In this document: piece after piece, positions 1 through 64,000 of the stretch | How the letters are laid out: every line of letters starts with the position of its first letter | Position numbering within the stretch: the first letter of the stretch is position 1 | Assembly (NCBI GenBank): GCA_021738565.1 | Contig: JAIPBT010000011.1 | Coordinates: forward strand, 1 to 64,000 | DNA length: 64,000 nucleotides | Direction of reading: 5' to 3' | Source: Bacteroidales bacterium | GTDB lineage: Bacteria; Bacteroidota; Bacteroidia; Bacteroidales; GCA-2748055 | Translations under genes and position numbers: made by a program | Notes under the pieces: model-generated | Seen by the model: the letters and a program-made list of their open reading frames with translations, nothing else | Database searches by the model: none | What the model was told of the DNA's origin: nothing

Positions 1-13
1 CTTAATATACCCC

Positions 14-28
14 TTAGGTTCAACCTAA
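14..28. repeat. 15-bp palindrome near the window edge
   Basis: Arms TTAGGTT and AACCTAA flank one central base. A similar string, TTAGAGTCAACCTAA, lies at about 11194-11208 beside a copy of the dispersed repeat. Nothing else recognisable lies in positions 1-150; any gene to the left is outside the window. Confidence 0.4.
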
Positions 29-153
29 AGTCCAAATAAAGTTAGTGCAGCAGATGGAGCTTTTTATCAGAGTAAATATCAAGAGAAATAATTTTAGTTT
101 GTTTCCTTTCTTTTAGTTCTGCAAACTAACGATGTCCAATTAGAATTCAACCC

Positions 154-184
154 TTGTCATACACCTAAAAATATATTATCTTCG
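154..184 (+). promoter_or_regulatory. Bacteroidota-type promoter of tRNA-Leu
   Basis: A TTG at 154-156 is followed after 20 bp by TATCTTCG at 177-184, one base off the TAnnTTTG -7 consensus of Bacteroidota primary sigma factors. The tRNA begins 18 bp later, which suits a short leader. The same TATCTTCG -7 box occurs at 17664-17671. Confidence 0.6.
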
Positions 185-202
185 CAATCCAATTTAATTT
201 AG

Positions 203-286
203 GCCCAGATGGCGGAATTGGTAGACGCGCTGGTCTCAAACACCAGTGGCCGCAAGGCTGTGCCGGTTCGACCCCGGCTCTGGGTA
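203..286 (+). tRNA. tRNA-Leu (anticodon CAA)
   Basis: The acceptor stem is GCCCAGA (203-209) with TCTGGGT (279-285), followed by discriminator A at 286. The anticodon arm is CTGGT-CTCAAAC-ACCAG, giving anticodon CAA for codon UUG. A long variable arm follows, as expected for a class II tRNA, and the T arm contains GGTTCGACCCC. CCA is not encoded. It is a single-gene unit between a promoter and a terminator-like hairpin. tRNA genes are common integration sites, and the next 2.4 kb looks accessory, but no integrase was found. Confidence 0.95.
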
Positions 287-289
287 CAG

Positions 290-340
290 AAAACAGAGTG
301 AGTGTGAGAGCGAGAGCGATCACACGATCTCTGTTTTTTT
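290..340 (+). terminator. Intrinsic terminator of tRNA-Leu
   Basis: The outer stem AACAGAG (292-298) pairs with CTCTGTT (329-335) and the inner stem GTGTGA (302-307) with TCACAC (320-325), separated by a 3x3 internal loop. A run of T follows (334-340). A competing perfect 13-bp pairing, GAGTGTGAGAGCG at 300-312 with 344-356, crosses this hairpin. Confidence 0.65.
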
Positions 341-441
341 CTTCGCTCTCACACTCAAACTCACACTTATTTTCTAGAATCTATTACGATCATTTTTATG
401 TTCATCACATTAACTTCATAAAATACTAATGATGTTTTACT

Positions 442-789
442 ATGTTTGATTTTGAAAAGCTAGTAGTTTATCAAAAGGCTAAAACCTTCAATAAGGGTAT
501 TCGAGAATTTCTAAAAGATGCCAAACTTGATCCTACCACCATTGATCAGCTAAGAAGAGCATCATTCAGCATTGTTCTTAATTTAGCTGAAGGCTCAGGA
601 ATATTCAGCAAAGCAGATAGAAGAAATTTTTTCGTAATAGCCAGAAGTTCCATTTTTGAGTGTGTGGCAATTTTAGATGTCATCAAAGATGAAAATACTC
701 TTGAAATCACAAAGTATAATGAATTCTACCAACAGGCAGAAGAACTTTCGAAAATTATCTTTGCTATGATTAAAAACCTTAGCAAATAA
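442..789 (+). CDS. Four-helix bundle protein (S23/IVS family)
   Basis: A 115-residue protein of the family found in 23S rRNA intervening sequences and as free-standing genes in Bacteroidota. The N-terminal MFDFEKLVVYQKA, the central RRASFSIVLNLAEGSG and the IARSSIFECVAIL helix are the usual hallmarks. Members form pentameric basic barrels and are thought to bind nucleic acid; the cellular role is unknown. A relative, Avd, works with reverse transcriptases in diversity-generating retroelements, but no reverse transcriptase is present here. The length is complete for the family. A second, 3'-truncated copy of high DNA identity lies at 2339-2638 in the same orientation, so the intervening ATPase is bracketed by direct repeats. 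Confidence 0.85.
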   Translation: MFDFEKLVVYQKAKTFNKGIREFLKDAKLDPTTIDQLRRASFSIVLNLAEGSGIFSKADRRNFFVIARSSIFECVAILDVIKDENTLEITKYNEFYQQAEELSKIIFAMIKNLSK

Positions 790-886
790 TATTAACTCAT
801 TAGCATTCTGAAATATCCATTCAAGGACTTTGTTAATAAATTGGTTCGATATTTTTCGACATCAAACTGGATTTTTTCAGGGAACC

Positions 887-2152
887 TTAATCCTTCAAAC
901 AGCCTATTGGCACTACCAGCACACCATCAGACCGCTTATATGCAACCTGACCCCCTGTTAGCACCATTAGAAAAGAGGGCTGATTCATCTTTTCAGTATC
1001 AATTTTTTGACTAAGTTTAATTAAGTTGGCAGCAGCTTCTTCAATTTGCTTCATCCCCAGTTTTACCTCAATAGCCGCCCACCGACCATCATGAAGTTTA
1101 ATAACAAGATCTGATTCAAGTTCTGATTTATCCCGATAGTGAAATACTACTCCATCCGCAGCCTGTGCATATACTCTCAAATCACGTGTACATAATGATT
1201 CAAATAAGAAACCAAAAGTCTCAAAATCCCGCAAGACTCCTTTTGCGTTTGTGCGCATCACAGCCGTTGCTATGGAAGGATCAACAAATTGACGTTTGTT
1301 TGCCGTTCGTATAGCAGTTTTTGAACGAAGTGAAGGTTGCCAGGCAGGAACATCTTCAACAACAAATATGCGACGAAGTGCATTAATATAAGAGCTAAGT
1401 GTCTTATCTGTAACAGATGACTCGTTCACTTGCATATCATCCATTATAGTTCTGGCTGTTGCCATAGTAGTAATATTGCGAGCCAATGACTGTAGCAATA
1501 CACGTACTCTTTCAGGGTCCTTCTCAACTCCATCAACATGTTGAATGTCTAAATTAATAACAGCATCAACATAGTTCATCGCCAATTGTGGAGACTGTTT
1601 ACGGGAAATTACTGCAGCCGGCCATCCACCTCGACAGATAGCATATGCAATCTGTTCTATTGTCAACGTGCTTTTTGCACCAATGTCTGTTTCGCCATCA
1701 AAGAGATCTCTAAGAGATACCTTACCATTAGATTCATTAGATTCGTACAGACTCATTGGTCTCATTAGCATACGGGCGATTCTACCAGTACCCGAATGAG
1801 CAGTTAGATTGTCACTGGGTGTTGCTGATCCGGTAAGAATAAATTGTCCCAGTAATCCACGTTTATCGACAGCAAATCTTACGGCATCCCATAATACCGG
1901 AGCCATCTGCCACTCATCAAGTAATAGTGGTGGATTCCCTTCCAACAAGAGGGATGGTTTTGTATCTGCCATAGCCAAATACCCTGGCCCTTCATCAGGA
2001 TCCTGCATATACACCACACTGTTAGCAGCTTGTAACGAAGATTGAGTTTTGCCACACCATTTGGCTCCTTCTACCAAAACTGCTCCAGTTGATTCAAGCA
2101 ATTTTTTTAAAAGTGTATCGCTAATACGTGGTATGTAATTCAGTGTTTTCAT
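887..2152 (-). CDS. AAA_14 / DUF4143 ATP-binding protein
   Basis: A 421-residue single-chain ATPase of the AAA_14 plus DUF4143 type, common and scattered in Bacteroidota. Walker A is GAKWCGKT at residues 29-36, Walker B is LLLDEW around 76-81, and FILTGSA is the sensor-1-like strand. The C-terminal third carries the DUF4143 region with an ESDLVIKL...AIEVKLG pattern (about 355-377) that resembles a PD-(D/E)XK nuclease core; whether it cuts is unknown. The function of the family is not established. The ATG at 2152 lies just inside the inverted repeat ATTACC-TT-GGTAAT (2154-2167), and a tandem 22-bp repeat lies further upstream. The gene is transcribed against both flanking four-helix copies. 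Confidence 0.85.
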   Translation of the reverse strand: MKTLNYIPRISDTLLKKLLESTGAVLVEGAKWCGKTQSSLQAANSVVYMQDPDEGPGYLAMADTKPSLLLEGNPPLLLDEWQMAPVLWDAVRFAVDKRGLLGQFILTGSATPSDNLTAHSGTGRIARMLMRPMSLYESNESNGKVSLRDLFDGETDIGAKSTLTIEQIAYAICRGGWPAAVISRKQSPQLAMNYVDAVINLDIQHVDGVEKDPERVRVLLQSLARNITTMATARTIMDDMQVNESSVTDKTLSSYINALRRIFVVEDVPAWQPSLRSKTAIRTANKRQFVDPSIATAVMRTNAKGVLRDFETFGFLFESLCTRDLRVYAQAADGVVFHYRDKSELESDLVIKLHDGRWAAIEVKLGMKQIEEAAANLIKLSQKIDTEKMNQPSFLMVLTGGQVAYKRSDGVLVVPIGCLKD

Positions 2153-2153
2153 T

Positions 2154-2167
2154 ATTACCTTGGTAAT
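2154..2167. promoter_or_regulatory. Inverted repeat directly upstream of the ATPase start
   Basis: Six-base arms ATTACC and GGTAAT around TT, immediately before the ATPase start codon. Its place suits an operator or a translation-control hairpin; this is inferred from position only. Confidence 0.3.
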
Positions 2168-2224
2168 TTTCCCAAAGTTATTGAAAATAAATCAATTTGA
2201 AACAATATTCCGTATTTCAGCTTG

Positions 2225-2267
2225 TTTTTATTCCGACTTTTGGCACTTTTTTATTCCGACTTTTGGC
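2225..2267. repeat. Tandem 22-bp repeat upstream of the ATPase
   Basis: The unit TTTATTCCGACTTTTGGC occurs twice with a period of about 22 bp, and a degenerate third partial copy (TTATTCGACTT) follows at about 2275-2285. The repeat lies 75-115 bp upstream of the divergently read ATPase gene and so may be its control region or a remnant of the DNA segment that brought it. Confidence 0.6.
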
Positions 2268-2298
2268 GGTATACTTATTCGACTTAAATTGAATCAAT

Positions 2299-2320
2299 AT
2301 GAGTTTTCTTTCTGACACTA
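2299..2320. repeat. Dispersed 22-bp repeat core, copy C
   Basis: Contains GAGTTTTCTTTCTGACACTA preceded by AT. The same 22 bp occurs at 11211-11232 (reverse) and 54800-54821, with a variant at 41185-41204. Here the core stands alone, 18 bp upstream of the truncated four-helix gene. Confidence 0.75.
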
Positions 2321-2338
2321 TTTACCTAATAGAGAATT

Positions 2339-2638
2339 ATGTTTGATTTCGAAAAACTTGAAGTTTATAAAAAGGCCAAAGCCTTTAACGCGGGTATTCG
2401 TCAATTTCTAAAAGATGCCAAACTGGATCCTGCCACAAATGATCAGCTTAGAAGAGCATCATTCAGCATTGTTCTTAATTTAACCGAAGGCTCAGGAAGA
2501 TTCAGCAAAGCAGATAGAAGAAATTTCTGCGTAATAGCAAGAAGTTCCATTTTTGAATGTGTGGCAATTTTAGATGTCCTCGGGAAGGTTTATTATACTT
2601 TCTTAATAATATTTCACAGTTGTTATTCGTTAATTTAA
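2339..2638 (+). pseudogene. 3'-truncated copy of the four-helix bundle gene
   Basis: The first ~80 codons match the gene at 442-789 almost base for base (MFDFEKLEVYKKA through FECVAILDV). After about position 2577 the similarity stops abruptly and the frame runs on for about 18 unrelated codons to a stop at 2638. The last helix of the bundle is therefore missing, so the product probably does not fold normally. It is read as a broken duplicate rather than a shorter functional form, because the join is sharp and the new tail is hydrophobic and unlike the family. Confidence 0.75.
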
Positions 2639-2658
2639 AATAAGCTACGCCCTGTCAC

Positions 2659-5127
2659 ATGAAACGATCCCGAATACTGACTTGCCTGAGGTATCCGTTC
2701 ATTATAATACACTGTGTATTCTTATTTACCACTAATATTTCTTCCAATAATGTCAATGCGCAGGTAGTTATTCATGGTACAATAAGAGATAGATCAACCG
2801 GAGAGGCCCTTTTTGGCGCAACGATTTATGATACGATCTCCAAGCAAGGTACTGTTGCAAATGAGTATGGCTTTTACAGTTTGAAACTGAATCACGACAG
2901 GCCTGTCCTGTGTTGCTCTTATGTCGGTTATTCTCCTGCCATTCATATACCGGACCTAACAAGGGATTCCCTGTTAAATATCAGTCTGTCCCCTGATCTG
3001 AAAATTAATGAAATAACCATTACCGGAACAGGTAGTAAGCAGGATTTCCTGAGCAGCCAGATGAGCTTTCATCGAATCAATGCGGCTCAAATTAAAAAAC
3101 TCCCAACTTTATTTGGTGAAATCGATATGGTGAAAGCATTACAGTATCTGCCTGGTGTCAGTTCCGGAATTGAAGGCTCCAGTGGTATATATGTGAGAGG
3201 AGGAGGTTCGGATCAAAACCTGATTTTACTTGATGGGGTACCGGTGTACAATGTTAATCACCTTTTTGGATTTTTCTCGGTTTTTAACGGAGAAGCAGTG
3301 AACAGTGCTACCCTGTATAAAGCCGGATTCCCGGCAAGGTACTCAGGTCGCCTGTCTTCTGTTATTGATATTCGAATGAAGGAAGGCAACAACCAGAAGT
3401 TCCATGGCTCTGCTTCGATCGGACTGATAAGTTCCAGCATCATGCTTGAAGGTCCGATCATCAAAGAAAATACCTCTTTCCTGGTTTCTGCGCGACGGAC
3501 CTATATTGATATATTATCTTATCCAGTGCAGTATTTGATCAATAGATCGAACCATTATGAATCCTATTTAGGTTATTATTTCCAGGACCTTAATGCGAAG
3601 ATAAATCATAAATTCTCAGATAAGAGCAGGATATTTTTAAGCACTTATGCAGGAAAGGATGAATTTTATATGCTCGATGAGGCTAATACGATTAATACGG
3701 ATTTTCCTTCTACCCCTGTAAATCCTGATCCGAACGCGAAAAAACTATTCAACAGGGATGGCTTTAATTGGGGGAATTTCACAAATGCGCTTCGTTGGAA
3801 CTATATATGGGGAAATCGCTTCTTTTCAAATGCAACACTTTCATACAGCAACTATCGATTCAATAACTTCAATACTCGATCAGATGTTTTCATACCAAGC
3901 GATTCGATAAGTATTGCAAACAATGTAAGACTGGATTATAAATGGTCTGATATCTATTATTCAGGTATAAAGGATCTCTCAATAAAAGCAGATTTTACCT
4001 TCGTTCCATCACCTCAGCAGACAATCAGATTCGGAGCAGAAAGATCAGGTTATTTCTTTGAACCCGGAGTGTCTATCAGCAAAACTGAATGGGAAGACGG
4101 ACCTACTAATGAATACAGGAACGGAGGAGATACGGTACTGGCACAACGTTTCACAGCCTTTTTGGAGGATGAATTCTCACTTGGAGATCGTTTTACTGCC
4201 AATATTGGTCTGAGCAGTACCCTGTTCAATGTAGAGGAGACAAATTATATTTCCTTTGAGCCAAGGATTTCCGCAAGGCTCATTCTTACCAGTAAAATGC
4301 TTATAAAGGCTTCCTATGCTGAGATGTCTCAACCGATCCATCTTCTAACTAATTCAATAGTGGGTTTGCCAACAGATGTTTGGGTTCCGACCACAAAGAA
4401 CATAGCTCCGGAAAGGTCAAAGCAGGTTGCTCTGGGTCTCAAATATCAAATATCAGAATCGTTGAAATTCTCCTGGGAATCATTTTATAAGGAAATGAGA
4501 AATCTTGTAGAGTATGCTGAAGGCGCCGAATTATTTATGAATGATGAAGATTGGGAATCGCTGAATGAAATTGGAGATGGAACAGCATACGGAACAGAAT
4601 TCTACTTTGAAAAGAACCTGGGTAAATTTACCGGTTCTGCGGCCTATACCTGGTCAAAAAACTTCAGACAATTTGACAACATTGACAATGGAGAGCCATT
4701 CCCCTATAAATATGATCGCAGGCATGATATTTCATTAGTGGCAAATTACCAGTTAAAAAAGAATATTTCATTGGGAGCAACATGGGTGTTTGCATCCGGG
4801 GTCAATACGACCATTGTGGACCAATCGTATCAAAATCCCATAAAAAACATATATCCCCTCCTGGAAGCTGGTGGGGATTATTACCAAAATGATTTTATAA
4901 AGAACTATATGAAAAGGAACGGTTACCAGCTTCCGGCGTATAACAGGCTTGATCTGTGTATAAATATCTCAAAGGAGAAAAAATGGTTTGAGCGAACGTG
5001 GAGCTTCGGGGTATATAATGCCTACCGCCGCTTAAATGCATCTTACATTTACAGTTCACAGGCAGAAGTTTACAAGGTTACCTTATTCCCGATCATACCA
5101 TATTTCAGTTATTCAATCAAGTTTTAG
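2659..5127 (+). CDS. TonB-dependent outer membrane receptor (DUF4249-partnered type)
   Basis: An 822-residue outer-membrane barrel. A signal peptide (about 1-35, ending VNAQ) is followed by a carboxypeptidase-regulatory-like domain (VVIHGTIRDRSTGEALFGAT...SYVGYSP, about 36-115), the plug (QLPGVSSGIEGSSGIYVRGG...LDGVPVYN, about 150-260) and a C-terminal barrel ending in FSYSIKF. It imports an unknown ligand using TonB energy. It is followed after 2 bp by a DUF4249 lipoprotein, a pairing repeated in many Bacteroidota genomes in place of SusD. The ATG at 2659 gives a good export signal. No SusD or enzyme genes are adjacent, so the ligand cannot be guessed. Confidence 0.9.
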   Translation: MKRSRILTCLRYPFIIIHCVFLFTTNISSNNVNAQVVIHGTIRDRSTGEALFGATIYDTISKQGTVANEYGFYSLKLNHDRPVLCCSYVGYSPAIHIPDLTRDSLLNISLSPDLKINEITITGTGSKQDFLSSQMSFHRINAAQIKKLPTLFGEIDMVKALQYLPGVSSGIEGSSGIYVRGGGSDQNLILLDGVPVYNVNHLFGFFSVFNGEAVNSATLYKAGFPARYSGRLSSVIDIRMKEGNNQKFHGSASIGLISSSIMLEGPIIKENTSFLVSARRTYIDILSYPVQYLINRSNHYESYLGYYFQDLNAKINHKFSDKSRIFLSTYAGKDEFYMLDEANTINTDFPSTPVNPDPNAKKLFNRDGFNWGNFTNALRWNYIWGNRFFSNATLSYSNYRFNNFNTRSDVFIPSDSISIANNVRLDYKWSDIYYSGIKDLSIKADFTFVPSPQQTIRFGAERSGYFFEPGVSISKTEWEDGPTNEYRNGGDTVLAQRFTAFLEDEFSLGDRFTANIGLSSTLFNVEETNYISFEPRISARLILTSKMLIKASYAEMSQPIHLLTNSIVGLPTDVWVPTTKNIAPERSKQVALGLKYQISESLKFSWESFYKEMRNLVEYAEGAELFMNDEDWESLNEIGDGTAYGTEFYFEKNLGKFTGSAAYTWSKNFRQFDNIDNGEPFPYKYDRRHDISLVANYQLKKNISLGATWVFASGVNTTIVDQSYQNPIKNIYPLLEAGGDYYQNDFIKNYMKRNGYQLPAYNRLDLCINISKEKKWFERTWSFGVYNAYRRLNASYIYSSQAEVYKVTLFPIIPYFSYSIKF

Positions 5128-5129
5128 AT

Positions 5130-6098
5130 ATGAGAAAAGTTTTGCTGATCATATTAGGTATTGGGCTCGTCTCATGTGAACGAGAAATTTCAGATGAGTT
5201 CACTGAGGAGGTCGGAAACACGTTCGTTCTGTCCGGGATGATCAGTGGAGGAGAATATCCAAGAGTGAACGTCTCTGAAACCATAGGTCTCCTGGAAGAA
5301 GATTCCGTGAAACATCTCAACGATGCAATGGTTGAAGCCAATTATCATTCTGATAGCTATTTTCTCAAGAATCTGGGCGGCGGTGAATATATTGGGGAAG
5401 TAATCATTGAGCCAGGGGATTCAATTCAAATTTCCTGTACAGGCAATGATCTGCCAGAGGCTACAGTTTCTTTAAAGGTCCCTGAATTGCCTGTAATATC
5501 TGATTTCTCATATTTTATAGATTCAACTTATAACTTACATATTGAGATGGATCTAATCGACCCATCCGATAGTAAGGACTTCTACAATATCAGGTCAGAA
5601 GGGATCAACAGGCATATTGAATATTATAATGGTTTGGATGATAAGGAGCCTGATACAACCTTTTCCCATGGTTTTTACACTACAATCCTGCATGATTCTA
5701 TAGCAGATTATCTGGCAAATGATGGAGGAAGATTCCACGAAGTCTATAGTGGTGCAACCGCGGCTGGCAGAATTGTATACTTTACGGATGAAGGTTTTAA
5801 TGGAAAGACACAGCACCTGTACATTGAACTTTCACTTGTGTACACGTACAATGATTCGATACCAGAAATTAAATTCCAGGTAGCGAAAACGGATGAAAAT
5901 ATTTTCTCATTTATAGAATCATATATCCGTTATGACCCAAACCCGGACATCGAAATAATTCAACCGGCAAAGATCTATTCGAATATAGAAAATGGATTTG
6001 GATTGTTGCTTTCAGAAAGCAAGAGAACTTATATTATTGATGTGGAGGATGTCTATACTGATCCTGATTTTTTGGAATATTATAAAAACAATTGGTAA
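5130..6098 (+). CDS. DUF4249 lipoprotein, partner of the TonB receptor
   Basis: A 322-residue lipoprotein: a short signal with lipobox LVSC places the modified Cys at residue 16, and the mature part begins EREISDEF. The pattern FVLSGMISGGEYPRVNVSETIGL followed by a beta-rich region and DPSDSKDFYNIR is typical of DUF4249, whose members sit next to TonB receptors and are thought to cap the barrel on the cell surface as SusD does. It starts 2 bp after the receptor stop, so translational coupling is likely. The family assignment is from pattern recognition; no ligand is implied. Confidence 0.85.
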   Translation: MRKVLLIILGIGLVSCEREISDEFTEEVGNTFVLSGMISGGEYPRVNVSETIGLLEEDSVKHLNDAMVEANYHSDSYFLKNLGGGEYIGEVIIEPGDSIQISCTGNDLPEATVSLKVPELPVISDFSYFIDSTYNLHIEMDLIDPSDSKDFYNIRSEGINRHIEYYNGLDDKEPDTTFSHGFYTTILHDSIADYLANDGGRFHEVYSGATAAGRIVYFTDEGFNGKTQHLYIELSLVYTYNDSIPEIKFQVAKTDENIFSFIESYIRYDPNPDIEIIQPAKIYSNIENGFGLLLSESKRTYIIDVEDVYTDPDFLEYYKNNW

Positions 6099-6383
6099 TA
6101 TTACTGATGCTATAGTTTCGCTAGTGTCCAGTTAAGAATCCTATCCACACTATTATTTACTTGAAGTCAATTTCTATTTTACAAAGGTTCAATATACCAA
6201 CCGACCCTCCATATCAATTCCAAATCCCTCAGAAAAGGTTCGGAAAAAAGACTTGTTAAGGGTAATTCATTTAAGCACATTGAATAATAAAAAGTATTTC
6301 GTAACTTTCTCATAAAGAAGATTTCGGGTTAACCATTTCTTCAATTTAAACGTTCGAAGTAAAACTCCATTTATTATCCATTC

Positions 6384-6944
6384 ATGAAAAAGAAAAACAA
6401 TATTTTCAAAAAAGTTCACAATTGGGCAAGAGAGCACAGCCTGGCAGGATTGTTCATTGGCATCGGGTTGTTTTTTCTGCCCATCGCGTTCCAGATCATG
6501 CAATACGCTAACATAGATCCTGATCAGGACCCGGCGCAGGCGGCCCCGGAACTTCCAATGTACGGCTTATTAAGCCTGGTATTTGCTTTCCTTCTTTTCT
6601 ATGGTTTGTACCTTATGATCTGGTCCTTTGTATCCATGCTAAGAAAAGGAAGCCGTCCCGCAGGATTTATTTTTGGACTCTTTTTGCTGGCTGCAGGAAT
6701 AGCCCTGTTTTTTTCATTCATCTCGAACTACCAGGCATGGGCAAATGCAGTTGAAGGTTCTGTTATAAAATATGGCCCCATCATACTTCCGGGAATTTTT
6801 TTCCTGATCCTGGTTCCTTTGGCCGGTTTGCTTTTTACAGGCTATGGTTTTTACAGGGCAGTCAGGGCATTCCTCCCGGAAAAATACCGGCAAAAATCAA
6901 AATTCAAAAGTTCAGGAAAACTGATAAGAAAATCTTCCAGTTAG
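6384..6944 (+). CDS. Predicted four-pass membrane protein
   Basis: A 186-residue protein I do not recognise. Hydrophobic segments lie at about 22-40 (LAGLFIGIGLFFLPIAF), 58-82, 92-112 and 130-152, with a lysine-rich tail (EKYRQKSKFKSS). The N-terminal KKKNNIFKK stretch favours a cytoplasmic N terminus. There is no enzymatic motif. It stands alone with 285 bp upstream (no gene; the stretch is AT-rich and holds only an isolated CTAGTGTCCAGTTAAG string at about 6120) and about 100 bp before the zinc-ribbon gene. Role unknown. Confidence 0.7.
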   Translation: MKKKNNIFKKVHNWAREHSLAGLFIGIGLFFLPIAFQIMQYANIDPDQDPAQAAPELPMYGLLSLVFAFLLFYGLYLMIWSFVSMLRKGSRPAGFIFGLFLLAAGIALFFSFISNYQAWANAVEGSVIKYGPIILPGIFFLILVPLAGLLFTGYGFYRAVRAFLPEKYRQKSKFKSSGKLIRKSSS

Positions 6945-7045
6945 CTTATTCTAATGATCAAGGATTTCGAATGAATCACGCCGATTGATCCGAAACAGTT
7001 GAAACTAATATTCATAATAACACTTTGATCAATAAATCCTCCAAT

Positions 7046-7255
7046 ATGAAACTATCAAAACAAAAAGAACCCCAAACCGTATCTATAGCAGGAAATCCAT
7101 TGCGATGCCCTGTCTGCAGCAATGACCTGTTCCGGACCAGGCGGGCACAGCTGAACTCTGCGGTTGCAACTTTTTTCAACCTCGACTGGGCCAACCGTTC
7201 CGCCACATGCTTTGTTTGTTCTAATTGTACACATATATCCTGGTTTTTAGGTTAA
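7046..7255 (+). CDS. Small zinc-ribbon protein
   Basis: A 69-residue protein with two CxxC knuckles, CPVCSNDLF and CFVCSNCTH, spaced about 34 residues apart, as in zinc ribbons that bind nucleic acid or proteins. A TTG at 7025 would add seven residues, but the ATG at 7046 is the better start because the sequence before it is unremarkable. The C-terminal HISWFLG is seen in small Bacteroidota zinc-ribbon proteins of unknown function. It is a single gene between the membrane protein and dCMP deaminase. Confidence 0.7.
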   Translation: MKLSKQKEPQTVSIAGNPLRCPVCSNDLFRTRRAQLNSAVATFFNLDWANRSATCFVCSNCTHISWFLG

Positions 7256-7293
7256 TATCTTTGATTCATCGTTCTCCCTTCCCATTAAAAAAC

Positions 7294-7301
7294 TATCTTT
7301 G
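7294..7301 (+). promoter_or_regulatory. -7 box upstream of the dCMP deaminase/ctpA pair
   Basis: TATCTTTG is a perfect TAnnTTTG match 33 bp before the GTG start. No TTG lies at the ideal -33 distance, so only the -7 half is well supported. Confidence 0.45.
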
Positions 7302-7334
7302 GAGATCAAAAATATTCAACACGTTTATTGAAGG

Positions 7335-7775
7335 GTGACCAGGGAAAAACAATTACAAATTGACAGGCGTTATCTGGGTATGGCGCGTATCTGGGCCACG
7401 AATTCCTATTGTAAGAGAAGGCAGGTTGGAGCGTTACTGGTAAAAGATAAAATGATCATTTCAGACGGGTACAACGGTACCCCATCGGGGTTTGAGAATG
7501 AGTGCGAAGACCAGAACGACAGCACCAAGGCATATGTGCTTCATGCTGAAGCCAATGCCATCACGAAAGTGGCCAAATCCAACAATAGCAGTGAGGGATC
7601 GACGTTATACATAACAACATCGCCCTGCATGGAGTGCGCAAAACTCATTATCCAGGCCGGGATCCGGAGGGTTGTTTTTGTGGAAAAGTACAGGATAACG
7701 GACGGACTGGATCTTCTTGAAAGGGCAAAAGTAGAGCTGGTGCATATAGAACATATCGGAGATGAAGAAATTTAA
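7335..7775 (+). CDS. Deoxycytidylate deaminase (dCMP deaminase)
   Basis: A 146-residue zinc deaminase that converts dCMP to dUMP for thymidylate synthesis in the cytoplasm. The motif HAEANA gives the zinc His70 and the proton-shuttle Glu72; PCMEC gives zinc ligands Cys98 and Cys101. GYNGTPSG near residue 45 is typical of the dCMP/ComEB branch. The GTG start at 7335 is supported by the family N terminus (the QIDRRYLGMA helix) and the lack of an upstream ATG. The 3' end overlaps the protease start by 14 bp, so the two genes are translationally coupled, a gene order common in Bacteroidota. Confidence 0.92.
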   Translation: MTREKQLQIDRRYLGMARIWATNSYCKRRQVGALLVKDKMIISDGYNGTPSGFENECEDQNDSTKAYVLHAEANAITKVAKSNNSSEGSTLYITTSPCMECAKLIIQAGIRRVVFVEKYRITDGLDLLERAKVELVHIEHIGDEEI

Positions 7776-9432
7776 AAGGGACAGATGGATCATATACGGC
7801 CCACTGATCATTGCAGTGGTGCTGGTCATTGGTATTTTGCTGGGTAACCTGTTTACCCAGTTAAGGGTAAAATCGATCATTTCAAGCGAGATATCACGTC
7901 AATCGAAATCCAGTAAATTTAATTTCGGATCTTCACAGGGATTCAGTCTTACGCCAAGAAACGATAAGATCAATTCCGCTCTCTATTATGTGTTGAACGA
8001 TTATGTTGATTCTGTACCCGTCGGTGAAATAACGGAAGATGTGATCCCCTCGATCCTGGAGAACCTTGATCCCCATTCTGTCTACATTCCGGCCAGGGAT
8101 TTTGAAAGATACAATGAACCCCTGACAGGTAATTTCAGTGGAATCGGGGTGCTGTTCAATATGAATGAAGATACGGTGGCCATCATCAGTACCATCCCCA
8201 ATGGTCCATCTGAAATCGTTGGCATTATGCCCGGCGACCGGATTGTGGAGGTGGACGGAACAACTGTGGCCGGAGTGAAAATGGCCAGTGATGACATCGT
8301 TTCCATGCTCAAAGGAGAAAAAGGCACGCCTGTCAGGATCAAAGTTAAAAGAAGGGGTGAGCCCGAATTGCTGGATTTTGAGATCATCCGTGATGACATA
8401 CCCCTTTACAGCGTGGATGTTCATTATATGATCGATGAAGAGATCGGGTATATGAAGGTCAGTAATTTTGCACAAACCACCTTCAATGAATTCATAGAAG
8501 CCGTTCAGGACCTCAAGTCAAAAGGGATGAAAAAGATCATTGTCGACCTGAGGATGAATGGCGGGGGAATCATGGAATCTGCCATTGACATTGCAGATCA
8601 GTTCCTGGAGGATAAAAGACTCATTGTCTATACACAGGGCAGGTCACGTCCCAGGAATAATGAATATGCCACACAAAAGGGAATGTTGAAACACGACGAT
8701 GTTGTGATCATTATGGATGAATTCAGCGCCAGTGCCAGCGAGATCCTCGCAGGTGCCATACAGGATAACGACCGTGGATTGATCGTGGGACGCCGATCGT
8801 TCGGCAAAGGACTGGTACAGGAACAGATGACTTTCCCTGATGGATCGGCTATAAGACTTACTGTTGCCAAGTATTATACTCCCACAGGAAGGAGCATCCA
8901 AAAACCCTATGATGAAGGCAGGGATGAATATTACAACGATTTGAATACAAGGTACATGAAAGGGGAATTCGAATCCAGGGACTCCATTGTGTTTAATGAT
9001 TCCCTGAAATTCGTCACACCGGGCGGAAAAACCGTTTACGGAGGTGGCGGCATCATGCCCGATGTTTTCGTACCGGTCGACACCACCTATTATTCCGTTT
9101 ACCTCCGCAGGGCCACAAACCTGGGGCTGATGCACAGGTTTGCATTCCATTACACGGATCTTCACAGAAAGGAACTGAATGAACTCAGCACCATCCGGGA
9201 GATCCTTGATTATGTGGATGATGCACAGTTGAAAAAGGACTTTATTCAATTTTTCGACTCAAATGGGCTCACCTACAACCAGGAAGAGTTTGCTGTTTCG
9301 GAAAATTATATCCTTACCCAGATCAAGGCGTACATTGCCAGGAACATCATCGATAACGTCGGCTACTACCCGATCATGAAAGAGGTGGATTATACCCTGC
9401 AAACAGCTATTGATACGCTTTCTGCGCTGTAA
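7762..9432 (+). CDS. S41-family C-terminal processing peptidase (CtpA/Prc type)
   Basis: A 556-residue periplasmic serine protease anchored by an N-terminal helix (about 8-28, WIIYGPLIIAVVLVIGILLG). A PDZ domain lies at about 105-190 (GIGVLFNMNEDTVAI...GDRIVEVDG) and the protease core at about 215-400. The catalytic Ser is in the SASASE motif near residue 321 and the general base Lys in FGKGLVQ near 348. Such proteases trim C termini of envelope proteins. The C-terminal ~150 residues are an extension seen in Bacteroidota homologues. It is coupled to the deaminase gene by overlap. Confidence 0.92.
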   Translation: MKKFKRDRWIIYGPLIIAVVLVIGILLGNLFTQLRVKSIISSEISRQSKSSKFNFGSSQGFSLTPRNDKINSALYYVLNDYVDSVPVGEITEDVIPSILENLDPHSVYIPARDFERYNEPLTGNFSGIGVLFNMNEDTVAIISTIPNGPSEIVGIMPGDRIVEVDGTTVAGVKMASDDIVSMLKGEKGTPVRIKVKRRGEPELLDFEIIRDDIPLYSVDVHYMIDEEIGYMKVSNFAQTTFNEFIEAVQDLKSKGMKKIIVDLRMNGGGIMESAIDIADQFLEDKRLIVYTQGRSRPRNNEYATQKGMLKHDDVVIIMDEFSASASEILAGAIQDNDRGLIVGRRSFGKGLVQEQMTFPDGSAIRLTVAKYYTPTGRSIQKPYDEGRDEYYNDLNTRYMKGEFESRDSIVFNDSLKFVTPGGKTVYGGGGIMPDVFVPVDTTYYSVYLRRATNLGLMHRFAFHYTDLHRKELNELSTIREILDYVDDAQLKKDFIQFFDSNGLTYNQEEFAVSENYILTQIKAYIARNIIDNVGYYPIMKEVDYTLQTAIDTLSAL

Positions 9433-9452
9433 ATACAACCCGGAAGAAAAAA

Positions 9453-9490
9453 GATATATATATTTATATAGTGAGATAAATATATATATG
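9453..9490. repeat. AT-rich palindromic element, copy 1
   Basis: A 38-bp self-complementary stretch of ATATAT and TTTATA around TAGTGAG, 20 bp after ctpA. Its core reappears in reverse orientation at 24836-24873. It can form a hairpin and may stabilise or end the ctpA transcript. Confidence 0.6.
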
Positions 9491-9570
9491 CCAGGGGCCA
9501 GGAGCCAGGGGGGCCAATTCGTCAGTGAGACGGTGCGACAGTGCGGTAATGAGCGGTCCCTCGGCAGGCT
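9491..9570. repeat. Short phrase repeats (CCAGGGGCCAGGAG, GTGAGACGG)
   Basis: CCAGGGGCCAGGAGCCAGG at 9491-9509 is followed by CAGTGAGACGGTGCGACAGT at 9523-9542. The GTGAGACGG phrase recurs between other genes at 20453-20516 and 33772-33797 (reverse). No gene is supported here; overlapping open frames are by-products of the repeats. Confidence 0.6.
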
Positions 9571-9656
9571 CGGGAATCATTTCAACTCCAAATTAAACCT
9601 TATCCACTCTATTCAATCAAAGAAGCAAACGAATACCAATTTAAAATTTCAAAAGA

Positions 9657-10184
9657 ATGAAAAAGATGACAAAAAAAGGGTTGTTCACCATGATGCTGGC
9701 CGGACTGATTACAGGTTCACTGATGGCTCAACCGCGCCACGGAAGAGGATTCGGTGCCGGACAGGGTTGGGAGGACAAAGATTATTGCAGACCTGCAATT
9801 GAGAACGTATTAAGTGACCTTACGGAAGATCAGAAAGATCAGCTTGAAACACTTCGGCTTGAACATTTTAAAGAGATGAAGGATTTCAGGAACCAGATGG
9901 GTGAGTTACGCGCAAAACAAAAAACAATTGTATCTGCATACAAAGTTGATCAGAGTGCAGCAGAAAAGCTTATCGACGAAAAAACAGCGCTAATGAATAA
10001 GCAGATGAAAAAGAGGCTTGCACACCAGGTTGCGATCAAGGAAGTACTGACCGAAGAGCAGGTTATTCAGCTTGAACAGGTGCGGAAACACAGGCAATAT
10101 GCCGGAAAAAGCAGGCAGGGATTTAATGCCAGGGGCAATTTCAGACCCCATCAAGGGTGTCCCGGTTACGGAAGAAATTTCTGA
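9657..10184 (+). CDS. Spy/CpxP-like periplasmic LTxxQ protein
   Basis: A 175-residue exported, helical, basic protein. A signal peptide covers about 1-24 (LAGLITGSLMAQ), and two LTxxQ motifs, LTEDQ at 55-59 and LTEEQ at 131-135, sit in long amphipathic helices. This is the pattern of Spy/CpxP chaperones and related metal-stress proteins. The mature N terminus is rich in His, Gly and Arg (PRHGRGFGAGQG), and the C-terminal tail is again Gly/Arg/Pro rich, so metal binding is possible. No two-component system is adjacent. A strong terminator follows. Confidence 0.8.
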   Translation: MKKMTKKGLFTMMLAGLITGSLMAQPRHGRGFGAGQGWEDKDYCRPAIENVLSDLTEDQKDQLETLRLEHFKEMKDFRNQMGELRAKQKTIVSAYKVDQSAAEKLIDEKTALMNKQMKKRLAHQVAIKEVLTEEQVIQLEQVRKHRQYAGKSRQGFNARGNFRPHQGCPGYGRNF

Positions 10185-10219
10185 TCAGATTGAATTAATC
10201 CAGGAAAGGATAATTTCAA

Positions 10220-10266
10220 AATCTCCCCCGGGCTTTTTATGTATAAAGACCGGGGGATTCTTTGTT
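10220..10266 (+). terminator. Intrinsic terminator after the Spy-like gene
   Basis: CCCCCGG (10225-10231) pairs with CCGGGGG (10250-10256), and an inner CTTT..AT/ATAAAG stem with a bulge extends it. TTCTTTGTTT follows. It lies between convergent genes and could also stop the hydrolase transcript from the other side. Confidence 0.75.
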
Positions 10267-10325
10267 TCCTGCAACGATCTGGCGCAGATTCCCTCACTCA
10301 TTTTATCATTCACGAAAGTTGCGCC

Positions 10326-11117
10326 TCAGCTGTTTAAAAAATTAATAATGCCGGCAAAGACACGATCGGGTTCCTCAACAAAACTCAAGTGCCCGGAATT
10401 CTTCAGGATAATAACCGTAGCCTGGGATGCAAGTCGAACCATGTTGCTGAATGATGCTGTATCAATATAATTGTCCTTTTCACCATAGATGATCAGCAAC
10501 GGTTTCCCTGATTTACTCATCAGTTCAGAATGGTCCTTCCTGTTTTTCATGCCCCTTAGCAAGGCAATGATCCCGTCATCACTACAGACCGAAGAGATAT
10601 TTTTGGCCCTGGAAATATCATTTTCACACCGTTCCAGGTTGATGTCTGCAAACGCCTTGGGAATATTGGTGTGGATGATCTGCATCTTCTTCCCGCATTT
10701 CACCAGTCCGATCTCACGGTCCCTGTTCAGCTTCTTTTCATCGTTGTCTGCAAAACAGGTGGAGTGAAAAATACAGTATCGCCTGACCTTATCCGGGTAC
10801 TGGTTAAGAAATTCCATTGTAACGTATCCGCCCATGGAATGACCGAATACCGTGACCGACCGGATCCCCTCATTTTCAAGTACCGCATTCGCCGCCCGTG
10901 CCATTTCATCCATCTCATGCACCTTTCCGAGCATTCCTGATCTTCCATGACCGGGAATATCCATGCATATGACCCTGTAATTTGTTGTAAACCTTTTTGT
11001 AAATGATTTCCAGATTTCTGAAGATTCAAGGTATCCATGCAAAAAAAGAAGGGCCTCACCCTTCCCTTCCACTGAATACCAGACTTCTGCGCCCTGGTAA
11101 GTGATCGTTCTTTCCAT
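10326..11117 (-). CDS. Alpha/beta hydrolase
   Basis: A 263-residue cytoplasmic serine hydrolase. The oxyanion HGYLESS is at residues 27-33, the nucleophile elbow GHSMGGY gives Ser94, the acid is probably Asp in YGEKDNYID, and the catalytic His is in NSGHLSF near the C terminus. An upstream in-frame start at 11168 would add 17 residues (NCVLPWVYIWVF...) without family support, so ATG 11117 (MERTITYQ) is chosen. The substrate is not predictable: the family includes esterases, lipases and haloperoxidase-like enzymes. It is convergent with the Spy-like gene. Confidence 0.85.
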   Translation of the reverse strand: MERTITYQGAEVWYSVEGKGEALLFLHGYLESSEIWKSFTKRFTTNYRVICMDIPGHGRSGMLGKVHEMDEMARAANAVLENEGIRSVTVFGHSMGGYVTMEFLNQYPDKVRRYCIFHSTCFADNDEKKLNRDREIGLVKCGKKMQIIHTNIPKAFADINLERCENDISRAKNISSVCSDDGIIALLRGMKNRKDHSELMSKSGKPLLIIYGEKDNYIDTASFSNMVRLASQATVIILKNSGHLSFVEEPDRVFAGIINFLNS

Positions 11118-11210
11118 GTCGAGGGTAATAAAAACCCAAATATACACCCATGGTAAGACACAATTCAAATAAACGGAACAAAGAATGCATCATTTAGAGT
11201 CAACCTAAAT

Positions 11211-11232
11211 TAGTGTCAGAAAGAAAACTCAT
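11211..11232. repeat. Dispersed 22-bp repeat core, copy D (reverse)
   Basis: The reverse complement contains GAGTTTTCTTTCTGACACTA, identical to copies A and C. It abuts the stop codon of the aminopeptidase gene (11234), so it lies in that gene's 3' untranslated region. Confidence 0.75.
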
Positions 11233-11233
11233 C

Positions 11234-12520
11234 TTATTTTGCTCTGCTCATCAATGTTTCAATCTCTCCCGGATCAACCGGTATGTCTGCAGTCAGATTA
11301 ACAGGTCCATCTTCTGTGATGAGAATGTCATTCTCGATCCTTATGCCCACACCCTCTTCAGAAATATAGATCCCGGGCTCGCAGGTCAGGACCATTCCGG
11401 ACTGCAGGCGAACGGATCTGTCGAATGGATCGTGGACATCCATGCCAAGTGCATGCGAAGTATTGTGCCAGAAGAATTTTTTCCAAAGCGGATCGATCTT
11501 CATCTGCCTTTTTGCATCTCCTGGGGAATAGAGCCCCAATCCAATGTGCTCCTCCTGCCAGAGCATTCCCACTGTTTCATTGTATTCATGCAGCAGAATT
11601 CCGGGCCGCATCATTTCCATTGCTTTTTCAAGGACACGAAGATTTGCCTCATACAAAACGCGCTGTCTTTTTGAGTAGCGGCCCTTTACCGGGATGGTCC
11701 TTGATACATCCGCAGCATAACAGTTCCATTCTGCACCAAAGTCTAACAAGAGCAGGTCATCTGCGTTACAAATGCTGTTGTTTTTAACATAATGAAGCAC
11801 AAGCGCGTTTTTTCCTGATGCGACGATCGGTTCGAATGCATGATGGGCTGCTCCCCGTCTGTTGAATTCATAAGTGATTACTGCTGCAATCTCATATTCA
11901 TAAAATCCAGGTTGCACTGCTTTCAGTAATTTCATGAAAGCATCGCGGGTTATCTTCACTGCATTTTTGATCATTTCTATCTCTTCCGGCTCCTTCTTCA
12001 TCCTAATTCTGGTGGTAAGCGGTTTCAACTGGTGTTCCTGCACATGTTTAAAAAGATAGAAAAACCCGTTTCTGATGTTGCCCTCGTTGGAAAACAATTC
12101 ATTTCCGTTCTTTGCCGGAGTTCCAAAATAAACGTACCGGCAATTGGGAACCAAATCCTGCAACAGTGTCTTTATTCCGGTATTGCGGCGTACATCGCTG
12201 ATCCCCGAGGCCAATGCGGCCTGTTCCTCAGAAATCCCGGGTCCCTCCCACCTGATATTTTTTTCACTCTGTTCAGGGATGAGCAACATTTCCCTGAACG
12301 ACAATCCTTTAGAAAAATCCGGATAGATGATCAGTGTGCAGGATTCATGCCCGATTCCGGTCAGGTAATAGAAGTCGGATGACTGTCTGAAAGGAAAAAA
12401 CTGATCCCCGTTTCTTGGCATCGATCTGCTTGAGGAGATAATAACAATGGATCCGGGCAAAAGCAGCTCCATCAATTTAGAACGGCTCTTAATAAAAAAC
12501 GAAGCAGGAAGTGAATGCAT
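11234..12520 (-). CDS. Xaa-Pro aminopeptidase (M24B), first copy
   Basis: A 428-residue metallopeptidase that removes N-terminal residues ahead of proline. The AMP_N domain covers about 1-150 (FPFRQSSDFYYLTG) and the pita-bread M24 domain about 170-420. Metal ligands are visible in order: Asp in LLLDFGAEW, Asp in AADVSRT, His in HNTSHALGMDVHD, Glu in CEPGIYI and Glu in IRIENDI. Length and order suit E. coli PepP-like enzymes. A second, longer M24B enzyme lies at 16071-17459, on the other side of sdhCAB. It is divergent from sdhC across a 160-bp gap with a 16-bp palindrome. Confidence 0.9.
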   Translation of the reverse strand: MHSLPASFFIKSRSKLMELLLPGSIVIISSSRSMPRNGDQFFPFRQSSDFYYLTGIGHESCTLIIYPDFSKGLSFREMLLIPEQSEKNIRWEGPGISEEQAALASGISDVRRNTGIKTLLQDLVPNCRYVYFGTPAKNGNELFSNEGNIRNGFFYLFKHVQEHQLKPLTTRIRMKKEPEEIEMIKNAVKITRDAFMKLLKAVQPGFYEYEIAAVITYEFNRRGAAHHAFEPIVASGKNALVLHYVKNNSICNADDLLLLDFGAEWNCYAADVSRTIPVKGRYSKRQRVLYEANLRVLEKAMEMMRPGILLHEYNETVGMLWQEEHIGLGLYSPGDAKRQMKIDPLWKKFFWHNTSHALGMDVHDPFDRSVRLQSGMVLTCEPGIYISEEGVGIRIENDILITEDGPVNLTADIPVDPGEIETLMSRAK

Positions 12521-12530
12521 TCAACATCAT

Positions 12531-12546
12531 ATTATTAATTAATAAT
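12531..12546. promoter_or_regulatory. 16-bp perfect palindrome between pepP-like and sdhC
   Basis: ATTATTAATTAATAAT is a perfect palindrome in the divergent intergenic region, 10 bp from the aminopeptidase start. It could be a dimeric regulator site, but its AT-only composition makes chance possible. Confidence 0.3.
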
Positions 12547-12617
12547 CAAGTATTTATAATTTTAACCGAAGCGGGCTTACATGCAATACAGCATACATGA
12601 ATGGATAGAAAAATATT

Positions 12618-12625
12618 TATATTTG
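12618..12625 (+). promoter_or_regulatory. -7 box of the sdhCAB operon
   Basis: TATATTTG matches TAnnTTTG exactly, 55 bp before the sdhC ATG. A -33 TTG at the standard spacing is not present. Confidence 0.45.
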
Positions 12626-12680
12626 TTTATCGAATCATTGCTCCGATGCAAGTTAAATAACTTCTACTAAACTGTAACCT

Positions 12681-13346
12681 ATGTCCAGCATTTTCACATC
12701 ATCAATCGGTAAAAAATTCCTTATGTCGCTTGCGGGTTTGTTCCTTATCACATTCCTGCTGGTGCACCTGGGATTGAACCTCCTGGTCATAACCAACAAT
12801 GACCCCATGGTATTCAACAAAGCTGCACATTTCATGAGCACTAACAAGCTGATCAAGGTGTTTGAGATCATCCTTTTCGGAGGTTTCCTGCTGCACATCA
12901 TCTATGCGTTGATCCTGCAGGCACAAAACTGGCTTGCCCGGCCGAAAAGGTATCACAAAACCAACAAATCAGAAACATCGCCATTCTCGAAATGGATGAT
13001 ACATACTGCTGTTATTGTTCTCACTTTTATAGTTATGCATCTGTTTGACTTTTATTTTAAATCGAAATTCGGCGGTGCCCCGGAAATTTTGGTTGGCGGA
13101 GAACACTACCATGATTTCGCATCAATGGTCGTCACCAAATTCCGTTTGCCAGAATTTGTCATCCTTTACCTGGCAGCGTTCATTTTCCTTGGTTTCCACC
13201 TGATCCACGGATTTCAAAGCGCTTTCAAAACGCTGGGGTTGAATAACAAGACATATACACCGGTCATACAGGCATTAAGCATCATATACACCATTTTTGT
13301 GGTTGGTGGATTCAGCGCAATACCCCTGGTGATCTATTTTCAATAA
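12681..13346 (+). CDS. sdhC: Succinate dehydrogenase/fumarate reductase cytochrome b subunit
   Basis: A 221-residue five-helix membrane anchor of the single-subunit di-heme type found with quinol:fumarate reductases of Bacteroides and Wolinella. Membrane segments lie at about 12-35, 55-78, 95-118, 145-170 and 190-215. Histidines suited to heme ligation lie in [25 protein letters not shown] and FHLIHGFQ. It passes electrons between menaquinone and the SdhB clusters. It is the first gene of the operon, with 20 bp to sdhA. In a fermentative organism the complex would run as fumarate reductase; sequence alone does not give the direction. Confidence 0.93.
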
Positions 13347-13366
13347 CTCAAGTAACGATATTACAT

Positions 13367-15307
13367 ATGACGAAGTTAGAATCAAAAATCCCGGATGGTC
13401 CCCTGGAAAAGAAATGGTCCAATTACAAGGCAACCCAGAAACTTGTAAACCCTGCCAATAAAAGAAAGCTCGATGTCATTATGGTAGGTACCGGTCTGGC
13501 AGGGGCCGCTGCTGCCGCATCTCTTGCCGAAATGGGTTTCAAGGTGAAATCTTTCTGCTACCAGGACAGTCCCAGGCGCGCCCACAGTATTGCTGCACAG
13601 GGAGGGATCAATGCCGCAAAGAATTATCCGAATGACGGTGACAGCATATACCGCCTTTTCTTCGATACCATCAAAGGCGGTGATTACCGGTCGAGGGAAG
13701 CCAACGTTTACCGGCTTGCCGAGGTAAGCAACAACATAATCGATCATTGCGTTGCCCAGGGCATTCCTTTTGCCAGGGAATATGGAGGCACACTTGCCAA
13801 CCGTTCTTTTGGCGGCGCCCTTGTTTCCAGGACTTTCTATGCAAAAGGACAGACAGGACAGCAGTTACTTCTCGGGGCCTGCCAGGCACAGAGCAGGCAG
13901 ATAAAACAGGGCAACATTGAAATGTACCCGCGCATGGAGATGCTGAACCTCGTTATGATAGACGGACGTGCAAGGGGCATCATTGCAAGGGATGTCATTA
14001 CAGGAAAAATCGAAAGATACAGTGCACATGCAGTTGTGCTTGCTACAGGTGGCTATGGCAATGTCTACTTCCTTTCCACCATGGCAATGGGAGCAAATGT
14101 AACTGCTGCATGGCAATCCTATAAAAAAGGTGCCGCATTTGGAAACCCGGGGTTTGTTCAGATCCACCCTACCTGCATTCCAGTTCACGGAGATTACCAG
14201 TCGAAACTGACCCTCATGAGTGAAAGTCTCCGAAATGACGGACGCATCTGGGTGCCAAAAAACAAAGAAGATGCAGAGAAGATCCGCAAGGGAGAGATCA
14301 GGCCGGGAGATCTTTCGGAAGAGGAGAGGGATTATTACCTTGAAAGAAGGTACCCCGCTTTCGGAAACCTTGTTCCCAGGGATGTGGCATCAAGGGCTGC
14401 CAAGGAGAGGTGCGATGCCGGCTATGGTGTGGGGAATACCGGACTTGCCGTATACCTGGATTTCGAAGATTCAATTAAAAGACTCGGCAAGGATGCCATA
14501 GAGGCCAAGTACGGCAATCTTTTCCAGATGTATGAAAAGATCACAGACGACAATCCTTATGAGACGCCTATGATGATCTACCCTGCCATTCATTATGCCA
14601 TGGGTGGTTTGTGGGTTGATTATGAATTGCAGACCACCATACCCGGTTTATTTGCAGCGGGTGAAGCCAATTTTTCCGATCACGGGGCAAACAGGCTCGG
14701 GGCTTCCGCCTTGATGCAGGGTCTTGCAGATGGATATTTCGTCCTTCCCTATACCATTCAGAATTACCTGGCCGATGAGATCAACACCCCCAGGTTCGCA
14801 ACGGATGCGGAAGAATTTGATGCGGCAGAAAAAGAAACCTCCGAAAAGCTCCATCAACTCCTAAACATAAATGGATCCAAAACGGTGGATTCATTCCATA
14901 AACAACTTGGCAGGATCATGTGGGAACATGTTGGAATGGCCCGGAACCAGGACGGACTAAAAAAAGCTATCGAATTGATTCGCGTGCTGCGTGAAGAATT
15001 CTACAAGGACCTGCGCGTACCCGGAAATCTGAATGATCTCAACCCTGAATTGCAAAAAGCCTTCAGACTTGCTGACTTCCTTGAACTGGGAGAATTAATG
15101 GCAATGGATGCCCTCAACAGGGAAGAATCCTGCGGCGGACATTTCAGGGAAGAATACCAGACCAACGAAGGGGAAGCATTGCGCAACGATATAGATTTTG
15201 CTTACGTTTCAACATGGTTTTACAAAGGCGATGAAAAAGCCCCGGAAATGGTAAAAGAAATTTTGAATTTTGAAGCAATTGAGTTAAAACAACGAAATTA
15301 TAAATAA
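13367..15307 (+). CDS. sdhA: Succinate dehydrogenase/fumarate reductase flavoprotein subunit
   Basis: A 646-residue catalytic subunit that interconverts succinate and fumarate. The FAD-binding [17 protein letters not shown] lies at about 42-58, [13 protein letters not shown] near residue 72 carries the His expected to bind FAD covalently, and HPTCIPVHG and the [13 protein letters not shown] region shape the active and FAD sites. The C-terminal helical domain ends near 646. The long form, with the insert around 290-340, is the one seen in Bacteroidota. It lies 20 bp after sdhC and 26 bp before sdhB. Confidence 0.96.
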
Positions 15308-15333
15308 TGTCTGTCCACTAAATAGCCTTTGTT

Positions 15334-16074
15334 ATGAAATTAATATTAAAAATCTGGCGTCAGAACAGTGCTTCCGAAAGGGGGCGGTTTGTTGATTACA
15401 GTTTGTCAGACATCTCTCCCGAAAGTTCTTTCCTTGAAATGCTGGACATTCTGAATGAAAAGCTGATCATGGAAGGCGAAGAACCGGTAGTTTTTGACCA
15501 CGATTGCCGCGAAGGTATTTGCGGTACCTGCGGTATGTATATAAACGGACGACCACATGGTCCTGACGAGCTTATTACTGCCTGTCAGCTCCATATGCGC
15601 AAATTCAGCGACGGCGATACCATTGTTATCGAACCCTGGAGGGCACGTGCATTTCCTGTAATAAAAGACCTGACGGTGGACCGTTCGGCACTTGACAGGA
15701 TCATTGAAGATGGTGGATATATTTCCGTAAATACCGGGAATGCACCCGATGCAAACTCAATCCCGGTAAATAAAGAACATGCTGATCTGGCCATGGATGC
15801 AGCCGTATGCATAGGTTGCGGAGCATGTGTTGCAGCCTGCAAAAATGCATCTGCCATGCTGTTCGTATCTGCAAAAGTATCCCACCTTGCCCTGCTTCCA
15901 CAGGGTAGGATTGAAGCAAGGGAACGTGTCCACAAACTGGTTGCCAGGATGGATGCACTCGGATTCGGGAATTGTACAAACACCGGTGCATGTGAGGCAG
16001 AATGCCCGAAAGGCATTAAGCTCACCAATATTGCAAGATTGAACAGGGAATATTACAGGTCAAGGATCTTTTAG
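15334..16074 (+). CDS. sdhB: Succinate dehydrogenase/fumarate reductase iron-sulfur subunit
   Basis: A 246-residue electron-transfer subunit. The plant-type [2Fe-2S] ligands are CREGICGTC plus a later Cys in ITACQLH; the second domain has [12 protein letters not shown] and [14 protein letters not shown] for the [4Fe-4S] and [3Fe-4S] clusters. It is the last gene of sdhCAB. Its stop codon shares two bases with the stop of the convergent second aminopeptidase gene, so there is no room for a separate terminator and the transcripts must overlap. Confidence 0.95.
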
Positions 16075-17459
16075 CGGTTCATGGTGGCCTCCACCTCTTC
16101 GGTGGTTTTGGGTATCGGTTTTCCCAACACCTGGTAACCATCTTTAGTTACAAGCACATCGTCTTCTATTCTTACACCGCCGAAATTGACGTATTCTTCA
16201 GCTTTTGAATAATTGATAAACGATTTGTGCCTGCCCTCTTTCTTCCACATGGATATCAGCGGGGGAATGAAATAACAACCCGGCTCAATGGTAAATATAA
16301 ATCCTGGCTTCAGCTCCCGTCCCATCCTCAGGAATGCCAGTCCGAACTGATCACTTCTTGATACGGTTTCATCATACCCCACGTACTGCTCCCCAAGGTT
16401 CTCCATATCGTGAACATCCAGCCCGAGCATGTGTCCCAGTCCGTGCGGGAAAAAAAGTGCATGGGCTCCTGAGGATACGATGTCATCAACATTGCCCTTC
16501 AGTATGCCAAGATCCTTCAGTCCGGAAGCGATGGTCCTGGCAGCACCCAGGTGCAGGTCAAGGTTCCTGGTACCGGGTGCGGTATTTCCGATCGCCTCAA
16601 TATTCGCCTTCAAAACAATATCATATATATCCTTCTGCCTCTGCGTGAATTTGCCACCTACTGGAAATGTGCGGGTGATATCACTGGCATAGCCCATGGA
16701 GGTTTCTGCCCCTGAATCATTCACTATCAGCCTTCCCTCAACGAGTTCCTGGCTGTGATCGTGGTTGTGCAGTATCTGCCCGTTCATGCTCAGGATCACC
16801 GGATAAGGAACCGGTCCGCCATGCGATAAGGAAATTCCTTCAATGGCACCGGCAAGTTCCCGTTCATAATTTCCGGGAAATCCCATTTTCATGGCTGTGG
16901 TATGCATGATCCCGGCAACATCAACGGCTTTTTCTATTTCTGCAATTTCAAACTCATCCTTGATGGATCTCAATTCAACAACTGCTCTTATGAATACCTC
17001 CGAGATAAAACTGTCAATTTCATCAATGGTACACTGTAATAATTCGCTGAAGATTATCAGGTTATCGCCACGGTAAGGAGGCAGAAGATGGATCTTTCTT
17101 CCATTTTTTAACGCCAGTCGTAAATCATTTGCCAACTCTTCACTTTTCTTTGTTGTTTTGACACCTATCGATGCTGCAAGATCCTTAACGGTTGGATGTT
17201 CCCCCATCCAGATGATGTCATCAATGGAAAGGTCATCACCGTAAAGGATATCTTCGCCTGCATCCAGGTCACAGATCGCGTTCATGCCGGGCTGATTGAT
17301 CCCGAAAAAATAGAGGAATGAACTATCCTGTCTGAAATGAAAAGGATTGGCCTTGTAATTCATTGCGCTTTCATTGTTGCCGGGGAACAATAAAATCCCT
17401 CCGCCAGCAAGTTCATGTAAACGTTTCCTTCTTTTCCAGTAAACTTCTTTTTGAAACAT
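16071..17459 (-). CDS. Xaa-Pro aminopeptidase (M24B), second copy
   Basis: A 462-residue M24B metallopeptidase, longer than the enzyme at 11234 and diverged from it. The AMP_N domain contains [14 protein letters not shown]; metal ligands are Asp in VNDSGAET, Asp in ASDITRT, His in [13 protein letters not shown], Glu in TIEPGCYF and Glu in VRIEDDV. An insert near residues 390-420 ([22 protein letters not shown]) is typical of this Bacteroidota branch. ATG 17459 (MFQKEVYW) is preferred over the in-frame ATG at 17489, which adds a ten-residue segment without family support. It is convergent with sdhB. Confidence 0.88.
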
Positions 17460-17641
17460 ATTGATAATTTTTATTTCGTATTTGAACATAAAGGTATGGC
17501 TAATAAATTTTAATTCTCATTTTCGAAGGAGAATGTCAAATATAACCGAATATTTAATGTCTGTCAATACAGTCCGGTGGCTGGATCAAGAGATTCAAAG
17601 TAAAATTTTTATCAATAACCTGCATTTAAGTGCGAATAGTG

Positions 17642-17671
17642 TTGCTTTCTATTTATATTGTTTTATCTTCG
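17642..17671 (+). promoter_or_regulatory. Bacteroidota promoter that fixes the start of the next gene
   Basis: TTG (17642-17644), 19 bp, then TATCTTCG (17664-17671) is a near-perfect -33/-7 pair. An in-frame ATG at 17658 falls between the two boxes and so would not be transcribed, which favours ATG 17715. Confidence 0.7.
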
Positions 17672-17714
17672 CATATTAAAGCCGTTTTTTCAACACACTG
17701 TCAACAACGTTTAC

Positions 17715-18455
17715 ATGCCCTACCGAAGATTGCCAAATACTGATAATGCCAGGATACGTGCCATTAAGCGGGCCCATGAAAAAGGGACCGAGCTGCCTCC
17801 TTTCAAACTGGCTTTCTCGCAATCCATGTACCAGAAGATCAAAACATTGCTTCCCTCTTTTGAAAACTCTATCATTGAATACCGTAATGCATTGAACATA
17901 CATGCTGAAAAGAACAAGGATTACCAGTTGTTATTGAAAAAGGCAAAGCTCTATATTTCCCACTTTATCCAGGTAATAGATATGGCGATCACACGTGGTG
18001 AACTTTCACCCGATATCAGGTCCTATTATAAACTGAATGATAAGGAAAGAAAGTTGCCCGGTCTCACTTCAGAAGAAGACATCATCATTTGGGGAACCAA
18101 TCTTATGGAGGGTGAGCGCGAACGAAAACTTAAGGGACTTGCTCCCATTACAAATCCCACCATTGCCGTGGTAAGGGTGCATTTCGAAAAGTTTGTTGAA
18201 GCCTACAATCACCAGCAAAGCATCAAAAAACGTGCAAACAAGTCCCATCAGAACCTTGAAAAGATCCGGGAAAATGCTGATGAAATTATTCAACAGACAT
18301 GGAACCAGATTGAGGACACATTCAAGGACCTGCCTGAAGATATCCGGCGCAAAAAATCAGCCGACTATGGTGTCGTTTACATCTTCAGGAAAAATGAACT
18401 GGATGAATCCGATTATTTTCAACCTAACCGGATCGAAGAAAGCGGTTACCTGTAA
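17715..18455 (+). CDS. Conserved Bacteroidota protein of unknown function
   Basis: A 246-residue soluble, charged, mostly helical protein beginning MPYRRLPNTDNARIRAI, a start I associate with a conserved Bacteroidota family without known function. A lysine-rich helical segment (about 175-215, IKKRANKSHQNLEKIRENADEIIQQTW) could be a coiled coil. No enzymatic motif or export signal was seen. The promoter at 17642-17671 supports this start. The 3' end overlaps the convergent CPBP protease gene by 32 bp. Confidence 0.7.
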   Translation: MPYRRLPNTDNARIRAIKRAHEKGTELPPFKLAFSQSMYQKIKTLLPSFENSIIEYRNALNIHAEKNKDYQLLLKKAKLYISHFIQVIDMAITRGELSPDIRSYYKLNDKERKLPGLTSEEDIIIWGTNLMEGERERKLKGLAPITNPTIAVVRVHFEKFVEAYNHQQSIKKRANKSHQNLEKIRENADEIIQQTWNQIEDTFKDLPEDIRRKKSADYGVVYIFRKNELDESDYFQPNRIEESGYL

Positions 18456-19359
18456 ATCCCCTTGTCCAGATATACATCAACCCTGCCACCAACAGAATGC
18501 TGATTATTGCCGTTACAGGCAATAATTCCATTGTGCCTATCTCATCCAGGGTCTCGTCGGCTGCCCCTTTAAAATGATAATAATAGAATACCACCCCCAG
18601 CCCGTTGTTAACCAGGTGGGCAATCATCGGGTACCAGATGGATCTTCCGTAATACAACATATATCCAAGAAGGATGCCGAGGAAAAATCGTGGAAGAAAT
18701 GAGTATACCTGAAAATGAGCAAGGCTGAATATGACTGCTGTTACAATAACGGCTGCATGTCCGTTTTTAAACCACGCCTGGAAATGCTTCTGAATTATTC
18801 CACGGAATACCAGTTCTTCTCCGACAGCAGGAATAATGGCGATCATGAACAAATTCAACAAAAGGGTCCAGATATGATCGGCCCTTAAGAGGGTCATCAT
18901 GAGCGATTCTGTTTGCTCTTCGAGTTGCCGCAGGTAGTTATCCAGGCGCTCAAATGGCAATTCCAGTTTCATGTTCATCTCTGTCAGCCAGTTTACAAAC
19001 GGCAATGCAGTCAGCATAATCCCTGCAAGAATAATGACTGCCCGCATGTCTACCTTTTTTCCGAAAACAAAAAAACCGGTCCAGCTTCCCGTATAGAGAA
19101 AGGAAAGAAAAAAACTGCTGAATATAAAAGTTCCGAGCGCGCCGACGATCTGAAGCCATTTCATCGCACTGATCTTCCCAGGAGCGTCCAGGTTGTCCAT
19201 CTCCAAAAGGTCATAAATGGTTATATCAAACAGCAAAGGAGCTGTAAGCATTGCAATCAACTGGAAGACCAATCCGATTACTATGATGCTTAAAGTGCTG
19301 AAAATCAGCATTGCAAATGGACTCAGCCCTATGACCCTGGGCCTGGGATCTGCACTCAT
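18424..19359 (-). CDS. CPBP-family intramembrane metalloprotease
   Basis: A 311-residue membrane protein with about seven to eight hydrophobic helices. EELVFRG (about 177-183) is the EExxxR motif, and the His in SLAHFQ and the HLVNN segment (about 265-269) are the other conserved elements of the CPBP (CAAX/Rce1-like, Abi) family. These are membrane glutamate proteases; bacterial substrates are mostly unknown, and some act in bacteriocin self-immunity. No bacteriocin is nearby. It overlaps the convergent unknown gene and is divergent from dusB across 79 bp. Confidence 0.87.
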   Translation of the reverse strand: MSADPRPRVIGLSPFAMLIFSTLSIIVIGLVFQLIAMLTAPLLFDITIYDLLEMDNLDAPGKISAMKWLQIVGALGTFIFSSFFLSFLYTGSWTGFFVFGKKVDMRAVIILAGIMLTALPFVNWLTEMNMKLELPFERLDNYLRQLEEQTESLMMTLLRADHIWTLLLNLFMIAIIPAVGEELVFRGIIQKHFQAWFKNGHAAVIVTAVIFSLAHFQVYSFLPRFFLGILLGYMLYYGRSIWYPMIAHLVNNGLGVVFYYYHFKGAADETLDEIGTMELLPVTAIISILLVAGLMYIWTRGFTGNRFLRSG

Positions 19360-19384
19360 TCTGAAATTACTTTAATGCTTTTTG

Positions 19385-19392
19385 TATTTTTG
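19385..19392 (+). promoter_or_regulatory. -7 box upstream of dusB
   Basis: TATTTTTG matches TAnnTTTG, 47 bp before the TTG start. No good -33 element was found. Confidence 0.4.
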
Positions 19393-19438
19393 CACTTTGC
19401 GAATGTAGTAAAATATACAAAAGCACAAACAGGCAACA

Positions 19439-20449
19439 TTGAAGATCGGCGATTTAGAACTGAGGGAACAACCGCTGTTCCTTGCTCCCATGGAGGATAT
19501 TACTGATCCCTCCTTCAGATATATGTGCAAGAAATTTGGCGCGGATGTTATGTACACTGAATTCATCTCTTCCGATGGTTTAATCAGGGACGGGGAAAAA
19601 AGTGTACGTAAACTCGACATTTTTGATTACGAACGTCCGATGGGGATCCAGCTCTATGGTCACGATATTGATTCGATGATCAATGCAACACGTATCGCTG
19701 TCAACTCCAATCCCGAACTGGTGGATCTCAATTATGGGTGTCCGGTGAGAAAGATTGCCAACAGGGGCGCAGGAGCAGGAATGCTTCAGAATATCCCATT
19801 GATGCTTGAAATGACCACATCCATTGTAAAGGCATCACCGCTTCCGGTCACCGTAAAAACAAGACTTGGATGGGATGAAAACTCGAAAATCATAGTTGAT
19901 CTGGCAGAAAAGTTGCAGGATCGCGGCATAAAAGCGCTTACGATCCATGGCAGGACAAGGTCGCAATTCTACAAGGGTGAAGCCGACTGGACCCTCATCG
20001 GGGAGGTGAAGAACAATTCAAAGATGCATATTCCTGTGATTGGTAATGGCGACGTCTCATCTCCGGAAATTGCATCGGACATGTTCAACAAATATGGTGT
20101 GGACGGAATTATGATTGGCAGGGCTGCCGTAGGAAGGCCCTGGATCTTCAGAGAAATAAGGCATTACCTTGAAACCGGGGAATTATTATCCGACCTGACC
20201 ATAGCTGAAAAGACAGACATCGCACAGGAGCAATTCAAAAGGTCCCTCGAATGGAAATCTGAGCCGGTGGGAATTTACGAGATGCGAAGGCACTTTTCAA
20301 ATTATTTCAAGGGAATACCAAACTTCAGGGAAACCCGGATCCGGCTGCTTACATCACTCGACATTGAGGAGATCTTTGGGATACTGGATCACATTAAAGA
20401 GAGATGGGGTGAACTGAGAACCAACGACAGGTCGAATTTTTGGACGTAA
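19439..20449 (+). CDS. dusB: tRNA-dihydrouridine synthase (DusB type)
   Basis: A 336-residue FMN enzyme that reduces uridine to dihydrouridine in tRNA D loops. A TIM barrel covers about 10-240: FLAPMEDITDPSFR binds FMN, NYGCPVRK gives the catalytic Cys101, KTRLGW and IHGRTRSQFYKGEADW are family blocks, and GNGDV and GRAAVGRPW complete the phosphate site. The C-terminal helical domain contains MRRHFSNYFKG. The start is TTG at 19439, as no in-frame ATG or GTG lies closer to the conserved N terminus. Low-complexity repeats follow it. Confidence 0.92.
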   Translation: MKIGDLELREQPLFLAPMEDITDPSFRYMCKKFGADVMYTEFISSDGLIRDGEKSVRKLDIFDYERPMGIQLYGHDIDSMINATRIAVNSNPELVDLNYGCPVRKIANRGAGAGMLQNIPLMLEMTTSIVKASPLPVTVKTRLGWDENSKIIVDLAEKLQDRGIKALTIHGRTRSQFYKGEADWTLIGEVKNNSKMHIPVIGNGDVSSPEIASDMFNKYGVDGIMIGRAAVGRPWIFREIRHYLETGELLSDLTIAEKTDIAQEQFKRSLEWKSEPVGIYEMRRHFSNYFKGIPNFRETRIRLLTSLDIEEIFGILDHIKERWGELRTNDRSNFWT

Positions 20450-20452
20450 GAC

Positions 20453-20516
20453 AGGGGGATGGGGAGACAGTGAGACGGTGAGACGGTGAGACGGTTCGTC
20501 GGTGAGACAGTGGGGT
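20453..20516. repeat. GTGAGACGG phrase array
   Basis: GTGAGACG occurs three times in register from 20470, with degenerate copies GTCGGTGAGACAGTGGGG after it. Related phrases occur at 9523-9546 and, reversed, at 27579-27614 and 33772-33797, always between genes. Confidence 0.7.
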
Positions 20517-20621
20517 CAGTAACCAGCAACCAGTAACCAGCAACCAGTAACCAGCAACCAGTAACCAGCAACCAGTAACCAGCAACCAGTAACCAGCAAC
20601 CAGTAACCAGCAACCAGTAAC
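20517..20621. repeat. 14-bp tandem repeat, about 7.5 copies
   Basis: CAGTAACCAGCAAC is repeated without error over about 105 bp. Open frames through it encode only GYWLLVTGCWLLVA-type periodic peptides and are not genes. The lack of divergence between units suggests recent slippage. It lies 70 bp after dusB and 80 bp before the 3' end of the convergent RraA-like gene. Confidence 0.9.
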
Positions 20622-20703
20622 CCACCTACGCTAAAACTCCGGAAAACAAGGCCAGCAACAAGTTACATTTCACCCGTTTACCTGGTCCCCAAGTCTCCCC
20701 ATG

Positions 20704-21624
20704 CTACCACGTTCTGTCCTTCAGGTAATCATCCAGCGCCTCTTTGGTCATAGGTGACTTCTCCGGATTCTGTTTTACCCATTCAAGGAATGCCTCTTTG
20801 ATCTCTTCGGTCCAGCGACCGTCAATCTGTCCGGGTGTGTAGACCCCTTCCTTGAGCATCTGGTGACCGAACATGTCGCGGGTCATTATGAATTCCGCAC
20901 GGTCCACTACCTCTTCTGCCAGATGGGCAGGGATGAACAATACCCCGGTTTTTTTAGCCAGCACCACATCACCCGGGAAAACGGTAGCTTTGCCTATGCG
21001 GATGGGTACATTGATGCCCATCAGCATGACCTCCTGGAGATAGGATGGATCCCAGTCCCTGACAAATGCATTGAATCCTTCAATTTCTGAGAGCCCCTCA
21101 AGGTCCCTCGATCCGCCGTCAAAAACCACCCCGTTTCCGGAGTTGGTGTAAATGGCGTTGCCAAGGTTATCCCCGATGAGTGTTCCGTCAACAACTTTCC
21201 CAAAACAATCGGCCACATAAACATCCCCTTGCGTAAGGGCGTCAATGGGCCAGGAATTCATCGCGCCGATGCGGCCCTCTTCATGGCCTTTTTCTGTGAG
21301 ACGATTCATTACTTCGGGACGTTTGGGCATGTAGTATGCCGTTAGTGCCCTGCCCACAATGGGCTGGTCGTCACGGATCATTTTCCAGTTGCCTTCGAAC
21401 TGGTTGTGGTATCCTTTGGAACGAAGTATGCCCCAGGCTTCTTCGATGGAGACCTTTTTCATCCGTTCCAGGACATCATCTGAGACCATCGGTCGTCCGT
21501 CGGGAAAGCGCGCTCCCTCCCACTCGGCGGTGTAGTATTTCAGTTCTTCCGGAGTATTAAAAAATTGTGCATTGGCGGTGATTGCGATCAGTAATGCCAG
21601 GATGATGATTGTTGATTTTTTCAT
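20704..21624 (-). CDS. Exported RraA-family protein (aldolase/decarboxylase-like)
   Basis: A 306-residue protein with a clear Sec signal (about 1-20, IIILALLIAITANAQ), which is unusual for this normally cytoplasmic family. The core has the RraA/HMG-aldolase signature: LTQGDVYVADCFG...DGTLIGDNLGNAIY...GVVFDGGSRDLEGL, in which the Arg-Asp pair and downstream acids bind metal and pyruvate enolate in true aldolases. A C-terminal extension (about 230-306) includes FIMTRDMFGHQML. An ATG at 21669 would add 15 residues ahead of the signal; 21624 is better. Downstream of the BASS transporter gene and co-directional with it. Substrate unknown. Confidence 0.8.
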   Translation of the reverse strand: MKKSTIIILALLIAITANAQFFNTPEELKYYTAEWEGARFPDGRPMVSDDVLERMKKVSIEEAWGILRSKGYHNQFEGNWKMIRDDQPIVGRALTAYYMPKRPEVMNRLTEKGHEEGRIGAMNSWPIDALTQGDVYVADCFGKVVDGTLIGDNLGNAIYTNSGNGVVFDGGSRDLEGLSEIEGFNAFVRDWDPSYLQEVMLMGINVPIRIGKATVFPGDVVLAKKTGVLFIPAHLAEEVVDRAEFIMTRDMFGHQMLKEGVYTPGQIDGRWTEEIKEAFLEWVKQNPEKSPMTKEALDDYLKDRTW

Positions 21625-21679
21625 GGTTGTGTATTTTTTTGCTGTTTGTTGAGACGCTATATATAGCATCTTTACTTTA

Positions 21680-23005
21680 TTATGGCCTCACCCCCGGCCC
21701 CTCTCCATGTTGAGAGGGGTGTGAGGTGTGGGTATCTTTTGGCTGCCGGTCCCGCCAGTAGGTGGCCAGCGAGGAGCCGGTGATGTTCATCATGGGGCCG
21801 AATACCGCGGGTGCTAGTCCGATGGTTGCCACCCTTCCCATCTCCAGCGCGATCCCTGATGCCAGACCTCCGTTTTGCATGCCCACCTCGAGGGCGATGG
21901 TCCGGCACGATTTTTCATCCATTCTGAACAACCTGCAGATCCAGTAGCCCAGGGTATACCCTGTTGCGTTGTGGAGCAGACAGGCAAATATCAGGAGCAA
22001 ACCGATGTCCATCAGGCTGTCCCTTCCTGCGGCGGTGATCACAACGATGATGAGACCGATTCCGGCCATAGATATGAAAGACATCAGCTTATCAAGGTAT
22101 TCCTTGCTATCCCGGGCAAGATATTTAAATGCCAGGCCCAATCCAACCGGCAATAAAAGGAACCAGGCAATATCCTTCGCGAGTCTGACAAGGGTCTCGT
22201 TCATTGAATGATCCTGTGTAAGATAAAAAATTGCGTTCTTACCTATTATGATAAAACCGTAAACCAGCACCTGGATCCATATTCCTTTTTTAGAATCCTT
22301 CCCGTAAGCAATGGAATTGAACATGAGTCCGGCCACGATGGGCAATATGACTATATTGATTATACTGAGCATCATCGACCAGAAATCAATGGGGACGAAC
22401 TGGCCAGCGAGCAGTTTCATCAATGAAGGTGTGATGAGTGGCGCCAGCATGGTGGCAAAGGCGGTCAGCGTAACCGAGAGCGCCAGGTTTGCCCTGGCTA
22501 TGAACGACATCACATTGGAGGCCAGTCCGCTGGGAGACGAACCAACGAGAATAATACCTGCAGCGATCTCCGGTGGAAAGCCAAAGGTGGTGGCGATGGT
22601 GAATCCGACAATGGGCATGATGGTAAACTGAAGAGAAAGACCGATGAGCACCCCCGTGGGCATTTTTACCACCCCGGCGAAATCCCGGTAACTCATCTGC
22701 GATCCCATACCAAACATGATGATCTGTAAAAGGGGCACGATGGTGGCTTTCAGTTCAAATTCGCCCCACCTGATGAACAGGTCGGGGTAGAACATGGCGA
22801 TGGTAACTGCAGAGAAGATCATGATCGTGTATGAAAATCCCCTGAAAAACTGGTGACCCCTAACACCAAAGGCAAGCAATACAAAGAATGCGACCATGGA
22901 AGGCCCTGAAAAAGATGTCATTCCAGCTATTAAAGACACAAGGAAAATAATGAGTGCGATCCCGGAAAGAATAAGCAGGACCTTGTAAATACTGCTTTTT
23001 TGCAT
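21680..23005 (-). CDS. Bile acid:sodium symporter (BASS) family transporter
   Basis: A 441-residue ten-helix carrier. The conserved GMGSQMSYRDF, GFPPEIAAGIILVGSSPSGLASNV and EVGMQNGGLASGIAL blocks mark the BASS fold with its crossed sodium-site helices. The name does not fix the substrate: characterised members carry pyruvate, pantoate, taurocholate or other organic acids with sodium. ATG 23005 (MQKSSIYKV) is chosen over 23131, which adds 42 non-conserved residues. The last ~16 residues (HTSHPSQHGEGPGVRP) are encoded by a palindromic intergenic repeat, so the C terminus has been extended or replaced by repeat sequence. Confidence 0.85.
   Translation of the reverse strand: MQKSSIYKVLLILSGIALIIFLVSLIAGMTSFSGPSMVAFFVLLAFGVRGHQFFRGFSYTIMIFSAVTIAMFYPDLFIRWGEFELKATIVPLLQIIMFGMGSQMSYRDFAGVVKMPTGVLIGLSLQFTIMPIVGFTIATTFGFPPEIAAGIILVGSSPSGLASNVMSFIARANLALSVTLTAFATMLAPLITPSLMKLLAGQFVPIDFWSMMLSIINIVILPIVAGLMFNSIAYGKDSKKGIWIQVLVYGFIIIGKNAIFYLTQDHSMNETLVRLAKDIAWFLLLPVGLGLAFKYLARDSKEYLDKLMSFISMAGIGLIIVVITAAGRDSLMDIGLLLIFACLLHNATGYTLGYWICRLFRMDEKSCRTIALEVGMQNGGLASGIALEMGRVATIGLAPAVFGPMMNITGSSLATYWRDRQPKDTHTSHPSQHGEGPGVRP
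21686..21726. repeat. CCTCACCCC palindromic repeat, copy 1 (inside the BASS 3' end)
   Basis: Outer arms CCTCAC (21686-21691) and GTGAGG (21721-21726) and inner arms CCCCTCTC (21698-21705) and GAGAGGGG (21712-21719) form a long hairpin. A second copy lies at 24785-24831. It encodes the tail of the transporter and may end its transcript. Confidence 0.75.
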
Positions 23006-23310
23006 ACGTATGTTTTTTTGTTGCCTTAAGGAATTTTTTAAAATAAGATCACAAAATAAACAATTTAATGATAATAACAGAAGTTGCTCCTGCACTTTTG
23101 CAATTGTATTATAAAGATGAAGAGAATGCAAGTTCTATGACAAAATACGGGTCTTCAGAAAATTTATATATTTATCAGAAATATGCTAACCCATATTGTC
23201 TTATCAGAAATGAAACGAACATGAGGGTTCCATGGCATTAGGATTAAGACATCTGTTTTTTTGAAGATATAATAGACTGAATATTAATAGTATAACTAAA
23301 TTATTTTCTG
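23006..23310. promoter_or_regulatory. Divergent control region between the BASS and enolase genes
   Basis: A 305-bp AT-rich stretch with no gene. It must hold promoters for both directions. A direct repeat TTATCAGAAAT occurs at 23172-23182 and 23201-23211, 29 bp apart, about 100 bp before the enolase-type start; it could be a pair of regulator sites. No riboswitch was recognised. Confidence 0.4.
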
Positions 23311-24705
23311 ATGAAAAAGGAAAAAGCAATTCAAAAAGCAACAGACAACAGGAGGACATTTTTAAAAAAGGCCGGTCTTGGGGGCCTTGGACTTGGAGCA
23401 CTTCTCCACTCGGAAGTCGGGGAACAAATTGACTATCTTACACAGGGCGTCAGCAGGCATTCCGGTCCGTCCGACCTGAAGATCACAGATCTAAGAATAG
23501 CCGAGGTCGGCAGGGTGCCTATTGTAAAAATATATACCAACCAGGATGTTTACGGTCTTGGTGACGTGAGGGACGGTGCCGACAAGCGGTATGCACTGAT
23601 GCTCAAGAGCAGGATCCTGGGAGAAAATCCCTGCAATGTTGAGAAGATATTCAGGATCATCAAGCAGTTTGGAGGTCATGCCCGGCAGGGAGGAGGCGTA
23701 TCAGGAGTTGAGATGGCGCTGTGGGACCTGACCGGTAAGGTATATGGCGTCCCGGTTTATCAATTGCTTGGAGGAAAATACCGGGATAAAGTAAGGATCT
23801 ATGTAGACACACCCACGGTGAAAGATCCTGTTAGGTTTGCCAAACGTATGAAAGCAAGGGCTGACCAGGGTTTTACAATCATGAAGATGGATATCGGTAT
23901 CGGACTGATTAAAGATATACCGGGTACGCTGACCAACACAAGCCCGTGGGGAGAATTGCACGGTTGGCAACAGGTTGACCAGTCATACAGCGACACGATG
24001 CACCAGTTTACCAGGGTACAGATCACGGAGAAAGGAATTGCAGAAATGGTAAAATATGTTGCTGCCATGCGCGAGGAGGTTGGTTATGAGATACCGGTGG
24101 GCATCGACCACCTCGGACACATGGGGGTAAACAGCATGATCAGGCTCGGACAGGCCTTTGAGAAATACAATATAGCCTGGATGGAGGACTTGATCCCATG
24201 GCAATACCATGATCACTGGAAGGAGATATCCAGGTCGATCAATGTACCCACGCTTACCGGGGAAGACATCTACCTGAAAGAAGGTTTCCGCGACCTGATT
24301 GAGAACAGGGCCGTGGACATTGTCCAACCGGATCCGGTCACGGCAGGCGGATACCTTGAAACAAAAAAGATAGGCGACTTTGCCCAGGAAAATGGTATCG
24401 CCATGGCACTGCACCATGCTTCTTCACCGGTTACCTTCCTTGGATGTGTCCATGCGGCTGCTGCCACTGAGAATTTTATTGCCCTTGAACACCATTCCGT
24501 TGACAACCCCTGGTGGGAGGACCTGGTCACCGGGATAGAAAAACCATTTGTAAAGGACGGTTATGTTACGGTTCCTGAAAAACCTGGTGTTGGTGTGGAA
24601 TTGAATGAGGATGCAGTGAAAGAACACCTGAAGAAGGGAGAGGAATTCTTTGCACCTACAGATGAGTGGAACGAGAATGTGAGCTGGGACAGGTTGTGGT
24701 CGTGA
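23311..24705 (+). CDS. Enolase-superfamily (mandelate racemase/MLE-like) protein with Tat signal
   Basis: A 464-residue protein with a twin-arginine signal (DNRRTFLKKAGLGGLGLGAL, about 12-31). The capping domain is at about 50-160 and the barrel at about 175-420. Metal ligands fit Asp in VGIDHLGH, Glu in WMEDLIPW and Glu in TGEDIYL; DIVQPDPVTAGG and ALHHASSPV follow as in sugar-acid dehydratases such as D-galactonate dehydratase relatives. KMDIGIG is in place of the usual KxK. It is likely an acid-sugar dehydratase or racemase acting in the periplasm, paired with the divergent transporter and RraA-like protein. The exact substrate cannot be read. Confidence 0.8.
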   Translation: MKKEKAIQKATDNRRTFLKKAGLGGLGLGALLHSEVGEQIDYLTQGVSRHSGPSDLKITDLRIAEVGRVPIVKIYTNQDVYGLGDVRDGADKRYALMLKSRILGENPCNVEKIFRIIKQFGGHARQGGGVSGVEMALWDLTGKVYGVPVYQLLGGKYRDKVRIYVDTPTVKDPVRFAKRMKARADQGFTIMKMDIGIGLIKDIPGTLTNTSPWGELHGWQQVDQSYSDTMHQFTRVQITEKGIAEMVKYVAAMREEVGYEIPVGIDHLGHMGVNSMIRLGQAFEKYNIAWMEDLIPWQYHDHWKEISRSINVPTLTGEDIYLKEGFRDLIENRAVDIVQPDPVTAGGYLETKKIGDFAQENGIAMALHHASSPVTFLGCVHAAAATENFIALEHHSVDNPWWEDLVTGIEKPFVKDGYVTVPEKPGVGVELNEDAVKEHLKKGEEFFAPTDEWNENVSWDRLWS

Positions 24706-24707
24706 GA

Positions 24708-24727
24708 ATGTAGAATGTAGAATTACG
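24708..24727. repeat. AGAATGT short tandem repeat after the enolase-type gene
   Basis: AGAATGTAGAATGTAGAATT begins a few bases after the stop codon, another short phrase repeat confined to an intergenic region. Confidence 0.45.
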
Positions 24728-24784
24728 GACGAACCGATTCGCCGTGGCGAAGAGCTCATGAGGGTGAATTTGGAGAGATTTTCT

Positions 24785-24831
24785 CCTCACCCCCGTCCCC
24801 TCTCCACATGGAGAGGGGTGAAGGGGTGAGG
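24785..24831. repeat. CCTCACCCC palindromic repeat, copy 2
   Basis: CCTCACCCC (24785-24793) pairs with GGGGTGAGG (24823-24831), and CCCCTCTCCA (24797-24806) with TGGAGAGGGG (24809-24818). It is a near-complete hairpin of the same family as 21686-21726 and could end the enolase transcript. Confidence 0.75.
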
Positions 24832-24835
24832 TAAG

Positions 24836-24873
24836 AATATATATATATAAATCACTATATAAATATATATATT
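24836..24873. repeat. AT-rich palindromic element, copy 2 (reverse)
   Basis: The reverse complement shares a ~20-bp core with the element at 9453-9490, including TTTATATAGTGA. It contributes the last codons and stop of the adjacent mpl fragment. Confidence 0.6.
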
Positions 24874-24990
24874 AATCTAACGATTTCATTGGCAATCATT
24901 TGCATGTCAAGGCCGGAGAAATTCCCCGGGGACATCAGAAGATAGACGCCTTCATCGTTCAGGCGGGTAATATGTTCCTGTAATTCGTTA
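24855..24990 (-). pseudogene. Fragment of a diverged mpl 3' end
   Basis: About 40 codons read leftward as LYNELQEHITRLNDEGVYLL, then MSPGNFSGLDMQMIANEIV, clearly homologous to the end of Mpl encoded at 26146-27498 (SINGFTEGGIYLFMSSGNFSGLDIKLIAES). Protein identity is roughly half, too low for a recent copy of the neighbour, so it came from a diverged mpl or is an old duplicate. The fragment starts right after the stop of the secreted unknown gene and ends in the AT-rich palindrome. It has no start of its own and is not expected to be functional. Confidence 0.75.
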
Positions 24991-25002
24991 TACAATAAGT
25001 GT

Positions 25003-26094
25003 TTACCTAATACCGCCTGTTTTAAAGTCCGGGGCAAGAGGCATACGCGGGGTGCCACCTCCCCCGACAGAGTTTGGTGTGTTGTTATCGACCACATGCA
25101 GGTTTTGGAAGATCCGGTCCATATCCCTTGCCCAGGGGGTATCCTTCGATTTTTCCGTGAATGTAAATCCCCAGTTATTTTCGAATTCATCACTGAATCT
25201 GCCTTCGGGCGACCATTCGGTTATTATCGCATATACGTCCCATGCGGTATCATCAACCACATAGGCCCCGTAGTCCTGGAAGGCCCGGGCAAGGATACGT
25301 CCGGGAGTGGTTTCAAATCCCATGGCGTCGAGGTCCATATCTGCAGGAAGAGCCAGAAGTGCACCCATTCTGCATGCTTTAACCGGGTCCTTTCTTTCGG
25401 TCCCGTAATTACCTTCAGCATAACCGTCGGATTGTTTGGCAGGCCACCTGAATCCCCGGGTTTCTTTATCATAGTAAAAATTTTTCTTCCCAAACAGGTT
25501 TACTTTCAGGACATGCCGTACAGGACCGGAACCCGGGGTAAGTTCCCCGATCCGCAAAGCACCGCCAATGGCGGAAAGTCCTGATCCCCCGTGGGCGCCG
25601 TACATTCCATCGCCATAAAGGTCATTATCTGTTGGCCGGGTCAATGAGGTAGCAACAGGATCCTGGGTGCAGTGTGCAAAGGGCTGGGTCTGTTTGATGG
25701 TCCTGCCATCCGGCATCAGAACTGCCAGTCCGCTGTTTGGCGTAAGACCATCCCAGGTATCCGGACTCACAATAAAATCATGTGGTATCGGGGCACTGAA
25801 AAGCAATTCACCTTCGGGCTCGCACCGGTTCTTGTTGCGGTTCCAGGCGGCGGTATTCAGAAAAATATCCATCATTTTTGCCTCCGGTTTTAACACAATG
25901 ATGTCTTCATCAATAGTCATTCCCATGGCTTCGGCACGCTGGATGTGTGCGTGTACATATGCAGCTTCCGAACCTACAGGGATGTTCCAGATTGATTTTT
26001 TGGAAAAAGGCCAGGAGCAAGCATCCCTTGTCTCTTGACCCGAAATAAGTAAGGTGCAAGAGAATAACAAACAGGTAATAATCAGTGTTTTCAT
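25003..26094 (-). CDS. Secreted protein of unknown function
   Basis: A 363-residue exported protein with a signal peptide at about 1-21 (LIITCLLFSCTLLISGQ). The mature part begins ETRDACSWPFSKKSIWNIPVG, and has GLAVLMPDGRTIKQTQPF, a Gly-rich YGDGMYGAHGGSGLSAIGG segment and GALLALPADMDLDAMGFETTPG. I have seen this CSWPFS..SIWN pattern in secreted proteins but know no function; the Trp and Gly content suits a beta-rich, perhaps carbohydrate-active fold. ATG 26094 is chosen over 26139 because the signal starts there. It sits between mpl and an orphan mpl 3' fragment, which suggests insertion as a unit. Confidence 0.7.
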   Translation of the reverse strand: MKTLIITCLLFSCTLLISGQETRDACSWPFSKKSIWNIPVGSEAAYVHAHIQRAEAMGMTIDEDIIVLKPEAKMMDIFLNTAAWNRNKNRCEPEGELLFSAPIPHDFIVSPDTWDGLTPNSGLAVLMPDGRTIKQTQPFAHCTQDPVATSLTRPTDNDLYGDGMYGAHGGSGLSAIGGALRIGELTPGSGPVRHVLKVNLFGKKNFYYDKETRGFRWPAKQSDGYAEGNYGTERKDPVKACRMGALLALPADMDLDAMGFETTPGRILARAFQDYGAYVVDDTAWDVYAIITEWSPEGRFSDEFENNWGFTFTEKSKDTPWARDMDRIFQNLHVVDNNTPNSVGGGGTPRMPLAPDFKTGGIR

Positions 26095-26145
26095 GTGTTC
26101 AGGTTTAAATTCATTATATTTTGATATTACTGTTGTCAACTCAAG

Positions 26146-27498
26146 TTACGTACCCGTGATCGATTCCGCAATTAATTTGATATCCAATCCTGAAAAATTC
26201 CCCGAGGACATGAAGAGGTAAATTCCTCCTTCAGTGAATCCGTTGATACTATTCAGTAACTCCTTCTGATCATTGATCACCTCGAGTTTTTCGTCGTGGA
26301 AGCATGCTTTTACAAATTCTAATTCCAACGGCGGGAATTTTTTATGTTTCAGCACTTCCGGGTTGAAAAATACGAAACCCCGGTCGGCAGCGTTCATGGT
26401 TCCTTCGTACTGGGGAAGAAAATCCTTGTTCAGGCTGCTGAATGTGTGAAGTTCGAGGATGGCGGTGATCTGCTCATTCGGAAATGTCTCCCTGAAACTC
26501 TCAAGGGTGGCTTTCACTTTCGATGGTGCATGGGCGAAATCAAAAAACACTTTTTTTGTTTCAGAAGCAGCCATTAGTTGTTGCCTTTTTGAAGCTCCCC
26601 TGAATGAGGGGATGGCTTCATAGAACAGTTCATCGTCCAGTCCAAGTTCCCTGCAAACCATCAATGCGGCTGATATATTCTGCATGTTGTGGTTTCCAAA
26701 TACCGAAACCGGGATCTTTTGTTCCTGGCCTGACAGGAAGGTTTTTCCCTGCTCGATACTGTATTCATGGGCTTGGTAGGAAAACAGTCTGCACTTTATA
26801 TTCCCGGTAATAGCCTTTAGGTGCTGATCGTTTTCGTACCAGAAAAGTTTTCCATTTTCCGGTATCGACCGGGCAAATATTTCAAATTGCCGGACGTAAT
26901 CTTCAATGGAAGGGAAGACGTTCATGTGGTCCCATGCTATACCTGTAATAACTGCCACATGCGGATGATACAAGTGAAACTTGGGCCTGGGATCAACGGG
27001 GGAGGAGAGGTATTCATCTCCTTCCAGGATAACTACCGGTGCATCTTCGGTCAGTTTCACCATGGTGTCAAACCCCTCCAGTTGTGAGCCGACCATGTAG
27101 TCAAACGAACAATGGTTGTACCACAACACATGCATCACCATGGAAGTAACCGTGGTTTTTCCATGACTCCCGGCAATTACCACCCTTTTCTTTTCTTTGC
27201 TCTGTTCAAAGATATATTCAGGGAAGGACCAGATTTTTATCCCCAGTTCCTGCGCCCGGAGCAGTTCCGGGTTGTTTTTTTTCGCATGCATGCCAAGGAT
27301 CACCCCGTCGAGTTCGGGAGTGATCCGCGCCGGGTCCCAGCCCTTCTTCTCCGGCAGCAGTCCGTATTCCTCCAGTCTTGACCTGGACGGCTCATATATT
27401 TCGTCATCAGATCCGGTAATCCTGATGCCTTTGTTATGCAGGGCAAGTGCCAGGTTGTGCATCACCGCACCGCCGATTGCAATAAGATGGATTTTCAT
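26146..27498 (-). CDS. mpl: UDP-N-acetylmuramate:tripeptide ligase Mpl (murein recycling)
   Basis: A 450-residue Mur-ligase-family enzyme that joins recycled L-Ala-D-Glu-meso-Dap to UDP-MurNAc in the cytoplasm. The N-terminal Rossmann domain begins MKIHLIAIGGAVMHNLALAL; the P-loop GSHGKTT lies at about 109-115; EGDEYLSSPVDPRPKF and HPHVAVITGIAWDHMNVF are characteristic of Mpl rather than MurC; the C-terminal domain has FDFAHAPSKVKATL. ATG 27498 replaces an upstream start at 27546 that adds 16 residues. The 3' end is the source of similarity to the fragment at 24855-24990. Confidence 0.92.
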   Translation of the reverse strand: MKIHLIAIGGAVMHNLALALHNKGIRITGSDDEIYEPSRSRLEEYGLLPEKKGWDPARITPELDGVILGMHAKKNNPELLRAQELGIKIWSFPEYIFEQSKEKKRVVIAGSHGKTTVTSMVMHVLWYNHCSFDYMVGSQLEGFDTMVKLTEDAPVVILEGDEYLSSPVDPRPKFHLYHPHVAVITGIAWDHMNVFPSIEDYVRQFEIFARSIPENGKLFWYENDQHLKAITGNIKCRLFSYQAHEYSIEQGKTFLSGQEQKIPVSVFGNHNMQNISAALMVCRELGLDDELFYEAIPSFRGASKRQQLMAASETKKVFFDFAHAPSKVKATLESFRETFPNEQITAILELHTFSSLNKDFLPQYEGTMNAADRGFVFFNPEVLKHKKFPPLELEFVKACFHDEKLEVINDQKELLNSINGFTEGGIYLFMSSGNFSGLDIKLIAESITGT

Positions 27499-27548
27499 GG
27501 TGAAAAGATAGGGAAAATGGGCCAAATGCCAATGGACAGGGGGCAAAG

Positions 27549-27614
27549 CGAATTAGGAATTACGAATTAGGAATACGACCCGTCTCCCAGTCCCCGTCTC
27601 CCAGTCCCCTGTCC
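27549..27614. repeat. Phrase repeats (GAATTAGGAATTAC; GTCTCCCAGTCCCC)
   Basis: GAATTAGGAATTACGAATTA at 27550-27569 continues as GGAAT, and CCCGTCTCCCAGTCCC repeats twice at 27579-27614. The second is the complement of the GGGACTGGGAGACGG phrase family. It lies between mutB and mpl. Confidence 0.6.
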
Positions 27615-29753
27615 TTACCCATAGGCTTCCAGCAATATCTCGAGGATCTTCTTTCCTGCTTCGGTGACCGATGTTCCAGGACCAAAAATAGCCATGACTC
27701 CTGCATTATACAGATATTCGTAATCCTGTGCGGGAATTACTCCGCCAACGATCACCATGATGTCTTCCCTGCCAAGTTTTTTGAGCTCTTTGAGGACGGC
27801 GGGAACAAGCGTTTTATGTCCGCCGGCGAGGGAGGAGATGCCCAGCAGATGCACATCATTTTCCACGGCCTGTTTTGCTGCTTCCCCGGGCGTCTGGAAA
27901 AGCGGTCCGATATCCACATCAAAACCTATGTCGGCATAGCCTGTTGATACAACTTTTGCCCCGCGGTCGTGACCATCCTGTCCCATTTTTGCGATCATGA
28001 TCCGCGGCTGTCTCCCTTGTTTTTCGGCAAATTCCCCTGCCAGTTTCCGTGCTTTTTTAAAGGCGCTGTCCTGACCTGATTCGGAGGAGTAAATTCCGGA
28101 TACGGAACGGATCACTGCCTTGTATCTTCCGCTGACTTTTTCGATGGCTGAAGAAATTTCTCCAAGGCTGGCCCTTTTGCGGGCTGCATCAACGGACAGT
28201 TCAAGGAGGTTTCTTTTGCCGCTTCGTGCAGCGCTGGTTATGGCATCCAGTGCAGAGTGAACTTCCTCGTTGTTGCGGTTTTGCCGGAGTTTTTTAAGGC
28301 GGGCGATCTGTGACCTCCTGACGGCAGAGTTGTCGACTTCCAGTATATCGAGCGGGTCCTGTTTGTCGAGCCTGTATTTATTGACCCCCACGATGGTGTC
28401 TTTGCCACTGTCGATCCTCGCCTGCTTGCGGGCGGCAGCTTCTTCAATGCGCATCTTGGGTATCCCGGTCTCAATGGCTCTTGCCATTCCCCCAAGTTTT
28501 TCGATCTCTTCGATGTGCTCCCAGGCACGGTGGGAAATTTCATGCGTAAGGGATTCCAGGTAATATGATCCGGCCCAGGGATCCACTGCCCTGCATATAT
28601 TGGTTTCATTCTGAAGGTAGATCTGTGTATTGCGGGCAATCCTTGCAGAGTAATCCGTGGGCAAAGCAATGGCTTCATCCAAAGCGTTGGTGTGGAGGGA
28701 CTGGGTATGTCCAAGCACTGCAGCGGTAGCTTCTATGCATGTACGGGCCACATTATTGAAGGGATCCTGTTCTGTGAGACTCCAGCCTGAAGTCTGCGAA
28801 TGTGTCCTCAGCGCCATGGATTTTGGATTCTTCGGATTGAACTGTTTAACCAGCCTGGCCCAAAGCATTCGGGCTGCGCGCATCTTTGCGATTTCCATAA
28901 AATGGTTCATACCGATGGCCCAGAAAAAGGAGATGCGCGGGGCAAATTTGTCTATATCTATGCCTGCAGCAATACCGGTCCTGAGGTATTCCAGTCCGTC
29001 GGCAAGGGTATAGGCAAGTTCGATATCTGCCGTGGCGCCCGCTTCCTGCATGTGGTATCCTGAAACGCTGATGGAGTTGAACCGGGGCATGTTTTTAGAA
29101 GTGTATTCAAAAATATCGGCAACGATCTTCATTGACATTTTTGGCGGATAGATGTAGGTATTCCGCACCATGAATTCCTTGAGGATGTCATTCTGAATTG
29201 TGCCGGTAAGCTCTTCAAGTTTTGCCCCCTGCTCCAGTCCGGCCACGATGTAAAAGGCCATAACCGGTAAAACGGCACCATTCATTGTCATGGAAACAGA
29301 CATCTCCTTCAGGGGTATCTGGTCGAAAAGTATCTCCATATCCAGAATTGAATCGACTGCTACCCCGGCCTTGCCAACATCACTTATCACCCTTTCGTGA
29401 TCGGAATCATACCCCCTGTGGGTAGGCAGGTCAAATGCAACGGATAAACCTTTTTGTCCTGCTGCCAGGTTGCGGCGGTAAAAGGCATTGGATTCCTCGG
29501 CCGTGGAAAATCCCGCGTACTGCCTGATGGTCCAGGGTCGCATTGCATACATGGCAGAATATGGTCCCCTGAGATACGGGGGTATTCCGGCAACGTAATC
29601 CAGGTGTTCCAGATCCAGTGTGTCTTTTTCAGAATAATATGGTTTTATGTCAATATGTTCCGGGGTCTTCCAGGTTGAAGTTGCATGTAGAAAAGTCTCA
29701 TTCCTGAAGGGCTTCAGCTCACTAAACGCTATGTTTTTAAAATCTGGTTTCAT
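27615..29753 (-). CDS. mutB: Methylmalonyl-CoA mutase, large (catalytic) subunit
   Basis: A 712-residue adenosylcobalamin enzyme that interconverts succinyl-CoA and (R)-methylmalonyl-CoA. The TIM-barrel substrate domain includes [21 protein letters not shown] and [13 protein letters not shown]; the C-terminal cobalamin domain has the base-off motif DGHDRG (Asp-x-His-x-x-Gly, about 591-597) followed by [13 protein letters not shown] and a GG near VIVGGVIP. Length and domain order are complete. It is the second gene of mutAB, 35 bp after mutA. With sdhCAB and fumC in this window it covers the middle of the succinate-to-propionate route. Confidence 0.96.
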
Positions 29754-29788
29754 GGTATGCAGCGGTAATATAATGTTCTATATGCTTG

Positions 29789-31633
29789 TCAGTCAAGGAT
29801 CCCAAGGATTGAATGAAATTTTTTGAGTTCATCCACGAGATTGCTTCTTACATGAATGAAATGTTCTATGCCCATTTTTTGCAGTTCCCCGACATGATCT
29901 TTTGGATATCCGGCAATTGCGATCTCTGCCGAACCGCTCAATGATTTTCGCACTGCCGGAACGTAGTGAATATATTCATCATCGGAACTGCACAGGACAA
30001 CAATTTCGGCACCAGACAGACGGGCTTCGGAGATTCTCTTTGCCGGATTTTTGTGGGTTGTATGATCTGTGATCCCGTATCCTGCGCAGGCAAAGAAGTT
30101 GCCGGCAAAGGTCGCCCTTGCTGCTGACCAGCCCGGATCTCCCAGTTTGAGCAGGAATACTTTCGGCCTAACCCCATGTTTTTCGGTCTGCAAACGAAGC
30201 GATTCAATTTCCCCGGCAATCCTGAATGGCTTTATGGGTTGGAGGGAGGTCTTGCTTGCGGATGTCTCTTCAGGGGGAGTGATCCCCTGACTTAACAGCA
30301 TTTCAGAAAATACCGGATATTGGTTCACACCTAAAATGGCCCGTTTTCCTGATGCTGCATCGATACGTTTTTTTTCCAGGGAGCCCGCTACCTGTTCCTG
30401 AATCCATCCTTTCTTAAACGCCTCAATAAATCCGCCTTTTTCTTCTGTTTCGGTAAAATACTCCCAAGCCTTTTTTGCCATGCTTTCAGCAATGTTTTCA
30501 ATGTAGTATGACCCTGCTCCCGGATCCAATACCTTGTTGAAATGGGATTCTTCCTTAAGAATGACCTGGATGTTCCTGGCAATCCTTGAAGAGAGTTCGC
30601 TTTTGCTGTCCGTCAGCACATCAAACGGCAATACCGTAATTGAATCACTTCCTCCGATACTTGCTGCCATTGTTTCTGTTGTGGTCCGGAGCATATTTAC
30701 ATTCGGATCATACAGGGTCAGGTTCCACGAAGCTGATCTTGAGTGGATGTGCATTGAAAATTGATCTTTTTCGATCCCCCATTCCCTGCAGATGGCCGAC
30801 CACAACCACCTGGCAGCCCTGAGTTTTGCAATTTCCATAAAATAATCAGGGCCTGTGGAATAACTGAAAAATATGGAGTCCACCGCCAGGGCGGGAGGGA
30901 TGTTAAGTTTTGACAGCCTGCTGATGTATTCGTTTGCCATGGCAAGGCTGAATCCGAGTTCCTGTGAAAGGGTCCCTCCCCCGTCCTGGAATATTCCTCC
31001 GTTGATTTGGATGATTTTCAAATTCCTGTATGTATCTGAGGTGGCCAGGATGATATCTGCCAGGTCTTCCAGGGCAGGCGTATCCAATACGCCTTTTGAT
31101 ACCATATCGCCCAGTGGTTCCAGTCCCAAAGAACCGTGTATTTTTTCCGCATCTGTTTTTTTGTCCTTCAGGAAGGATACAAAAGCATTAAAGAAGTTTT
31201 GAGGCTGACCGGCATTGTAAAAGTTGATTTCTGTTTTTTCAATATTGATGCCATCGAATAATTGTTCAAAGAATTTTTTGTCGGATGTACTTTGATCCAT
31301 AAGATCAATTCCCAGGGCATCCGCCCCGCGATCAATGGCCTGTCTCATTTTGCTGTTGACCTGATCAACTGCTCCATCGGTCTTGAAATCCTGCCTGATC
31401 TTCCAGTCGTTGTCTTCCTTCCCGGTAAAAATGGAGTTATTTTCGCCTGATTGTCTCACCTGCAGTGGTTCCAGATCCTCATGCATATAATAGGGATTGA
31501 TCTCAAAGCCTTCATCGGATCTCCAGACAAGTTTTTTATCAAAATCTGCACCTTTCAGGTCATCAATGATCTTGCTTTTCCAGGAAACTGAAGTAACCGG
31601 GGGGAATTCCTCGAACAATCTTTTCTTTTTCAT
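29789..31633 (-). CDS. mutA: Methylmalonyl-CoA mutase, small subunit
   Basis: A 614-residue partner of MutB with the same fold but no catalytic cobalamin site. The barrel contains RSDEGFEINPYYMHEDL and FSMHIHSRSASWNLTLYDPN; the C-terminal flavodoxin-like domain has LKLGDPGWSAARATFAGNFF where MutB has its DxHxxG, so the cobalamin-binding His is missing, as is normal for small subunits. It is the first gene of the mutAB operon, with 87 bp to the fumC stop upstream. No cobalamin riboswitch was recognised in that gap. Confidence 0.94.
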   Translation of the reverse strand: MKKKRLFEEFPPVTSVSWKSKIIDDLKGADFDKKLVWRSDEGFEINPYYMHEDLEPLQVRQSGENNSIFTGKEDNDWKIRQDFKTDGAVDQVNSKMRQAIDRGADALGIDLMDQSTSDKKFFEQLFDGINIEKTEINFYNAGQPQNFFNAFVSFLKDKKTDAEKIHGSLGLEPLGDMVSKGVLDTPALEDLADIILATSDTYRNLKIIQINGGIFQDGGGTLSQELGFSLAMANEYISRLSKLNIPPALAVDSIFFSYSTGPDYFMEIAKLRAARWLWSAICREWGIEKDQFSMHIHSRSASWNLTLYDPNVNMLRTTTETMAASIGGSDSITVLPFDVLTDSKSELSSRIARNIQVILKEESHFNKVLDPGAGSYYIENIAESMAKKAWEYFTETEEKGGFIEAFKKGWIQEQVAGSLEKKRIDAASGKRAILGVNQYPVFSEMLLSQGITPPEETSASKTSLQPIKPFRIAGEIESLRLQTEKHGVRPKVFLLKLGDPGWSAARATFAGNFFACAGYGITDHTTHKNPAKRISEARLSGAEIVVLCSSDDEYIHYVPAVRKSLSGSAEIAIAGYPKDHVGELQKMGIEHFIHVRSNLVDELKKFHSILGILD

Positions 31634-31720
31634 TCGTTTGGAAATTGTTTCAAACAGGCTGCTAACTTACAATTTTTGATCCGAAACTGATCAAATCCTG
31701 TTCCGGTGAATTATTCCGGA

Positions 31721-33109
31721 TTACCGACCGGTCATTTTCGATGGGTCCACCCAGCTGTCGAATTCTTCCTCAGTAAGATAGCCCAGGCTGAGGGCAGCTT
31801 CCTTAAGCGTGGATCCTTCCTTATGCGCCTTTTTAGCTATTTCAGCCGCCTTTTCATACCCGATGTGTGTATTTAGAGCAGTAACAAGCATCAGGGAATT
31901 GTTGAGGTTCTGACCGATCCTTTCATGGTTGGGTTCAATGCCCACGGCACAATTTGTATTGAAGGAAAGGCATGCATCCCCAAGCAGCCTGGCAGAAAGG
32001 AGGAAATTATAGATCATTACCGGTTTGAATACATTGAGTTCAAAATGTCCGTTGCTTCCACCCACATTGATCGCAACATCGTTGCCAAGTACCTGGGTAC
32101 AGACCATTGTAAGCGCTTCTGCCTGGGTCGGGTTTACCTTGCCCGGCATGATTGAAGAACCCGGTTCATTTGCCGGGATAATTATTTCCCCGATCCCGCA
32201 CCTGGGTCCTGAAGCAAGCAAACGGATATCATTACCGATCTTCATTAAACTGACAGCCAGCGTTTTCAATGCACCGTGTGATTCGACAACTGCATCGTGA
32301 GCAGCAAGTCCTTCAAATTTATTGGTGCCGGTAACAAATGGGAGTCCGGTATATTTTGCGATATAGGATGCTACTGTTTTGGCGTAGTTTTCCGGTGTGT
32401 TTATCCCTGTTCCTACTGCTGTTCCTCCCAGTGCGATCTCAGAAAGGTGATCAAATGTTGCTGTTATCGCTTTTAGCCCGTGATCAAGCTGGGAAACATA
32501 ACCTGAAAATTCCTGGCCCAACGTAAGGGGAGTGGCATCCATCCAGTGCGTGCGGCCTATCTTTACTACGTTCATGAAATCATCTGATTTCTTCTTCAGC
32601 GTATCCCGTAATTCCTTTATGCCCGGAATGGTGCATTCCATCAATATTTGATATGCCGCTATGTGCATTGCGGTGGGGAAGGTGTCATTGGACGACTGAG
32701 ATTTGTTCACATCGTCATTTGGATGAATGAGCCGCGTACCTTCACCGAGTTTGTTGCCCAGCAGCACGTGCGCACGGTTGGCAACCACCTCATTTACATT
32801 CATATTTGATTGGGTGCCGGAGCCGGTCTGATAAACGACCAGGGGGAACTGGTCATCCAGTTTACCTTCAATGATCTCGTCGCATACCTTCATGATGATT
32901 TCTGCTTTTTCACGGGGCAGCACTTCCAGTTCGAGGTTTGCGGCTGCAGCTGCTTTTTTCAGGTAAGCGAATGCCCTGATGATCTCCACAGGCATTTTGA
33001 TATTTCCAATCTTGAAATTGTTCAATGAGCGCTGTGTCTGCGCTCCCCAGTATTTGTCGGCGGGTACCTGAACCTCGCCCATTGTGTCTTTTTCTGTACG
33101 ATAGTCCAT
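31721..33109 (-). CDS. fumC: Class II fumarate hydratase
   Basis: A 462-residue iron-free fumarase that interconverts fumarate and malate. The signature [15 protein letters not shown] (near residue 320) holds the catalytic Ser loop; [14 protein letters not shown] and [17 protein letters not shown] form the substrate site, and [19 protein letters not shown] follows. The length is standard. It lies 87 bp upstream of mutA in the same direction and may be co-transcribed with it. Together with sdhCAB it gives the malate-fumarate-succinate steps. Confidence 0.96.
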
Positions 33110-33222
33110 AAGTTTCGTATTTTCAAATAAAGGTATGGAAAATGAAAGTTTATTTAAGGATCGAAAAGATGTTTTAGGAAAGGCATCACAATCTGCCTGT
33201 CGCTGATGCAGTTTACGGAGGG

Positions 33223-33714
33223 TTATTCCACCAGCATCATTAAAACAGTGACATAGGCAATATTATCACCTGAATATTCAATACCCACACCGCACTGGCT
33301 GTAATCTCCCAAAAGGATCTCCCTGGAAACTGTTTCCGAGGTCCAGTTGGATACGATCTCCTGTGCAGTGGTGGCAGTTGTGCTCTGTAACAGGGTGGCA
33401 TCATTGGTTCCGCCTATTTTACTGTGGATCATGTCCCAGTGCACGGCGATCCCGGTGGTATCCAGTCCGAGCGTGGTTACTGCCATCTTGGCGCTGAACA
33501 GCTGTGCTTCCTTGATCATCACCAGCTGGTGAACGAACGGATCTGAGTCGGGAATACCATTGTCGACCCTGAATTTATCGATCTCATTAAATACTTGGGA
33601 TTCAATATTTTTAACCTCTATTATGTCCTCAGTCTCTCCACATGAAACGCCAACGAGTGCCAGGGTGATGATCAGTATGCCCGGTATAATTATTTTTTTG
33701 CCCATAGATGTCAT
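33223..33714 (-). CDS. CAP-domain (SCP-like) lipoprotein
   Basis: A 163-residue exported protein with a signal ending in lipobox GVSC (Cys about residue 25). The CAP fold is suggested by [15 protein letters not shown] at the start of the mature part, a central [18 protein letters not shown], and the C-terminal [20 protein letters not shown] followed by [19 protein letters not shown]. The usual second His of the CAP cavity is not evident, so metal binding is uncertain. Function is unknown; bacterial CAP proteins include scaffolds and lipid binders. A single gene. Confidence 0.7.
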
Positions 33715-33771
33715 TTTAATAATGAATAAGGATGAACAGGTATAAAGTTACAACAATAGTTGAATATTTTC

Positions 33772-33797
33772 CACGGTCCCACCGTCTCACCGTCCCC
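33772..33797. repeat. Phrase repeat (reverse GTGAGACGG type)
   Basis: CACGGTCCCACCGTCTCACC, then GTCCCC, is the reverse complement of the GGTGAGACGG array near 20470. It lies at the 3' end of the propeller gene. Confidence 0.55.
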
Positions 33798-33800
33798 TTC

Positions 33801-36140
33801 TTAATCTTCCCAGATGCCCCTCTGGTCGTTTCCCCCTGTTTTATTGACCCTATCTGCATCCAGCACGAACATGCCCCTTCCGTGTGTGGCAATGATGATC
33901 ATGTTATCACGCGGATGAATTTTAAGGTCGTGGACATAGGTACAGGGAAGGTCTCCCAGCACCTGCCAGCTTTCGCCGCGGTTAAGTGAAACATAGACGC
34001 CAACATCTGTTCCGGCATACAATATTTTTTTGTTCACCGGATCTTCACGAATAACATTTATGGGACCCACAGGTATGTTGCTGCTGATGTCTTGCCAGTT
34101 GTCCCCGTAGTCTTCGGATCTCCAGATATAGACCTGTGCATCGTCATCGCGCCTCCCGGTTTGTGTTACGTAGAGTGTTCCCATATCGTATGTTGAGGCA
34201 ACGATCCTTGAGACCCAGCGTTCCGGCATCGGTTTTTCGCGAATGTCGTTCCAGGTTTCGCCTCCGTTTTTCGTTCTCCAGATCCTTCCGTCATCTGTTC
34301 CGGCATAGATGAGTTCCGACCGGAATGGAGAAACATCGATCGAAGTGATTGTCTGGTAACTGATGTCTCCAATTTTATCCGGATCGTTGAAAGTAAGGTC
34401 CGGGCTGATGACCCTCCACGTTTCTCCCAGGTCGGAAGATCTCATAACATACTGTACGCCATGGTATACAATATCGGGATTTTGGGGTGAGAATATGGTC
34501 GGAGCCATCCACTGGCCCCTGAAATCTTTCTCTTCCGGGTATCTGCCCGGCAGCACATAGCGCATATCATCAGGGTAGCCATCAACGGTTGCTTTGGCGA
34601 GTTTCCCGTAAAAGAGGGAAGCAAGAATGGTGTTGTTATCCCGTTTATCGACGATGTGGGAACTGCCTTCTGCACCCAGCGTATACTCCCATTCGGTGGG
34701 CCGGACCCTGTCGCGTCCGCGTGACATATCCACTTCGCTGTAAAAGCTGTGGTGGTCCTGTATCGATCCGTACACCCTGAAAGGAGAAGCGTTGTCGTAT
34801 TCGACATTATAGAACTGGGCGAGCGGCAGTTCTTTGATCAAACTCCGCCAGTTCTTTCCCTGGTCATAGGAAACACTGATCCCTCCATCATGTGCTGACA
34901 GGATGTAGTTTGAATTGTCAGGATCGATCCACATTCCGTGGTGGTCGGCATGGATCGACCGGATGGCACTGAATTCACCACCACCGTCGAATGACTGATT
35001 CAACCATATTCCAAGTGAATATATTGTGTTCGGATCGTTGGGGTCCACCCTGATCTGTCCAAACACCCAGCCATACGTTGCCGAATGGTTTTCCATGAAT
35101 TTTTTGGTCTCTTCGGTGAGTCCGCTGGTCCGGAACCAGGATTCTCCTCCGTTTTCAGTTTTAAAGATAGCAGCTCCTTTTATCACATCTTTTTTTTGCC
35201 GCCCGTAATTGTCCAGTTCGCCTTTTTTTGCCTTGTATGCAAGGTCGTAATTATCGATCAGCAGGTACATCACATCCGGATCGGAGCGGGAGATGTCGAT
35301 CCCCATTCTACCCCGGAATCGGGTTTCGGGCAATCCATTGTTGATCCTTTCCCAGTTCTTCCCGCCATCGGTGGTTTTCCAGACATGATTGTTTTCGTGG
35401 TTTTCGTAGGTTCTCGGATCGTTCCATTTCAGCCGGGTCCTTTGCCATGAAGTGGCATAAAGGGTTTCAGGATCTTCCGGGTGCATGACCAGGTCGATGA
35501 TCCCTGTCTCATCATCGATGTATTTAATATGGTCCCATGTTTCGCCGCCATCCGTGGTCTTGTACAATCCGCGCTCTCTGTTTTTTGTCCACTCGTGCCC
35601 TGCCGACGCGACATACACGATGTCCGGGTCCCGCGGGTGAATGATGATCCTGGAGATGGTATAGGTATTCTCCAGCCCCATATGGGTCCATGATTCACCT
35701 CCATCGGTGGTCTTCCAGACCCCGCATCCCGCGTTGGATGATCTGAATATGTTTGCTTCCCCGGTGCCTGCCCATACAACATCCGTGTTGGAAGGAGCTA
35801 TGGCTATGTCACCAATGCTGGAGGTGCCGTAATTGTCGAAAACCGGTTTAAAGGTCACCCCTTCATTGATGCTTTTCCATATACCGCCGCTTGCTGATGC
35901 TACCCAGATTGTATAATTCTGTCCTTTTGGTCCGACAGCTTCTACATCGGTGCAGCGACCGGAGATGTTGGCAGGGCCGATGAATTGCCAGTGCAATGTG
36001 TCATACGGGGAAGCTGCACGCATCTTTTCGTGCTGCGTATATCCTTCCAGTTTTGATTTCCCGTCAAGTACGGGCGCTTTTTGTCCGTATACATGCAATC
36101 CCAGGAATGAAAGAATAACAATCAATAGCGTCTTTCTCAT
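33801..36140 (-). CDS. Secreted BNR/sortilin-like (VPS10-type) propeller protein
   Basis: A 779-residue exported protein (signal about 1-19, LHVYGQ). At least nine Asp-box/BNR-type blades are visible, each with a GGESW or GGETW turn before a strand: WKTTDGGESWTHM, YKTTDGGETWDHI, WKTTDGGKNWERI, FKTENGGESWFRT, WRTKNGGETWNDI and others. This is the WD40/YVTN/BNR or sortilin-like class often labelled glycosyl hydrolase, but no catalytic residues can be assigned. It is encoded 71 bp downstream of susD in the same direction and may be the secreted partner of that uptake system. Confidence 0.85.
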   Translation of the reverse strand: MRKTLLIVILSFLGLHVYGQKAPVLDGKSKLEGYTQHEKMRAASPYDTLHWQFIGPANISGRCTDVEAVGPKGQNYTIWVASASGGIWKSINEGVTFKPVFDNYGTSSIGDIAIAPSNTDVVWAGTGEANIFRSSNAGCGVWKTTDGGESWTHMGLENTYTISRIIIHPRDPDIVYVASAGHEWTKNRERGLYKTTDGGETWDHIKYIDDETGIIDLVMHPEDPETLYATSWQRTRLKWNDPRTYENHENNHVWKTTDGGKNWERINNGLPETRFRGRMGIDISRSDPDVMYLLIDNYDLAYKAKKGELDNYGRQKKDVIKGAAIFKTENGGESWFRTSGLTEETKKFMENHSATYGWVFGQIRVDPNDPNTIYSLGIWLNQSFDGGGEFSAIRSIHADHHGMWIDPDNSNYILSAHDGGISVSYDQGKNWRSLIKELPLAQFYNVEYDNASPFRVYGSIQDHHSFYSEVDMSRGRDRVRPTEWEYTLGAEGSSHIVDKRDNNTILASLFYGKLAKATVDGYPDDMRYVLPGRYPEEKDFRGQWMAPTIFSPQNPDIVYHGVQYVMRSSDLGETWRVISPDLTFNDPDKIGDISYQTITSIDVSPFRSELIYAGTDDGRIWRTKNGGETWNDIREKPMPERWVSRIVASTYDMGTLYVTQTGRRDDDAQVYIWRSEDYGDNWQDISSNIPVGPINVIREDPVNKKILYAGTDVGVYVSLNRGESWQVLGDLPCTYVHDLKIHPRDNMIIIATHGRGMFVLDADRVNKTGGNDQRGIWED

Positions 36141-36156
36141 AGTTGTTCGTTTTTAT

Positions 36157-36209
36157 AAAGATCTAATTTAGCAATTTCGATTTAATGAATCGGCGGAATG
36201 AATTCCGCC
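36157..36209. repeat. Repeat left of the SusCD pair, with palindrome GGCGGAATGAATTCCGCC
   Basis: A 53-bp stretch starting AAAGATCTAATTTAGC and ending in the near-perfect palindrome GGCGGAATGAATTCCGCC (36192-36209). By hand alignment 41 of 53 positions match the stretch at 41294-41346, in the same orientation. It lies between susD and the propeller gene. Confidence 0.65.
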
Positions 36210-36211
36210 CC

Positions 36212-37885
36212 TTACCAGCCTGGATTTTGTTTTAGCAATCCCCTGTTTACGTTGATCTCGGAAAGTGGTATCGGTAAGAACTCATTCTTTCCAACCTGGA
36301 ATACATCCCCGTCATAGATCTCATTCCAGTCGATCGCCCACTGCGGATCAAAACTCCAGCGGATCAGATCGATGTACCGGTGGCCCTCAAATGCAAGTTC
36401 CACATCTCTCTCATGGATGATCGCATCTGTTGTCAGCGCTGCCACCGGAGGCATTTTCACCCTGTCCCGCACTTCGTTGAGCGCACTCAATCCCGAGCCA
36501 TCCGCATCGTTGTCCAGCAGGAGACTGGTTTCGGCATAGAGCAGGTACACATCGGCCAGCCTGATGATGCGGTGATTAAACGGAGCATTGTTTGGCGCAG
36601 CCAGGTCATTGTAGGTCGGGTAGGCATATTTTTTCGGACCGAATCCGATCGATGGCTGGCCCGGCCTTGACAGACCGCGCCCGGATGCAACCCGTTTATT
36701 ATTCAGACCACTTGTATAAAATTTACTGTAGTATTCCTCTTCGGGAACAAAATGCAGCCGGTCACCATCGAGGTACAATGAAGCAAACGTCCTTGGGTCT
36801 TTGACAAACCCGGCCGGGTGACCGGTCACCTCCTCAAACGCATAATACATATCAGGATGTGCCTCGTGGTTCTTGAAGCTGCTCTCGTGGTGGTAGAACC
36901 ACTGGAAATTCATGTTACCCGACCACTGCCATCCGGGCAGCCAGCCTTCATTGATCCGCTTATCGGTATACTGCACTTCCCATACCGATTCGCTGTTGTT
37001 CTCTGATGGATAGAACGAACCGTCACTGGCAGGCAGATCCATGTATGAGGTGTTGCACAAAACAGCATTGATATAATCCACCCTTTCGTCGGCCTTTGGG
37101 AGTATCAGCGCATACGCCGGGCTCTCCATGACCTCTTTCAGCATCGTTTTAGCCAGTTCCAGGTCGGTATTGATCTCCGCCTGTCCGGAGCCCATTCTCA
37201 GGTGGTAGTAATAGTATTTGTACAGCATGGCTTTCCCGAGGAGGGCTTTCGCCGCCCCACTTGTGATCCTTCCCACATCATTGTCGGGATAGCTTTCCGG
37301 CAGGATACCGATCGCATATTCCAGGTCCTCAACGATCTTGTTCCAGAACCGGATCCGTTCGCCGTTCGGGTAAGCCTCATACGCATCCACAGGCAGGCTT
37401 GTCTCATCGAAGAAGATCGGCCGGTCAAAAATTGTGACCAGCAGGAAATAGTACATGCTGCGCAGTGCGCGGATCTGGGCCATGTATTGCTCCCTGGTTC
37501 CCTCTTCGAGCCCTTCGATCTCAAGTTCCTGCAGGTTGTACAGGACATGCGAGGTTCGCCAGACCCCCATGTAGAGGTCACGATGCATCCAGGTGACGAA
37601 TTCATTGGAGGAATTGATACTGATATTGTCCATGGCAGCGGTTTCAAAAAGCGTCCTGTCCTCAAATGATCCGAACAGGAAAAACCATCTCAAGCCAAAT
37701 ACTCCGGAATGGGCAAGCGGGGTATAACATGCATTCATGGCATAAAAGGCATCCTCCGGCGTCTTGTAAAATGAGCTCAGTGCAAGCTGGTTTGTGTTTT
37801 CCACTTCGAGCGCATCATCAGTGCATGACGTGATACCTATTGCGCTTGCAATCATGATGGCGATGATATATGTGATCTTTTTCAT
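36212..37885 (-). CDS. RagB/SusD-family surface nutrient-binding lipoprotein
   Basis: A 557-residue lipoprotein (lipobox ITSC, Cys about 21). The start NQLALSSFYKTPEDAFYAMNACY, the TPR-like helices with IRALRSMYYFLLVTIFDRPIFF, and the C-terminal RLADVYLLYAETSLLL...HERDVELAFEGHRYIDLIRW and EFLPIPLSEINVN...QNPGW are diagnostic of SusD. It captures substrate above the SusC barrel on the cell surface. It lies 9 bp after susC. No glycoside hydrolase gene is adjacent, so the substrate could be protein- or glycan-derived. Confidence 0.94.
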   Translation of the reverse strand: MKKITYIIAIMIASAIGITSCTDDALEVENTNQLALSSFYKTPEDAFYAMNACYTPLAHSGVFGLRWFFLFGSFEDRTLFETAAMDNISINSSNEFVTWMHRDLYMGVWRTSHVLYNLQELEIEGLEEGTREQYMAQIRALRSMYYFLLVTIFDRPIFFDETSLPVDAYEAYPNGERIRFWNKIVEDLEYAIGILPESYPDNDVGRITSGAAKALLGKAMLYKYYYYHLRMGSGQAEINTDLELAKTMLKEVMESPAYALILPKADERVDYINAVLCNTSYMDLPASDGSFYPSENNSESVWEVQYTDKRINEGWLPGWQWSGNMNFQWFYHHESSFKNHEAHPDMYYAFEEVTGHPAGFVKDPRTFASLYLDGDRLHFVPEEEYYSKFYTSGLNNKRVASGRGLSRPGQPSIGFGPKKYAYPTYNDLAAPNNAPFNHRIIRLADVYLLYAETSLLLDNDADGSGLSALNEVRDRVKMPPVAALTTDAIIHERDVELAFEGHRYIDLIRWSFDPQWAIDWNEIYDGDVFQVGKNEFLPIPLSEINVNRGLLKQNPGW

Positions 37886-37894
37886 AATGCTGTT

Positions 37895-40800
37895 TTAAAA
37901 ATCAATTTGAATTCCAATGGTGCTTACCCTGGGGTTCGGATAGCCCCCTATATCGGTACCTGAATTTAGCGGGTCGGAGAATACAGCCACTTCGGGATCC
38001 CTCCCGGTGTATTCAGTAAATACATACAGGTTTGAGAAGCTGGCATAGATCCTGAAGTTGTCTATATTGGCAAAACTGATAATATTTCCCGGCAGTGAAT
38101 AGCCCAGCTGAATATCTTTCACCCTTAAAAATGAGCCATCCTCTATCCACCAGGTGGAGATCCGGTCATTGACATTGGTGTTGTTTCTGTCGGCGCGTAC
38201 ATATTCTTCCGACGGGTTGTCTTCCCTGTAGTAGTTTTGCGTGTAATCTGTAAGTTTATTGTGATCCAGATCCTGGGCATTGAAACTTGAAAGCGAAGCT
38301 CTTTCGGCATTGAAAATATCAAAGCCCTGCATGCCGCTCAGGAAAATGAGCAAATCGAAATCCCTGTAGCTCATTTCCATGTTGATCCCGTAGATCATAT
38401 CAGGGATAGGCTTTCCTATCAGCGTCCGGTCATCGGCATCAATCTTGCCGTCGTTGGTGAGGTCTGTGAATTTCAGGTCCCCGGGTGCAGGTGTGCCTTC
38501 AATCGGTTCAGTAAATTGATAATCCCCGTTCTCATCAAAATCCCCCGGTGTAATGATCCTTTCAGCAACATATCCATAAAGTGAACCAATGGGCCATCCT
38601 TCTATGGTGCGGTTGTATCCCTCCCGCGTGGTAATATCTTCTGTAGGAATACTGATCACCTCGTTCTTAATCGTGGTCAGGTTTGCCGTGATCCCGTAAT
38701 ACAACTCCCCGCGGGTTTCCCTGTAAGAAAGCAACAGTTCAAATCCACTGTTGCGAAGCTCACCCACATTCAGCCATGGTTGCGCATCCTCCGAAAAGCC
38801 TGGCTCTGATGCACGTCCGAATACATGCGATACGGGTTTCTTTACCAGCAGGTTGTCCTGGCTCTTGATATAATATTCGACACTGGCCTGGATCTTATTG
38901 TTGAAGAGGTTGGCATCCAGCCCCAGGTTCAGCATGGAGGCCGACTCCCACTGAACGATCGGGTTCGCGAATGAGCTGAGCACATAGGTAGCCACAGCGA
39001 TGTTCTGGTCGTAACCGAAGACCGGGGAGAACTGGGTGGGTGCTGAAAGGAAATCGTCGTACTGGAACCTCCCGATATTTGAGTTGCCGGTCTGTCCCCA
39101 GCCTGCCCTGATCTTGAGCATATTCACCTGGTCGACCTGTGGCAGGAGGTCCTCGTTCAGTTTCCACCCGAGCGAAAAAGACGGAAAGGTACCCCACCTG
39201 TATCCCTCGGCGAACCTGGAGTTGCCATCTGTACGCAACGAAGCTGTGACCAGGTATTTGCCCTTGAAATCATAGATGATCCTGCCCAGGTATGCTATAC
39301 TCTTGTAAGGCCAGATAGCGCCTTCAATCACCTGCCCGTCAGCTGATGCCTGGTCGAATACATTCAGGTTTTCATATGGAAAGCCAACCGCTTTTGGGGT
39401 CGTGACGCTTGTGGTGACATTCCGGTAGTGATGAACTGCCGTGGCTGAGACAGTGTGGTTGCCAAAGCTCCGGTTGAAATTCAGCTGGTTCTGAATAGAG
39501 AGATTCAGTAACTCATTGTATTCCTCCAGCAGTACGGCCTGGGGTTCTGATCTGACACCCATATCATAGGAGGGGGTCCAGTTACGGATCTTCCCGTAGG
39601 TAAAATCAACAGAAGGAAGCACCCTGAATGTCAGCCCCTCGAGCAGTTTCACCTCTGCGTAGATGCTTGCCAGGAAATTGTTGATATACTCATTATTGTC
39701 CGGCAGCATCGCCACCCCCAGGGGATTGAATTTATCATTGTTGCCGGTGGAGGGAAAAGTCTCGCTGTCCGGATCAATGACCCCGTCGCTATCTGCATCA
39801 AATTCAAATCCCTGCTGTGCACCTGCAAATCCGCCCTTATTGTCTTCGTCGTAAACGGCCATCAGCGGACTGGCGGTTTTAACAAGGTTGAAATCAGCCG
39901 CTCCCCTGTGAATATAATTCCTGCTGATGTTCATGGTCTCCCCGATCTTCAGGTGTTTGCCGATTGCAAAATCGGAATTGGCCCTCAGGTTATATCTTTT
40001 GGCATTGTTATTCACCAGCACACCGGTTTCATCATAATAATTGGCAGAGATACTGTAATTGCTTTTTTCAGCTCCCCCGGAGATCCGCAGGTAATGATTC
40101 ATCGTGTAGCCGGGTGTCGTAATCTCATCCTGCCAGTCGGTACCGGATTCCCATCCTTCTCCATAATATGCCTGCCGAAATTCATCCGTATAAGCGATCT
40201 GGTTAATGCCGTCCCTCTCGTTGAGCGTATTGTAGAAATCTGCATACTGGTCGCCATTCATCAGGTCCAACTTCCTTGGAATCTTGTTCTGGCTCATGTA
40301 TGCTGAATAGGTTACCGAGGGAGCTCCGATGGATCCCCTTTTTGTGGTGATGATAATCACTCCGTTCGCACCATCTGCGCCATAAATGGCTGCTGAAGAC
40401 GCATCTTTCAGCACCTGCAGCGATTCTATATCTGCCGGATTGATCCCCTGGATGCTGCTTGTGATCACTCCGTCGATCACGTAGATCGGATCGGCACTCC
40501 TGTTGATCGATCCCACACCGCGCACCCTGATAGATGCAGGGGAACCGGGCTGACCGGAGTTCTGTGTGACCAGGACGCCGGGTGCCTTCCCCTGGATCGC
40601 TGATGTAAAGGTCGCGGTGGGTGTGCGGTTCAGCTCTTCTGAACTTACCACGGCCACTGAACCTGTCAGGTCGTCTTTCTTAACGGTTCCGTAACCGATG
40701 ACCACCACATCTTCAAGTTCGGTAGTAGCCTCCTCCATGCTTACATTGATCTCAGTCCGGTCCCCCACCTGTTCTTCATGTGTTTCATAGCCAATAAATG

Positions 40801-41032
40801 AAAACTGGAGTACATCTCCGGGTCCGGTTACCTCGATGGAATAATGACCGCTGACATCTGTGATGGCACCTCTGGTGGTTCCCTTGATGATGATGGTTGA
40901 TCCGGCGATCGGTTCACCGGTTTCGGCAGATGTGACGTTACCTGTTACAACTTGCTGTGCCATCACGGCATGCGAAAAAAGCACCAGGAACAGAATGAAG
41001 CGAAATCTCATCCCACGTGAGTTAGTTAGCAT
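37895..41032 (-). CDS. SusC/RagA-family TonB-linked outer membrane transporter
   Basis: A 1045-residue barrel transporter. A signal (about 1-25, SHAVMAQ) precedes the carboxypeptidase-like domain (VVTGNVTSAETGEPIAGSTI), the SusC signature VVVIGYGTVKKDDLTGSV, the plug (GKAPGVLVTQNSG...IRVRGVGSINRSADPIYVIDG) and a large barrel ending VSTIGIQIDF. It works with the SusD lipoprotein encoded 9 bp downstream. The start may be ATG 41032 or ATG 41011; both leave a usable signal. A palindromic repeat of the A/B family lies directly upstream. Confidence 0.95.
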   Translation of the reverse strand: MLTNSRGMRFRFILFLVLFSHAVMAQQVVTGNVTSAETGEPIAGSTIIIKGTTRGAITDVSGHYSIEVTGPGDVLQFSFIGYETHEEQVGDRTEINVSMEEATTELEDVVVIGYGTVKKDDLTGSVAVVSSEELNRTPTATFTSAIQGKAPGVLVTQNSGQPGSPASIRVRGVGSINRSADPIYVIDGVITSSIQGINPADIESLQVLKDASSAAIYGADGANGVIIITTKRGSIGAPSVTYSAYMSQNKIPRKLDLMNGDQYADFYNTLNERDGINQIAYTDEFRQAYYGEGWESGTDWQDEITTPGYTMNHYLRISGGAEKSNYSISANYYDETGVLVNNNAKRYNLRANSDFAIGKHLKIGETMNISRNYIHRGAADFNLVKTASPLMAVYDEDNKGGFAGAQQGFEFDADSDGVIDPDSETFPSTGNNDKFNPLGVAMLPDNNEYINNFLASIYAEVKLLEGLTFRVLPSVDFTYGKIRNWTPSYDMGVRSEPQAVLLEEYNELLNLSIQNQLNFNRSFGNHTVSATAVHHYRNVTTSVTTPKAVGFPYENLNVFDQASADGQVIEGAIWPYKSIAYLGRIIYDFKGKYLVTASLRTDGNSRFAEGYRWGTFPSFSLGWKLNEDLLPQVDQVNMLKIRAGWGQTGNSNIGRFQYDDFLSAPTQFSPVFGYDQNIAVATYVLSSFANPIVQWESASMLNLGLDANLFNNKIQASVEYYIKSQDNLLVKKPVSHVFGRASEPGFSEDAQPWLNVGELRNSGFELLLSYRETRGELYYGITANLTTIKNEVISIPTEDITTREGYNRTIEGWPIGSLYGYVAERIITPGDFDENGDYQFTEPIEGTPAPGDLKFTDLTNDGKIDADDRTLIGKPIPDMIYGINMEMSYRDFDLLIFLSGMQGFDIFNAERASLSSFNAQDLDHNKLTDYTQNYYREDNPSEEYVRADRNNTNVNDRISTWWIEDGSFLRVKDIQLGYSLPGNIISFANIDNFRIYASFSNLYVFTEYTGRDPEVAVFSDPLNSGTDIGGYPNPRVSTIGIQIDF

Positions 41033-41048
41033 AGTCTGTTAGTTTAGT

Positions 41049-41204
41049 TAGTCTTTGCAAGAAAACGCCAAATACTGTGTTATGCTCGTCTTGAAAACAG
41101 TCATTTACAAAGGTAAACTCCTTGGTTTTCAATACTTCGCAAGCCTTGTCTTTGACGCTTTCTTATCAAAGACTTAAAAAAGTAGGAGTTTTCTTTCAGG
41201 CACT
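41049..41204. repeat. Dispersed palindromic element, copy B
   Basis: About 156 bp. The left end TAGTCTTTGCAAGAAAACGC is matched inside by CGCTTTCTTATCAAAGAC (41156-41173), so GTCTTTG (41051-41057) pairs with CAAAGAC (41167-41173). The right end is GAGTTTTCTTTCAGGCACTA, a variant of the shared core. Leftward, TACCTTTG (41115-41108) inside the element is a possible -7 box for susC, though no -33 TTG is well spaced. Confidence 0.7.
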
Positions 41205-41221
41205 AGTTAGTCAAAGATAAG

Positions 41222-41255
41222 AAAAAATGCTCCCACCAGGATTGGCAGGAGCATT
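41222..41255 (-). terminator. Intrinsic terminator of the LolA-ABC operon
   Basis: AATGCTCC (41226-41233) pairs with GGAGCATT (41248-41255). Read on the minus strand, the hairpin is followed by TTTTTTCTTATC, a proper U-tract; on the plus strand it is not. It lies 110 bp after the end of the leftward operon that starts with the TetR gene. Confidence 0.75.
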
Positions 41256-41270
41256 ATACTATCTATTAGG

Positions 41271-41346
41271 GGTGGAATTCATTCCGCCCATTGAAAGATC
41301 TAATTTGGCTATTCAGATGCAGAGGATCGTCGGAATGAATTCCGAT
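41271..41346. repeat. Repeat right of the SusCD pair, with terminal inverted repeats
   Basis: GGTGGAATTCATTCCGCC (41271-41288) and CGGAATGAATTCCG (41331-41344) form inverted ends around AAAGATCTAATTTGGCTATT (41294-41313) and 17 more bases. The inner and right parts match 36157-36209. It resembles a very small non-autonomous element. Confidence 0.6.
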
Positions 41347-41365
41347 GCTAAGATTCCTCTTCTGA

Positions 41366-42100
41366 TTATCTCAACGCTGCCTTGCTCAGGAGATGTTCGG
41401 GCACATCGACATTGAATTCGATCTCTTCTACTATGAATTCCGTTCCGTCGCCTTTTTTCAGCATGTCTTTGAAGACGATCTTCCCGGGATACCAGCGGTT
41501 CCCGATCTTTTTGATATCATACAATTCCGTTTTCTTCAACAGTGTACCGCTCTTGGCATACAGCTCCTCTTTCAGTGGCAGGTAACGCTGCTTGTCCACC
41601 CAGATCTTTCGCATCTGGTAAGCCACATCCGGCGAATTGGCCGTCAGTTCAAGTACCCAGCATTCGGTACCGTTGATCTCTTCACTTCCGGTCACTGCTG
41701 CATCGTATTTTTTCCGCAGTTCGGGATCATCCATCATATCCTCATAGGAGAGATCGGAGCCCATCACCGATTGTCTGAGCATATGGCCCGAGATCTGTAT
41801 CGTCCGGTCCGTACCCGGAGAGTAAATCCACAGTTTGTCTTCAAGCTTCAACATCTTGGTGCCTTTTTCCCGCGCAGGGGCGAGGTATTCCGTATAGGCC
41901 TTTTCGTCACCCACCGACCAGGTTTCCGATTCGATGGTCCGGGTATTTCTTGTACCATGGATCACCATTTTTGAGATGACATGTCTGGAGCCGGATGACA
42001 TGTTGCTGTCGATCCTGTCGAGAATCTCATCCCCTGAAGGTTGTGCCATGAGCGATCCGGGAATGCAGAGGATCGCTGCGAGTGTGCTTATTGTTTTCAT
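41366..42100 (-). CDS. LolA-like outer membrane lipoprotein-sorting protein
   Basis: A 244-residue periplasmic protein with a signal (about 1-20, ILCIPGSLMAQ). The mature part, GDEILDRIDSNMSS...MVIHGTRNTRTIESETWSVGDEKAYTEYLAPAREKGTKMLKLEDKLWIYSPG, is the LolA-like half-barrel family annotated as outer membrane lipoprotein-sorting protein. It likely carries a lipid or lipopeptide from the membrane ABC complex encoded just upstream. ATG 42100 is preferred over TTG 42106. It is the last gene of the operon and is followed by a terminator. Confidence 0.85.
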   Translation of the reverse strand: MKTISTLAAILCIPGSLMAQPSGDEILDRIDSNMSSGSRHVISKMVIHGTRNTRTIESETWSVGDEKAYTEYLAPAREKGTKMLKLEDKLWIYSPGTDRTIQISGHMLRQSVMGSDLSYEDMMDDPELRKKYDAAVTGSEEINGTECWVLELTANSPDVAYQMRKIWVDKQRYLPLKEELYAKSGTLLKKTELYDIKKIGNRWYPGKIVFKDMLKKGDGTEFIVEEIEFNVDVPEHLLSKAALR

Positions 42101-42189
42101 GATCAATTCTGTTTTTTATTTGTTCCTGTTATCAGACGATGAAAATCATTGTCTGATCCTTGTAAGGTCACTGCTCCCATCCAGGGATC

Positions 42190-43461
42190 TCAGGCCTGCA
42201 GCTCTTTGAACAGGTTGGCCGTTTGCCTCCTGTAGATCCCGATTCCTGCCAGGGCGGTTCCAAAAACTGTTGCCAGTACGCCCGGGAAAAAACCGATGTA
42301 ATAGGATTCCGGAGTGATCTGTGTGCGATAAACACCCGGCATCATCATTGTGGATCCCTCCATCATGTCGCTGAAATCAATCCCCTTTGACATCAGCGAT
42401 GCGAACAGCAGTCCGATCAGCGTTCCGATAACTGAACCGACGATGCCAATTACAACTGACTCGCTGAGCAGGCTTCGATAGATGTGTCCCTTTTGTTCAC
42501 CGATGGCCAACCTGAGCCCCATCTCCCCGTACCTTCTCAGTCCGCCGACCAGTCCGGCGTTCCACAGTACAATGGCCATAGCAATCATAAAGATAGAGAT
42601 GATGATACCAGACATATAACCGATAATATCGATCATCCCGGTGAGGCTGTTCTGGTTTCGCAGGGGTACCATCACCGGTGAGAAGCGATCCTCTTCATCG
42701 GCGTACTCATTATTGAAATTTTCAGCCAGCGTGATGGCTTTTTCATCCGGGTATTCTCCGCCCGGGAAGTATCCCAGAATTTCACCAGTTGCATCTTCCA
42801 TATCCATGGCATACCTGATTCCGGAGATATCGGCAATAATCCCTCCGCGGTCAAGCGCTCCCACGCCAAATTTGATGGTTCCGCAGACGGTGAAATTGGT
42901 AATTGACATGGCACCGTACATCGTTGTGGTGATCAGGGTGACCTGGTCGTCCGGCTCCACCTCCAGCCGGGAGGCAAATTCGTCCGACAGGATCACGTCA
43001 TCAGGTGATGTTGGCAGGGTGCCTTTGAGCAGGATATTCTGCAGGTTAAGCCGTTCGGCCTCCTTGCTCTCCGGAGAGAGCAGGTCGAGTGCCATTCCGG
43101 CGGCGGGTCCCTGGGCCCTTGTTTCGCCCTCTTCATCGGGTGCGTCTATGAGTCCCCCGAAGCTAATCCGCTCCACCCAGGTCATGTCGGGATATTTTTC
43201 CTGCAATTCTGCAATGAAAGCCTCTGATTCGAGCAGGGCCAGGTCGTTGGGCATCTGATCGATATTCTCGAAATATTCACTGGTCATGACCTTTACATGT
43301 CCGGTCGAGAACCGGGCATTGAAATCGATTACATCGCCCAAGATCCCTGTGATCCATGTATGTCCCAATACAGTAAGCATCACTCCCAGGGTAACAACAA
43401 TGATGGGGAGCAGGCTTCGTTGGCGGTCGCGGATCAGTCCTTTTATAAAGAAACGTAGCAT
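42190..43461 (-). CDS. FtsX/LolE-type ABC transporter permease (second)
   Basis: A 423-residue permease. An N-terminal membrane helix (about 18-40) is followed by a large periplasmic MacB-like core domain (about 45-265) and three C-terminal helices at about 270-300, 325-355 and 385-410, with GGLRRYGEMGLRLAIGEQKGHIYRSLLSES as the cytoplasmic coupling region. This is the topology of LolC/E and MacB permeases, which extract lipids or lipoproteins from the inner membrane rather than import solutes. It lies 12 bp after the first permease gene. Confidence 0.88.
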   Translation of the reverse strand: MLRFFIKGLIRDRQRSLLPIIVVTLGVMLTVLGHTWITGILGDVIDFNARFSTGHVKVMTSEYFENIDQMPNDLALLESEAFIAELQEKYPDMTWVERISFGGLIDAPDEEGETRAQGPAAGMALDLLSPESKEAERLNLQNILLKGTLPTSPDDVILSDEFASRLEVEPDDQVTLITTTMYGAMSITNFTVCGTIKFGVGALDRGGIIADISGIRYAMDMEDATGEILGYFPGGEYPDEKAITLAENFNNEYADEEDRFSPVMVPLRNQNSLTGMIDIIGYMSGIIISIFMIAMAIVLWNAGLVGGLRRYGEMGLRLAIGEQKGHIYRSLLSESVVIGIVGSVIGTLIGLLFASLMSKGIDFSDMMEGSTMMMPGVYRTQITPESYYIGFFPGVLATVFGTALAGIGIYRRQTANLFKELQA

Positions 43462-43473
43462 AGTTTTATATTT

Positions 43474-44646
43474 TTATTGAATTTTTCCCCGGATGGCATC
43501 GTTGGGGTTCATTTTTGTGATCTTCCTGGCAGGAAGGTAGCTGACGATCGCTGTGGTGACAGTTACGATCACCACAGAAATAAGTACCAGCCCGAGGCTG
43601 TAGGCAGGGATGATCGAATCGCCGAGTGGCAGTCCAAACTGGTCATACCCTTCAGGCATCGGAAGTCCAGTTTTCTTTAGTTGCAGCAGTAGCGGTATTC
43701 CCCAGATGGCACCTACGATCAGTGACAGTACCGCATGCATGGTGCCTTCCACCGTGAAGACCCCGATTACCTGGCGGCGTGTCATACCCATGGCGATAAA
43801 TGTGCCGATCTCCTTTTGCCTTCTGAAGATGGATAGCACTTGCGTGTCGAAGATGGCCAGAAGCGCCAGGGCGAGGAGTATCAGGTACATGATTGCATTC
43901 CCTACCGATTTGGATTTGATCATCTGGTTCATGTCGTAGAGGAGTTCATCGAGGTCCTGGAATTCCCAACTGGCAAGATCCATTTCGGCATGCGATTGGT
44001 CCTTGATAACGATCATTGTCGCTTCGTTATCAAGGCCTGTCATCTGCTGCAGCTCTTCAAGGGCGATCCAGACCTGACCCAGGTCCACTGTCGGGACGTC
44101 GGTTCTGAACAATCCTGTTATTTTGAGCTCTTTTGCATCAAACATGCCGTTGGCATCGCGCCATCTGACAAGCAGGTAGTCACCTACATTCGCCTTGATA
44201 TTCATGGCCATCCGTGATCCCAGGATAGCAGGAACATCCTCGCCCTCCCTGACCAGTTTTTCTGTGGGGATACTGATGGTTTTCTGGTGGGGATCGATCC
44301 CTTTCAGTACGATACTCTTGAGTCTGCCTTCCGGGTAGACGGTGGCCTGAGTTACCAGGATCGGGGCAACGGTGCCCTCTTGCCTGGCTGCGTTCAGTTT
44401 CTCAGGGATCGTTGCATGAGCGTCCTGGAATGTGAAGGGATCGTAGGGATCGTAGTTTTCGTGCCAGTACTGTCCCTGTCCGTACTGCCATTCGACCACG
44501 TCGACCTTGGCCTGCTTGTTCCATCCCTGGATAAATCCGTTCTGCATGATGATAACCACGAATGCTACGGAGAGGATGAAAACATTCAGGAAGGTTCTGA
44601 GCCCTGCACCAAGCAGGTTCTTTATGGCTAATTTTATTGATAACAT
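43474..44646 (-). CDS. FtsX/LolC-type ABC transporter permease (first)
   Basis: A 390-residue permease with the same plan as its neighbour: one N-terminal helix (about 15-38, LRTFLNVFILSVAFVVIIM), a periplasmic domain (about 40-255), then helices at about 258-280, 305-330 and 350-375. FRRQKEIGTFIAMGMTRRQVIGVFTVEG is the coupling segment typical of FtsX-family permeases, and the C terminus ARKITKMNPNDAIRG is diagnostic. With the second permease it probably forms a LolCE-like heterodimer on one ATPase. It lies 11 bp after the ATPase gene. Confidence 0.88.
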   Translation of the reverse strand: MLSIKLAIKNLLGAGLRTFLNVFILSVAFVVIIMQNGFIQGWNKQAKVDVVEWQYGQGQYWHENYDPYDPFTFQDAHATIPEKLNAARQEGTVAPILVTQATVYPEGRLKSIVLKGIDPHQKTISIPTEKLVREGEDVPAILGSRMAMNIKANVGDYLLVRWRDANGMFDAKELKITGLFRTDVPTVDLGQVWIALEELQQMTGLDNEATMIVIKDQSHAEMDLASWEFQDLDELLYDMNQMIKSKSVGNAIMYLILLALALLAIFDTQVLSIFRRQKEIGTFIAMGMTRRQVIGVFTVEGTMHAVLSLIVGAIWGIPLLLQLKKTGLPMPEGYDQFGLPLGDSIIPAYSLGLVLISVVIVTVTTAIVSYLPARKITKMNPNDAIRGKIQ

Positions 44647-44657
44647 GGCTTCCTCCT

Positions 44658-45356
44658 TTATTTTTTAACTTGTTCATCCCTGACTACTTTCCCGTCTTCG
44701 AGGTAGATGATCCTTTTCAGATACTTGATCACCTTGTCGTCATGGGTGGCAAACAGGAACGTTGTATTCAGCTCCTCGTTCAGTTTCTCCATTGTGCGGA
44801 GAATGTTGTGAGAGTTTTCTGCATCCAGGTTTGCAGTGGGCTCATCTGCAAGCACCAGCTCGGGCTTTTTCACCATGGCCCTTGCGATGGCAACACGCTG
44901 AGATTCACCGCCTGACAGTTGTTTTGGTTTTGATTTGATCTTGTCGGTCAGTCCGACCCATTCCAGTGCATCAAGGACTGCTTTTCTCCTTTCTGCTGCA
45001 GACATTTTCAGCAGGAGGAGCGGGAATTCGACATTTTCAAATACAGTGTATACCGGCATCAGGTTGAAGGTCTGAAAGATGAAACCGATATGTTTCTTTC
45101 TCAATTGGGAGGCCCGCCTGGCCCCGATACTTTTTATGGATGTATTGAGCACATTGGCATCTCCCTCAGAGGGATTATCCAGCGAGCCGAGGATGTTGAG
45201 CATGGTTGTCTTTCCTGATCCGCTTGGTCCGACCAGCCCGGCAAATTCGCCGGTATTTAATTCCAGGTTGATGTCTTCAAGCGCAGTAAAATGCCCTCCA
45301 CCGATTGGAAAGCGTTTTACCAGGTTGTCTGTTTTGATGATCGTATTGTTCTCCAT
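44658..45356 (-). CDS. LolD/MacB-type ABC transporter ATPase
   Basis: A 232-residue ATPase. Walker A GPSGSGKT lies at 43-50, signature LSGGE at 147-151, and Walker B LVLADEPTANLD from 167; FIFQTFNLMPVYTVFENVEFPL is the LolD/MacB Q-loop region. It powers mechanotransmission through the two adjacent FtsX-type permeases. An open frame extends to 45524, but the first 56 codons overlap the barrel gene and lack family similarity; ATG 45356 (MENNTIIKTDNLVKRF) is the natural start, 47 bp after the barrel stop. Confidence 0.92.
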   Translation of the reverse strand: MENNTIIKTDNLVKRFPIGGGHFTALEDINLELNTGEFAGLVGPSGSGKTTMLNILGSLDNPSEGDANVLNTSIKSIGARRASQLRKKHIGFIFQTFNLMPVYTVFENVEFPLLLLKMSAAERRKAVLDALEWVGLTDKIKSKPKQLSGGESQRVAIARAMVKKPELVLADEPTANLDAENSHNILRTMEKLNEELNTTFLFATHDDKVIKYLKRIIYLEDGKVVRDEQVKK

Positions 45357-45403
45357 TTTGTTTGTTATTCTTGTGCGCCATAAAACGCACATTGTTATAT
45401 TGA

Positions 45404-46543
45404 TTAATAATTGAATACAGCCATTAACTGGAGTCCCGCGCCACTGAAAATATTGGTCTCCTGCTGAAAGCCGGGGATCTGATAGCGATCGGGATTCCAG
45501 AAGCCAATTGCATAAAAGCTCCACCTGTCGAAGGTTGCAGACCAGTTGATAAATCTGTAGAATTCATTGTTGAAGGCATCATAGAAGACCATAGCAGAAA
45601 GATTCTGGATAATGCTCAGGGGATAATTTACGGATATTCCACTGAAGAGGATGTCCTGGTCAGCCCGGAATGCTTCTTCCCCCTGCATGTAATACAATGC
45701 TTCTCCAACAGCTGTGATCCCGTTACCTAGATTAAATGTATAATCAAGGCCCGCGTTGAGCAGCGTTGCGTTGTCGAGATCCAATAATCCTTCCTGTTTC
45801 CTGATCAGGGCTCCCTCGAACCAGATCCCTGCCACGGCATCAATTTTTGTATCAAATGCAAACCTGTTTTCCGGACAAAATTCATCAATATGCATTGGTA
45901 CCGGTAACATTGCATCGGGATCAGCTGTCCTGTGATGAAAGGTAAAGGCAAGTTCTCCCACAGGTATTGGAAGCTGCAGCCTGCCACCGTATTCAATGCT
46001 GTTTTTCTTTGAAGGGAACATCTCCAGGCCTTTGGTTTCGTTGTTCCCGTACAATCCCCAGATCCAGATGTTGGCATTGTTCAGGAAATAATACCTACCC
46101 AGCAATCCGTATACACCTGCTGTTAATTGCAGTGGATCCTTGGGATCCAACCTGTCGAACCACATCAGCGGTCTGATCATCCTTGCGGATCCAAAATTTA
46201 TCTTTTGCAGACCAGCTCTCAATTCAAACCGGTTGCCCGAAAATTTCAGCCAGGCCCTGTAGGGTTTAAGTTGCTGATGTGTTGTAAGAGAATCATCATG
46301 AACATATGTTGCGGTGCCCCAGGTGTCCAGTGAAATTTCCCCTCCGAGATTAATCCTGCCGACCGGTACATTGAAATTTATTTCCGGTATGTACCTGGCA
46401 CCCCCCTGCAACTGAAAAGGATTGCCGGGATTTGTGATGGTCCAGCCAATCACCTGTCCGTCAAATGCAATTTGCTGTGCAACAACAGGCAAATGGTTGA
46501 AACATAATAAAAGCAACAATATGATCTGTTTCAGGACTTTCAT
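45404..46543 (-). CDS. Outer membrane beta-barrel protein of the ABC operon
   Basis: A 379-residue exported protein (signal about 1-22, LLLCFNHLPVVAQQ). Strands alternate through the whole mature part, with aromatic girdles and a C-terminal GAGLQLMAVFNY ending suited to a barrel. GRINLGGEISLDTWGTATYVHDD and FELRAGLQKINFGSARMIRPLMWFD are reminiscent of porin-like and DUF1302-type barrels, but the family is not certain. Position between the regulator and the ABC genes makes it a candidate outer-membrane partner of the LolA-like carrier. ATG 46543 is preferred over TTG 46561, which would overlap the TetR gene. Confidence 0.75.
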   Translation of the reverse strand: MKVLKQIILLLLLCFNHLPVVAQQIAFDGQVIGWTITNPGNPFQLQGGARYIPEINFNVPVGRINLGGEISLDTWGTATYVHDDSLTTHQQLKPYRAWLKFSGNRFELRAGLQKINFGSARMIRPLMWFDRLDPKDPLQLTAGVYGLLGRYYFLNNANIWIWGLYGNNETKGLEMFPSKKNSIEYGGRLQLPIPVGELAFTFHHRTADPDAMLPVPMHIDEFCPENRFAFDTKIDAVAGIWFEGALIRKQEGLLDLDNATLLNAGLDYTFNLGNGITAVGEALYYMQGEEAFRADQDILFSGISVNYPLSIIQNLSAMVFYDAFNNEFYRFINWSATFDRWSFYAIGFWNPDRYQIPGFQQETNIFSGAGLQLMAVFNY

Positions 46544-46553
46544 CCGTTTTATT

Positions 46554-47141
46554 TTACCCAATCGGGCTTTTGTCCCTGTTTGCTATCCCGTAAAAGAAAA
46601 ACCTGGTCAGTTCCATCGCCATTTCATTCGGATTCTCATACATTTTCAGCAGGTTTTCATCTTTGATCATGTCGTAGAGGTGATTGAGGAAGTAGATGAT
46701 GAATTCAGGCTTCACATCTTTTCGAATCTCCCCGCGTCTTTGGGCATTGACATAATCCTGGTAAATAATGCCCAGTACTTTTTGGGTCATTTCATTCATA
46801 TACTCCATCATTTCAGGTTCACCGTGGATCATCAGGTCGTCAATGAACTCGCTGCTGATATCCATGGTGCCTTCCATTTTCATTTGCAGTTGTTTTTCAA
46901 TTTTTTCAGTAAATGGAACATCACTGTTCATTATGCTTTTATACTTCTCCATGGAATTGGTCAACATTTTTTCCATGATGGCCTTCACCAGTTCCATTTT
47001 GTTAGAGAAATATTTGTAATAGGTCATCTTGCTTACATTCGCTTCAGCACATATCTCTTCGATGGTTACCCGTTTAAATCCATACTTCCAGAACAGCGAC
47101 TTTCCGGTTTCCAGCAACTGTTTCTTTTTGGGATTTGACAT
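46554..47141 (-). CDS. TetR/AcrR-family transcriptional regulator
   Basis: A 195-residue regulator. The N-terminal DNA-binding domain, LLETGKSLFWKYGFKRVTIEEICAEANVSKMTYYKYFSNKMELVKAIME (about 9-57), is a textbook TetR helix-turn-helix; the rest is a helical ligand domain of low conservation. It is the first gene of the leftward operon with the barrel, ABC and LolA-like genes, and an 8-bp inverted repeat begins 10 bp upstream of its start. It probably represses its own operon and is released by an unknown, likely hydrophobic, ligand. Confidence 0.92.
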   Translation of the reverse strand: MSNPKKKQLLETGKSLFWKYGFKRVTIEEICAEANVSKMTYYKYFSNKMELVKAIMEKMLTNSMEKYKSIMNSDVPFTEKIEKQLQMKMEGTMDISSEFIDDLMIHGEPEMMEYMNEMTQKVLGIIYQDYVNAQRRGEIRKDVKPEFIIYFLNHLYDMIKDENLLKMYENPNEMAMELTRFFFYGIANRDKSPIG

Positions 47142-47150
47142 ATCATTTAA

Positions 47151-47173
47151 TATTTTACGAAAAAAGTAAAATA
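47151..47173. promoter_or_regulatory. Candidate TetR operator
   Basis: TATTTTAC (47151-47158) and GTAAAATA (47166-47173) are perfect 8-bp inverted arms around 7 bp. The site is 23 bp long, of the size bound by TetR dimers, and starts 10 bp from the regulator's ATG, where it would overlap the promoter or leader. Confidence 0.5.
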
Positions 47174-47239
47174 AAACATATTTCGTACAATATTAAATAA
47201 ATAGTAAATACAAGTCAAGAAAAAACGAAAAAATTTTTA

Positions 47240-48826
47240 TTACTCTCCCGATTTGCCGTAGTTGGGGAGCACCCTGGCACTTGGGTCATCGACATTGCAA
47301 TTCTCCCAGGTTTTGTTGGGCATCCAGAAATCAACCACGCAGTGTGATTGTCCGGGGAAATGGGATTCAAAGATATCCCTGTACATCAAGGATTCTTTGG
47401 AAATAGGAGTAGCGTGACTGTATTTTTCACGGGCAGCTGCAAGGTCAGCATCACTGTACATTTCATCAGCGTATTGTTTCAGGTAGTCTGTTACGCTGTG
47501 ACCGACTGCATCTGAGAATGCGGCTTTTTCCCTGTAGAGGATCTCCCTGGGCAGGTAATCGCCTTCAAATGCTTTTCTCAGTAAGTATTTTCCCACACCG
47601 GTGAAATTCATTTTAAGTTCGGGTCTTACCGACATGACGTAATCCACGAACTCCAGGTCACCGAACGGAACCCTGGCTTCGAGTCCGCAGGAGGAGATGC
47701 TCCTGTCGGCACGAAGTACGTCGTACATGTATATTTCCCTGATCCTTTTTTCCGCTTCCTGCTGAAATGCCAGCGGTGTTGGCGCGAAATCCGTGTATTT
47801 GTATCCGAAGATCTCATCGCTGATCTCACCTGTCATCAATACTTTGATGTCGGTATTTTCGGATATGTATTTTGAAACGATGAACATGCCCATAGAGGCC
47901 CTGATCGTGGTAATGTCGTAGGTCTCAATATTATATATAAGTGTACTCAGGGTGTCAAAGATATCCTGCTTTTTAAAAAGAACTTCGGTATGATCGGTAC
48001 CCAGGTACCCGGCAACGATCCTCGCGTATTTCGTATCGATGGCGTCTTCGTCGATCCCCACTGCGAATGTTCTTATGGGTTTGTTCATTGCCTTCGCAGC
48101 GATTGCACATACCAGACTGGAATCTAATCCGCCGCTGCATAGAAAACCGACCGGCACATCCGACTGGAGTCTTTTGAGAACACCTTCGGTGAGTGTACGG
48201 TTGATATTTTGTGTTACCTCTTCAAGCTCATGTTCCACAAAATCACCGACCTGTGAAATGTCCTTGTAACATATGAACCTGTCGCCATCATAAATGTGCC
48301 CGGGAGGAAAGGGTTTTACCTCTTTGCAGAGACTGTTCAAAGCCTTCATTTCACTGGCGAACAAAATGGCTCCGTCATCTGCATATCCATAGAACATGGG
48401 TCGTATCCCGATGGGATCCCGCGCAGCTACAAATATATCTTTTTCCAGGTCGTAGATCACGCAAACAAATTCAGCGTCAAGCCGCTTTGCAGTCTCAAAG
48501 ATCCCCAGTTCCCTGTACATGGGAATGATAACTTCGCAATCGGATGATGAAAGAAATTCATATGTGGATCTATAATCATTCTTCAGTTCAGGATAATTAT
48601 AAACCTCTCCGTTACATACAAGGTGAATATTATTATTACGCATCGGCTGGTTCCCGTCGTCCGAAACATCCATGATCTTCAACCTGTGAAATCCCATCCA
48701 GCCGCTTTCATCAAAATCAGCATACTGGCTGTTGTCAGGTCCGCGGTACTTGATCTTTTGAAACTCGCTGACTGCTTTCAGCCTTGTCATTTTGTCGCTC
48801 CCGGTGTATACTGCAAATCCACACAT
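47240..48826 (-). CDS. asnB: Asparagine synthetase B (glutamine-hydrolysing)
   Basis: A 528-residue two-domain enzyme that makes asparagine from aspartate, ATP and glutamine. Cys2 (MCGFAVY) is the glutaminase nucleophile; KYRGPDNSQ, GFHRLKIMD and CNGEVYNY complete that site. The synthetase domain has FLCSGGLDSSLVCA (about 230-243), GEISDEIFGYKY and GLEARVPFGDLEFVDYVMS. The length suits AsnB-type housekeeping enzymes. It is a single gene; upstream 186 bp are very AT-rich. Confidence 0.93.
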   Translation of the reverse strand: MCGFAVYTGSDKMTRLKAVSEFQKIKYRGPDNSQYADFDESGWMGFHRLKIMDVSDDGNQPMRNNNIHLVCNGEVYNYPELKNDYRSTYEFLSSSDCEVIIPMYRELGIFETAKRLDAEFVCVIYDLEKDIFVAARDPIGIRPMFYGYADDGAILFASEMKALNSLCKEVKPFPPGHIYDGDRFICYKDISQVGDFVEHELEEVTQNINRTLTEGVLKRLQSDVPVGFLCSGGLDSSLVCAIAAKAMNKPIRTFAVGIDEDAIDTKYARIVAGYLGTDHTEVLFKKQDIFDTLSTLIYNIETYDITTIRASMGMFIVSKYISENTDIKVLMTGEISDEIFGYKYTDFAPTPLAFQQEAEKRIREIYMYDVLRADRSISSCGLEARVPFGDLEFVDYVMSVRPELKMNFTGVGKYLLRKAFEGDYLPREILYREKAAFSDAVGHSVTDYLKQYADEMYSDADLAAAREKYSHATPISKESLMYRDIFESHFPGQSHCVVDFWMPNKTWENCNVDDPSARVLPNYGKSGE

Positions 48827-48949
48827 AACAAATTAAATTTTATTAATATAATATTAAAATAGGGTGTAAATATATAAAATTATAAGTAAAACAAGCAAAA
48901 TAATAAAATAATAACATTAAAAAAGCTATTTTACATTAAAATATGTAAC

Positions 48950-48981
48950 TTGATATAGTATCAGATTGTTTGTTATATTTA
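48950..48981 (+). promoter_or_regulatory. Candidate promoter of the Gfo/Idh gene
   Basis: TTG at 48950-48952, 21 bp, then TATATTTA at 48974-48981, one base from TAnnTTTG. The ATG follows 31 bp downstream. Confidence 0.4.
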
Positions 48982-49012
48982 CGGGTAAAGGAACCAACCA
49001 ACAACACAGACT

Positions 49013-50284
49013 ATGGGTATTTCAAATGATCGCAGGGATTTTATAAAAAAAGCGGTAATAGGAACGGGAGTTATAACCATTGTTCCCAGGCATGTACTTG
49101 GAGGTCCGGGTTACACGGCTCCCAGTGACAGGATCAATTTCGGTTACATCGGAACCGGCAAGCAAAGCAGTACTTTACTGAACAGTTTTATTGGACTTCC
49201 GGAGGTTTATGTTCGGGCGGCTTCAGATGTGGATTCAAAAAAGCTCAACCGGTTTAATGAATGGGTAAATGCGTATTATGCAGAGCATTCTCCGGGGAAA
49301 AAATTCAAGGGCATTGAATTGTATGGTGATTATCGTGAGATGCTTGAAAGAAAGAATATTGATGCTGTGGTCGTTGCCGCACCGGATCACTGGCATGCCC
49401 GGCAATCGATTGATGCAATGAGATCGGGCAAGGATGTATATTGTGAGAAGCCGATGGCGCACACCATAAAGGAGGGCAGGATGATGGTTGCAACAGCGCG
49501 AAAATTTGAGCGTGTATTTCAAACCGGAAGCATGCAGCGGTCGTGGGATGATTTCAGGAAGGCGTGTGAACTTGTGTACAATGGATACCTGGGTGAGATC
49601 TCAAAGGTCATTGTCAATGTTGGAGGTCCTGCTATGAGTTGCGATCTTCCGGAGCAGTCCGAACCTGAATACCTGGATTGGGATGCCTGGATAGGTCCAG
49701 CTGTATGGAGGCCCTACAATGAAGTATTGTCGCCGCCCATTGAACAGGATCATTGGCCGCGGTGGCGGGATTACATGGAGTATGGGGGCGGTATTTTGGC
49801 AGACTGGGGAGCACATATGTTTGACATTGCACAGTGGGCATTGGGAATGGATGGCAGCGGACCTGTGAAAATTGTTCCGCCGGATGACAGGGATGCAATA
49901 AGGGGGTTGAAGTTTTATTATGACAACGGTATAGAGATGGTCCATGAAGATTTCGGCCGCGGATGGGCCGTGCGTTTTATTGGTTCAGAGGGAAGTCTTG
50001 ATGTAAGCCGTTCGTTCCTTGATTCCAGTCCGGAGAATATCGTGACCCATACCATAGGAGGTTCGGATAAGAGATTGTATTACAGCGACAATCATTACGC
50101 TGATTTTACAAATTCCATAAAAGAGCGTACAAAACCTGTTTGTGATGTGGAAACAGGACACAGATCGGCCACGGTGTGCAGTCTGGGTAATATTGGGTAC
50201 CAGCTTGGCAGGGAACTGGAATGGGATCCAGTATTGGAGCAGTTCAAAAATGACGGGGTGGCCAACCGCCTGCGATCGAAATAG
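49013..50284 (+). CDS. Tat-exported Gfo/Idh/MocA-family oxidoreductase
   Basis: A 423-residue NAD(P)-dependent oxidoreductase with a twin-arginine signal (NDRRDFIKKAVIGTGVITIV, about 5-24). The Rossmann domain begins INFGYIGTGKQ; APDHWHA (about 125-131) and CEKPMAHT are the conserved Gfo/Idh loops; the C-terminal domain has GGILADWGAHMFDIAQWALG with the catalytic Asp/His region. Bacteroidota carry many such Tat-exported, presumably cofactor-preloaded enzymes acting on sugars. The ThuA gene at 51480, a family often found with Gfo/Idh genes, lies beyond prfB. It is convergent with prfB. Confidence 0.88.
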   Translation: MGISNDRRDFIKKAVIGTGVITIVPRHVLGGPGYTAPSDRINFGYIGTGKQSSTLLNSFIGLPEVYVRAASDVDSKKLNRFNEWVNAYYAEHSPGKKFKGIELYGDYREMLERKNIDAVVVAAPDHWHARQSIDAMRSGKDVYCEKPMAHTIKEGRMMVATARKFERVFQTGSMQRSWDDFRKACELVYNGYLGEISKVIVNVGGPAMSCDLPEQSEPEYLDWDAWIGPAVWRPYNEVLSPPIEQDHWPRWRDYMEYGGGILADWGAHMFDIAQWALGMDGSGPVKIVPPDDRDAIRGLKFYYDNGIEMVHEDFGRGWAVRFIGSEGSLDVSRSFLDSSPENIVTHTIGGSDKRLYYSDNHYADFTNSIKERTKPVCDVETGHRSATVCSLGNIGYQLGRELEWDPVLEQFKNDGVANRLRSK

Positions 50285-50296
50285 ATAAGAAACACC

Positions 50297-51386
50297 TTAC
50301 TGACCGCCAAACTCCATCAGGTAGGCTTTTATAAAGTCATTGATCTCTCCGTCCAACACGGCCTGTACATTTCCTGTTTCATGATTTGTGCGAAGGTCCT
50401 TGACCAGTTTGTAGGGGTGCAGCACGTAGTTCCGGATCTGTGATCCCCATTCGATCTTCTTTTTGTTGCCCTCTATTTCACTTTGTTTTTCCCTTCTTTT
50501 CTGAAGTTCAATTTCATAAAGATGCGATTTCAGTATCCTGAGTGCATTTTCACGGTTTTTCAACTGTGATCTTGTCTCTGTATTGTCCACTGTGATCCCG
50601 GTAGGAAGGTGTTTTACCCTTACCCCGGTTTCAACCTTGTTGACATTTTGTCCGCCAGCTCCCCCTGATCTGAAAGTGTCCCACTCAATTTCTGCCGGAT
50701 TGATCACGATCTCAATGCTGTCGTCGACAACAGGAGCTACGAACACGGATGCAAAAGAGGTATGGCGCCTGTTTGCAGCGTCATAGGGAGAAAGTCTTAC
50801 CAGCCTGTGAACCCCGGATTCACACTTGAGGTATCCATAGGCATATTCGCCGCTGAATTCGAGTGTTACTGATTTGATCCCGGCTTCATCCCCGGGCAGG
50901 TAATGCAATTCCTTTACTTTGAAATTGTTTTTTTCACCGTACCTGATGTACATACGCATCAGCATTTCAGCCCAGTCTGTACTTTCCGTACCCCCGGCGC
51001 CGGGATTGATCTTCATTATGGCTCCCAATGCATCTTCTTCATTTTGAAGCATATTCCTGGATTCCAGCGCTTCGGTTAATTCCAGTGCAACAGCATACTG
51101 CCTGTCTACCTCTTTCTCGTCTGCCTCACCTTCCTGCATAAAATCAAAAAGAACTTTCAGGTCATCAACCGCGGTTTCAACTGCGCCAAAGGCTTCGGTC
51201 CAGGATTTCAGGCGGGAAATGTTCTTTAATTGTCCTTCAGCTTCTTTGGGATCGTCCCAGAAATCAGGAGCCTGTGTAAGTTTCTCTTCCTCTTCGATCT
51301 TCAGGATTTTACCATCCACGTCAAAGATGCCTCCTTAACGCAGCCAGGCGTTCAACAAGGTCCTTTAACTCTTCATCTGTTATCAT
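50297..51386 (-). CDS. prfB: Peptide chain release factor 2, expressed by programmed +1 frameshift
   Basis: RF2 ends translation at UGA and UAA. Initiation is at ATG 51386-51384 ([21 protein letters not shown], 21 codons), then an in-frame TGA at 51323-51321. AGGAGG at 51335-51330, three bases before CTT TGA C, is the classic internal Shine-Dalgarno and slippery site; a +1 shift reads CTT GAC and enters the main frame ([15 protein letters not shown]). The main part has [12 protein letters not shown], the GGQ motif ([10 protein letters not shown], near 240) and an [16 protein letters not shown] region with the RF2 stop-reading segment. The GTG at 51319 is therefore not the start. The complete product is about 362 residues. 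Confidence 0.95.
51321..51335 (-). promoter_or_regulatory. prfB frameshift site
   Basis: On the minus strand AGGAGG (51335-51330), CAT, CTT, then TGA (51323-51321) and C. The spacing and bases match the autoregulatory RF2 frameshift signal known from most bacteria: low RF2 favours the shift over termination at UGA. Confidence 0.93.
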
Positions 51387-51401
51387 AGTTTTATTTTTGA
51401 T

Positions 51402-51431
51402 CAAAGATAGTTTTTACATTTGAAGCCTCAA
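51402..51431 (-). promoter_or_regulatory. Promoter of prfB
   Basis: On the minus strand TTG (51431-51429), 19 bp, TATCTTTG (51409-51402). This is a perfect Bacteroidota -33/-7 pair, and it predicts a transcript start about ten bases before the true ATG at 51386, further support for that start. Confidence 0.75.
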
Positions 51432-51479
51432 AAAAGCTGAAATTGCATTAACTTGTGATGTTCGTTAAAGATCAATGTT

Positions 51480-52208
51480 ATGAAAAAGGTTCGCAATTCA
51501 TTTTTTATTCATTTTTTCATCTTTATTCTTGCAGCTTGCGGGAAGCATGGCAGTGAAACAATAAAGGTAATGGTAGTAGCAGGCGGACACAGTTTTGATA
51601 CCACTGAATTTGTTGAAATGTTCCAATCATTACAGGGGGTCGATTTTGATACCATTATGCAGCCCCGGGCCAATCAAATGATCTCCCGGGGAGAAGTGGA
51701 CCAGTATGACGTGATCGTCTTTTACGATATGTGGCCTGGAATTGATACCGATACACGGGAAGGGTACGTGAATATGCTGGAAGATGGAAAGGGGATCGTA
51801 TTTCTTCATCATTCCCTGGTCAGCTATCAGCACTGGGATGGCTTCAAAGAGATCATCGGGGGCAAATACCACACTGAGGCCAGTGATGTGGATCCTTCAG
51901 GGTATTCCGGTTACAGGCATGATATAACCATTCCGGTCGGTATCTCAGATCCTGCTCATCCCGTTACAAAGGAGATGGATGACTTTGTTATACTGGATGA
52001 AGGATATGACAACATAGAAGTGAATGAAAATGTTACTTTGCTTTTACAAGCCGATCATCCTGATTGCGATCAAAAGGTGGGCTGGACCCATCAAATCGGA
52101 AATTCCAGGATCGTTTACCTGATGCAGGGGCATGACAGGCACGCGTATGAAAATGAAAATTTCAGAATATTGCTCTCGAATGCCATCCGTTATGTGAATG
52201 ATGAATGA
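51480..52208 (+). CDS. ThuA-domain lipoprotein
   Basis: A 242-residue exported lipoprotein (lipobox LAAC, Cys20). The rest is one ThuA-like, glutamine-amidotransferase-fold domain: IKVMVVAGGHSFDTTEFVEMF, DVIVFYDMW, GKGIVFLHHSLVSYQHWDGFKEIIGGKYH, DPAHPVTKEMDDF and HQIGNSRIVYLMQGHDRHAYENENFRILLSNAIRYV. ThuA proteins are linked to trehalose and other sugar use, though their reaction is not settled. It may work with the Tat-exported Gfo/Idh enzyme encoded nearby. It is divergent from prfB. Confidence 0.85.
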   Translation: MKKVRNSFFIHFFIFILAACGKHGSETIKVMVVAGGHSFDTTEFVEMFQSLQGVDFDTIMQPRANQMISRGEVDQYDVIVFYDMWPGIDTDTREGYVNMLEDGKGIVFLHHSLVSYQHWDGFKEIIGGKYHTEASDVDPSGYSGYRHDITIPVGISDPAHPVTKEMDDFVILDEGYDNIEVNENVTLLLQADHPDCDQKVGWTHQIGNSRIVYLMQGHDRHAYENENFRILLSNAIRYVNDE

Positions 52209-52243
52209 GAAGCTTTTGGGGAATTGTTTTTTCTTACAGGAAA

Positions 52244-52708
52244 TTATTCTGTCTCCTTCAACCGGTCAAGGGAATTATAGATGTCTTCAGATGAGAACCC
52301 CTTCTGTGCGGCATAACGAATGATCTTTGCCCTGTTCCTTGCATTTCCGGGCTCTCCAACGCTTTTTATCTTTGATGATATCAGGTCGTCCAGAAGCGCT
52401 TCATAGTCATCCTGACCAATGGTATCCAGGGCATCCTTTATAATGGCATCCGGTATCCTTTTGTTCCTGAGTGAATAAGCAATTTTTATCTTTCCCCACT
52501 TATTGAATCTGAGTTTGTCTTTCACAAAAAAGCCGGCATACCTTTTTTCGTCCAGAAACCTGTTTTTCTCGAGGTATTCCAGTGCTTTTTCCGCCTGTTC
52601 CTCCGGCAATCCCCAATCTATTAGCCTTGGATGGATGTCGGAGCGGCACTTTTCGGACATACTGCATAATCTGGCAGCTTTTTCCAGGATCTCCTTGTAG
52701 TCTGACAT
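52244..52708 (-). CDS. recX: RecX-family regulator of RecA
   Basis: A 154-residue helical protein with three RecX repeats: ARLCSMSEKCRSDIHPRLIDWGL..QAEKALEYLEKNRFLDEKRYAGFFVKDKLRFNKWGKIKIAYSLRNKRIPDAIIKDAL, then RNRAKIIRYAAQKGFSSEDIYNSL. It binds RecA filaments and limits their activity. recA is not in the window. It starts one base after the end of prmC and is surely co-transcribed with it. Confidence 0.9.
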   Translation of the reverse strand: MSDYKEILEKAARLCSMSEKCRSDIHPRLIDWGLPEEQAEKALEYLEKNRFLDEKRYAGFFVKDKLRFNKWGKIKIAYSLRNKRIPDAIIKDALDTIGQDDYEALLDDLISSKIKSVGEPGNARNRAKIIRYAAQKGFSSEDIYNSLDRLKETE

Positions 52709-52709
52709 G

Positions 52710-53555
52710 TTATTTTTTTGCTTTGATAAAACGATTTTTACCGTGAATATCTTTCAATAAATGTGTATTTCCAAATCCCTTGCTTTCGAACAATATTTTT
52801 GCATCCCTGCCATATTTTTCATTGACCTCTACCCAGATCACACCATCTTCCTTTAATGTTTTTTCGGCCAGCATTGCAATGGCCCTGTAATACATTAAAG
52901 GATTACCATCAGGAACAAAAAGTGCCCCGTGGGGTTCATGATCAACTACATTTAACGGCATTGTATATTTTTCACTTTCGGTAACATAGGGAGGATTACT
53001 GATGATGATGTCAAAGGGCAAAGGGTAATTGAACCGATTGGTATCAAACAGGTCATGATGCAGCATTTCTATCTTTACATTGTTGTCCACCGCGTTTTCT
53101 TCTGCGAGGATGAGGGCCTCCTGGTTAACATCCATTGCAACGACCCGGGCGCCTGCCAGGTATTTTGCCAGGGAGACCGCAATGCATCCACTGCCTGTGC
53201 CCGCATCAAGCAATACTGGGTTAGGTATGTTATGATCATTTAAAACCCTGTGAACCAGCTCTTCTGTTTCCGGCCTGGGTATCAGAACATGTTCATTGAC
53301 CCGAAACGGGAGGTCATAGAAGTAAGTTTTTCCGAGAATGTATTGAATGGGTTTGTTTTTACTCAATTCATAAACAATTTTCTTAATTTCGGACAGAATT
53401 TGATCGTCAACGATCGCCGAGGGATTTGTTAAGATAAGTTTCTCTGGAAAACCAACATGTTCTAGTATCATCCTGGTAACGGAGTAAGCTTCTTTGCCAC
53501 TGAAGTTTGACTGAAGTTCATCCAGGATTGAACGTTTCAATTCATCGACGGTCAT
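52710..53555 (-). CDS. prmC: Release factor N5-glutamine methyltransferase
   Basis: A 281-residue SAM-dependent enzyme that methylates the GGQ glutamine of RF1 and RF2. The N-terminal helical domain covers about 1-85; VLIPRPETEELVHRVL, LLDAGTGSGCIAVSLAKYL (SAM motif I) and the catalytic NPPYV (near 186) are all present. Its substrate RF2 is encoded 1.3 kb away in the same orientation, an apt but not adjacent pairing. A -7 box TATATTTG lies just upstream (53581-53574). Confidence 0.93.
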   Translation of the reverse strand: MTVDELKRSILDELQSNFSGKEAYSVTRMILEHVGFPEKLILTNPSAIVDDQILSEIKKIVYELSKNKPIQYILGKTYFYDLPFRVNEHVLIPRPETEELVHRVLNDHNIPNPVLLDAGTGSGCIAVSLAKYLAGARVVAMDVNQEALILAEENAVDNNVKIEMLHHDLFDTNRFNYPLPFDIIISNPPYVTESEKYTMPLNVVDHEPHGALFVPDGNPLMYYRAIAMLAEKTLKEDGVIWVEVNEKYGRDAKILFESKGFGNTHLLKDIHGKNRFIKAKK

Positions 53556-53573
53556 GGTTTAACAGACTTTGTT

Positions 53574-53581
53574 CAAATATA
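53574..53581 (-). promoter_or_regulatory. -7 box upstream of prmC
   Basis: TATATTTG on the minus strand matches TAnnTTTG and lies 19 bp before the prmC ATG in the 39-bp gap shared with divergent ribD. No proper -33 TTG is seen. Confidence 0.4.
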
Positions 53582-53594
53582 AGAAAATACATTT

Positions 53595-54650
53595 TTGACA
53601 GTGAGCAGTGACGAAATATATATGCGGAGGTGTTTTGAACTTGCTTCACACGGACTTGGTCTTACACGTACAAACCCCCTGGTGGGGAGTGTTATTGTGC
53701 ACAACGGCAGGATCATAGGAGAGGGTTATCACCATGAATACGGGGGGCCACATGCAGAGGTCAATGCGATCAGGAATGTGAAGGACAAGTCGTTGTTGCC
53801 GGAGTCGACCATTTACATCAACCTGGAGCCCTGTTCCCATTTCGGAAAGACGCCCCCTTGCAGTACATTGATCAGGAATCACCGGATCCCCAGGGTAGTG
53901 ATTTCCAATTCGGATCCTTTTCCCAGTGTGAGCGGAAAAGGAATACAGGCTCTCAAAAACAGTGGTGCAGATGTTGTGGTTGGTGTACTCGGGGAAGAGG
54001 GGGCATTTTTAAACAGGCGCTTTTTATTGTTTCACCAGCAAAAAAGGCCTTACATCATTCTCAAATGGGCTGAGACAGCAGATGGATTCATTGATATTGA
54101 AAGAAATCCCGGGGACCCGATAGGAACCAACTGGATAACCGATGAGGTGGCACGGACCCTTGTGCACAAGTGGCGCTCCGAAGAGGCCGGTCTGATGGTC
54201 GGCACCAATACGATCCTGGCTGATAATCCGAAACTGAATGTCAGAAGGTGGACAGGGAGCAGCCCTCTGAGGATCACTTTCGACAGGAACGGAAAGATTC
54301 CGGAAACAGCGTATATATTTGACAACAGTCAGGATACGCTTGTATTTACCAGTGTTCAGGAGAAATATTCAGGCAAGACAAGCAGCATCCTTATCGATCA
54401 CGAATTCTCACTGGAGGAAATACTGGACGAATTATACGGTCTGAAGATCATCTCGGTCCTTGTGGAAGGGGGGCAGCAACTGCACAATTCGTTTATCGGT
54501 TCCGGGTACTGGGATGAAGCCAGGGTCTTTAAAGGCAGCATGTTGTTTTCCAATGGTGTGAAAGCTCCTGTAATTGATCAACAACCGGCCGAAGAGATAC
54601 AATTTGAGGGAAGCTCGCTGTCTATATATTTTAATCACTCAAATAACTAG
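53595..54650 (+). CDS. ribD: Bifunctional riboflavin deaminase/reductase RibD
   Basis: A 351-residue two-domain enzyme for the second and third steps of riboflavin synthesis. The deaminase domain (about 1-145) has HAEVNAI and PCSHFGKTPPCSTLI zinc motifs; the reductase domain (about 150-351) has ILKWAETADGFID, NWITDEVARTLVHKWRSEEAGLMVGTNTILADNPKLNVR and SVLVEGGQQLHNSFI. The start is not settled: TTG 53595 or GTG 53601 keeps the family DEIYMRRC segment, whereas ATG 53622 would trim it. No FMN riboswitch fits in the short upstream gap. Confidence 0.92.
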   Translation: MTVSSDEIYMRRCFELASHGLGLTRTNPLVGSVIVHNGRIIGEGYHHEYGGPHAEVNAIRNVKDKSLLPESTIYINLEPCSHFGKTPPCSTLIRNHRIPRVVISNSDPFPSVSGKGIQALKNSGADVVVGVLGEEGAFLNRRFLLFHQQKRPYIILKWAETADGFIDIERNPGDPIGTNWITDEVARTLVHKWRSEEAGLMVGTNTILADNPKLNVRRWTGSSPLRITFDRNGKIPETAYIFDNSQDTLVFTSVQEKYSGKTSSILIDHEFSLEEILDELYGLKIISVLVEGGQQLHNSFIGSGYWDEARVFKGSMLFSNGVKAPVIDQQPAEEIQFEGSSLSIYFNHSNN

Positions 54651-54821
54651 TGCTTGCAAGAAAACGCCAATAGCAGCGTTATGCTCGACTTCAAAACAGT
54701 CATCCCGATAATATATCGGGACTCCTGTTTTTCAGTCATCGATCCCGATGTCTATCGGGATGCTCTTGTCGCTTTCTTATCAAGCACAGCTATATTATTA
54801 TGAGTTTTCTTTCTGACACTA
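54648..54821. repeat. Dispersed palindromic element, copy A
   Basis: About 174 bp. Left end TAGTGCTTGCAAGAAAACGC; GTGCTTG (54650-54656) pairs with CAAGCAC (54781-54787). Two inner hairpins are CCCGATA/TATCGGG (54704-54720) and ATCCCGAT/ATCGGGAT (54742-54761). The right end is the exact shared core GAGTTTTCTTTCTGACACTA (54802-54821). It fills most of the gap between ribD and the caspase gene. Confidence 0.75.
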
Positions 54822-54869
54822 ACTAAACATCAAAAGATTATTGGAATATTAGGGGATAAAATATTAAAT

Positions 54870-54901
54870 TTGTGTAAAATTTACTAAATTACGTAACTTA
54901 T
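54870..54901 (+). promoter_or_regulatory. Candidate promoter of the caspase/SpoIIE operon
   Basis: TTG (54870-54872), 21 bp, then TAACTTAT (54894-54901), two bases off TAnnTTTG, 38 bp before the ATG. It is a weak match, which would suit low or regulated expression. Confidence 0.3.
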
Positions 54902-54939
54902 CACAGGTGTGTCCGTAAAAAAAAATAAATAGAAGAGTC

Positions 54940-57285
54940 ATGAAAAAGATATTGACATTTTTTCTCGTAAGTATGTTTTCCTTCGGCCTCATATTTGGCC
55001 AGTCAGCCAGGAGGTATTTCAAGACCGGTGAGGATTTTTATGAAGTGAAAAAGTACAAGGATGCCATCGAGCAATTTTCAAAGGCCGTTGAACTCGATCC
55101 CGATTATGATGATGCATACCTTCTGAGGGCTGCATCTTACGAATATCTTGATCAGTATGAAAAGGCTGCGCAGGATTATGAGAGGGCGCTTGTTTTTAAT
55201 GAAAAAGATGAAGAGATACACTACATGGCCGGCAATGCCTATTACATGAGCGGTCAGTATGGTGCAGCATTGTCGAAGCTGAATGATGCACTTGTCAGGA
55301 AATCAAAATACCCTGAGGCTTTGCAGGTCAGGATCAAAGTTTTTCTTGCACTCAAAAGGTATGATGCTGCTCTTGCTGATTGCAAGGCGGCACTGAATAT
55401 GAAACAGGATGAAGTGAATTACTATAACCTGGGGCTTGTCTATGAAAAGCTCGAATTGTATACCGAAGCAGAGGATGCTTACAAGAAGTCAATAGCCATC
55501 AACAGGAATGTTTTGGTATCCCAGCTTGCCCTGGCAAAACTGGCTTACAAGCTTGAGAAATATGACCTTTCAATGGCTGCAGTCAACCAGGCTCTAAGAA
55601 TCAGTGCCCAGCATAAGGAGGGTTTGAAACTAAGGAGTCAGATCTATGCTGCACAGATGAATCTCTCCAAGGCCATCGATGATATTTCCCTTGCTTTGAA
55701 GATGTACCCGGGTGATCCCGAACTACACATTTTACGAGGTGATTTCTATCAGCAGCTCAGCAGGCACTCTGATGCCATCGTTGATTACACCTATGCCTTA
55801 GAAGCTGATACTGCAGCGCCATCCGACCTGTTCTTTAAAAGGGCCAGATCCTATGAATTTGTCAGGAATTATGAAGCAGCAATGGCGGACTATGACAGGT
55901 TGCTTGAGCGCTCAAAATATGACGGAGATGCACAGCGGCTTCTGGCAGAGGCCAAGGAACGCATGTTCGAGATCAACAGGGAGGAGGACGCACCGGTGGT
56001 AAAACTACTTGATCCGGTTTCAAATGAAGACAACAGCATCAATGTTCCCAAGGGAACCGATGTCATCCCCCTGATAGGTTTTATTGAGGATGAAAGCGAG
56101 ATCACGGCGCTGAAGGTGAATGATTTTACCGTTCAGCCAACTGAAGATAAAGAAGGGTATAAGTTCCTTGCGAGTGTTAACCTGAGAAATACGGATGAGA
56201 TTCTTGTGGAGGCCACTGACGTATATAACAACAAGCAGGAGGCGGTGTTCAAGGTGCTCAGGACCGAAACCGAAAGTCCGGAAGTCAGGATCATGACACC
56301 CTATGCTTCTGATAACAATTTGATCTATCTTGATTCAAACGAGCCGGTGATCTATGTTGAAGGGAAGATCAACGATGACAGCCAGATCAAGTCCATTTAC
56401 ATCGATGATGTAATGGCCAGCTATTCTCCGAATTCATTGAACCCGGTGTTCTCTGCCAGGGTCAGGGTGGAGAACAGGAACAGGTTCACGGTCAAGGCCG
56501 AAGATGTTTACGGCAATATTGCCGATGTCGAATTTACCATCGAACGCGAAGTGATGGACATCACGAACAATCCCATGGGAAGGACCTGGGCAATCTTTAT
56601 TGAAAATTCAAACTACGAGGCATTTCCCAGTCTTGAAGGTCCCACAAGAGACATAATGATGATGAAATCGGTTCTTGCAAAATACCAGATTCATAATTAC
56701 ATCCATAAGAAGGATATGTCGAATTCTGATATGAGCCGGTTTTTCCAGATAGAATTAAGGGATCTGCTACGGAGTAACAGGGTTTCTTCGATACTTATCT
56801 GGTATGCAGGTCATGGTAAATTCCAGAACGAGACAGGGTACTGGATCCCGGTTGACGCTGTCAGGGACGATGAATTCACCTATTTCAGCATCAACAACCT
56901 GAAAGCCTACATGCAGTCATATCCGGAAAATGTTACCCACACACTTGTAGTAACCGATGCGTGTGAGTCGGGACCGAGTTTTTACCAGGCCATGCGGTCA
57001 GCAAACGATGCTCCGAGCTGCGATAATTGGGAAGCAACCAGGTTCAAGTCCTCCCAGGTACTTTCATCTGCCGGATATGAGCTTGCCAGCGATGACAGTC
57101 AGTTTACAAGGACATTCGCGAATACATTGGATAACAATCCCGATGCATGTATTCCCATTGAAAGTGTGGTTCAAAAAGTTACTGATGCAGTGACAAGCAA
57201 CAACCAGCAAAAACCGCAGTTTGGTAAGATTGCAGGACTGGAAGATGAGAACGGAACCTTCTTCTTCATACCAAAAGAATATTAA
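54940..57285 (+). CDS. Exported TPR protein with C-terminal caspase-like protease domain
   Basis: A 781-residue protein. A Sec signal (about 1-20, FFLVSMFSFGLIFGQ) is followed by about nine TPR repeats (about 24-335, such as YKDAIEQFSKAVELDPDYDDAYLLRAASYEYL), two beta-rich Ig-like modules (about 350-450 and 455-545, with IPLIGFIEDESEITALKV and VIYVEGKINDDSQIKSIYIDD) and a peptidase C14-like domain (about 555-781). The catalytic dyad is intact: His625 in WYAGHGKF and Cys675 in DACESG. Caspase-like bacterial proteins cut after basic or acidic residues in signalling and defence. The export signal points to the periplasm. It sits two bases upstream of the propeller-SpoIIE gene. Confidence 0.88.
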   Translation: MKKILTFFLVSMFSFGLIFGQSARRYFKTGEDFYEVKKYKDAIEQFSKAVELDPDYDDAYLLRAASYEYLDQYEKAAQDYERALVFNEKDEEIHYMAGNAYYMSGQYGAALSKLNDALVRKSKYPEALQVRIKVFLALKRYDAALADCKAALNMKQDEVNYYNLGLVYEKLELYTEAEDAYKKSIAINRNVLVSQLALAKLAYKLEKYDLSMAAVNQALRISAQHKEGLKLRSQIYAAQMNLSKAIDDISLALKMYPGDPELHILRGDFYQQLSRHSDAIVDYTYALEADTAAPSDLFFKRARSYEFVRNYEAAMADYDRLLERSKYDGDAQRLLAEAKERMFEINREEDAPVVKLLDPVSNEDNSINVPKGTDVIPLIGFIEDESEITALKVNDFTVQPTEDKEGYKFLASVNLRNTDEILVEATDVYNNKQEAVFKVLRTETESPEVRIMTPYASDNNLIYLDSNEPVIYVEGKINDDSQIKSIYIDDVMASYSPNSLNPVFSARVRVENRNRFTVKAEDVYGNIADVEFTIEREVMDITNNPMGRTWAIFIENSNYEAFPSLEGPTRDIMMMKSVLAKYQIHNYIHKKDMSNSDMSRFFQIELRDLLRSNRVSSILIWYAGHGKFQNETGYWIPVDAVRDDEFTYFSINNLKAYMQSYPENVTHTLVVTDACESGPSFYQAMRSANDAPSCDNWEATRFKSSQVLSSAGYELASDDSQFTRTFANTLDNNPDACIPIESVVQKVTDAVTSNNQQKPQFGKIAGLEDENGTFFFIPKEY

Positions 57286-57287
57286 AT

Positions 57288-60200
57288 ATGACCAATAAGC
57301 GTTTTGAAAAAATTATTCGTCTTTGCGGACGAATAATTTTTTTTTATCTACTGACCCTTCAGGTACCGGTTAAAGCTCAGCAGTATTATTTTGATAATTA
57401 TAGTATTGCAGAGGGACTTGCACAATCAAAAGTTTATTCCATTATTCAGGATAGCGAAGACAATTTCTGGCTGGGGACGCAGGCCGGAGTTTCCTGGTTT
57501 GACGGGGTTGAATTTCAAAACCTTACTGCAGAAGACGGTTTGGCTCAGGGAGGTGTCAGGGCAATCATTGAAGACAGTCACGGAGCCATATGGATGGGAC
57601 ACGAAGGGGGAAGGGTCACGCGGTACAGGAACAATGGTTTTGAAATATTCAAGGCAATAGAAGATGACATTAATAATGTAGTGACTTCCATTGTTGAGGA
57701 TACAGAAGGAAACCTCTGGATCACATCAGAGGGATCAGGTGCGGCAATGATAAAAAATCCCGAGGCACAAATCGATTCCCTTCATTATGAAATGTTTTTG
57801 GGCAGAAGGTTGTCGGACAGGATCTTTGGAAATCTTCTTACAGAGGACGGAACGCTTTACTTAATAACGGATGTTGGTGTAAAATTCTTTAACAGCGACA
57901 GCATGAGGTTTGAGAATTTTTCCGTCAACAACATGCCCCGGTATTTTGCCACCACAACAATTTTCAAGGACTCTGAGAATAATTTCTGGTTCGGTACCTA
58001 CAAAGGCGGATTGTACAAGTATGATCCCCTTGTTGATGATACAAAAATGTATGACCTGATTCAACTTGGCATGACGACCAACTGGGTAAGTGCATTGTTT
58101 GAAGACCGTTACGGAAACATCTGGATAGGTACCTATGGCGGGGGAGTTGGAAGGCTGGACACCGAAGACAATCTGACCGTTTTTGATAACAGGAACGGGA
58201 TGCCGGGAAGCAAGATATGGAACATCATGGAAGACCGGGAGGGAAACATAGTTATTGGTACCAGTGAACACGGAATGTGCGCTTTCAAAGGGGATTATTT
58301 TATTTCATGGTTTGAGAATGACGGGCTGGTAAATTCCCAGGTCTGGGCCATTGCTCAGGATGATGACCGGAATTACTGGATGGGCACCAACGCAGGTATT
58401 TCCATCATGGAGGATCCAATGGAGCCGGGTTCTGTAAAAACCCTCAACAGATACCAGGACAAACAGGTTCGCTTCATTGAGAAAGATCACAACGGCAATA
58501 TCTGGATTGCAATTGAGGGAGAAGGGCTTTTCACCTACCTGAAAAACGGTCGGTATTACTTTGAGCCCAGGATCAATACATACATTTCCCTGAATACCGT
58601 TACCGCGCTCTGTGTTGACGGTCTCAATAATCTCTGGGTGGGAACATTAGATGGTCTGTTATATTACGAAATTGACAACCGTCAGATGAATTTCATCACT
58701 CAGATAACCGGTCTCAGCGGAAACAGTATTTCAGCTCTGTTTCCCGACAGTAAGAACAGGATATGGGTTGGCATCCAGGGAAAGGGGATCAACTTTATCG
58801 AAGGAACCGAATTTAACACTCCCGATTTGGGAATTGCTTTCACGCCGACCTGTTTTACAGAAGACGACAACGGGATCATCTGGATCGGAACTGAAGGCCG
58901 GGGGGTCATTGCATATGACCCGGAAAAAGATACGATAATTGATCAACTTACGGTGGATGATGGTTTGCTGGCCAACCTGATCAACCTGCTGAACTATGAC
59001 AATAACAACAACATATACATTGGAACTAACAAGGGTCTGAACAAATATGACCGGGCAGCGGATAAGATCTTCGGATTCACAAAGAAAAGTGGTTTTGTAG
59101 GTATTGAAACCAAGAAAAATGCCACCTATCTTGACCATGAGGGCAACATCTGGTTTGGAACCGGTAACGGTGTGACAAGGTACAATCCATCATTAAAGCC
59201 ACGGGATGTTATGGAACCTCTGACGCATATCACAGGGCTGAAGGTTAATTATGAAACCTACCCCATGGAAGAGGGCATGAAATTATCTTACCGCCAGAAT
59301 TCACTGATCTTTGATTACCGGTGCATTACCCTGAACCCGGAAGCAGTAAAATACCAGATCATGCTTGAGGGGATTGACAGTGATTGGCGGCCATCGAGTG
59401 ATCAGACACAGGTCAACTATCCGGCATTGCCCCCCAGGAAATATACTTTCTATGTAAAGGCCAAAAACTCCGATGGTGTATGGAATGATCCGCCTGTTTC
59501 CCTGAGTTTTCAGATCAAGCCGCCATTCTACAAAACATGGTACTTTATTCTTTCATGTATAGTTGCGTTGGGATTTATCATTTTCACTTATATCAAGGTA
59601 AGAGAGAGGGCCCTTGTACGGGAAAACAGGATACTGGAGGATAAAGTGCGTTTAAGGACGCAGGAGGTGGTGGCCCAGAAGGAAGAACTTGCGCAAAAGA
59701 ACAAGGACATAACCGACAGTATCAAGTATGCGAAAAGAATTCAGTTTGCTATACTGCCGCCAATTTCACCTTTTCCGGATACATTCATACTGTTCAAACC
59801 AAAAGACATCGTCAGTGGTGACTTTTACTGGTTTACTGATGTGGAAGGAAAGGAATTTATTGCGGCAGTTGACTGTACGGGGCATGGTGTCCCGGGAGCT
59901 CTTATGTCGATCATTGGACACAATTCCCTGAATAAAATTGTCAACCAGTACGGTATTATGGAACCCGGTAAGATCCTTACGGAGCTAAACAGGGAAGTTG
60001 TCGAAACCCTTCACCATACTTCAGAGGACGGAGAGGTAAATGACGGCATGGACCTGTCGCTTATTTCATTTAACAGGGAGGAGCAGGCGTTGGAATATGC
60101 CGGTGCGTATAATTCAATTTACCTTGTCAGGGACGGTGAGTTGATCGAATACAAAGCCGACAGGCAGCCTATCGGCCGTTCGGCGGGTAAGAACAAGGTT

Positions 60201-60446
60201 TTCAACACTCAAAAGATCGGTATCCGAAAAGAAGATATGGTCTATATGTTCTCAGACGGATATGCCGACCAGTTTGGCGGGGAGAAATTGAAAAAATTCA
60301 AATCAAAGAACATGAAGGAACTCATGGTCAGCATCTCAAATGAAAAAGTCGACAGCCAGAGGAAGATCCTTGATAATTCCATTGAAAAATGGCGCGGAGA
60401 TGTGGAACAAATAGATGATATCCTTGTTATTGGCCGGAAGTTCTGA
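57288..60446 (+). CDS. Propeller-Y_Y_Y sensor fused to SpoIIE-type phosphatase
   Basis: A 1052-residue membrane sensor. A signal (about 1-31) precedes about 14 Reg_prop blades (about 35-640, each with a W.G..GGG.Y.Y core, such as GNIWIGTYGGGVGRLD), so two seven-blade propellers; then a Y_Y_Y domain (about 665-742), one membrane helix (about 750-772, YFILSCIVALGFIIFTYI), a coiled coil (about 775-808) and a PP2C-type SpoIIE domain (about 809-1052) with GDFYWF, VDCTGHGVPGALMS, GMDLSLISF and DDILVIG. The propeller is outside and the phosphatase inside. It is translationally close to the caspase gene; its 3' end overlaps the convergent LOG gene by 20 bp. The downstream target is not in the window. 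Confidence 0.92.
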   Translation: MTNKRFEKIIRLCGRIIFFYLLTLQVPVKAQQYYFDNYSIAEGLAQSKVYSIIQDSEDNFWLGTQAGVSWFDGVEFQNLTAEDGLAQGGVRAIIEDSHGAIWMGHEGGRVTRYRNNGFEIFKAIEDDINNVVTSIVEDTEGNLWITSEGSGAAMIKNPEAQIDSLHYEMFLGRRLSDRIFGNLLTEDGTLYLITDVGVKFFNSDSMRFENFSVNNMPRYFATTTIFKDSENNFWFGTYKGGLYKYDPLVDDTKMYDLIQLGMTTNWVSALFEDRYGNIWIGTYGGGVGRLDTEDNLTVFDNRNGMPGSKIWNIMEDREGNIVIGTSEHGMCAFKGDYFISWFENDGLVNSQVWAIAQDDDRNYWMGTNAGISIMEDPMEPGSVKTLNRYQDKQVRFIEKDHNGNIWIAIEGEGLFTYLKNGRYYFEPRINTYISLNTVTALCVDGLNNLWVGTLDGLLYYEIDNRQMNFITQITGLSGNSISALFPDSKNRIWVGIQGKGINFIEGTEFNTPDLGIAFTPTCFTEDDNGIIWIGTEGRGVIAYDPEKDTIIDQLTVDDGLLANLINLLNYDNNNNIYIGTNKGLNKYDRAADKIFGFTKKSGFVGIETKKNATYLDHEGNIWFGTGNGVTRYNPSLKPRDVMEPLTHITGLKVNYETYPMEEGMKLSYRQNSLIFDYRCITLNPEAVKYQIMLEGIDSDWRPSSDQTQVNYPALPPRKYTFYVKAKNSDGVWNDPPVSLSFQIKPPFYKTWYFILSCIVALGFIIFTYIKVRERALVRENRILEDKVRLRTQEVVAQKEELAQKNKDITDSIKYAKRIQFAILPPISPFPDTFILFKPKDIVSGDFYWFTDVEGKEFIAAVDCTGHGVPGALMSIIGHNSLNKIVNQYGIMEPGKILTELNREVVETLHHTSEDGEVNDGMDLSLISFNREEQALEYAGAYNSIYLVRDGELIEYKADRQPIGRSAGKNKVFNTQKIGIRKEDMVYMFSDGYADQFGGEKLKKFKSKNMKELMVSISNEKVDSQRKILDNSIEKWRGDVEQIDDILVIGRKF

Positions 60447-61044
60447 CCCTTCCGATGTTTGCTTCAACCGCAGCAAACCTGATTGCATCAGGGTCCCAGT
60501 CGGGTTCATTGATGATCAGGTCCATAATCTCAGACGGATGATCCGCAACCTGCCAGATCTTTGCATGCAGCGGACGCATAAAATTCTGATCGATCATGAG
60601 CTGAAAGTGCGAAATAAGCGGATCATAAAATCCGTTTGTGTTCAATATAATAATTGGCTTCAGGAATTGTCCAAGTTGTTTCAGCGTGATTGCTTCAAGG
60701 AGTTCTTCAAGTGTTCCCACACCCCCTGGCATTGCAATGATCGCATCCACTTCTTTCATCATCAATCTTTTTCGCTCATGCATGGTTTGGACTATTTCCA
60801 GATTCTTCAAACGGGGGTGCGCCCATCCCATGTTTTTCATAAATTCCGGTATAATTCCTTTTAGCCGGCCATTGTTTTTCAGTATTTCATCCGCCATGGC
60901 TCCCATGATACCTACACTTCCGGCACCGTAGATCATAGTAATTTTATTTTCAAGGAGTATACCGGCCATTTTCCTTCCGTCATCAAGGTAAATATCATCG
61001 ATACCAGGACTGGAAGCGGCAAAAACGCAAATTTTTGAGATCAT
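60427..61044 (-). CDS. LOG-family (TIGR00730) Rossmann-fold protein
   Basis: A 205-residue protein with the lysine-decarboxylase-like Rossmann fold. CVFAASSPGID at the start, IYGAGSVGIMGAMAD, the MHERKRLMM segment and PGGVGTLEELLEA (about 103-115) are the family hallmarks; the last is the active-site motif of cytokinin riboside 5'-monophosphate phosphoribohydrolases. In bacteria these enzymes hydrolyse nucleoside monophosphates at the N-glycosidic bond. It lies downstream of trxA in the same direction but beyond a terminator, so it probably has its own promoter. Confidence 0.9.
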   Translation of the reverse strand: MISKICVFAASSPGIDDIYLDDGRKMAGILLENKITMIYGAGSVGIMGAMADEILKNNGRLKGIIPEFMKNMGWAHPRLKNLEIVQTMHERKRLMMKEVDAIIAMPGGVGTLEELLEAITLKQLGQFLKPIIILNTNGFYDPLISHFQLMIDQNFMRPLHAKIWQVADHPSEIMDLIINEPDWDPDAIRFAAVEANIGRVRTSGQ

Positions 61045-61051
61045 AGTTCAA

Positions 61052-61094
61052 ATAAAAAATCCGCAGGTAATTGCAAATGTTCAATCACCTGCGG
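61052..61094 (-). terminator. Intrinsic terminator of trxA
   Basis: CCGCAGGT (61061-61068) pairs with ACCTGCGG (61087-61094), extended inside by TTG/CAA. On the minus strand the hairpin is followed by ATTTTTTATTT. It lies 29 bp after the trxA stop. Confidence 0.8.
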
Positions 61095-61122
61095 TATATT
61101 TCCAGTAGTCTGTTGTAAAGTG

Positions 61123-61440
61123 CTATAAAAGCTTTTCAAGTTTATTTACCAGGGCGCTTTTAGGAACGGCACCCACCTGCTTGTCTGCAATTTCCCCATC
61201 TTTAAAAAACAGGACGGTAGGAATGTTCCTGATCCCAAATTTTTGGGTAATACCGGGATTGCTATCCACATCCAGTTTTGTAACAATAGCTTTTCCCTCA
61301 TAGTCATTGCCAATTTCTTCAACAATGGGCCCGACCATTCTGCACGGACCGCACCATTCTGCCCAAAAATCAACAATAACCGGCTTATCTGATTGAAGAA
61401 CAACTTCTTCAAAATTTTTATCAGTAACTTCTAATGCCAT
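61123..61440 (-). CDS. trxA: Thioredoxin
   Basis: A 105-residue cytoplasmic disulfide reductase. The active site is WCGPC with Cys30 and Cys33 after VIVDFWAE; KLDVDSNPGITQKFGIRNIPTVLFFKDG with the cis-Pro loop (IPT) is standard. ATG 61440 (MALEVTDKNF) is chosen over an in-frame start at 61479, whose extra 13 residues overlap the promoter. It is a single-gene unit with its own promoter and terminator, downstream of dnaE. Confidence 0.95.
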   Translation of the reverse strand: MALEVTDKNFEEVVLQSDKPVIVDFWAEWCGPCRMVGPIVEEIGNDYEGKAIVTKLDVDSNPGITQKFGIRNIPTVLFFKDGEIADKQVGAVPKSALVNKLEKLL

Positions 61441-61476
61441 AATGATATTTTTAGTTTTATTATTGTAAATGTAACG

Positions 61477-61507
61477 CAAAAATATAGTAAAAAGTTTTTC
61501 ATACCAA
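61477..61507 (-). promoter_or_regulatory. Promoter of trxA
   Basis: On the minus strand TTG (61507-61505), 20 bp, TATTTTTG (61484-61477). The -33 box lies inside the end of dnaE, so trxA can be expressed apart from dnaE. Confidence 0.65.
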
Positions 61508-64000
61508 CTTGAAATCTATATCTGTTCTTTCATTCAGAAAATTTAAAAGGTTATCAGACAATTCAATTTGCCTGTTCCTGCTGAACAGATCAACATTGAT
61601 GTTATTTTCATGATCAAACACATTTACTTTAAGTATCTTTCCTTTAGATGCAACCGAATATTTTTCAAGTTCATGGATAAACTGCTGGTTGATCGATTGG
61701 AGAGGGACATCCAGTTTCACTGCCTTGACCACTTTATCCTTCACTTCCGAGAGGTGCGAAATGTGCTTGATTTTCAATGAATACACTATTTTACCCGGTT
61801 CGTCCCTGGGCCTCCATTCATTCACGGACGCCCTGATCAGTAAAGCAATTTCAGGACTGAAAAAAGATTTGAATTTGGCATAGTCGTCTGTCCTGAGCCG
61901 AATGGTGTATGTGTCGTTAAAATCCTCAATAACAGCGATCAGGTATGGTTTGTTCCTCCACTGATCCACAGTATCTTTCACTGTTTTCACAATTCCGCAA
62001 AAGGTAAATTCCCTGCCGGCCAGGACTTTAAGATCACTCATTTCATACAGGCTGGTTGTGCAAAATGAATTGATTTCTGTTTTGAACCTGTCAAGCGGAT
62101 GTGCGGTCAGGTACATTCCTATGAGTTCTTTTTCCTTGTTGATCTTATCCAGCAGATGCCATTCATCAAGATCCGGGGGGTCCGGCTTTGAAATGTTACC
62201 CTGGTCCATTTCCCCAAAGAGATTTTGTTGTGGGGTGTTCTTCTCAAATTGATGTTTGTTCCCGTATTTAATGAGTTTTTCAATAAACGTCGGTTCATCT
62301 TCCTCCGTTTCGATAAATTGCCGTCTGCTGATCTCCCCGATGGTATCGAAAGCTCCTGATATGGCCAATCCTTCCAGGGTTTTTCGATTTACGGAAGAGA
62401 GGTTATTCCTTTCCACGAAGTCATATATATCGAGATATGGTCCGTTCTTTTGACGCTCTTCAATGATTGATTCCACCGCTGATTCCCCGACACCTTTAAT
62501 GGCTCCCAATCCGAACCTGATGTTTCCATCATCATTTACCGTGAATTTAAGGTTACTTTCGTTGATACAGGGTCCAAGTACAGAGACATTCATCCTCCGG
62601 CACTCATCCATGAAAATACCGATCTTTTTAATGTCCGCAATGTTCCTGCTGAGCACTGCGGCCATAAACTCGGCCGGATAGTTAGCTTTGAGATATGCAG
62701 TCTGGTATGAAACATATGCATAACATGTAGAATGGGATTTGTTGAATGCATATTGGGCAAATGCTTCCCAGTCCTTCCAGATCTTTTCAATAATGTTCTT
62801 GCTGTAGCCGTTTTTCTGACACCCTTCTGTAAATTTCACCCTGAGTTCATCCATCATCTTACGGATCTTTTTGCCCATGGCTTTTCGAAGGGAATCAGCC
62901 TGTCCGCCCGAAAACCCTGCAAGTTTTCTTGAGAGGAGCATGACCTGTTCCTGGTAAACCGTAATTCCGTAAGTGTCCTTTAGTGCCTCTTCCATTTCCG
63001 GAAGGTCGAACTCAATCTTTTCTTTGCCGTGTTTCCGGTTGATGAATTTTGGGATGTATTCCATCGGTCCGGGCCTGTAGAGCGCATTCATAGCGATCAG
63101 GTCCTCGAACCTGTTAGGCTTCAGGTTCCTCAGGTGTTTTTTCATACCGGCAGATTCAAACTGGAAAATTCCGGTTGTTTCCCCCCTTGAATAGAGATCA
63201 AAGGTTGCTTTATCATCCAGGGTGACATTTTCAATATCGATCTCCTTTCCCCTGGATAATTTGATGTTTTCCAGGGTATCTTTAATGATGGACAGGGTTT
63301 TCAAACCGAGGAAATCCATTTTGAGCATTCCTGCATCTTCCACATGTTTCCCATCGTACTGTGTAACCAGCAGTTCCGAATCCTTTGAAGTACAGACCGG
63401 TATGTTGTCGGTGAGATCGTTGCGGCCTATGATGATCCCGCATGCATGAAGACCTGTCTGGCGTACAGAACCTTCCAGTGTCTCCGCGTATTTTAGCGTA
63501 TTGACAATGAGCGGATTGGCAGAATTTTTTTCCTTTCGGAGTTCTTCAACTTCTTCAAAAGCTTTTTTCAGGGTAATGCCCGGTCTTTCCGGAACCAGTT
63601 TGGCGAGCCTGTCGGCTTCAGGCAATGGCAGCCTCTGGATCCTTGCAATGTCCCTGATTGCCATTTTTGCTGCCATGGTTCCAAAAGTGATGATATGAGC
63701 CACCACCTCGTAGCCGTATTTTTCGGCAACCCAGTGGAGAACCTGGTCGCGGCCGTCTTCATCGAAATCGATATCTATATCGGGCATGGAGATCCTGTCG
63801 GGATTCAGGAATCGTTCAAAGAGGAGGTCGTATCTTATCGGGTCTATATCAGTGATTTTAAGGCAATATGCAACTGCTGATCCGGCGGCAGACCCCCTTC
63901 CCGGTCCCACTGCAACCCCCATTTTTCTTGCAGTCGAAATGAAATCCTGAACGATCAGGAAGTAGCCCGGGAACCCCATCCTTTTTACCGTATTCAACTC
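61499..64000 (-). CDS. dnaE: DNA polymerase III alpha subunit, C-terminal part
   Basis: The gene runs off the right edge of the window; 833 codons of the C-terminal part are present. The palm and active site include GVAVGPGRGSAAGSAVAYCL and PDIDIDFDEDGRDQVL (catalytic Asp residues); GTMAAKMAIRDIAR, the fingers region with YRPGPMEYIPKFINRKHG and YQEQVM, FNKSHSTCYAYVSYQTAYLKANYPAEF, the helix-hairpin-helix FGLGAIKGVGESAVESI and an OB-fold (REFTFCGIVKTVKDTV) follow. It copies the chromosome. The N-terminal PHP domain lies outside the window. Confidence 0.96.
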   Translation of the reverse strand, partial: ELNTVKRMGFPGYFLIVQDFISTARKMGVAVGPGRGSAAGSAVAYCLKITDIDPIRYDLLFERFLNPDRISMPDIDIDFDEDGRDQVLHWVAEKYGYEVVAHIITFGTMAAKMAIRDIARIQRLPLPEADRLAKLVPERPGITLKKAFEEVEELRKEKNSANPLIVNTLKYAETLEGSVRQTGLHACGIIIGRNDLTDNIPVCTSKDSELLVTQYDGKHVEDAGMLKMDFLGLKTLSIIKDTLENIKLSRGKEIDIENVTLDDKATFDLYSRGETTGIFQFESAGMKKHLRNLKPNRFEDLIAMNALYRPGPMEYIPKFINRKHGKEKIEFDLPEMEEALKDTYGITVYQEQVMLLSRKLAGFSGGQADSLRKAMGKKIRKMMDELRVKFTEGCQKNGYSKNIIEKIWKDWEAFAQYAFNKSHSTCYAYVSYQTAYLKANYPAEFMAAVLSRNIADIKKIGIFMDECRRMNVSVLGPCINESNLKFTVNDDGNIRFGLGAIKGVGESAVESIIEERQKNGPYLDIYDFVERNNLSSVNRKTLEGLAISGAFDTIGEISRRQFIETEEDEPTFIEKLIKYGNKHQFEKNTPQQNLFGEMDQGNISKPDPPDLDEWHLLDKINKEKELIGMYLTAHPLDRFKTEINSFCTTSLYEMSDLKVLAGREFTFCGIVKTVKDTVDQWRNKPYLIAVIEDFNDTYTIRLRTDDYAKFKSFFSPEIALLIRASVNEWRPRDEPGKIVYSLKIKHISHLSEVKDKVVKAVKLDVPLQSINQQFIHELEKYSVASKGKILKVNVFDHENNINVDLFSRNRQIELSDNLLNFLNERTDIDFKLV

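Follow-up and report, generated by a model that had tools for sequence, protein, structure and literature searches.

Organization of the Locus

On the reverse strand of the stretch of DNA analysed here (the window, 64,000 nt from a Bacteroidales bacterium), two methylmalonyl-CoA mutase genes, mutA and mutB (27615–31633), are followed by an mpl-like Mur ligase gene, which runs from its ATG at 27498 to the stop at 26148–26146, and then, after 51 nt, by the ATG of a gene for a secreted protein (25003–26094), whose 363 codons occupy 26094–25006 and whose stop lies at 25005–25003. The row ends with a 37-codon remnant of an Mpl end (24876–24986, also on the − strand), the frame of which continues to a stop at 24855–24857, and a convergent enolase-superfamily gene on the + strand (23311–24705) forms the right flank. 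The name mpl is provisional for this ligase and is not to be taken as established, the gene staying below both curated cut-offs (226.7 bits for murC, with a cut-off of 335.1, and 185.9 bits for mpl TIGR01081, with a cut-off of 388.7), and the label "secreted" refers to a hydrophobic N-terminus judged by eye. No Rfam match was found in the window between 20 and 32 kb.

Besides these genes, the neighbourhood contains small repeats. A palindrome, CCCCTCTCC-N3/4-GGAGAGGGG, is located at 24797–24818, right beside the remnant, and again at 21698–21719; at two mismatches or fewer it occurs at six places in the genome and at none in the reversed control, forming a small repeat family. At 20517–20622 there is a tandem array of 7.6 copies of the 14-mer CAGTAACCAGCAAC, with 100% matches. 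A promoter of the form TTGACA-N15-TATAAT before the secreted gene (26113–26139, − strand) was considered and rejected: the window has two such motifs against 0.03 expected, but the genome as a whole has six against three in the reversed control, so there is no clear excess.

The window's own genome (G000) can be compared with two congeners that have mpl (G002 and G003); the fourth genome of the genus (G001, 68% complete) has no full mpl match, and the comparison of mpl within the genus rests on three species. Both flanks of the locus are syntenic with the congeners. In G002, mutA, mutB and mpl stand in the order of the window, followed by an unrelated gene on the opposite strand. In G003, mpl is followed by the gene of a 551-residue FAD oxidoreductase (PF12831; L040, 8557–10212), whose ATG overlaps the mpl stop, and then, second after mpl, by an enolase-type gene 88% identical to that of the window. 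That is to say, the gap between mpl and the enolase-type gene holds different whole genes, the secreted gene in G000 and the PF12831 gene in G003. The secreted gene is absent beside mpl in both congeners, and no mpl remnant was found beside mpl in either of them. The sequence-only reading of this DNA had proposed looking in relatives for an mpl without the secreted gene, and both congeners with mpl are such cases, so that nothing here shows the secreted gene to be ancestral at this place. G002 does have two partial relatives of it (40 and 44% identity); these lie apart from mpl, on contigs 4.5 and 4.3 kb long.

The Mosaic mpl Gene

The mpl gene of the window is a mosaic, with a break at codon 361–368. 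Codons 1–365 (26404–27498, − strand) are of the genus type, and in a quick tree of this head G000, G002 and G003 form one clade with a support of 100. Codons 366–450 with the stop (26146–26403, − strand) depart from the genus, and this tail is read as putatively foreign. Up to about codon 360, the mpl of G000 is about equally near to each congener as G002 and G003 are to one another; beyond that, in 45-codon blocks, the two congeners keep 73 and 61% between themselves, and G000 drops to 40–45%.

First of all, a change point was detected in G000 after residue 365 (p 0.004), and none in G002 and G003. The alignment behind it had 56 mpl rows, of which 30 were picked from the loci best matching the tail (24 rows) or the remnant (six rows), a selection that favours the break. 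L124 and L135 of the remnant search and four partial rows among the 29 from the search for mpl in the relatives were omitted, and the other loci of the remnant search were excluded as belonging to genomes already represented. The tests with G000, G002 and G003 only are free of this bias, with the cut at 365 taken from the change-point result. When the sites at which a single species stands apart from the other two are counted, that species is G000 at 33 of 91 before codon 365 and at 26 of 32 after it (Fisher 1.2e-5), and no comparable drop follows codon 365 when G002 or G003 is taken as the odd one out. Where G002 and G003 have the same residue, G000 agrees at 239/272 before the cut and 30/56 after it; at third positions shared by the two congeners, the figures are 113/187 and 16/42 (p 0.0099). 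Within the head, no 85-codon window falls below 0.75 for residues or below 0.405 for third positions, the third-position value of the tail being 0.381, so the protein signal of the tail lies far outside the range of the head and the third-position signal only just outside it. When the cut was left free in a maximum likelihood fit, the break fell at 367 (interval 361–368), and none of 1000 permutations did as well.

As for where the tail comes from, trees of its 85 codons reject G000 as sister of G002 or of G003 (p 0.0016 to 0.011) and place it best on their common stem. The tail is compatible with one clade of all three species (p 0.637; the tree constrained in this way is even better, by 4.8), so the head and tail trees, tried as proof of a foreign tail, were given up as such: a foreign origin stays putative, and the tail may instead have evolved faster. 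When only the last 37 codons are used, a sister position to G002 or G003 is also acceptable (p 0.06 to 0.28). The best database matches of the tail are in G241 and G610, which belong to other families, at 51%, with G003 and G002 at 42 and 44%; this 51% is also the best value obtained when the order (393 genomes) and the class (395 genomes) were searched, and no donor was found there. Judged from these sequences, the tail may derive from a lineage that left before the split of G002 and G003, or it may be fast-evolving, and no named outside group is shown as its source.

The Orphan 3′ End

The remnant peptide, ELQEHITRLNDEGVYLLMSPGNFSGLDMQMIANEIVR (24986–24876), lies in the frame 24855–25193 (− strand) and aligns with mpl residues 413–449. 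A search of the window's own genome with mpl recovers it (E 6.6e-4, 51% over 35 residues), so a chance match is unlikely, and the earlier description of an Mpl C-terminal fragment beside a secreted gene that itself abuts an intact mpl holds, at a length of 37 codons. Its best matches among the 393 genomes of the order are the mpl end of its own genome (29.2 bits) and that of G002 (27.6 bits). The fragment had also been judged too diverged for a fresh duplicate, which is borne out: compared with its own mpl end, 18 of 37 residues are identical, and codon positions 1, 2 and 3 are shared at 23/37, 30/37 and 13/37 (second against third position, p 1.2e-4). Since second positions are kept and third positions lost, the remnant and the mpl tail diverged mostly under protein selection, in two working genes.

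Compared with G002, the pattern over the three codon positions is flatter (20/36, 26/36 and 20/36; p 0.22), and compared with G003 it is not flat (18/36, 24/36 and 11/36). On sequence, the former would fit a congener-type end that has gone through a spell of decay and the latter does not, although 36 codons are few. At third positions the remnant shares 20/36 with G002, the mean over all rows except G002 being 32%. The remnant is identical to G002 at 17/36 residues and to G003 at 14/36, and these two are identical to each other at 23/36; if the remnant is native, it must therefore have decayed.

The position of the remnant in the tree depends on whether the present tail is included. Without this tail, the best place is the G002/G003 stem, ahead by 2.86 (DNA) and 1.13 (protein), which is not significant. 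With it, the best place is beside the own tail, ahead by 4.85 (DNA) and 1.69 (protein), and the stem remains acceptable (p 0.19 for DNA, 0.40 for protein). The sequence-only reading had named clustering of the fragment with the mpl of its own genome as evidence against itself; the second tree shows such clustering without significance and the first places the fragment with the congeners, and 37 codons are too few to settle the matter. Where G002 and G003 share a third position, the remnant agrees at 9/15 and the own tail at 4/15. From these third positions, the stem placement without the own tail and the conserved right flank beside the remnant, we lean towards the remnant, rather than the present tail, being the native end of mpl.

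Among the 226 genomes matching the tail, only G000 and G311 have two matches. G311 was considered as a second case of an orphan mpl end and dropped, its second match being a near-copy at a contig end (91.8% identical over 805 columns); its loci L189 and L190 are two contig ends with the same mpl end in each, probably a strain mixture in the bin.

The Secreted Protein and Its Family

Neither the secreted protein (the cargo) nor 27 members of its family have a match above the cut-off, the former against Pfam and NCBIfam and the latter against Pfam. The family is rare: it is present in 4/61 relatives and in 4/295 genomes of the order, the window's own genome being counted in both, and a scan of one genome per species (84,980 species) gave 32 loci (L053–L084). 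By their record titles, the homologues belong to Bacteroidota, Planctomycetota, Verrucomicrobia, Chloroflexi, Cyanobacteria, Paenibacillus and a Bacillota bin, but most of the records are bins, so that single titles may mislead. No mpl lies near the cargo in 35 loci, counting up to 6 kb on either side (1.5 kb for three of the loci). A search for mpl in 23 of the 32 genomes gave full-length matches of 47–55% in eight, together with one of 28%, and in the rest of the 23 partial or MurC-like matches or none.

Nine neighbours from five cargo loci were scanned and include GH10, alpha-galactosidase, GH3, GDSL lipase and others; at L048 a SusC relative follows the cargo relative, together with a SusD-like one recognized by eye. 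At L058 and L062 (3.5–7.1 kb), three adjacent genes of the cargo family stand in a row, with start motifs judged by eye. Judging by this family context, the cargo is probably a stand-alone glycan-active protein.

Whether the cargo might be a truncated gene that has lost a sorting tail was considered and dropped, because 17 of the 32 homologues have the same end point, some ten residues or less from a LAP-type motif; 10 continue, and 5 are cut or broken. The homologues at L053 and L054 terminate at FKK, directly followed by the stop. In the window, the usual C-terminus of the family (APxFK) stops and the ORF continues for five codons to TAA (24986–25023, − strand), ending in FKTGGIR, in letters also used by the frame of the remnant. 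The ORF of the cargo thus overruns the end of its family into letters of the remnant frame, and the right junction is abrupt, located at the very end of the cargo coding sequence.

The structure model of the cargo is confident (pLDDT 92.8), with residues 361–363 at pLDDT 51. A Foldseek search of the model against PDB gave nothing at E 0.001. When 278 chains were realigned to it, only four reached a Z of at least 2: two YuiC (2.5) and two MltA lytic transglycosylases, 2pnw (Z 5.1, over 183 residues) and 2pi8 (Z 5.0, over 188 residues). MltA is thus the top fold for the cargo model, although a Z of 5 is middling and the identity is 8–10%. MltA has a double-psi-barrel fold, and the model would make the cargo a candidate double-psi-barrel glycan-cutting enzyme, as a lead and not as a result, and the family may be an unnamed enzyme family. 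The family has a use of its own, apart from the history of the locus, as one without Pfam assignment that has glycosidase genes beside several of its loci.

Origin of the Arrangement

The preferred explanation, given a probability of about one half, is that a foreign mpl tail and the secreted gene were brought in by a crossover within mpl on one side and, on the other, by a non-homologous join downstream of the cargo, and that the old end was displaced in this way. The incoming piece of DNA would derive from an unsampled relative and would carry the end of the donor mpl and then the secreted-protein gene. One of its ends would have joined by homology in the conserved middle of the resident mpl, at about codon 365, which would be the cause of the break there; the other, just 3′ of the secreted coding sequence, would have joined without homology near codon 410. 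Resident codons 366–412 or thereabouts would have been lost in the process, and the last 37 pushed behind the cargo, where they would serve nothing, while mpl would have stayed whole because the foreign tail took the place of the resident one. Tail and cargo would thus have arrived together, and the old end would have been displaced in the same event. Of what the sequence-only reading proposed, entry of the secreted gene by recombination at the mpl 3′ end gains from the break at codon 361–368 and from the absence of the gene beside mpl in the two congeners, and an island using the gene end as its target is not supported, as set out below.

A less probable alternative, though the best placed of the rivals, is an old duplication, in which this lineage gained a second copy of mpl or of its 3′ end, decay left only 37 codons of that copy, and the secreted gene either was inserted between the two or travelled with the copy. 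The remnant does fall best beside the own tail once that tail is in the tree, and among single proteins it matches the own mpl best (18/37). However, third positions differ as much as they do between families (13/37 shared) with second positions kept (30/37), from which the duplicates would have had to stay working genes beyond the age of the genus; no genome among the matches listed (61 genomes) has two full copies of mpl, the tandem that the sequence-only reading had named as contrary evidence; and the break at codon 365 is left unexplained.

Slightly weaker is the proposal that the whole cassette of tail, cargo and remnant was built in another lineage and arrived ready-made by homologous recombination in both flanks. 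It would account for the closeness of remnant and tail to one another and for the distance of both from the congeners, but no such cassette has been seen, and mpl is present at 0/35 cargo loci. An unlikely course is one without any replacement, the tail of the window's mpl having evolved fast and cargo and remnant having come separately; this agrees with the tail clade that was not rejected, and is opposed by a drop that is sharp, also visible at third positions (p 0.0099) and confined to G000.

It is very improbable that an integrase-mediated island entered at the mpl 3′ end and restored the gene. The topology (whole gene, cargo, second 3′ end) fits, but no search favours it: there is a single cargo gene, of the three PF00589 genes in the genome none is on the contig of the window (C80), their contigs being C13, C66 and C78, no direct repeat of at least 14 connects the two ends, and some 45 codons separate the break, at about codon 365, from the codon at which the remnant begins (413), where an island would have both at the same codon. 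Least probable of all is an assembly chimera of a metagenome bin, for although the assembly is in 83 contigs, the two flanks have their matches in one and the same genus, in G003 too the right flank comes after mpl with one gene in between, and the two mpl ends are too dissimilar for a long common word.

A wider proposal is put forward only as a long shot: the mpl 3′ end would be a recurrent, integrase-free landing slot in this group of Bacteroidota, with the anchor in the conserved middle of the gene, the tail replaced and glycan-degradation cargo placed before the convergent enolase-type gene, and the cargo would belong to an unnamed double-psi-barrel (MltA-like) family cutting plant polysaccharides.

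Comparison with Known Systems

Integrative islands at gene 3′ ends leave a gene with a restored 3′ end and the displaced end at the far side. The locus differs from them in that its contig is without a tyrosine integrase, that there is no repeated core of at least 14, and that one gene only is involved; this insert, a single gene without a Pfam or NCBIfam match above the cut-off, carries no integrase.

With the minimal mobile element, as defined in the passages of PMC3082526 on that concept, the locus shares two conserved genes (mpl and the enolase type) with different whole genes between them in G000 and G003. The remnant and the mosaic flank gene of the window fall outside that definition, and the pattern comes from two genomes only.

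The displaced gene ends treated in the relevant parts of PMC5361080 and PMC2935791 are those of effector and Rhs genes. For Rhs, the sections on displaced C-terminal ends prefer a circular intermediate and describe the core regions within a locus as identical (PMC2935791). An old gene end behind a new end and intervening genes is common to the Rhs displacement and the window, whereas the window's remnant is without the stretch that the break would predict.

In the type VI secretion system (T6SS) of Vibrio, it has been proposed that the incoming piece anchors in a conserved upstream stretch, its other end joins illegitimately and the old 3′ end is shifted back, and such homology-facilitated illegitimate recombination is described as rare in experiments (PMC5361080). 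On the preferred explanation, the event in the window would be of this type, proposed there for displaced effector ends. The locus is unlike the Vibrio cases in that it concerns a housekeeping gene, the cargo is not known as a toxin, and the tail would have been replaced by a homologue and not by a new module. An old 3′ end behind the insert is common to both, and so would be an upstream homologous anchor and a downstream non-homologous join. If so, a housekeeping gene that exchanged its tail, gained a neighbour and left an old end behind would show that the effector/Rhs-type route also adds single metabolic genes. In summary, the locus appears to be a relic of DNA taken up in a way that is already known, a commonplace event that has left an informative scar, and the mosaic gene, the cargo and the orphan end together make a pattern that can be searched for.

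Follow-up and report, generated by a model that had tools for sequence, protein, structure and literature searches.

A two-gene unit encoding an exported caspase-like protease and a SiaA-type phosphatase membrane sensor in uncultured Bacteroidota

Results

Organization of the locus

The window analysed here comprises the first 64,000 nucleotides of contig JAIPBT010000011.1 from a Bacteroidales genome (GCA_021738565.1). Two open reading frames on its forward strand are separated by 2 bases and together form the unit studied here.

54865..54872, +: putative Bacteroidota -7 element TAAATTTG (consensus TAnnTTTG), with a TTG 21 bases upstream (pattern count)
54940..57285, +: gene 1, exported TPR/Ig-like/caspase (C14, paracaspase-like) protein, 781 aa (profile, homology, invariance, model)
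54940..55002, +: gene 1 signal peptide, residues 1 to about 20 (sequence; invariant Gln21 as the predicted mature N-terminus)
55006..55974, +: gene 1 TPR superhelix, about residues 23–345 (Pfam TPR, model helices, Foldseek TPR matches)
55996..56547, +: two Ig-like beta domains of gene 1, about residues 353–536 (strands in the model)
56566..57282, +: gene 1 caspase domain, about residues 543–781 (NCBIfam, phmmer, alignment, invariance)
56812–56814, +: gene 1 catalytic His625 (invariant in 40 relatives)
56962–56964, +: gene 1 catalytic Cys675 (invariant in 40 relatives)
57288..60446, +: gene 2, propeller/Y_Y_Y/transmembrane/SiaA-type PP2C phosphatase, 1052 aa (Pfam, NCBIfam, PDB relative, invariance, model)
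57288..57377, +: gene 2 signal peptide, residues 1–30, followed by invariant Gln31 (sequence, 35 relatives)
57390..59184, +: gene 2 periplasmic double propeller, BT4663-type, about residues 35–632 (Reg_prop matches, Foldseek 4a2m)
59223..59516, +: gene 2 Y_Y_Y Ig-like domain, about residues 646–743 (Pfam Y_Y_Y, model)
59538..59753, +: gene 2 transmembrane helix (about 752–774) and helical linker to residue 822 (model, hydrophobicity, positive-inside residues)
59780..60443, +: gene 2 SiaA-type PP2C/SpoIIE phosphatase domain (Pfam SpoIIE, NCBIfam SiaA, 6k4e, invariance)

In the 289-base intergenic region between ribD and the caspase gene, the -7 pattern occurs once, against 0.1 occurrences expected from the pattern count. 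It is a possible promoter for both genes.

The exported caspase-like protein

The predicted N-terminal residue of the mature gene 1 product, Gln21, is invariant across 40 relatives, and a glutamine behind the signal peptide is frequent in exported proteins of Bacteroidota (PMC7948796). The Ig-like region, delineated from the structural model, gave no match in the Pfam search.

The protease domain matches the NCBIfam model caspase_w_EACC1 with E=6e-12, under the cut-off of that model, and MALT1 with E=4e-4 (phmmer). Gene 1 itself misses the cut-off of Pfam Peptidase_C14, which its close single-domain relatives exceed, and neither Pfam nor NCBIfam yielded a CHAT match. A Foldseek search with the whole protein listed TPR matches only and hence is uninformative on the protease fold. 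Judged by these profile and homology matches, the domain is of the C14 type, paracaspase/orthocaspase-like and not CHAT; the link to TPR-CHAT proteases, which the preliminary description offered as an analogy, stays just that. Besides the catalytic dyad, which is kept also in genomes that contain the caspase alone, the acids Asp571 and Asp673 are invariant in the 40 relatives, and likewise Cys694 and Cys737. Asp571 is aligned with the corresponding Asp of MALT1, and Asp673 lies two residues before Cys675; given the S1 roles of such acids in MALT1, both are taken as putative S1-type acids, which would fit cleavage after Arg or Lys. The signal peptide, the Pfam TPR matches and the invariant His625 and Cys675 bear out the earlier portrayal of gene 1 as an exported TPR/Ig-like/caspase protein with an intact dyad.

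The propeller sensor and its phosphatase domain

Pfam recognizes 11 Reg_prop stretches, Y_Y_Y and SpoIIE in the gene 2 product, and no histidine kinase or response regulator domain. The model resembles the two-propeller fold of the periplasmic domain of HTCS BT4663 (4a2m; Foldseek TMt 0.80), with which the 14 blades counted earlier would be consistent. Gln31 is invariant in 35 relatives, and the signal peptides on both proteins support the claim that they share the periplasm. Helices 751–786 (membrane and linker) and 794–822 of the model lead to the phosphatase domain, where eight acids are invariant (Asp845, Asp862, Asp919, Asp922, Asp990, Asp994, Asp1043, and Asp1044). Pfam, the model and these acids thus uphold the described architecture of a propeller, Y_Y_Y, one membrane helix and an intact SpoIIE phosphatase.

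Residues 781–1049 match the NCBIfam SiaA model with 187 bits, the cut-off for the full-length protein being 700. The only sequence relative of the domain in the PDB is SiaA-PP2C (6k4e, E=6e-36), and the model superimposes on this structure with TMt 0.89 (Foldseek). The SpoIIE trees were built on a short domain and have weak resolution.

Conservation of the gene pair

Among the named genomes, a propeller phosphatase is encoded directly downstream of the gene 1 relative at 69 of 77 assessable loci, and adjacency in related genomes, on which the preliminary description had staked its proposal, is therefore confirmed. A conserved block (ribD – pair – LOG – trx – dnaE) surrounds the pair in most Bacteroidales relatives, and background synteny accounts for part of the adjacency. 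As the whole explanation, however, it is rejected: 16 of the 69 pairs have no ribD, prmC, recX, LOG, trx, or dnaE in the flanking DNA covered, and while some of these contigs are short, the set includes Flavobacteriales loci with long flanks. Conversely, in one genome of the same genus (G026, 99% complete) both genes are absent and ribD is followed directly by LOG-trx-dnaE.

In an order sample of 393 genomes, the caspase gene is found in 47, the propeller phosphatase in 41 and both in 40 (Fisher p about 3e-46, relatedness being ignored). A caspase gene adjoins 38 of 40 assessable propeller phosphatases; the remaining two genomes have a caspase elsewhere, and no genome of this sample has the propeller phosphatase without any caspase gene. 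The reverse situation, a caspase without the phosphatase gene, occurs at 8 of the 77 named loci and in several genomes of the family, recurring at the same site. The caspase is thus used there either without the gene 2 phosphatase or with another SpoIIE protein.

After removal of the ribD and prmC signal, the residual correlation of caspase and phosphatase distances is 0.55 (0 of 2000 permutations); since the caspase–ribD residual is also 0.42, such a mirror-tree signal is not confined to the pair. A phylum-wide sample of 395 genomes, where scoring was limited to two candidates each, yielded no caspase relative at E<=1e-60 besides that of the source genome; this shows only that close relatives of gene 1 are patchily distributed in this sample. 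Taken together, adjacency far beyond local synteny, co-occurrence and joint absence strongly support a functional link between the caspase and the propeller phosphatase, as had been proposed, and the two-gene unit is present in many uncultured Bacteroidota. The pair also occurs in a relative that has been cultured, Plebeiobacterium marinum D04.

Other pairings of caspases with SpoIIE proteins

One genome (G458) initially taken to have the propeller gene only proved to contain a short caspase gene adjoining it. In this genome and in G462, the partner is a signal-peptide caspase of 261–263 aa with no TPR and no Ig domains, and hence the caspase domain is the element in common. At genomic sites away from this locus, propeller-SpoIIE genes also pair with two other caspase subfamilies, and a further likely pairing of this kind is G555:C1. 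Such coupling is not a general rule, as most other C14 genes in eight genomes have no SpoIIE neighbour. Among the papers searched, none was found that connects a caspase with SpoIIE or SiaA signalling; SpoIIE also goes unmentioned in a survey from 2012 that covered the caspases of prokaryotes and the operons encoding them (PMC3501461).

SiaB and SiaC as probable downstream partners

The similarity of the phosphatase domain to SiaA (6k4e) makes SiaC, and not an ordinary anti-anti-sigma factor, the expected substrate. In agreement with this, an operon caspase-phosphatase-siaB-siaC was found in two other GTDB families (f104, four genomes; f75, two genomes), where the linked genes contain the acceptor motif YFNTSSSK and the SiaB ATP-site motifs. 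The source genome encodes five SiaC, four SiaB loci and 12 SpoIIE proteins, the SiaB and SiaC genes being unlinked to the pair; here, SiaC is the presumed substrate. The SiaC acceptor residue (Thr68) is Thr in three and Ser in two of the five proteins of the source genome, and Thr in all six operon-linked ones.

Partner switching via anti-anti-sigma factors, suggested earlier, hence gives way to a SiaA-type system on the strength of the NCBIfam, PDB and Foldseek matches and the relatives encoded beside SiaB and SiaC; no STAS or anti-sigma gene was recognized among the ORFs beside the pair within the window. The 98.5%-complete source genome has no GGDEF match, and SiaD is therefore missing.

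Discussion

Proposed mechanism and alternatives

The reading we favour, with a probability of roughly 0.55, is that the periplasmic caspase, via cleavage or binding, gates the SiaA-type phosphatase that resets SiaC. The protease would act in the periplasm, where it might cut the adjoining sensor in its periplasmic part or cut one of the sensor's ligands or inhibitors; alternatively, a TPR-bound envelope protein might be held or cleaved by the caspase and then read by the sensor. The resulting change would be relayed by Y_Y_Y, the one membrane helix and the linker behind it to the PP2C domain on the cytoplasmic side, which would take the phosphate off a SiaC-type protein. A SiaB-type kinase would rephosphorylate SiaC, while the unphosphorylated form would bind its own target. 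That the caspase acts on the sensor or through it, and that the signal runs from the caspase to the phosphatase, we infer from the data above. The arrangement suggests that extracytoplasmic proteolysis provides the input to an intracellular phosphorylation switch, and gating of the phosphatase by proteolysis is plausible. A more specific version, in which a periplasmic paracaspase cuts the propeller sensor or its ligand at a basic residue and thereby drives the SiaA-type phosphatase and the SiaB/SiaC switch with an output other than c-di-GMP, is tentative, its odds falling somewhat short of even.

Co-function without mutual action, in which the same envelope substrate is sensed by the propeller and processed by the caspase under a common promoter and without contact, is a less probable, if serious, alternative. 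Genes for HTCS-type propeller sensors in Bacteroidota usually lie next to those for what is sensed, the TPR and Ig domains are potential binding sites for envelope proteins, and several genomes retain the caspase but not the phosphatase. However, every genome found to have the phosphatase also has a caspase gene, single-domain caspases can stand in for the TPR-caspase, and propeller-SpoIIE genes pair with three caspase subfamilies.

A structural or inhibitory role for the caspase, in which it would bind the propeller as a ligand and its catalytic site would be dispensable for signalling, is unlikely. The usual trigger of PP2C sensors is indeed ligand binding and not proteolysis, and gene 1 offers a TPR scaffold with Ig domains; against this stand the invariance of His625, Cys675, Asp571, and Asp673 in 40 relatives, the retention of the dyad in caspase-only genomes and the short partners that consist of the protease domain only.

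The absence of any functional link, i.e., two old neighbours in a block conserved in most Bacteroidales relatives, is largely refuted and retains a very small probability. It does not account for the pairs outside the block, for the loss of the pair as a unit from G026 with the block intact, or for the similar coupling of other caspase subfamilies elsewhere in the genome; chance adjacency is estimated at about 1% per caspase (about 4–38 SpoIIE matches per genome of some 3,500 genes). Finally, a defence circuit, as raised in the preliminary description, in which infection would make the caspase kill or arrest the cell while the phosphatase signals, is hardly credible: bacterial caspases and CHAT proteases do occur in immune systems, but the PADLOC models gave no family match for either protein, the caspase is exported and not cytoplasmic, and the pair lies in a core housekeeping neighbourhood inherited vertically across the family and not in a mobile island.

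Implications and comparison with known systems

Caspase homologues are common in bacteria, but few have a known physiological input or output. In the present case, an operon structure conserved in dozens of Bacteroidota genomes ties a caspase to a defined phosphatase signalling module and hints at the signals received by some of the numerous propeller-SpoIIE proteins in this phylum. If the favoured reading is true, an exported bacterial caspase has a part in signalling that is separate from defence and cell death, and proteolysis becomes an input of the SiaABC switch; if cleavage is involved, this would be a new class of Bacteroidota transmembrane signalling with caspase proteolysis as the input to a SiaB/SiaC phospho-switch.

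In DegS-RseA and SpoIVB, a regulator in the cytoplasm is governed, via a membrane protein, by a protease that is periplasmic or extracytoplasmic; the protease fold, sensor and output differ from ours, and the resemblance is one of general layout. TPR-CHAT (Craspase) immune proteases join a caspase-like protease to TPR repeats, whereas the gene 1 domain is C14 and its protein exported. Gene 2 shares the periplasmic double propeller, Y_Y_Y and one membrane helix with HTCS BT4663 (PDB 4a2m/4a2l), but has a PP2C phosphatase in place of the histidine kinase, receiver and AraC output. The threonine-phosphorylation module SiaABC(D) of Pseudomonas aeruginosa (PMC7647112, PMC8457831) has a membrane sensor with the same PP2C subgroup, and its SiaB kinase and SiaC phosphoprotein have counterparts in the source genome, which two other families encode within the operon itself; the unit described here departs from that module in its BT4663-type propeller sensor, in the exported caspase gene ahead of the sensor gene and in the absence of SiaD from the source genome. 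Relative to paracaspases and orthocaspases (C14; MALT1, bacterial metacaspases), gene 1 has the His-Cys dyad, Asp571 and Asp673 in common, but is exported, contains TPRs and is encoded with a phosphatase sensor; as in MALT1, Ig-like domains adjoin the protease.

Architecture and predicted export of the two proteins

The two genes are separated by two bases, and both open reading frames and their domains are as the preliminary description had them:

54940-57285, + strand, TPR/Ig-like/caspase protein (gene 1)
57288-60446, + strand, propeller/Y_Y_Y/SpoIIE phosphatase (gene 2)

In the gene 1 product, the signal peptide is followed by a TPR superhelix and two beta domains of Ig-like type, and the caspase domain lies at the C-terminus. 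It is not matched by Pfam Peptidase_C14, the cut-off of which is passed by its close single-domain relatives; the match to NCBIfam caspase_w_EACC1 (6e-12) lies under that model's cut-off, and MALT1 was found by phmmer (4e-4). The catalytic residues are intact: His625 and Cys675, together with Asp571 and Asp673, are invariant in 40 relatives. In paracaspases, the aspartate of the MALT1 motif goes with cleavage after Arg or Lys. Because Asp571 is aligned with this residue of MALT1, the predicted specificity points to cleavage after Arg/Lys, and the orthocaspase literature points the same way (PMC6426788). Cys694 and Cys737 are likewise invariant, and one might guess at a disulphide formed in an oxidising compartment.

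The gene 2 product contains a signal peptide, 11 Reg_prop matches, Y_Y_Y and SpoIIE. In its AlphaFold model (mean pLDDT 87), the fold matches BT4663 in the periplasmic domain (TMt 0.80) and SiaA in the PP2C domain (TMt 0.89). SiaA-PP2C is also the only convincing sequence relative of the phosphatase in PDB (6e-36), and the NCBIfam match over this region is SiaA. The acidic active-site residues are intact and invariant in 35 relatives.

Export is predicted for both products, and protease and sensor have one compartment in common. Gln21 in gene 1 and Gln31 in gene 2, each directly after the predicted signal peptide, are invariant in the respective alignments; in Bacteroidetes species, Gln occupies this position in up to 80% of signal-peptide proteins (PMC7948796). 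Some caspase relatives (L165, L169, L173) have a lipobox-like Cys instead of Gln, which likewise means export.

Conservation of the gene pair

The two-gene unit is conserved. In the GTDB family of this genome (28 genomes), ribD, caspase, propeller phosphatase, (LOG), trx and dnaE form a conserved block. Seven genomes of the family keep the caspase with no adjoining phosphatase (G001, G005, G009, G010, G011, G014, G015), and one of the same genus (G026) lacks both genes, LOG-trx-dnaE directly following ribD. Within this GTDB family, two further caspase subfamilies with other N-terminal parts adjoin propeller-SpoIIE genes (L094/L095; L096/L097), and a further case is likely on contig C1 of G555. 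Most other caspase genes in eight genomes have no SpoIIE neighbour; therefore, the coupling belongs to certain lineages and not to bacterial caspases generally.

A scan of named genomes yielded 253 stretches encoding relatives of gene 1. Among the best 80 of these, nearly all from Bacteroidota lineages, the pair is present at 69 of the 77 assessable loci. Adjacency in related genomes had been set beforehand as a test of caspase-phosphatase coupling, which is borne out more strongly than could have been known from the preliminary description. None of the block genes (ribD, prmC, recX, LOG, trx, dnaE) was seen at 16 of the 69 pairs, some of them on short contigs, where absence is less informative; long flanks are present at L162, L168, L172, L179, L186, L188 and L193 among the 16, which come from Flavobacteriales and other lineages.

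In 393 genomes of the order, the caspase was found in 47, the propeller phosphatase in 41 and both in 40 (Fisher p ~3e-46, with genomes treated as independent and relatedness ignored). Direct coordinates gave 35 adjacent pairs; exceptions read singly added G518, G551, G784 and G795, where the phosphatase gene is split or more divergent, or a contig ends. G458 and G462 were added in the same way: their phosphatase adjoins a signal-peptide caspase of 261–263 aa without TPR or Ig domains; hence the element common to linked pairs is a caspase domain with a propeller phosphatase. G455 and G457 are the only genomes in which the phosphatase has no caspase gene beside it, and each encodes the caspase elsewhere. 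Caspase without phosphatase, but never the reverse, is the pattern expected of a phosphatase that depends on its caspase partner. The caspase would act upstream, by cleavage or binding.

Several loci carry additional genes. A signal-peptide caspase gene (258–270 aa) lies directly 5' of the TPR-caspase at L138, L141, L147, L153 and L154, and the TPR-caspase is duplicated in tandem at L119/L082. At L176:11426-16450, another phosphatase gene comes after the pair; its 611-aa product combines SBP_bac_3 (solute-binding) with SpoIIE.

Linkage to SiaB and SiaC

The sigma-factor wiring proposed earlier was wrong in detail, as the phosphatase is SiaA-like and its relatives are linked to siaB/siaC; a defence role found no support. 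The gene order caspase, propeller phosphatase, siaB, siaC occurs in GTDB families f104 (four genomes) and f75 (two genomes). In every SiaC protein of these operons, the Thr that corresponds to P. aeruginosa T68 lies within YFNTSSSK; the ATP-site motifs of the SiaB proteins are retained. In P. aeruginosa, phosphorylation of SiaC Thr68 is set by SiaA and SiaB, and phosphorylated SiaC is kept from binding SiaD (PMC7647112, PMC8457831). In the genome studied here, SiaC is encoded at five loci and SiaB at four, including two siaB-siaC pairs. No GGDEF protein was found in this genome, and therefore the P. aeruginosa output SiaD is absent. SiaC would be the substrate of the phosphatase in this genome.

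Both siaB-siaC pairs (L199:6968-11111, contig C13; L200:7456-11449, contig C9) adjoin ABC-2 transporter proteins of ~1000 aa (ABC_tran and ABC2_membrane), a possible target of SiaC; at L200, all three genes are on one strand. Two of the five SiaC proteins (L201:7808-8185; L203:7933-8307) have Ser at the position of the phosphorylated Thr (INSGSSK and LNSGTSK, respectively), the latter close to a Y_Y_Y/SpoIIE protein (L203:3826-7179). In the f104 operons, siaC is followed by a gene of 174–188 aa (L286:10479-11003; L287:4374-4898; L288:4884-5414; L289:5208-5774) that may encode a target or regulator of SiaC.

Elsewhere in the window, a SusC/RagA receptor (852 bits) and an adjoining SusD-like gene (36212-41032, − strand) possibly represent a polysaccharide-utilisation locus.
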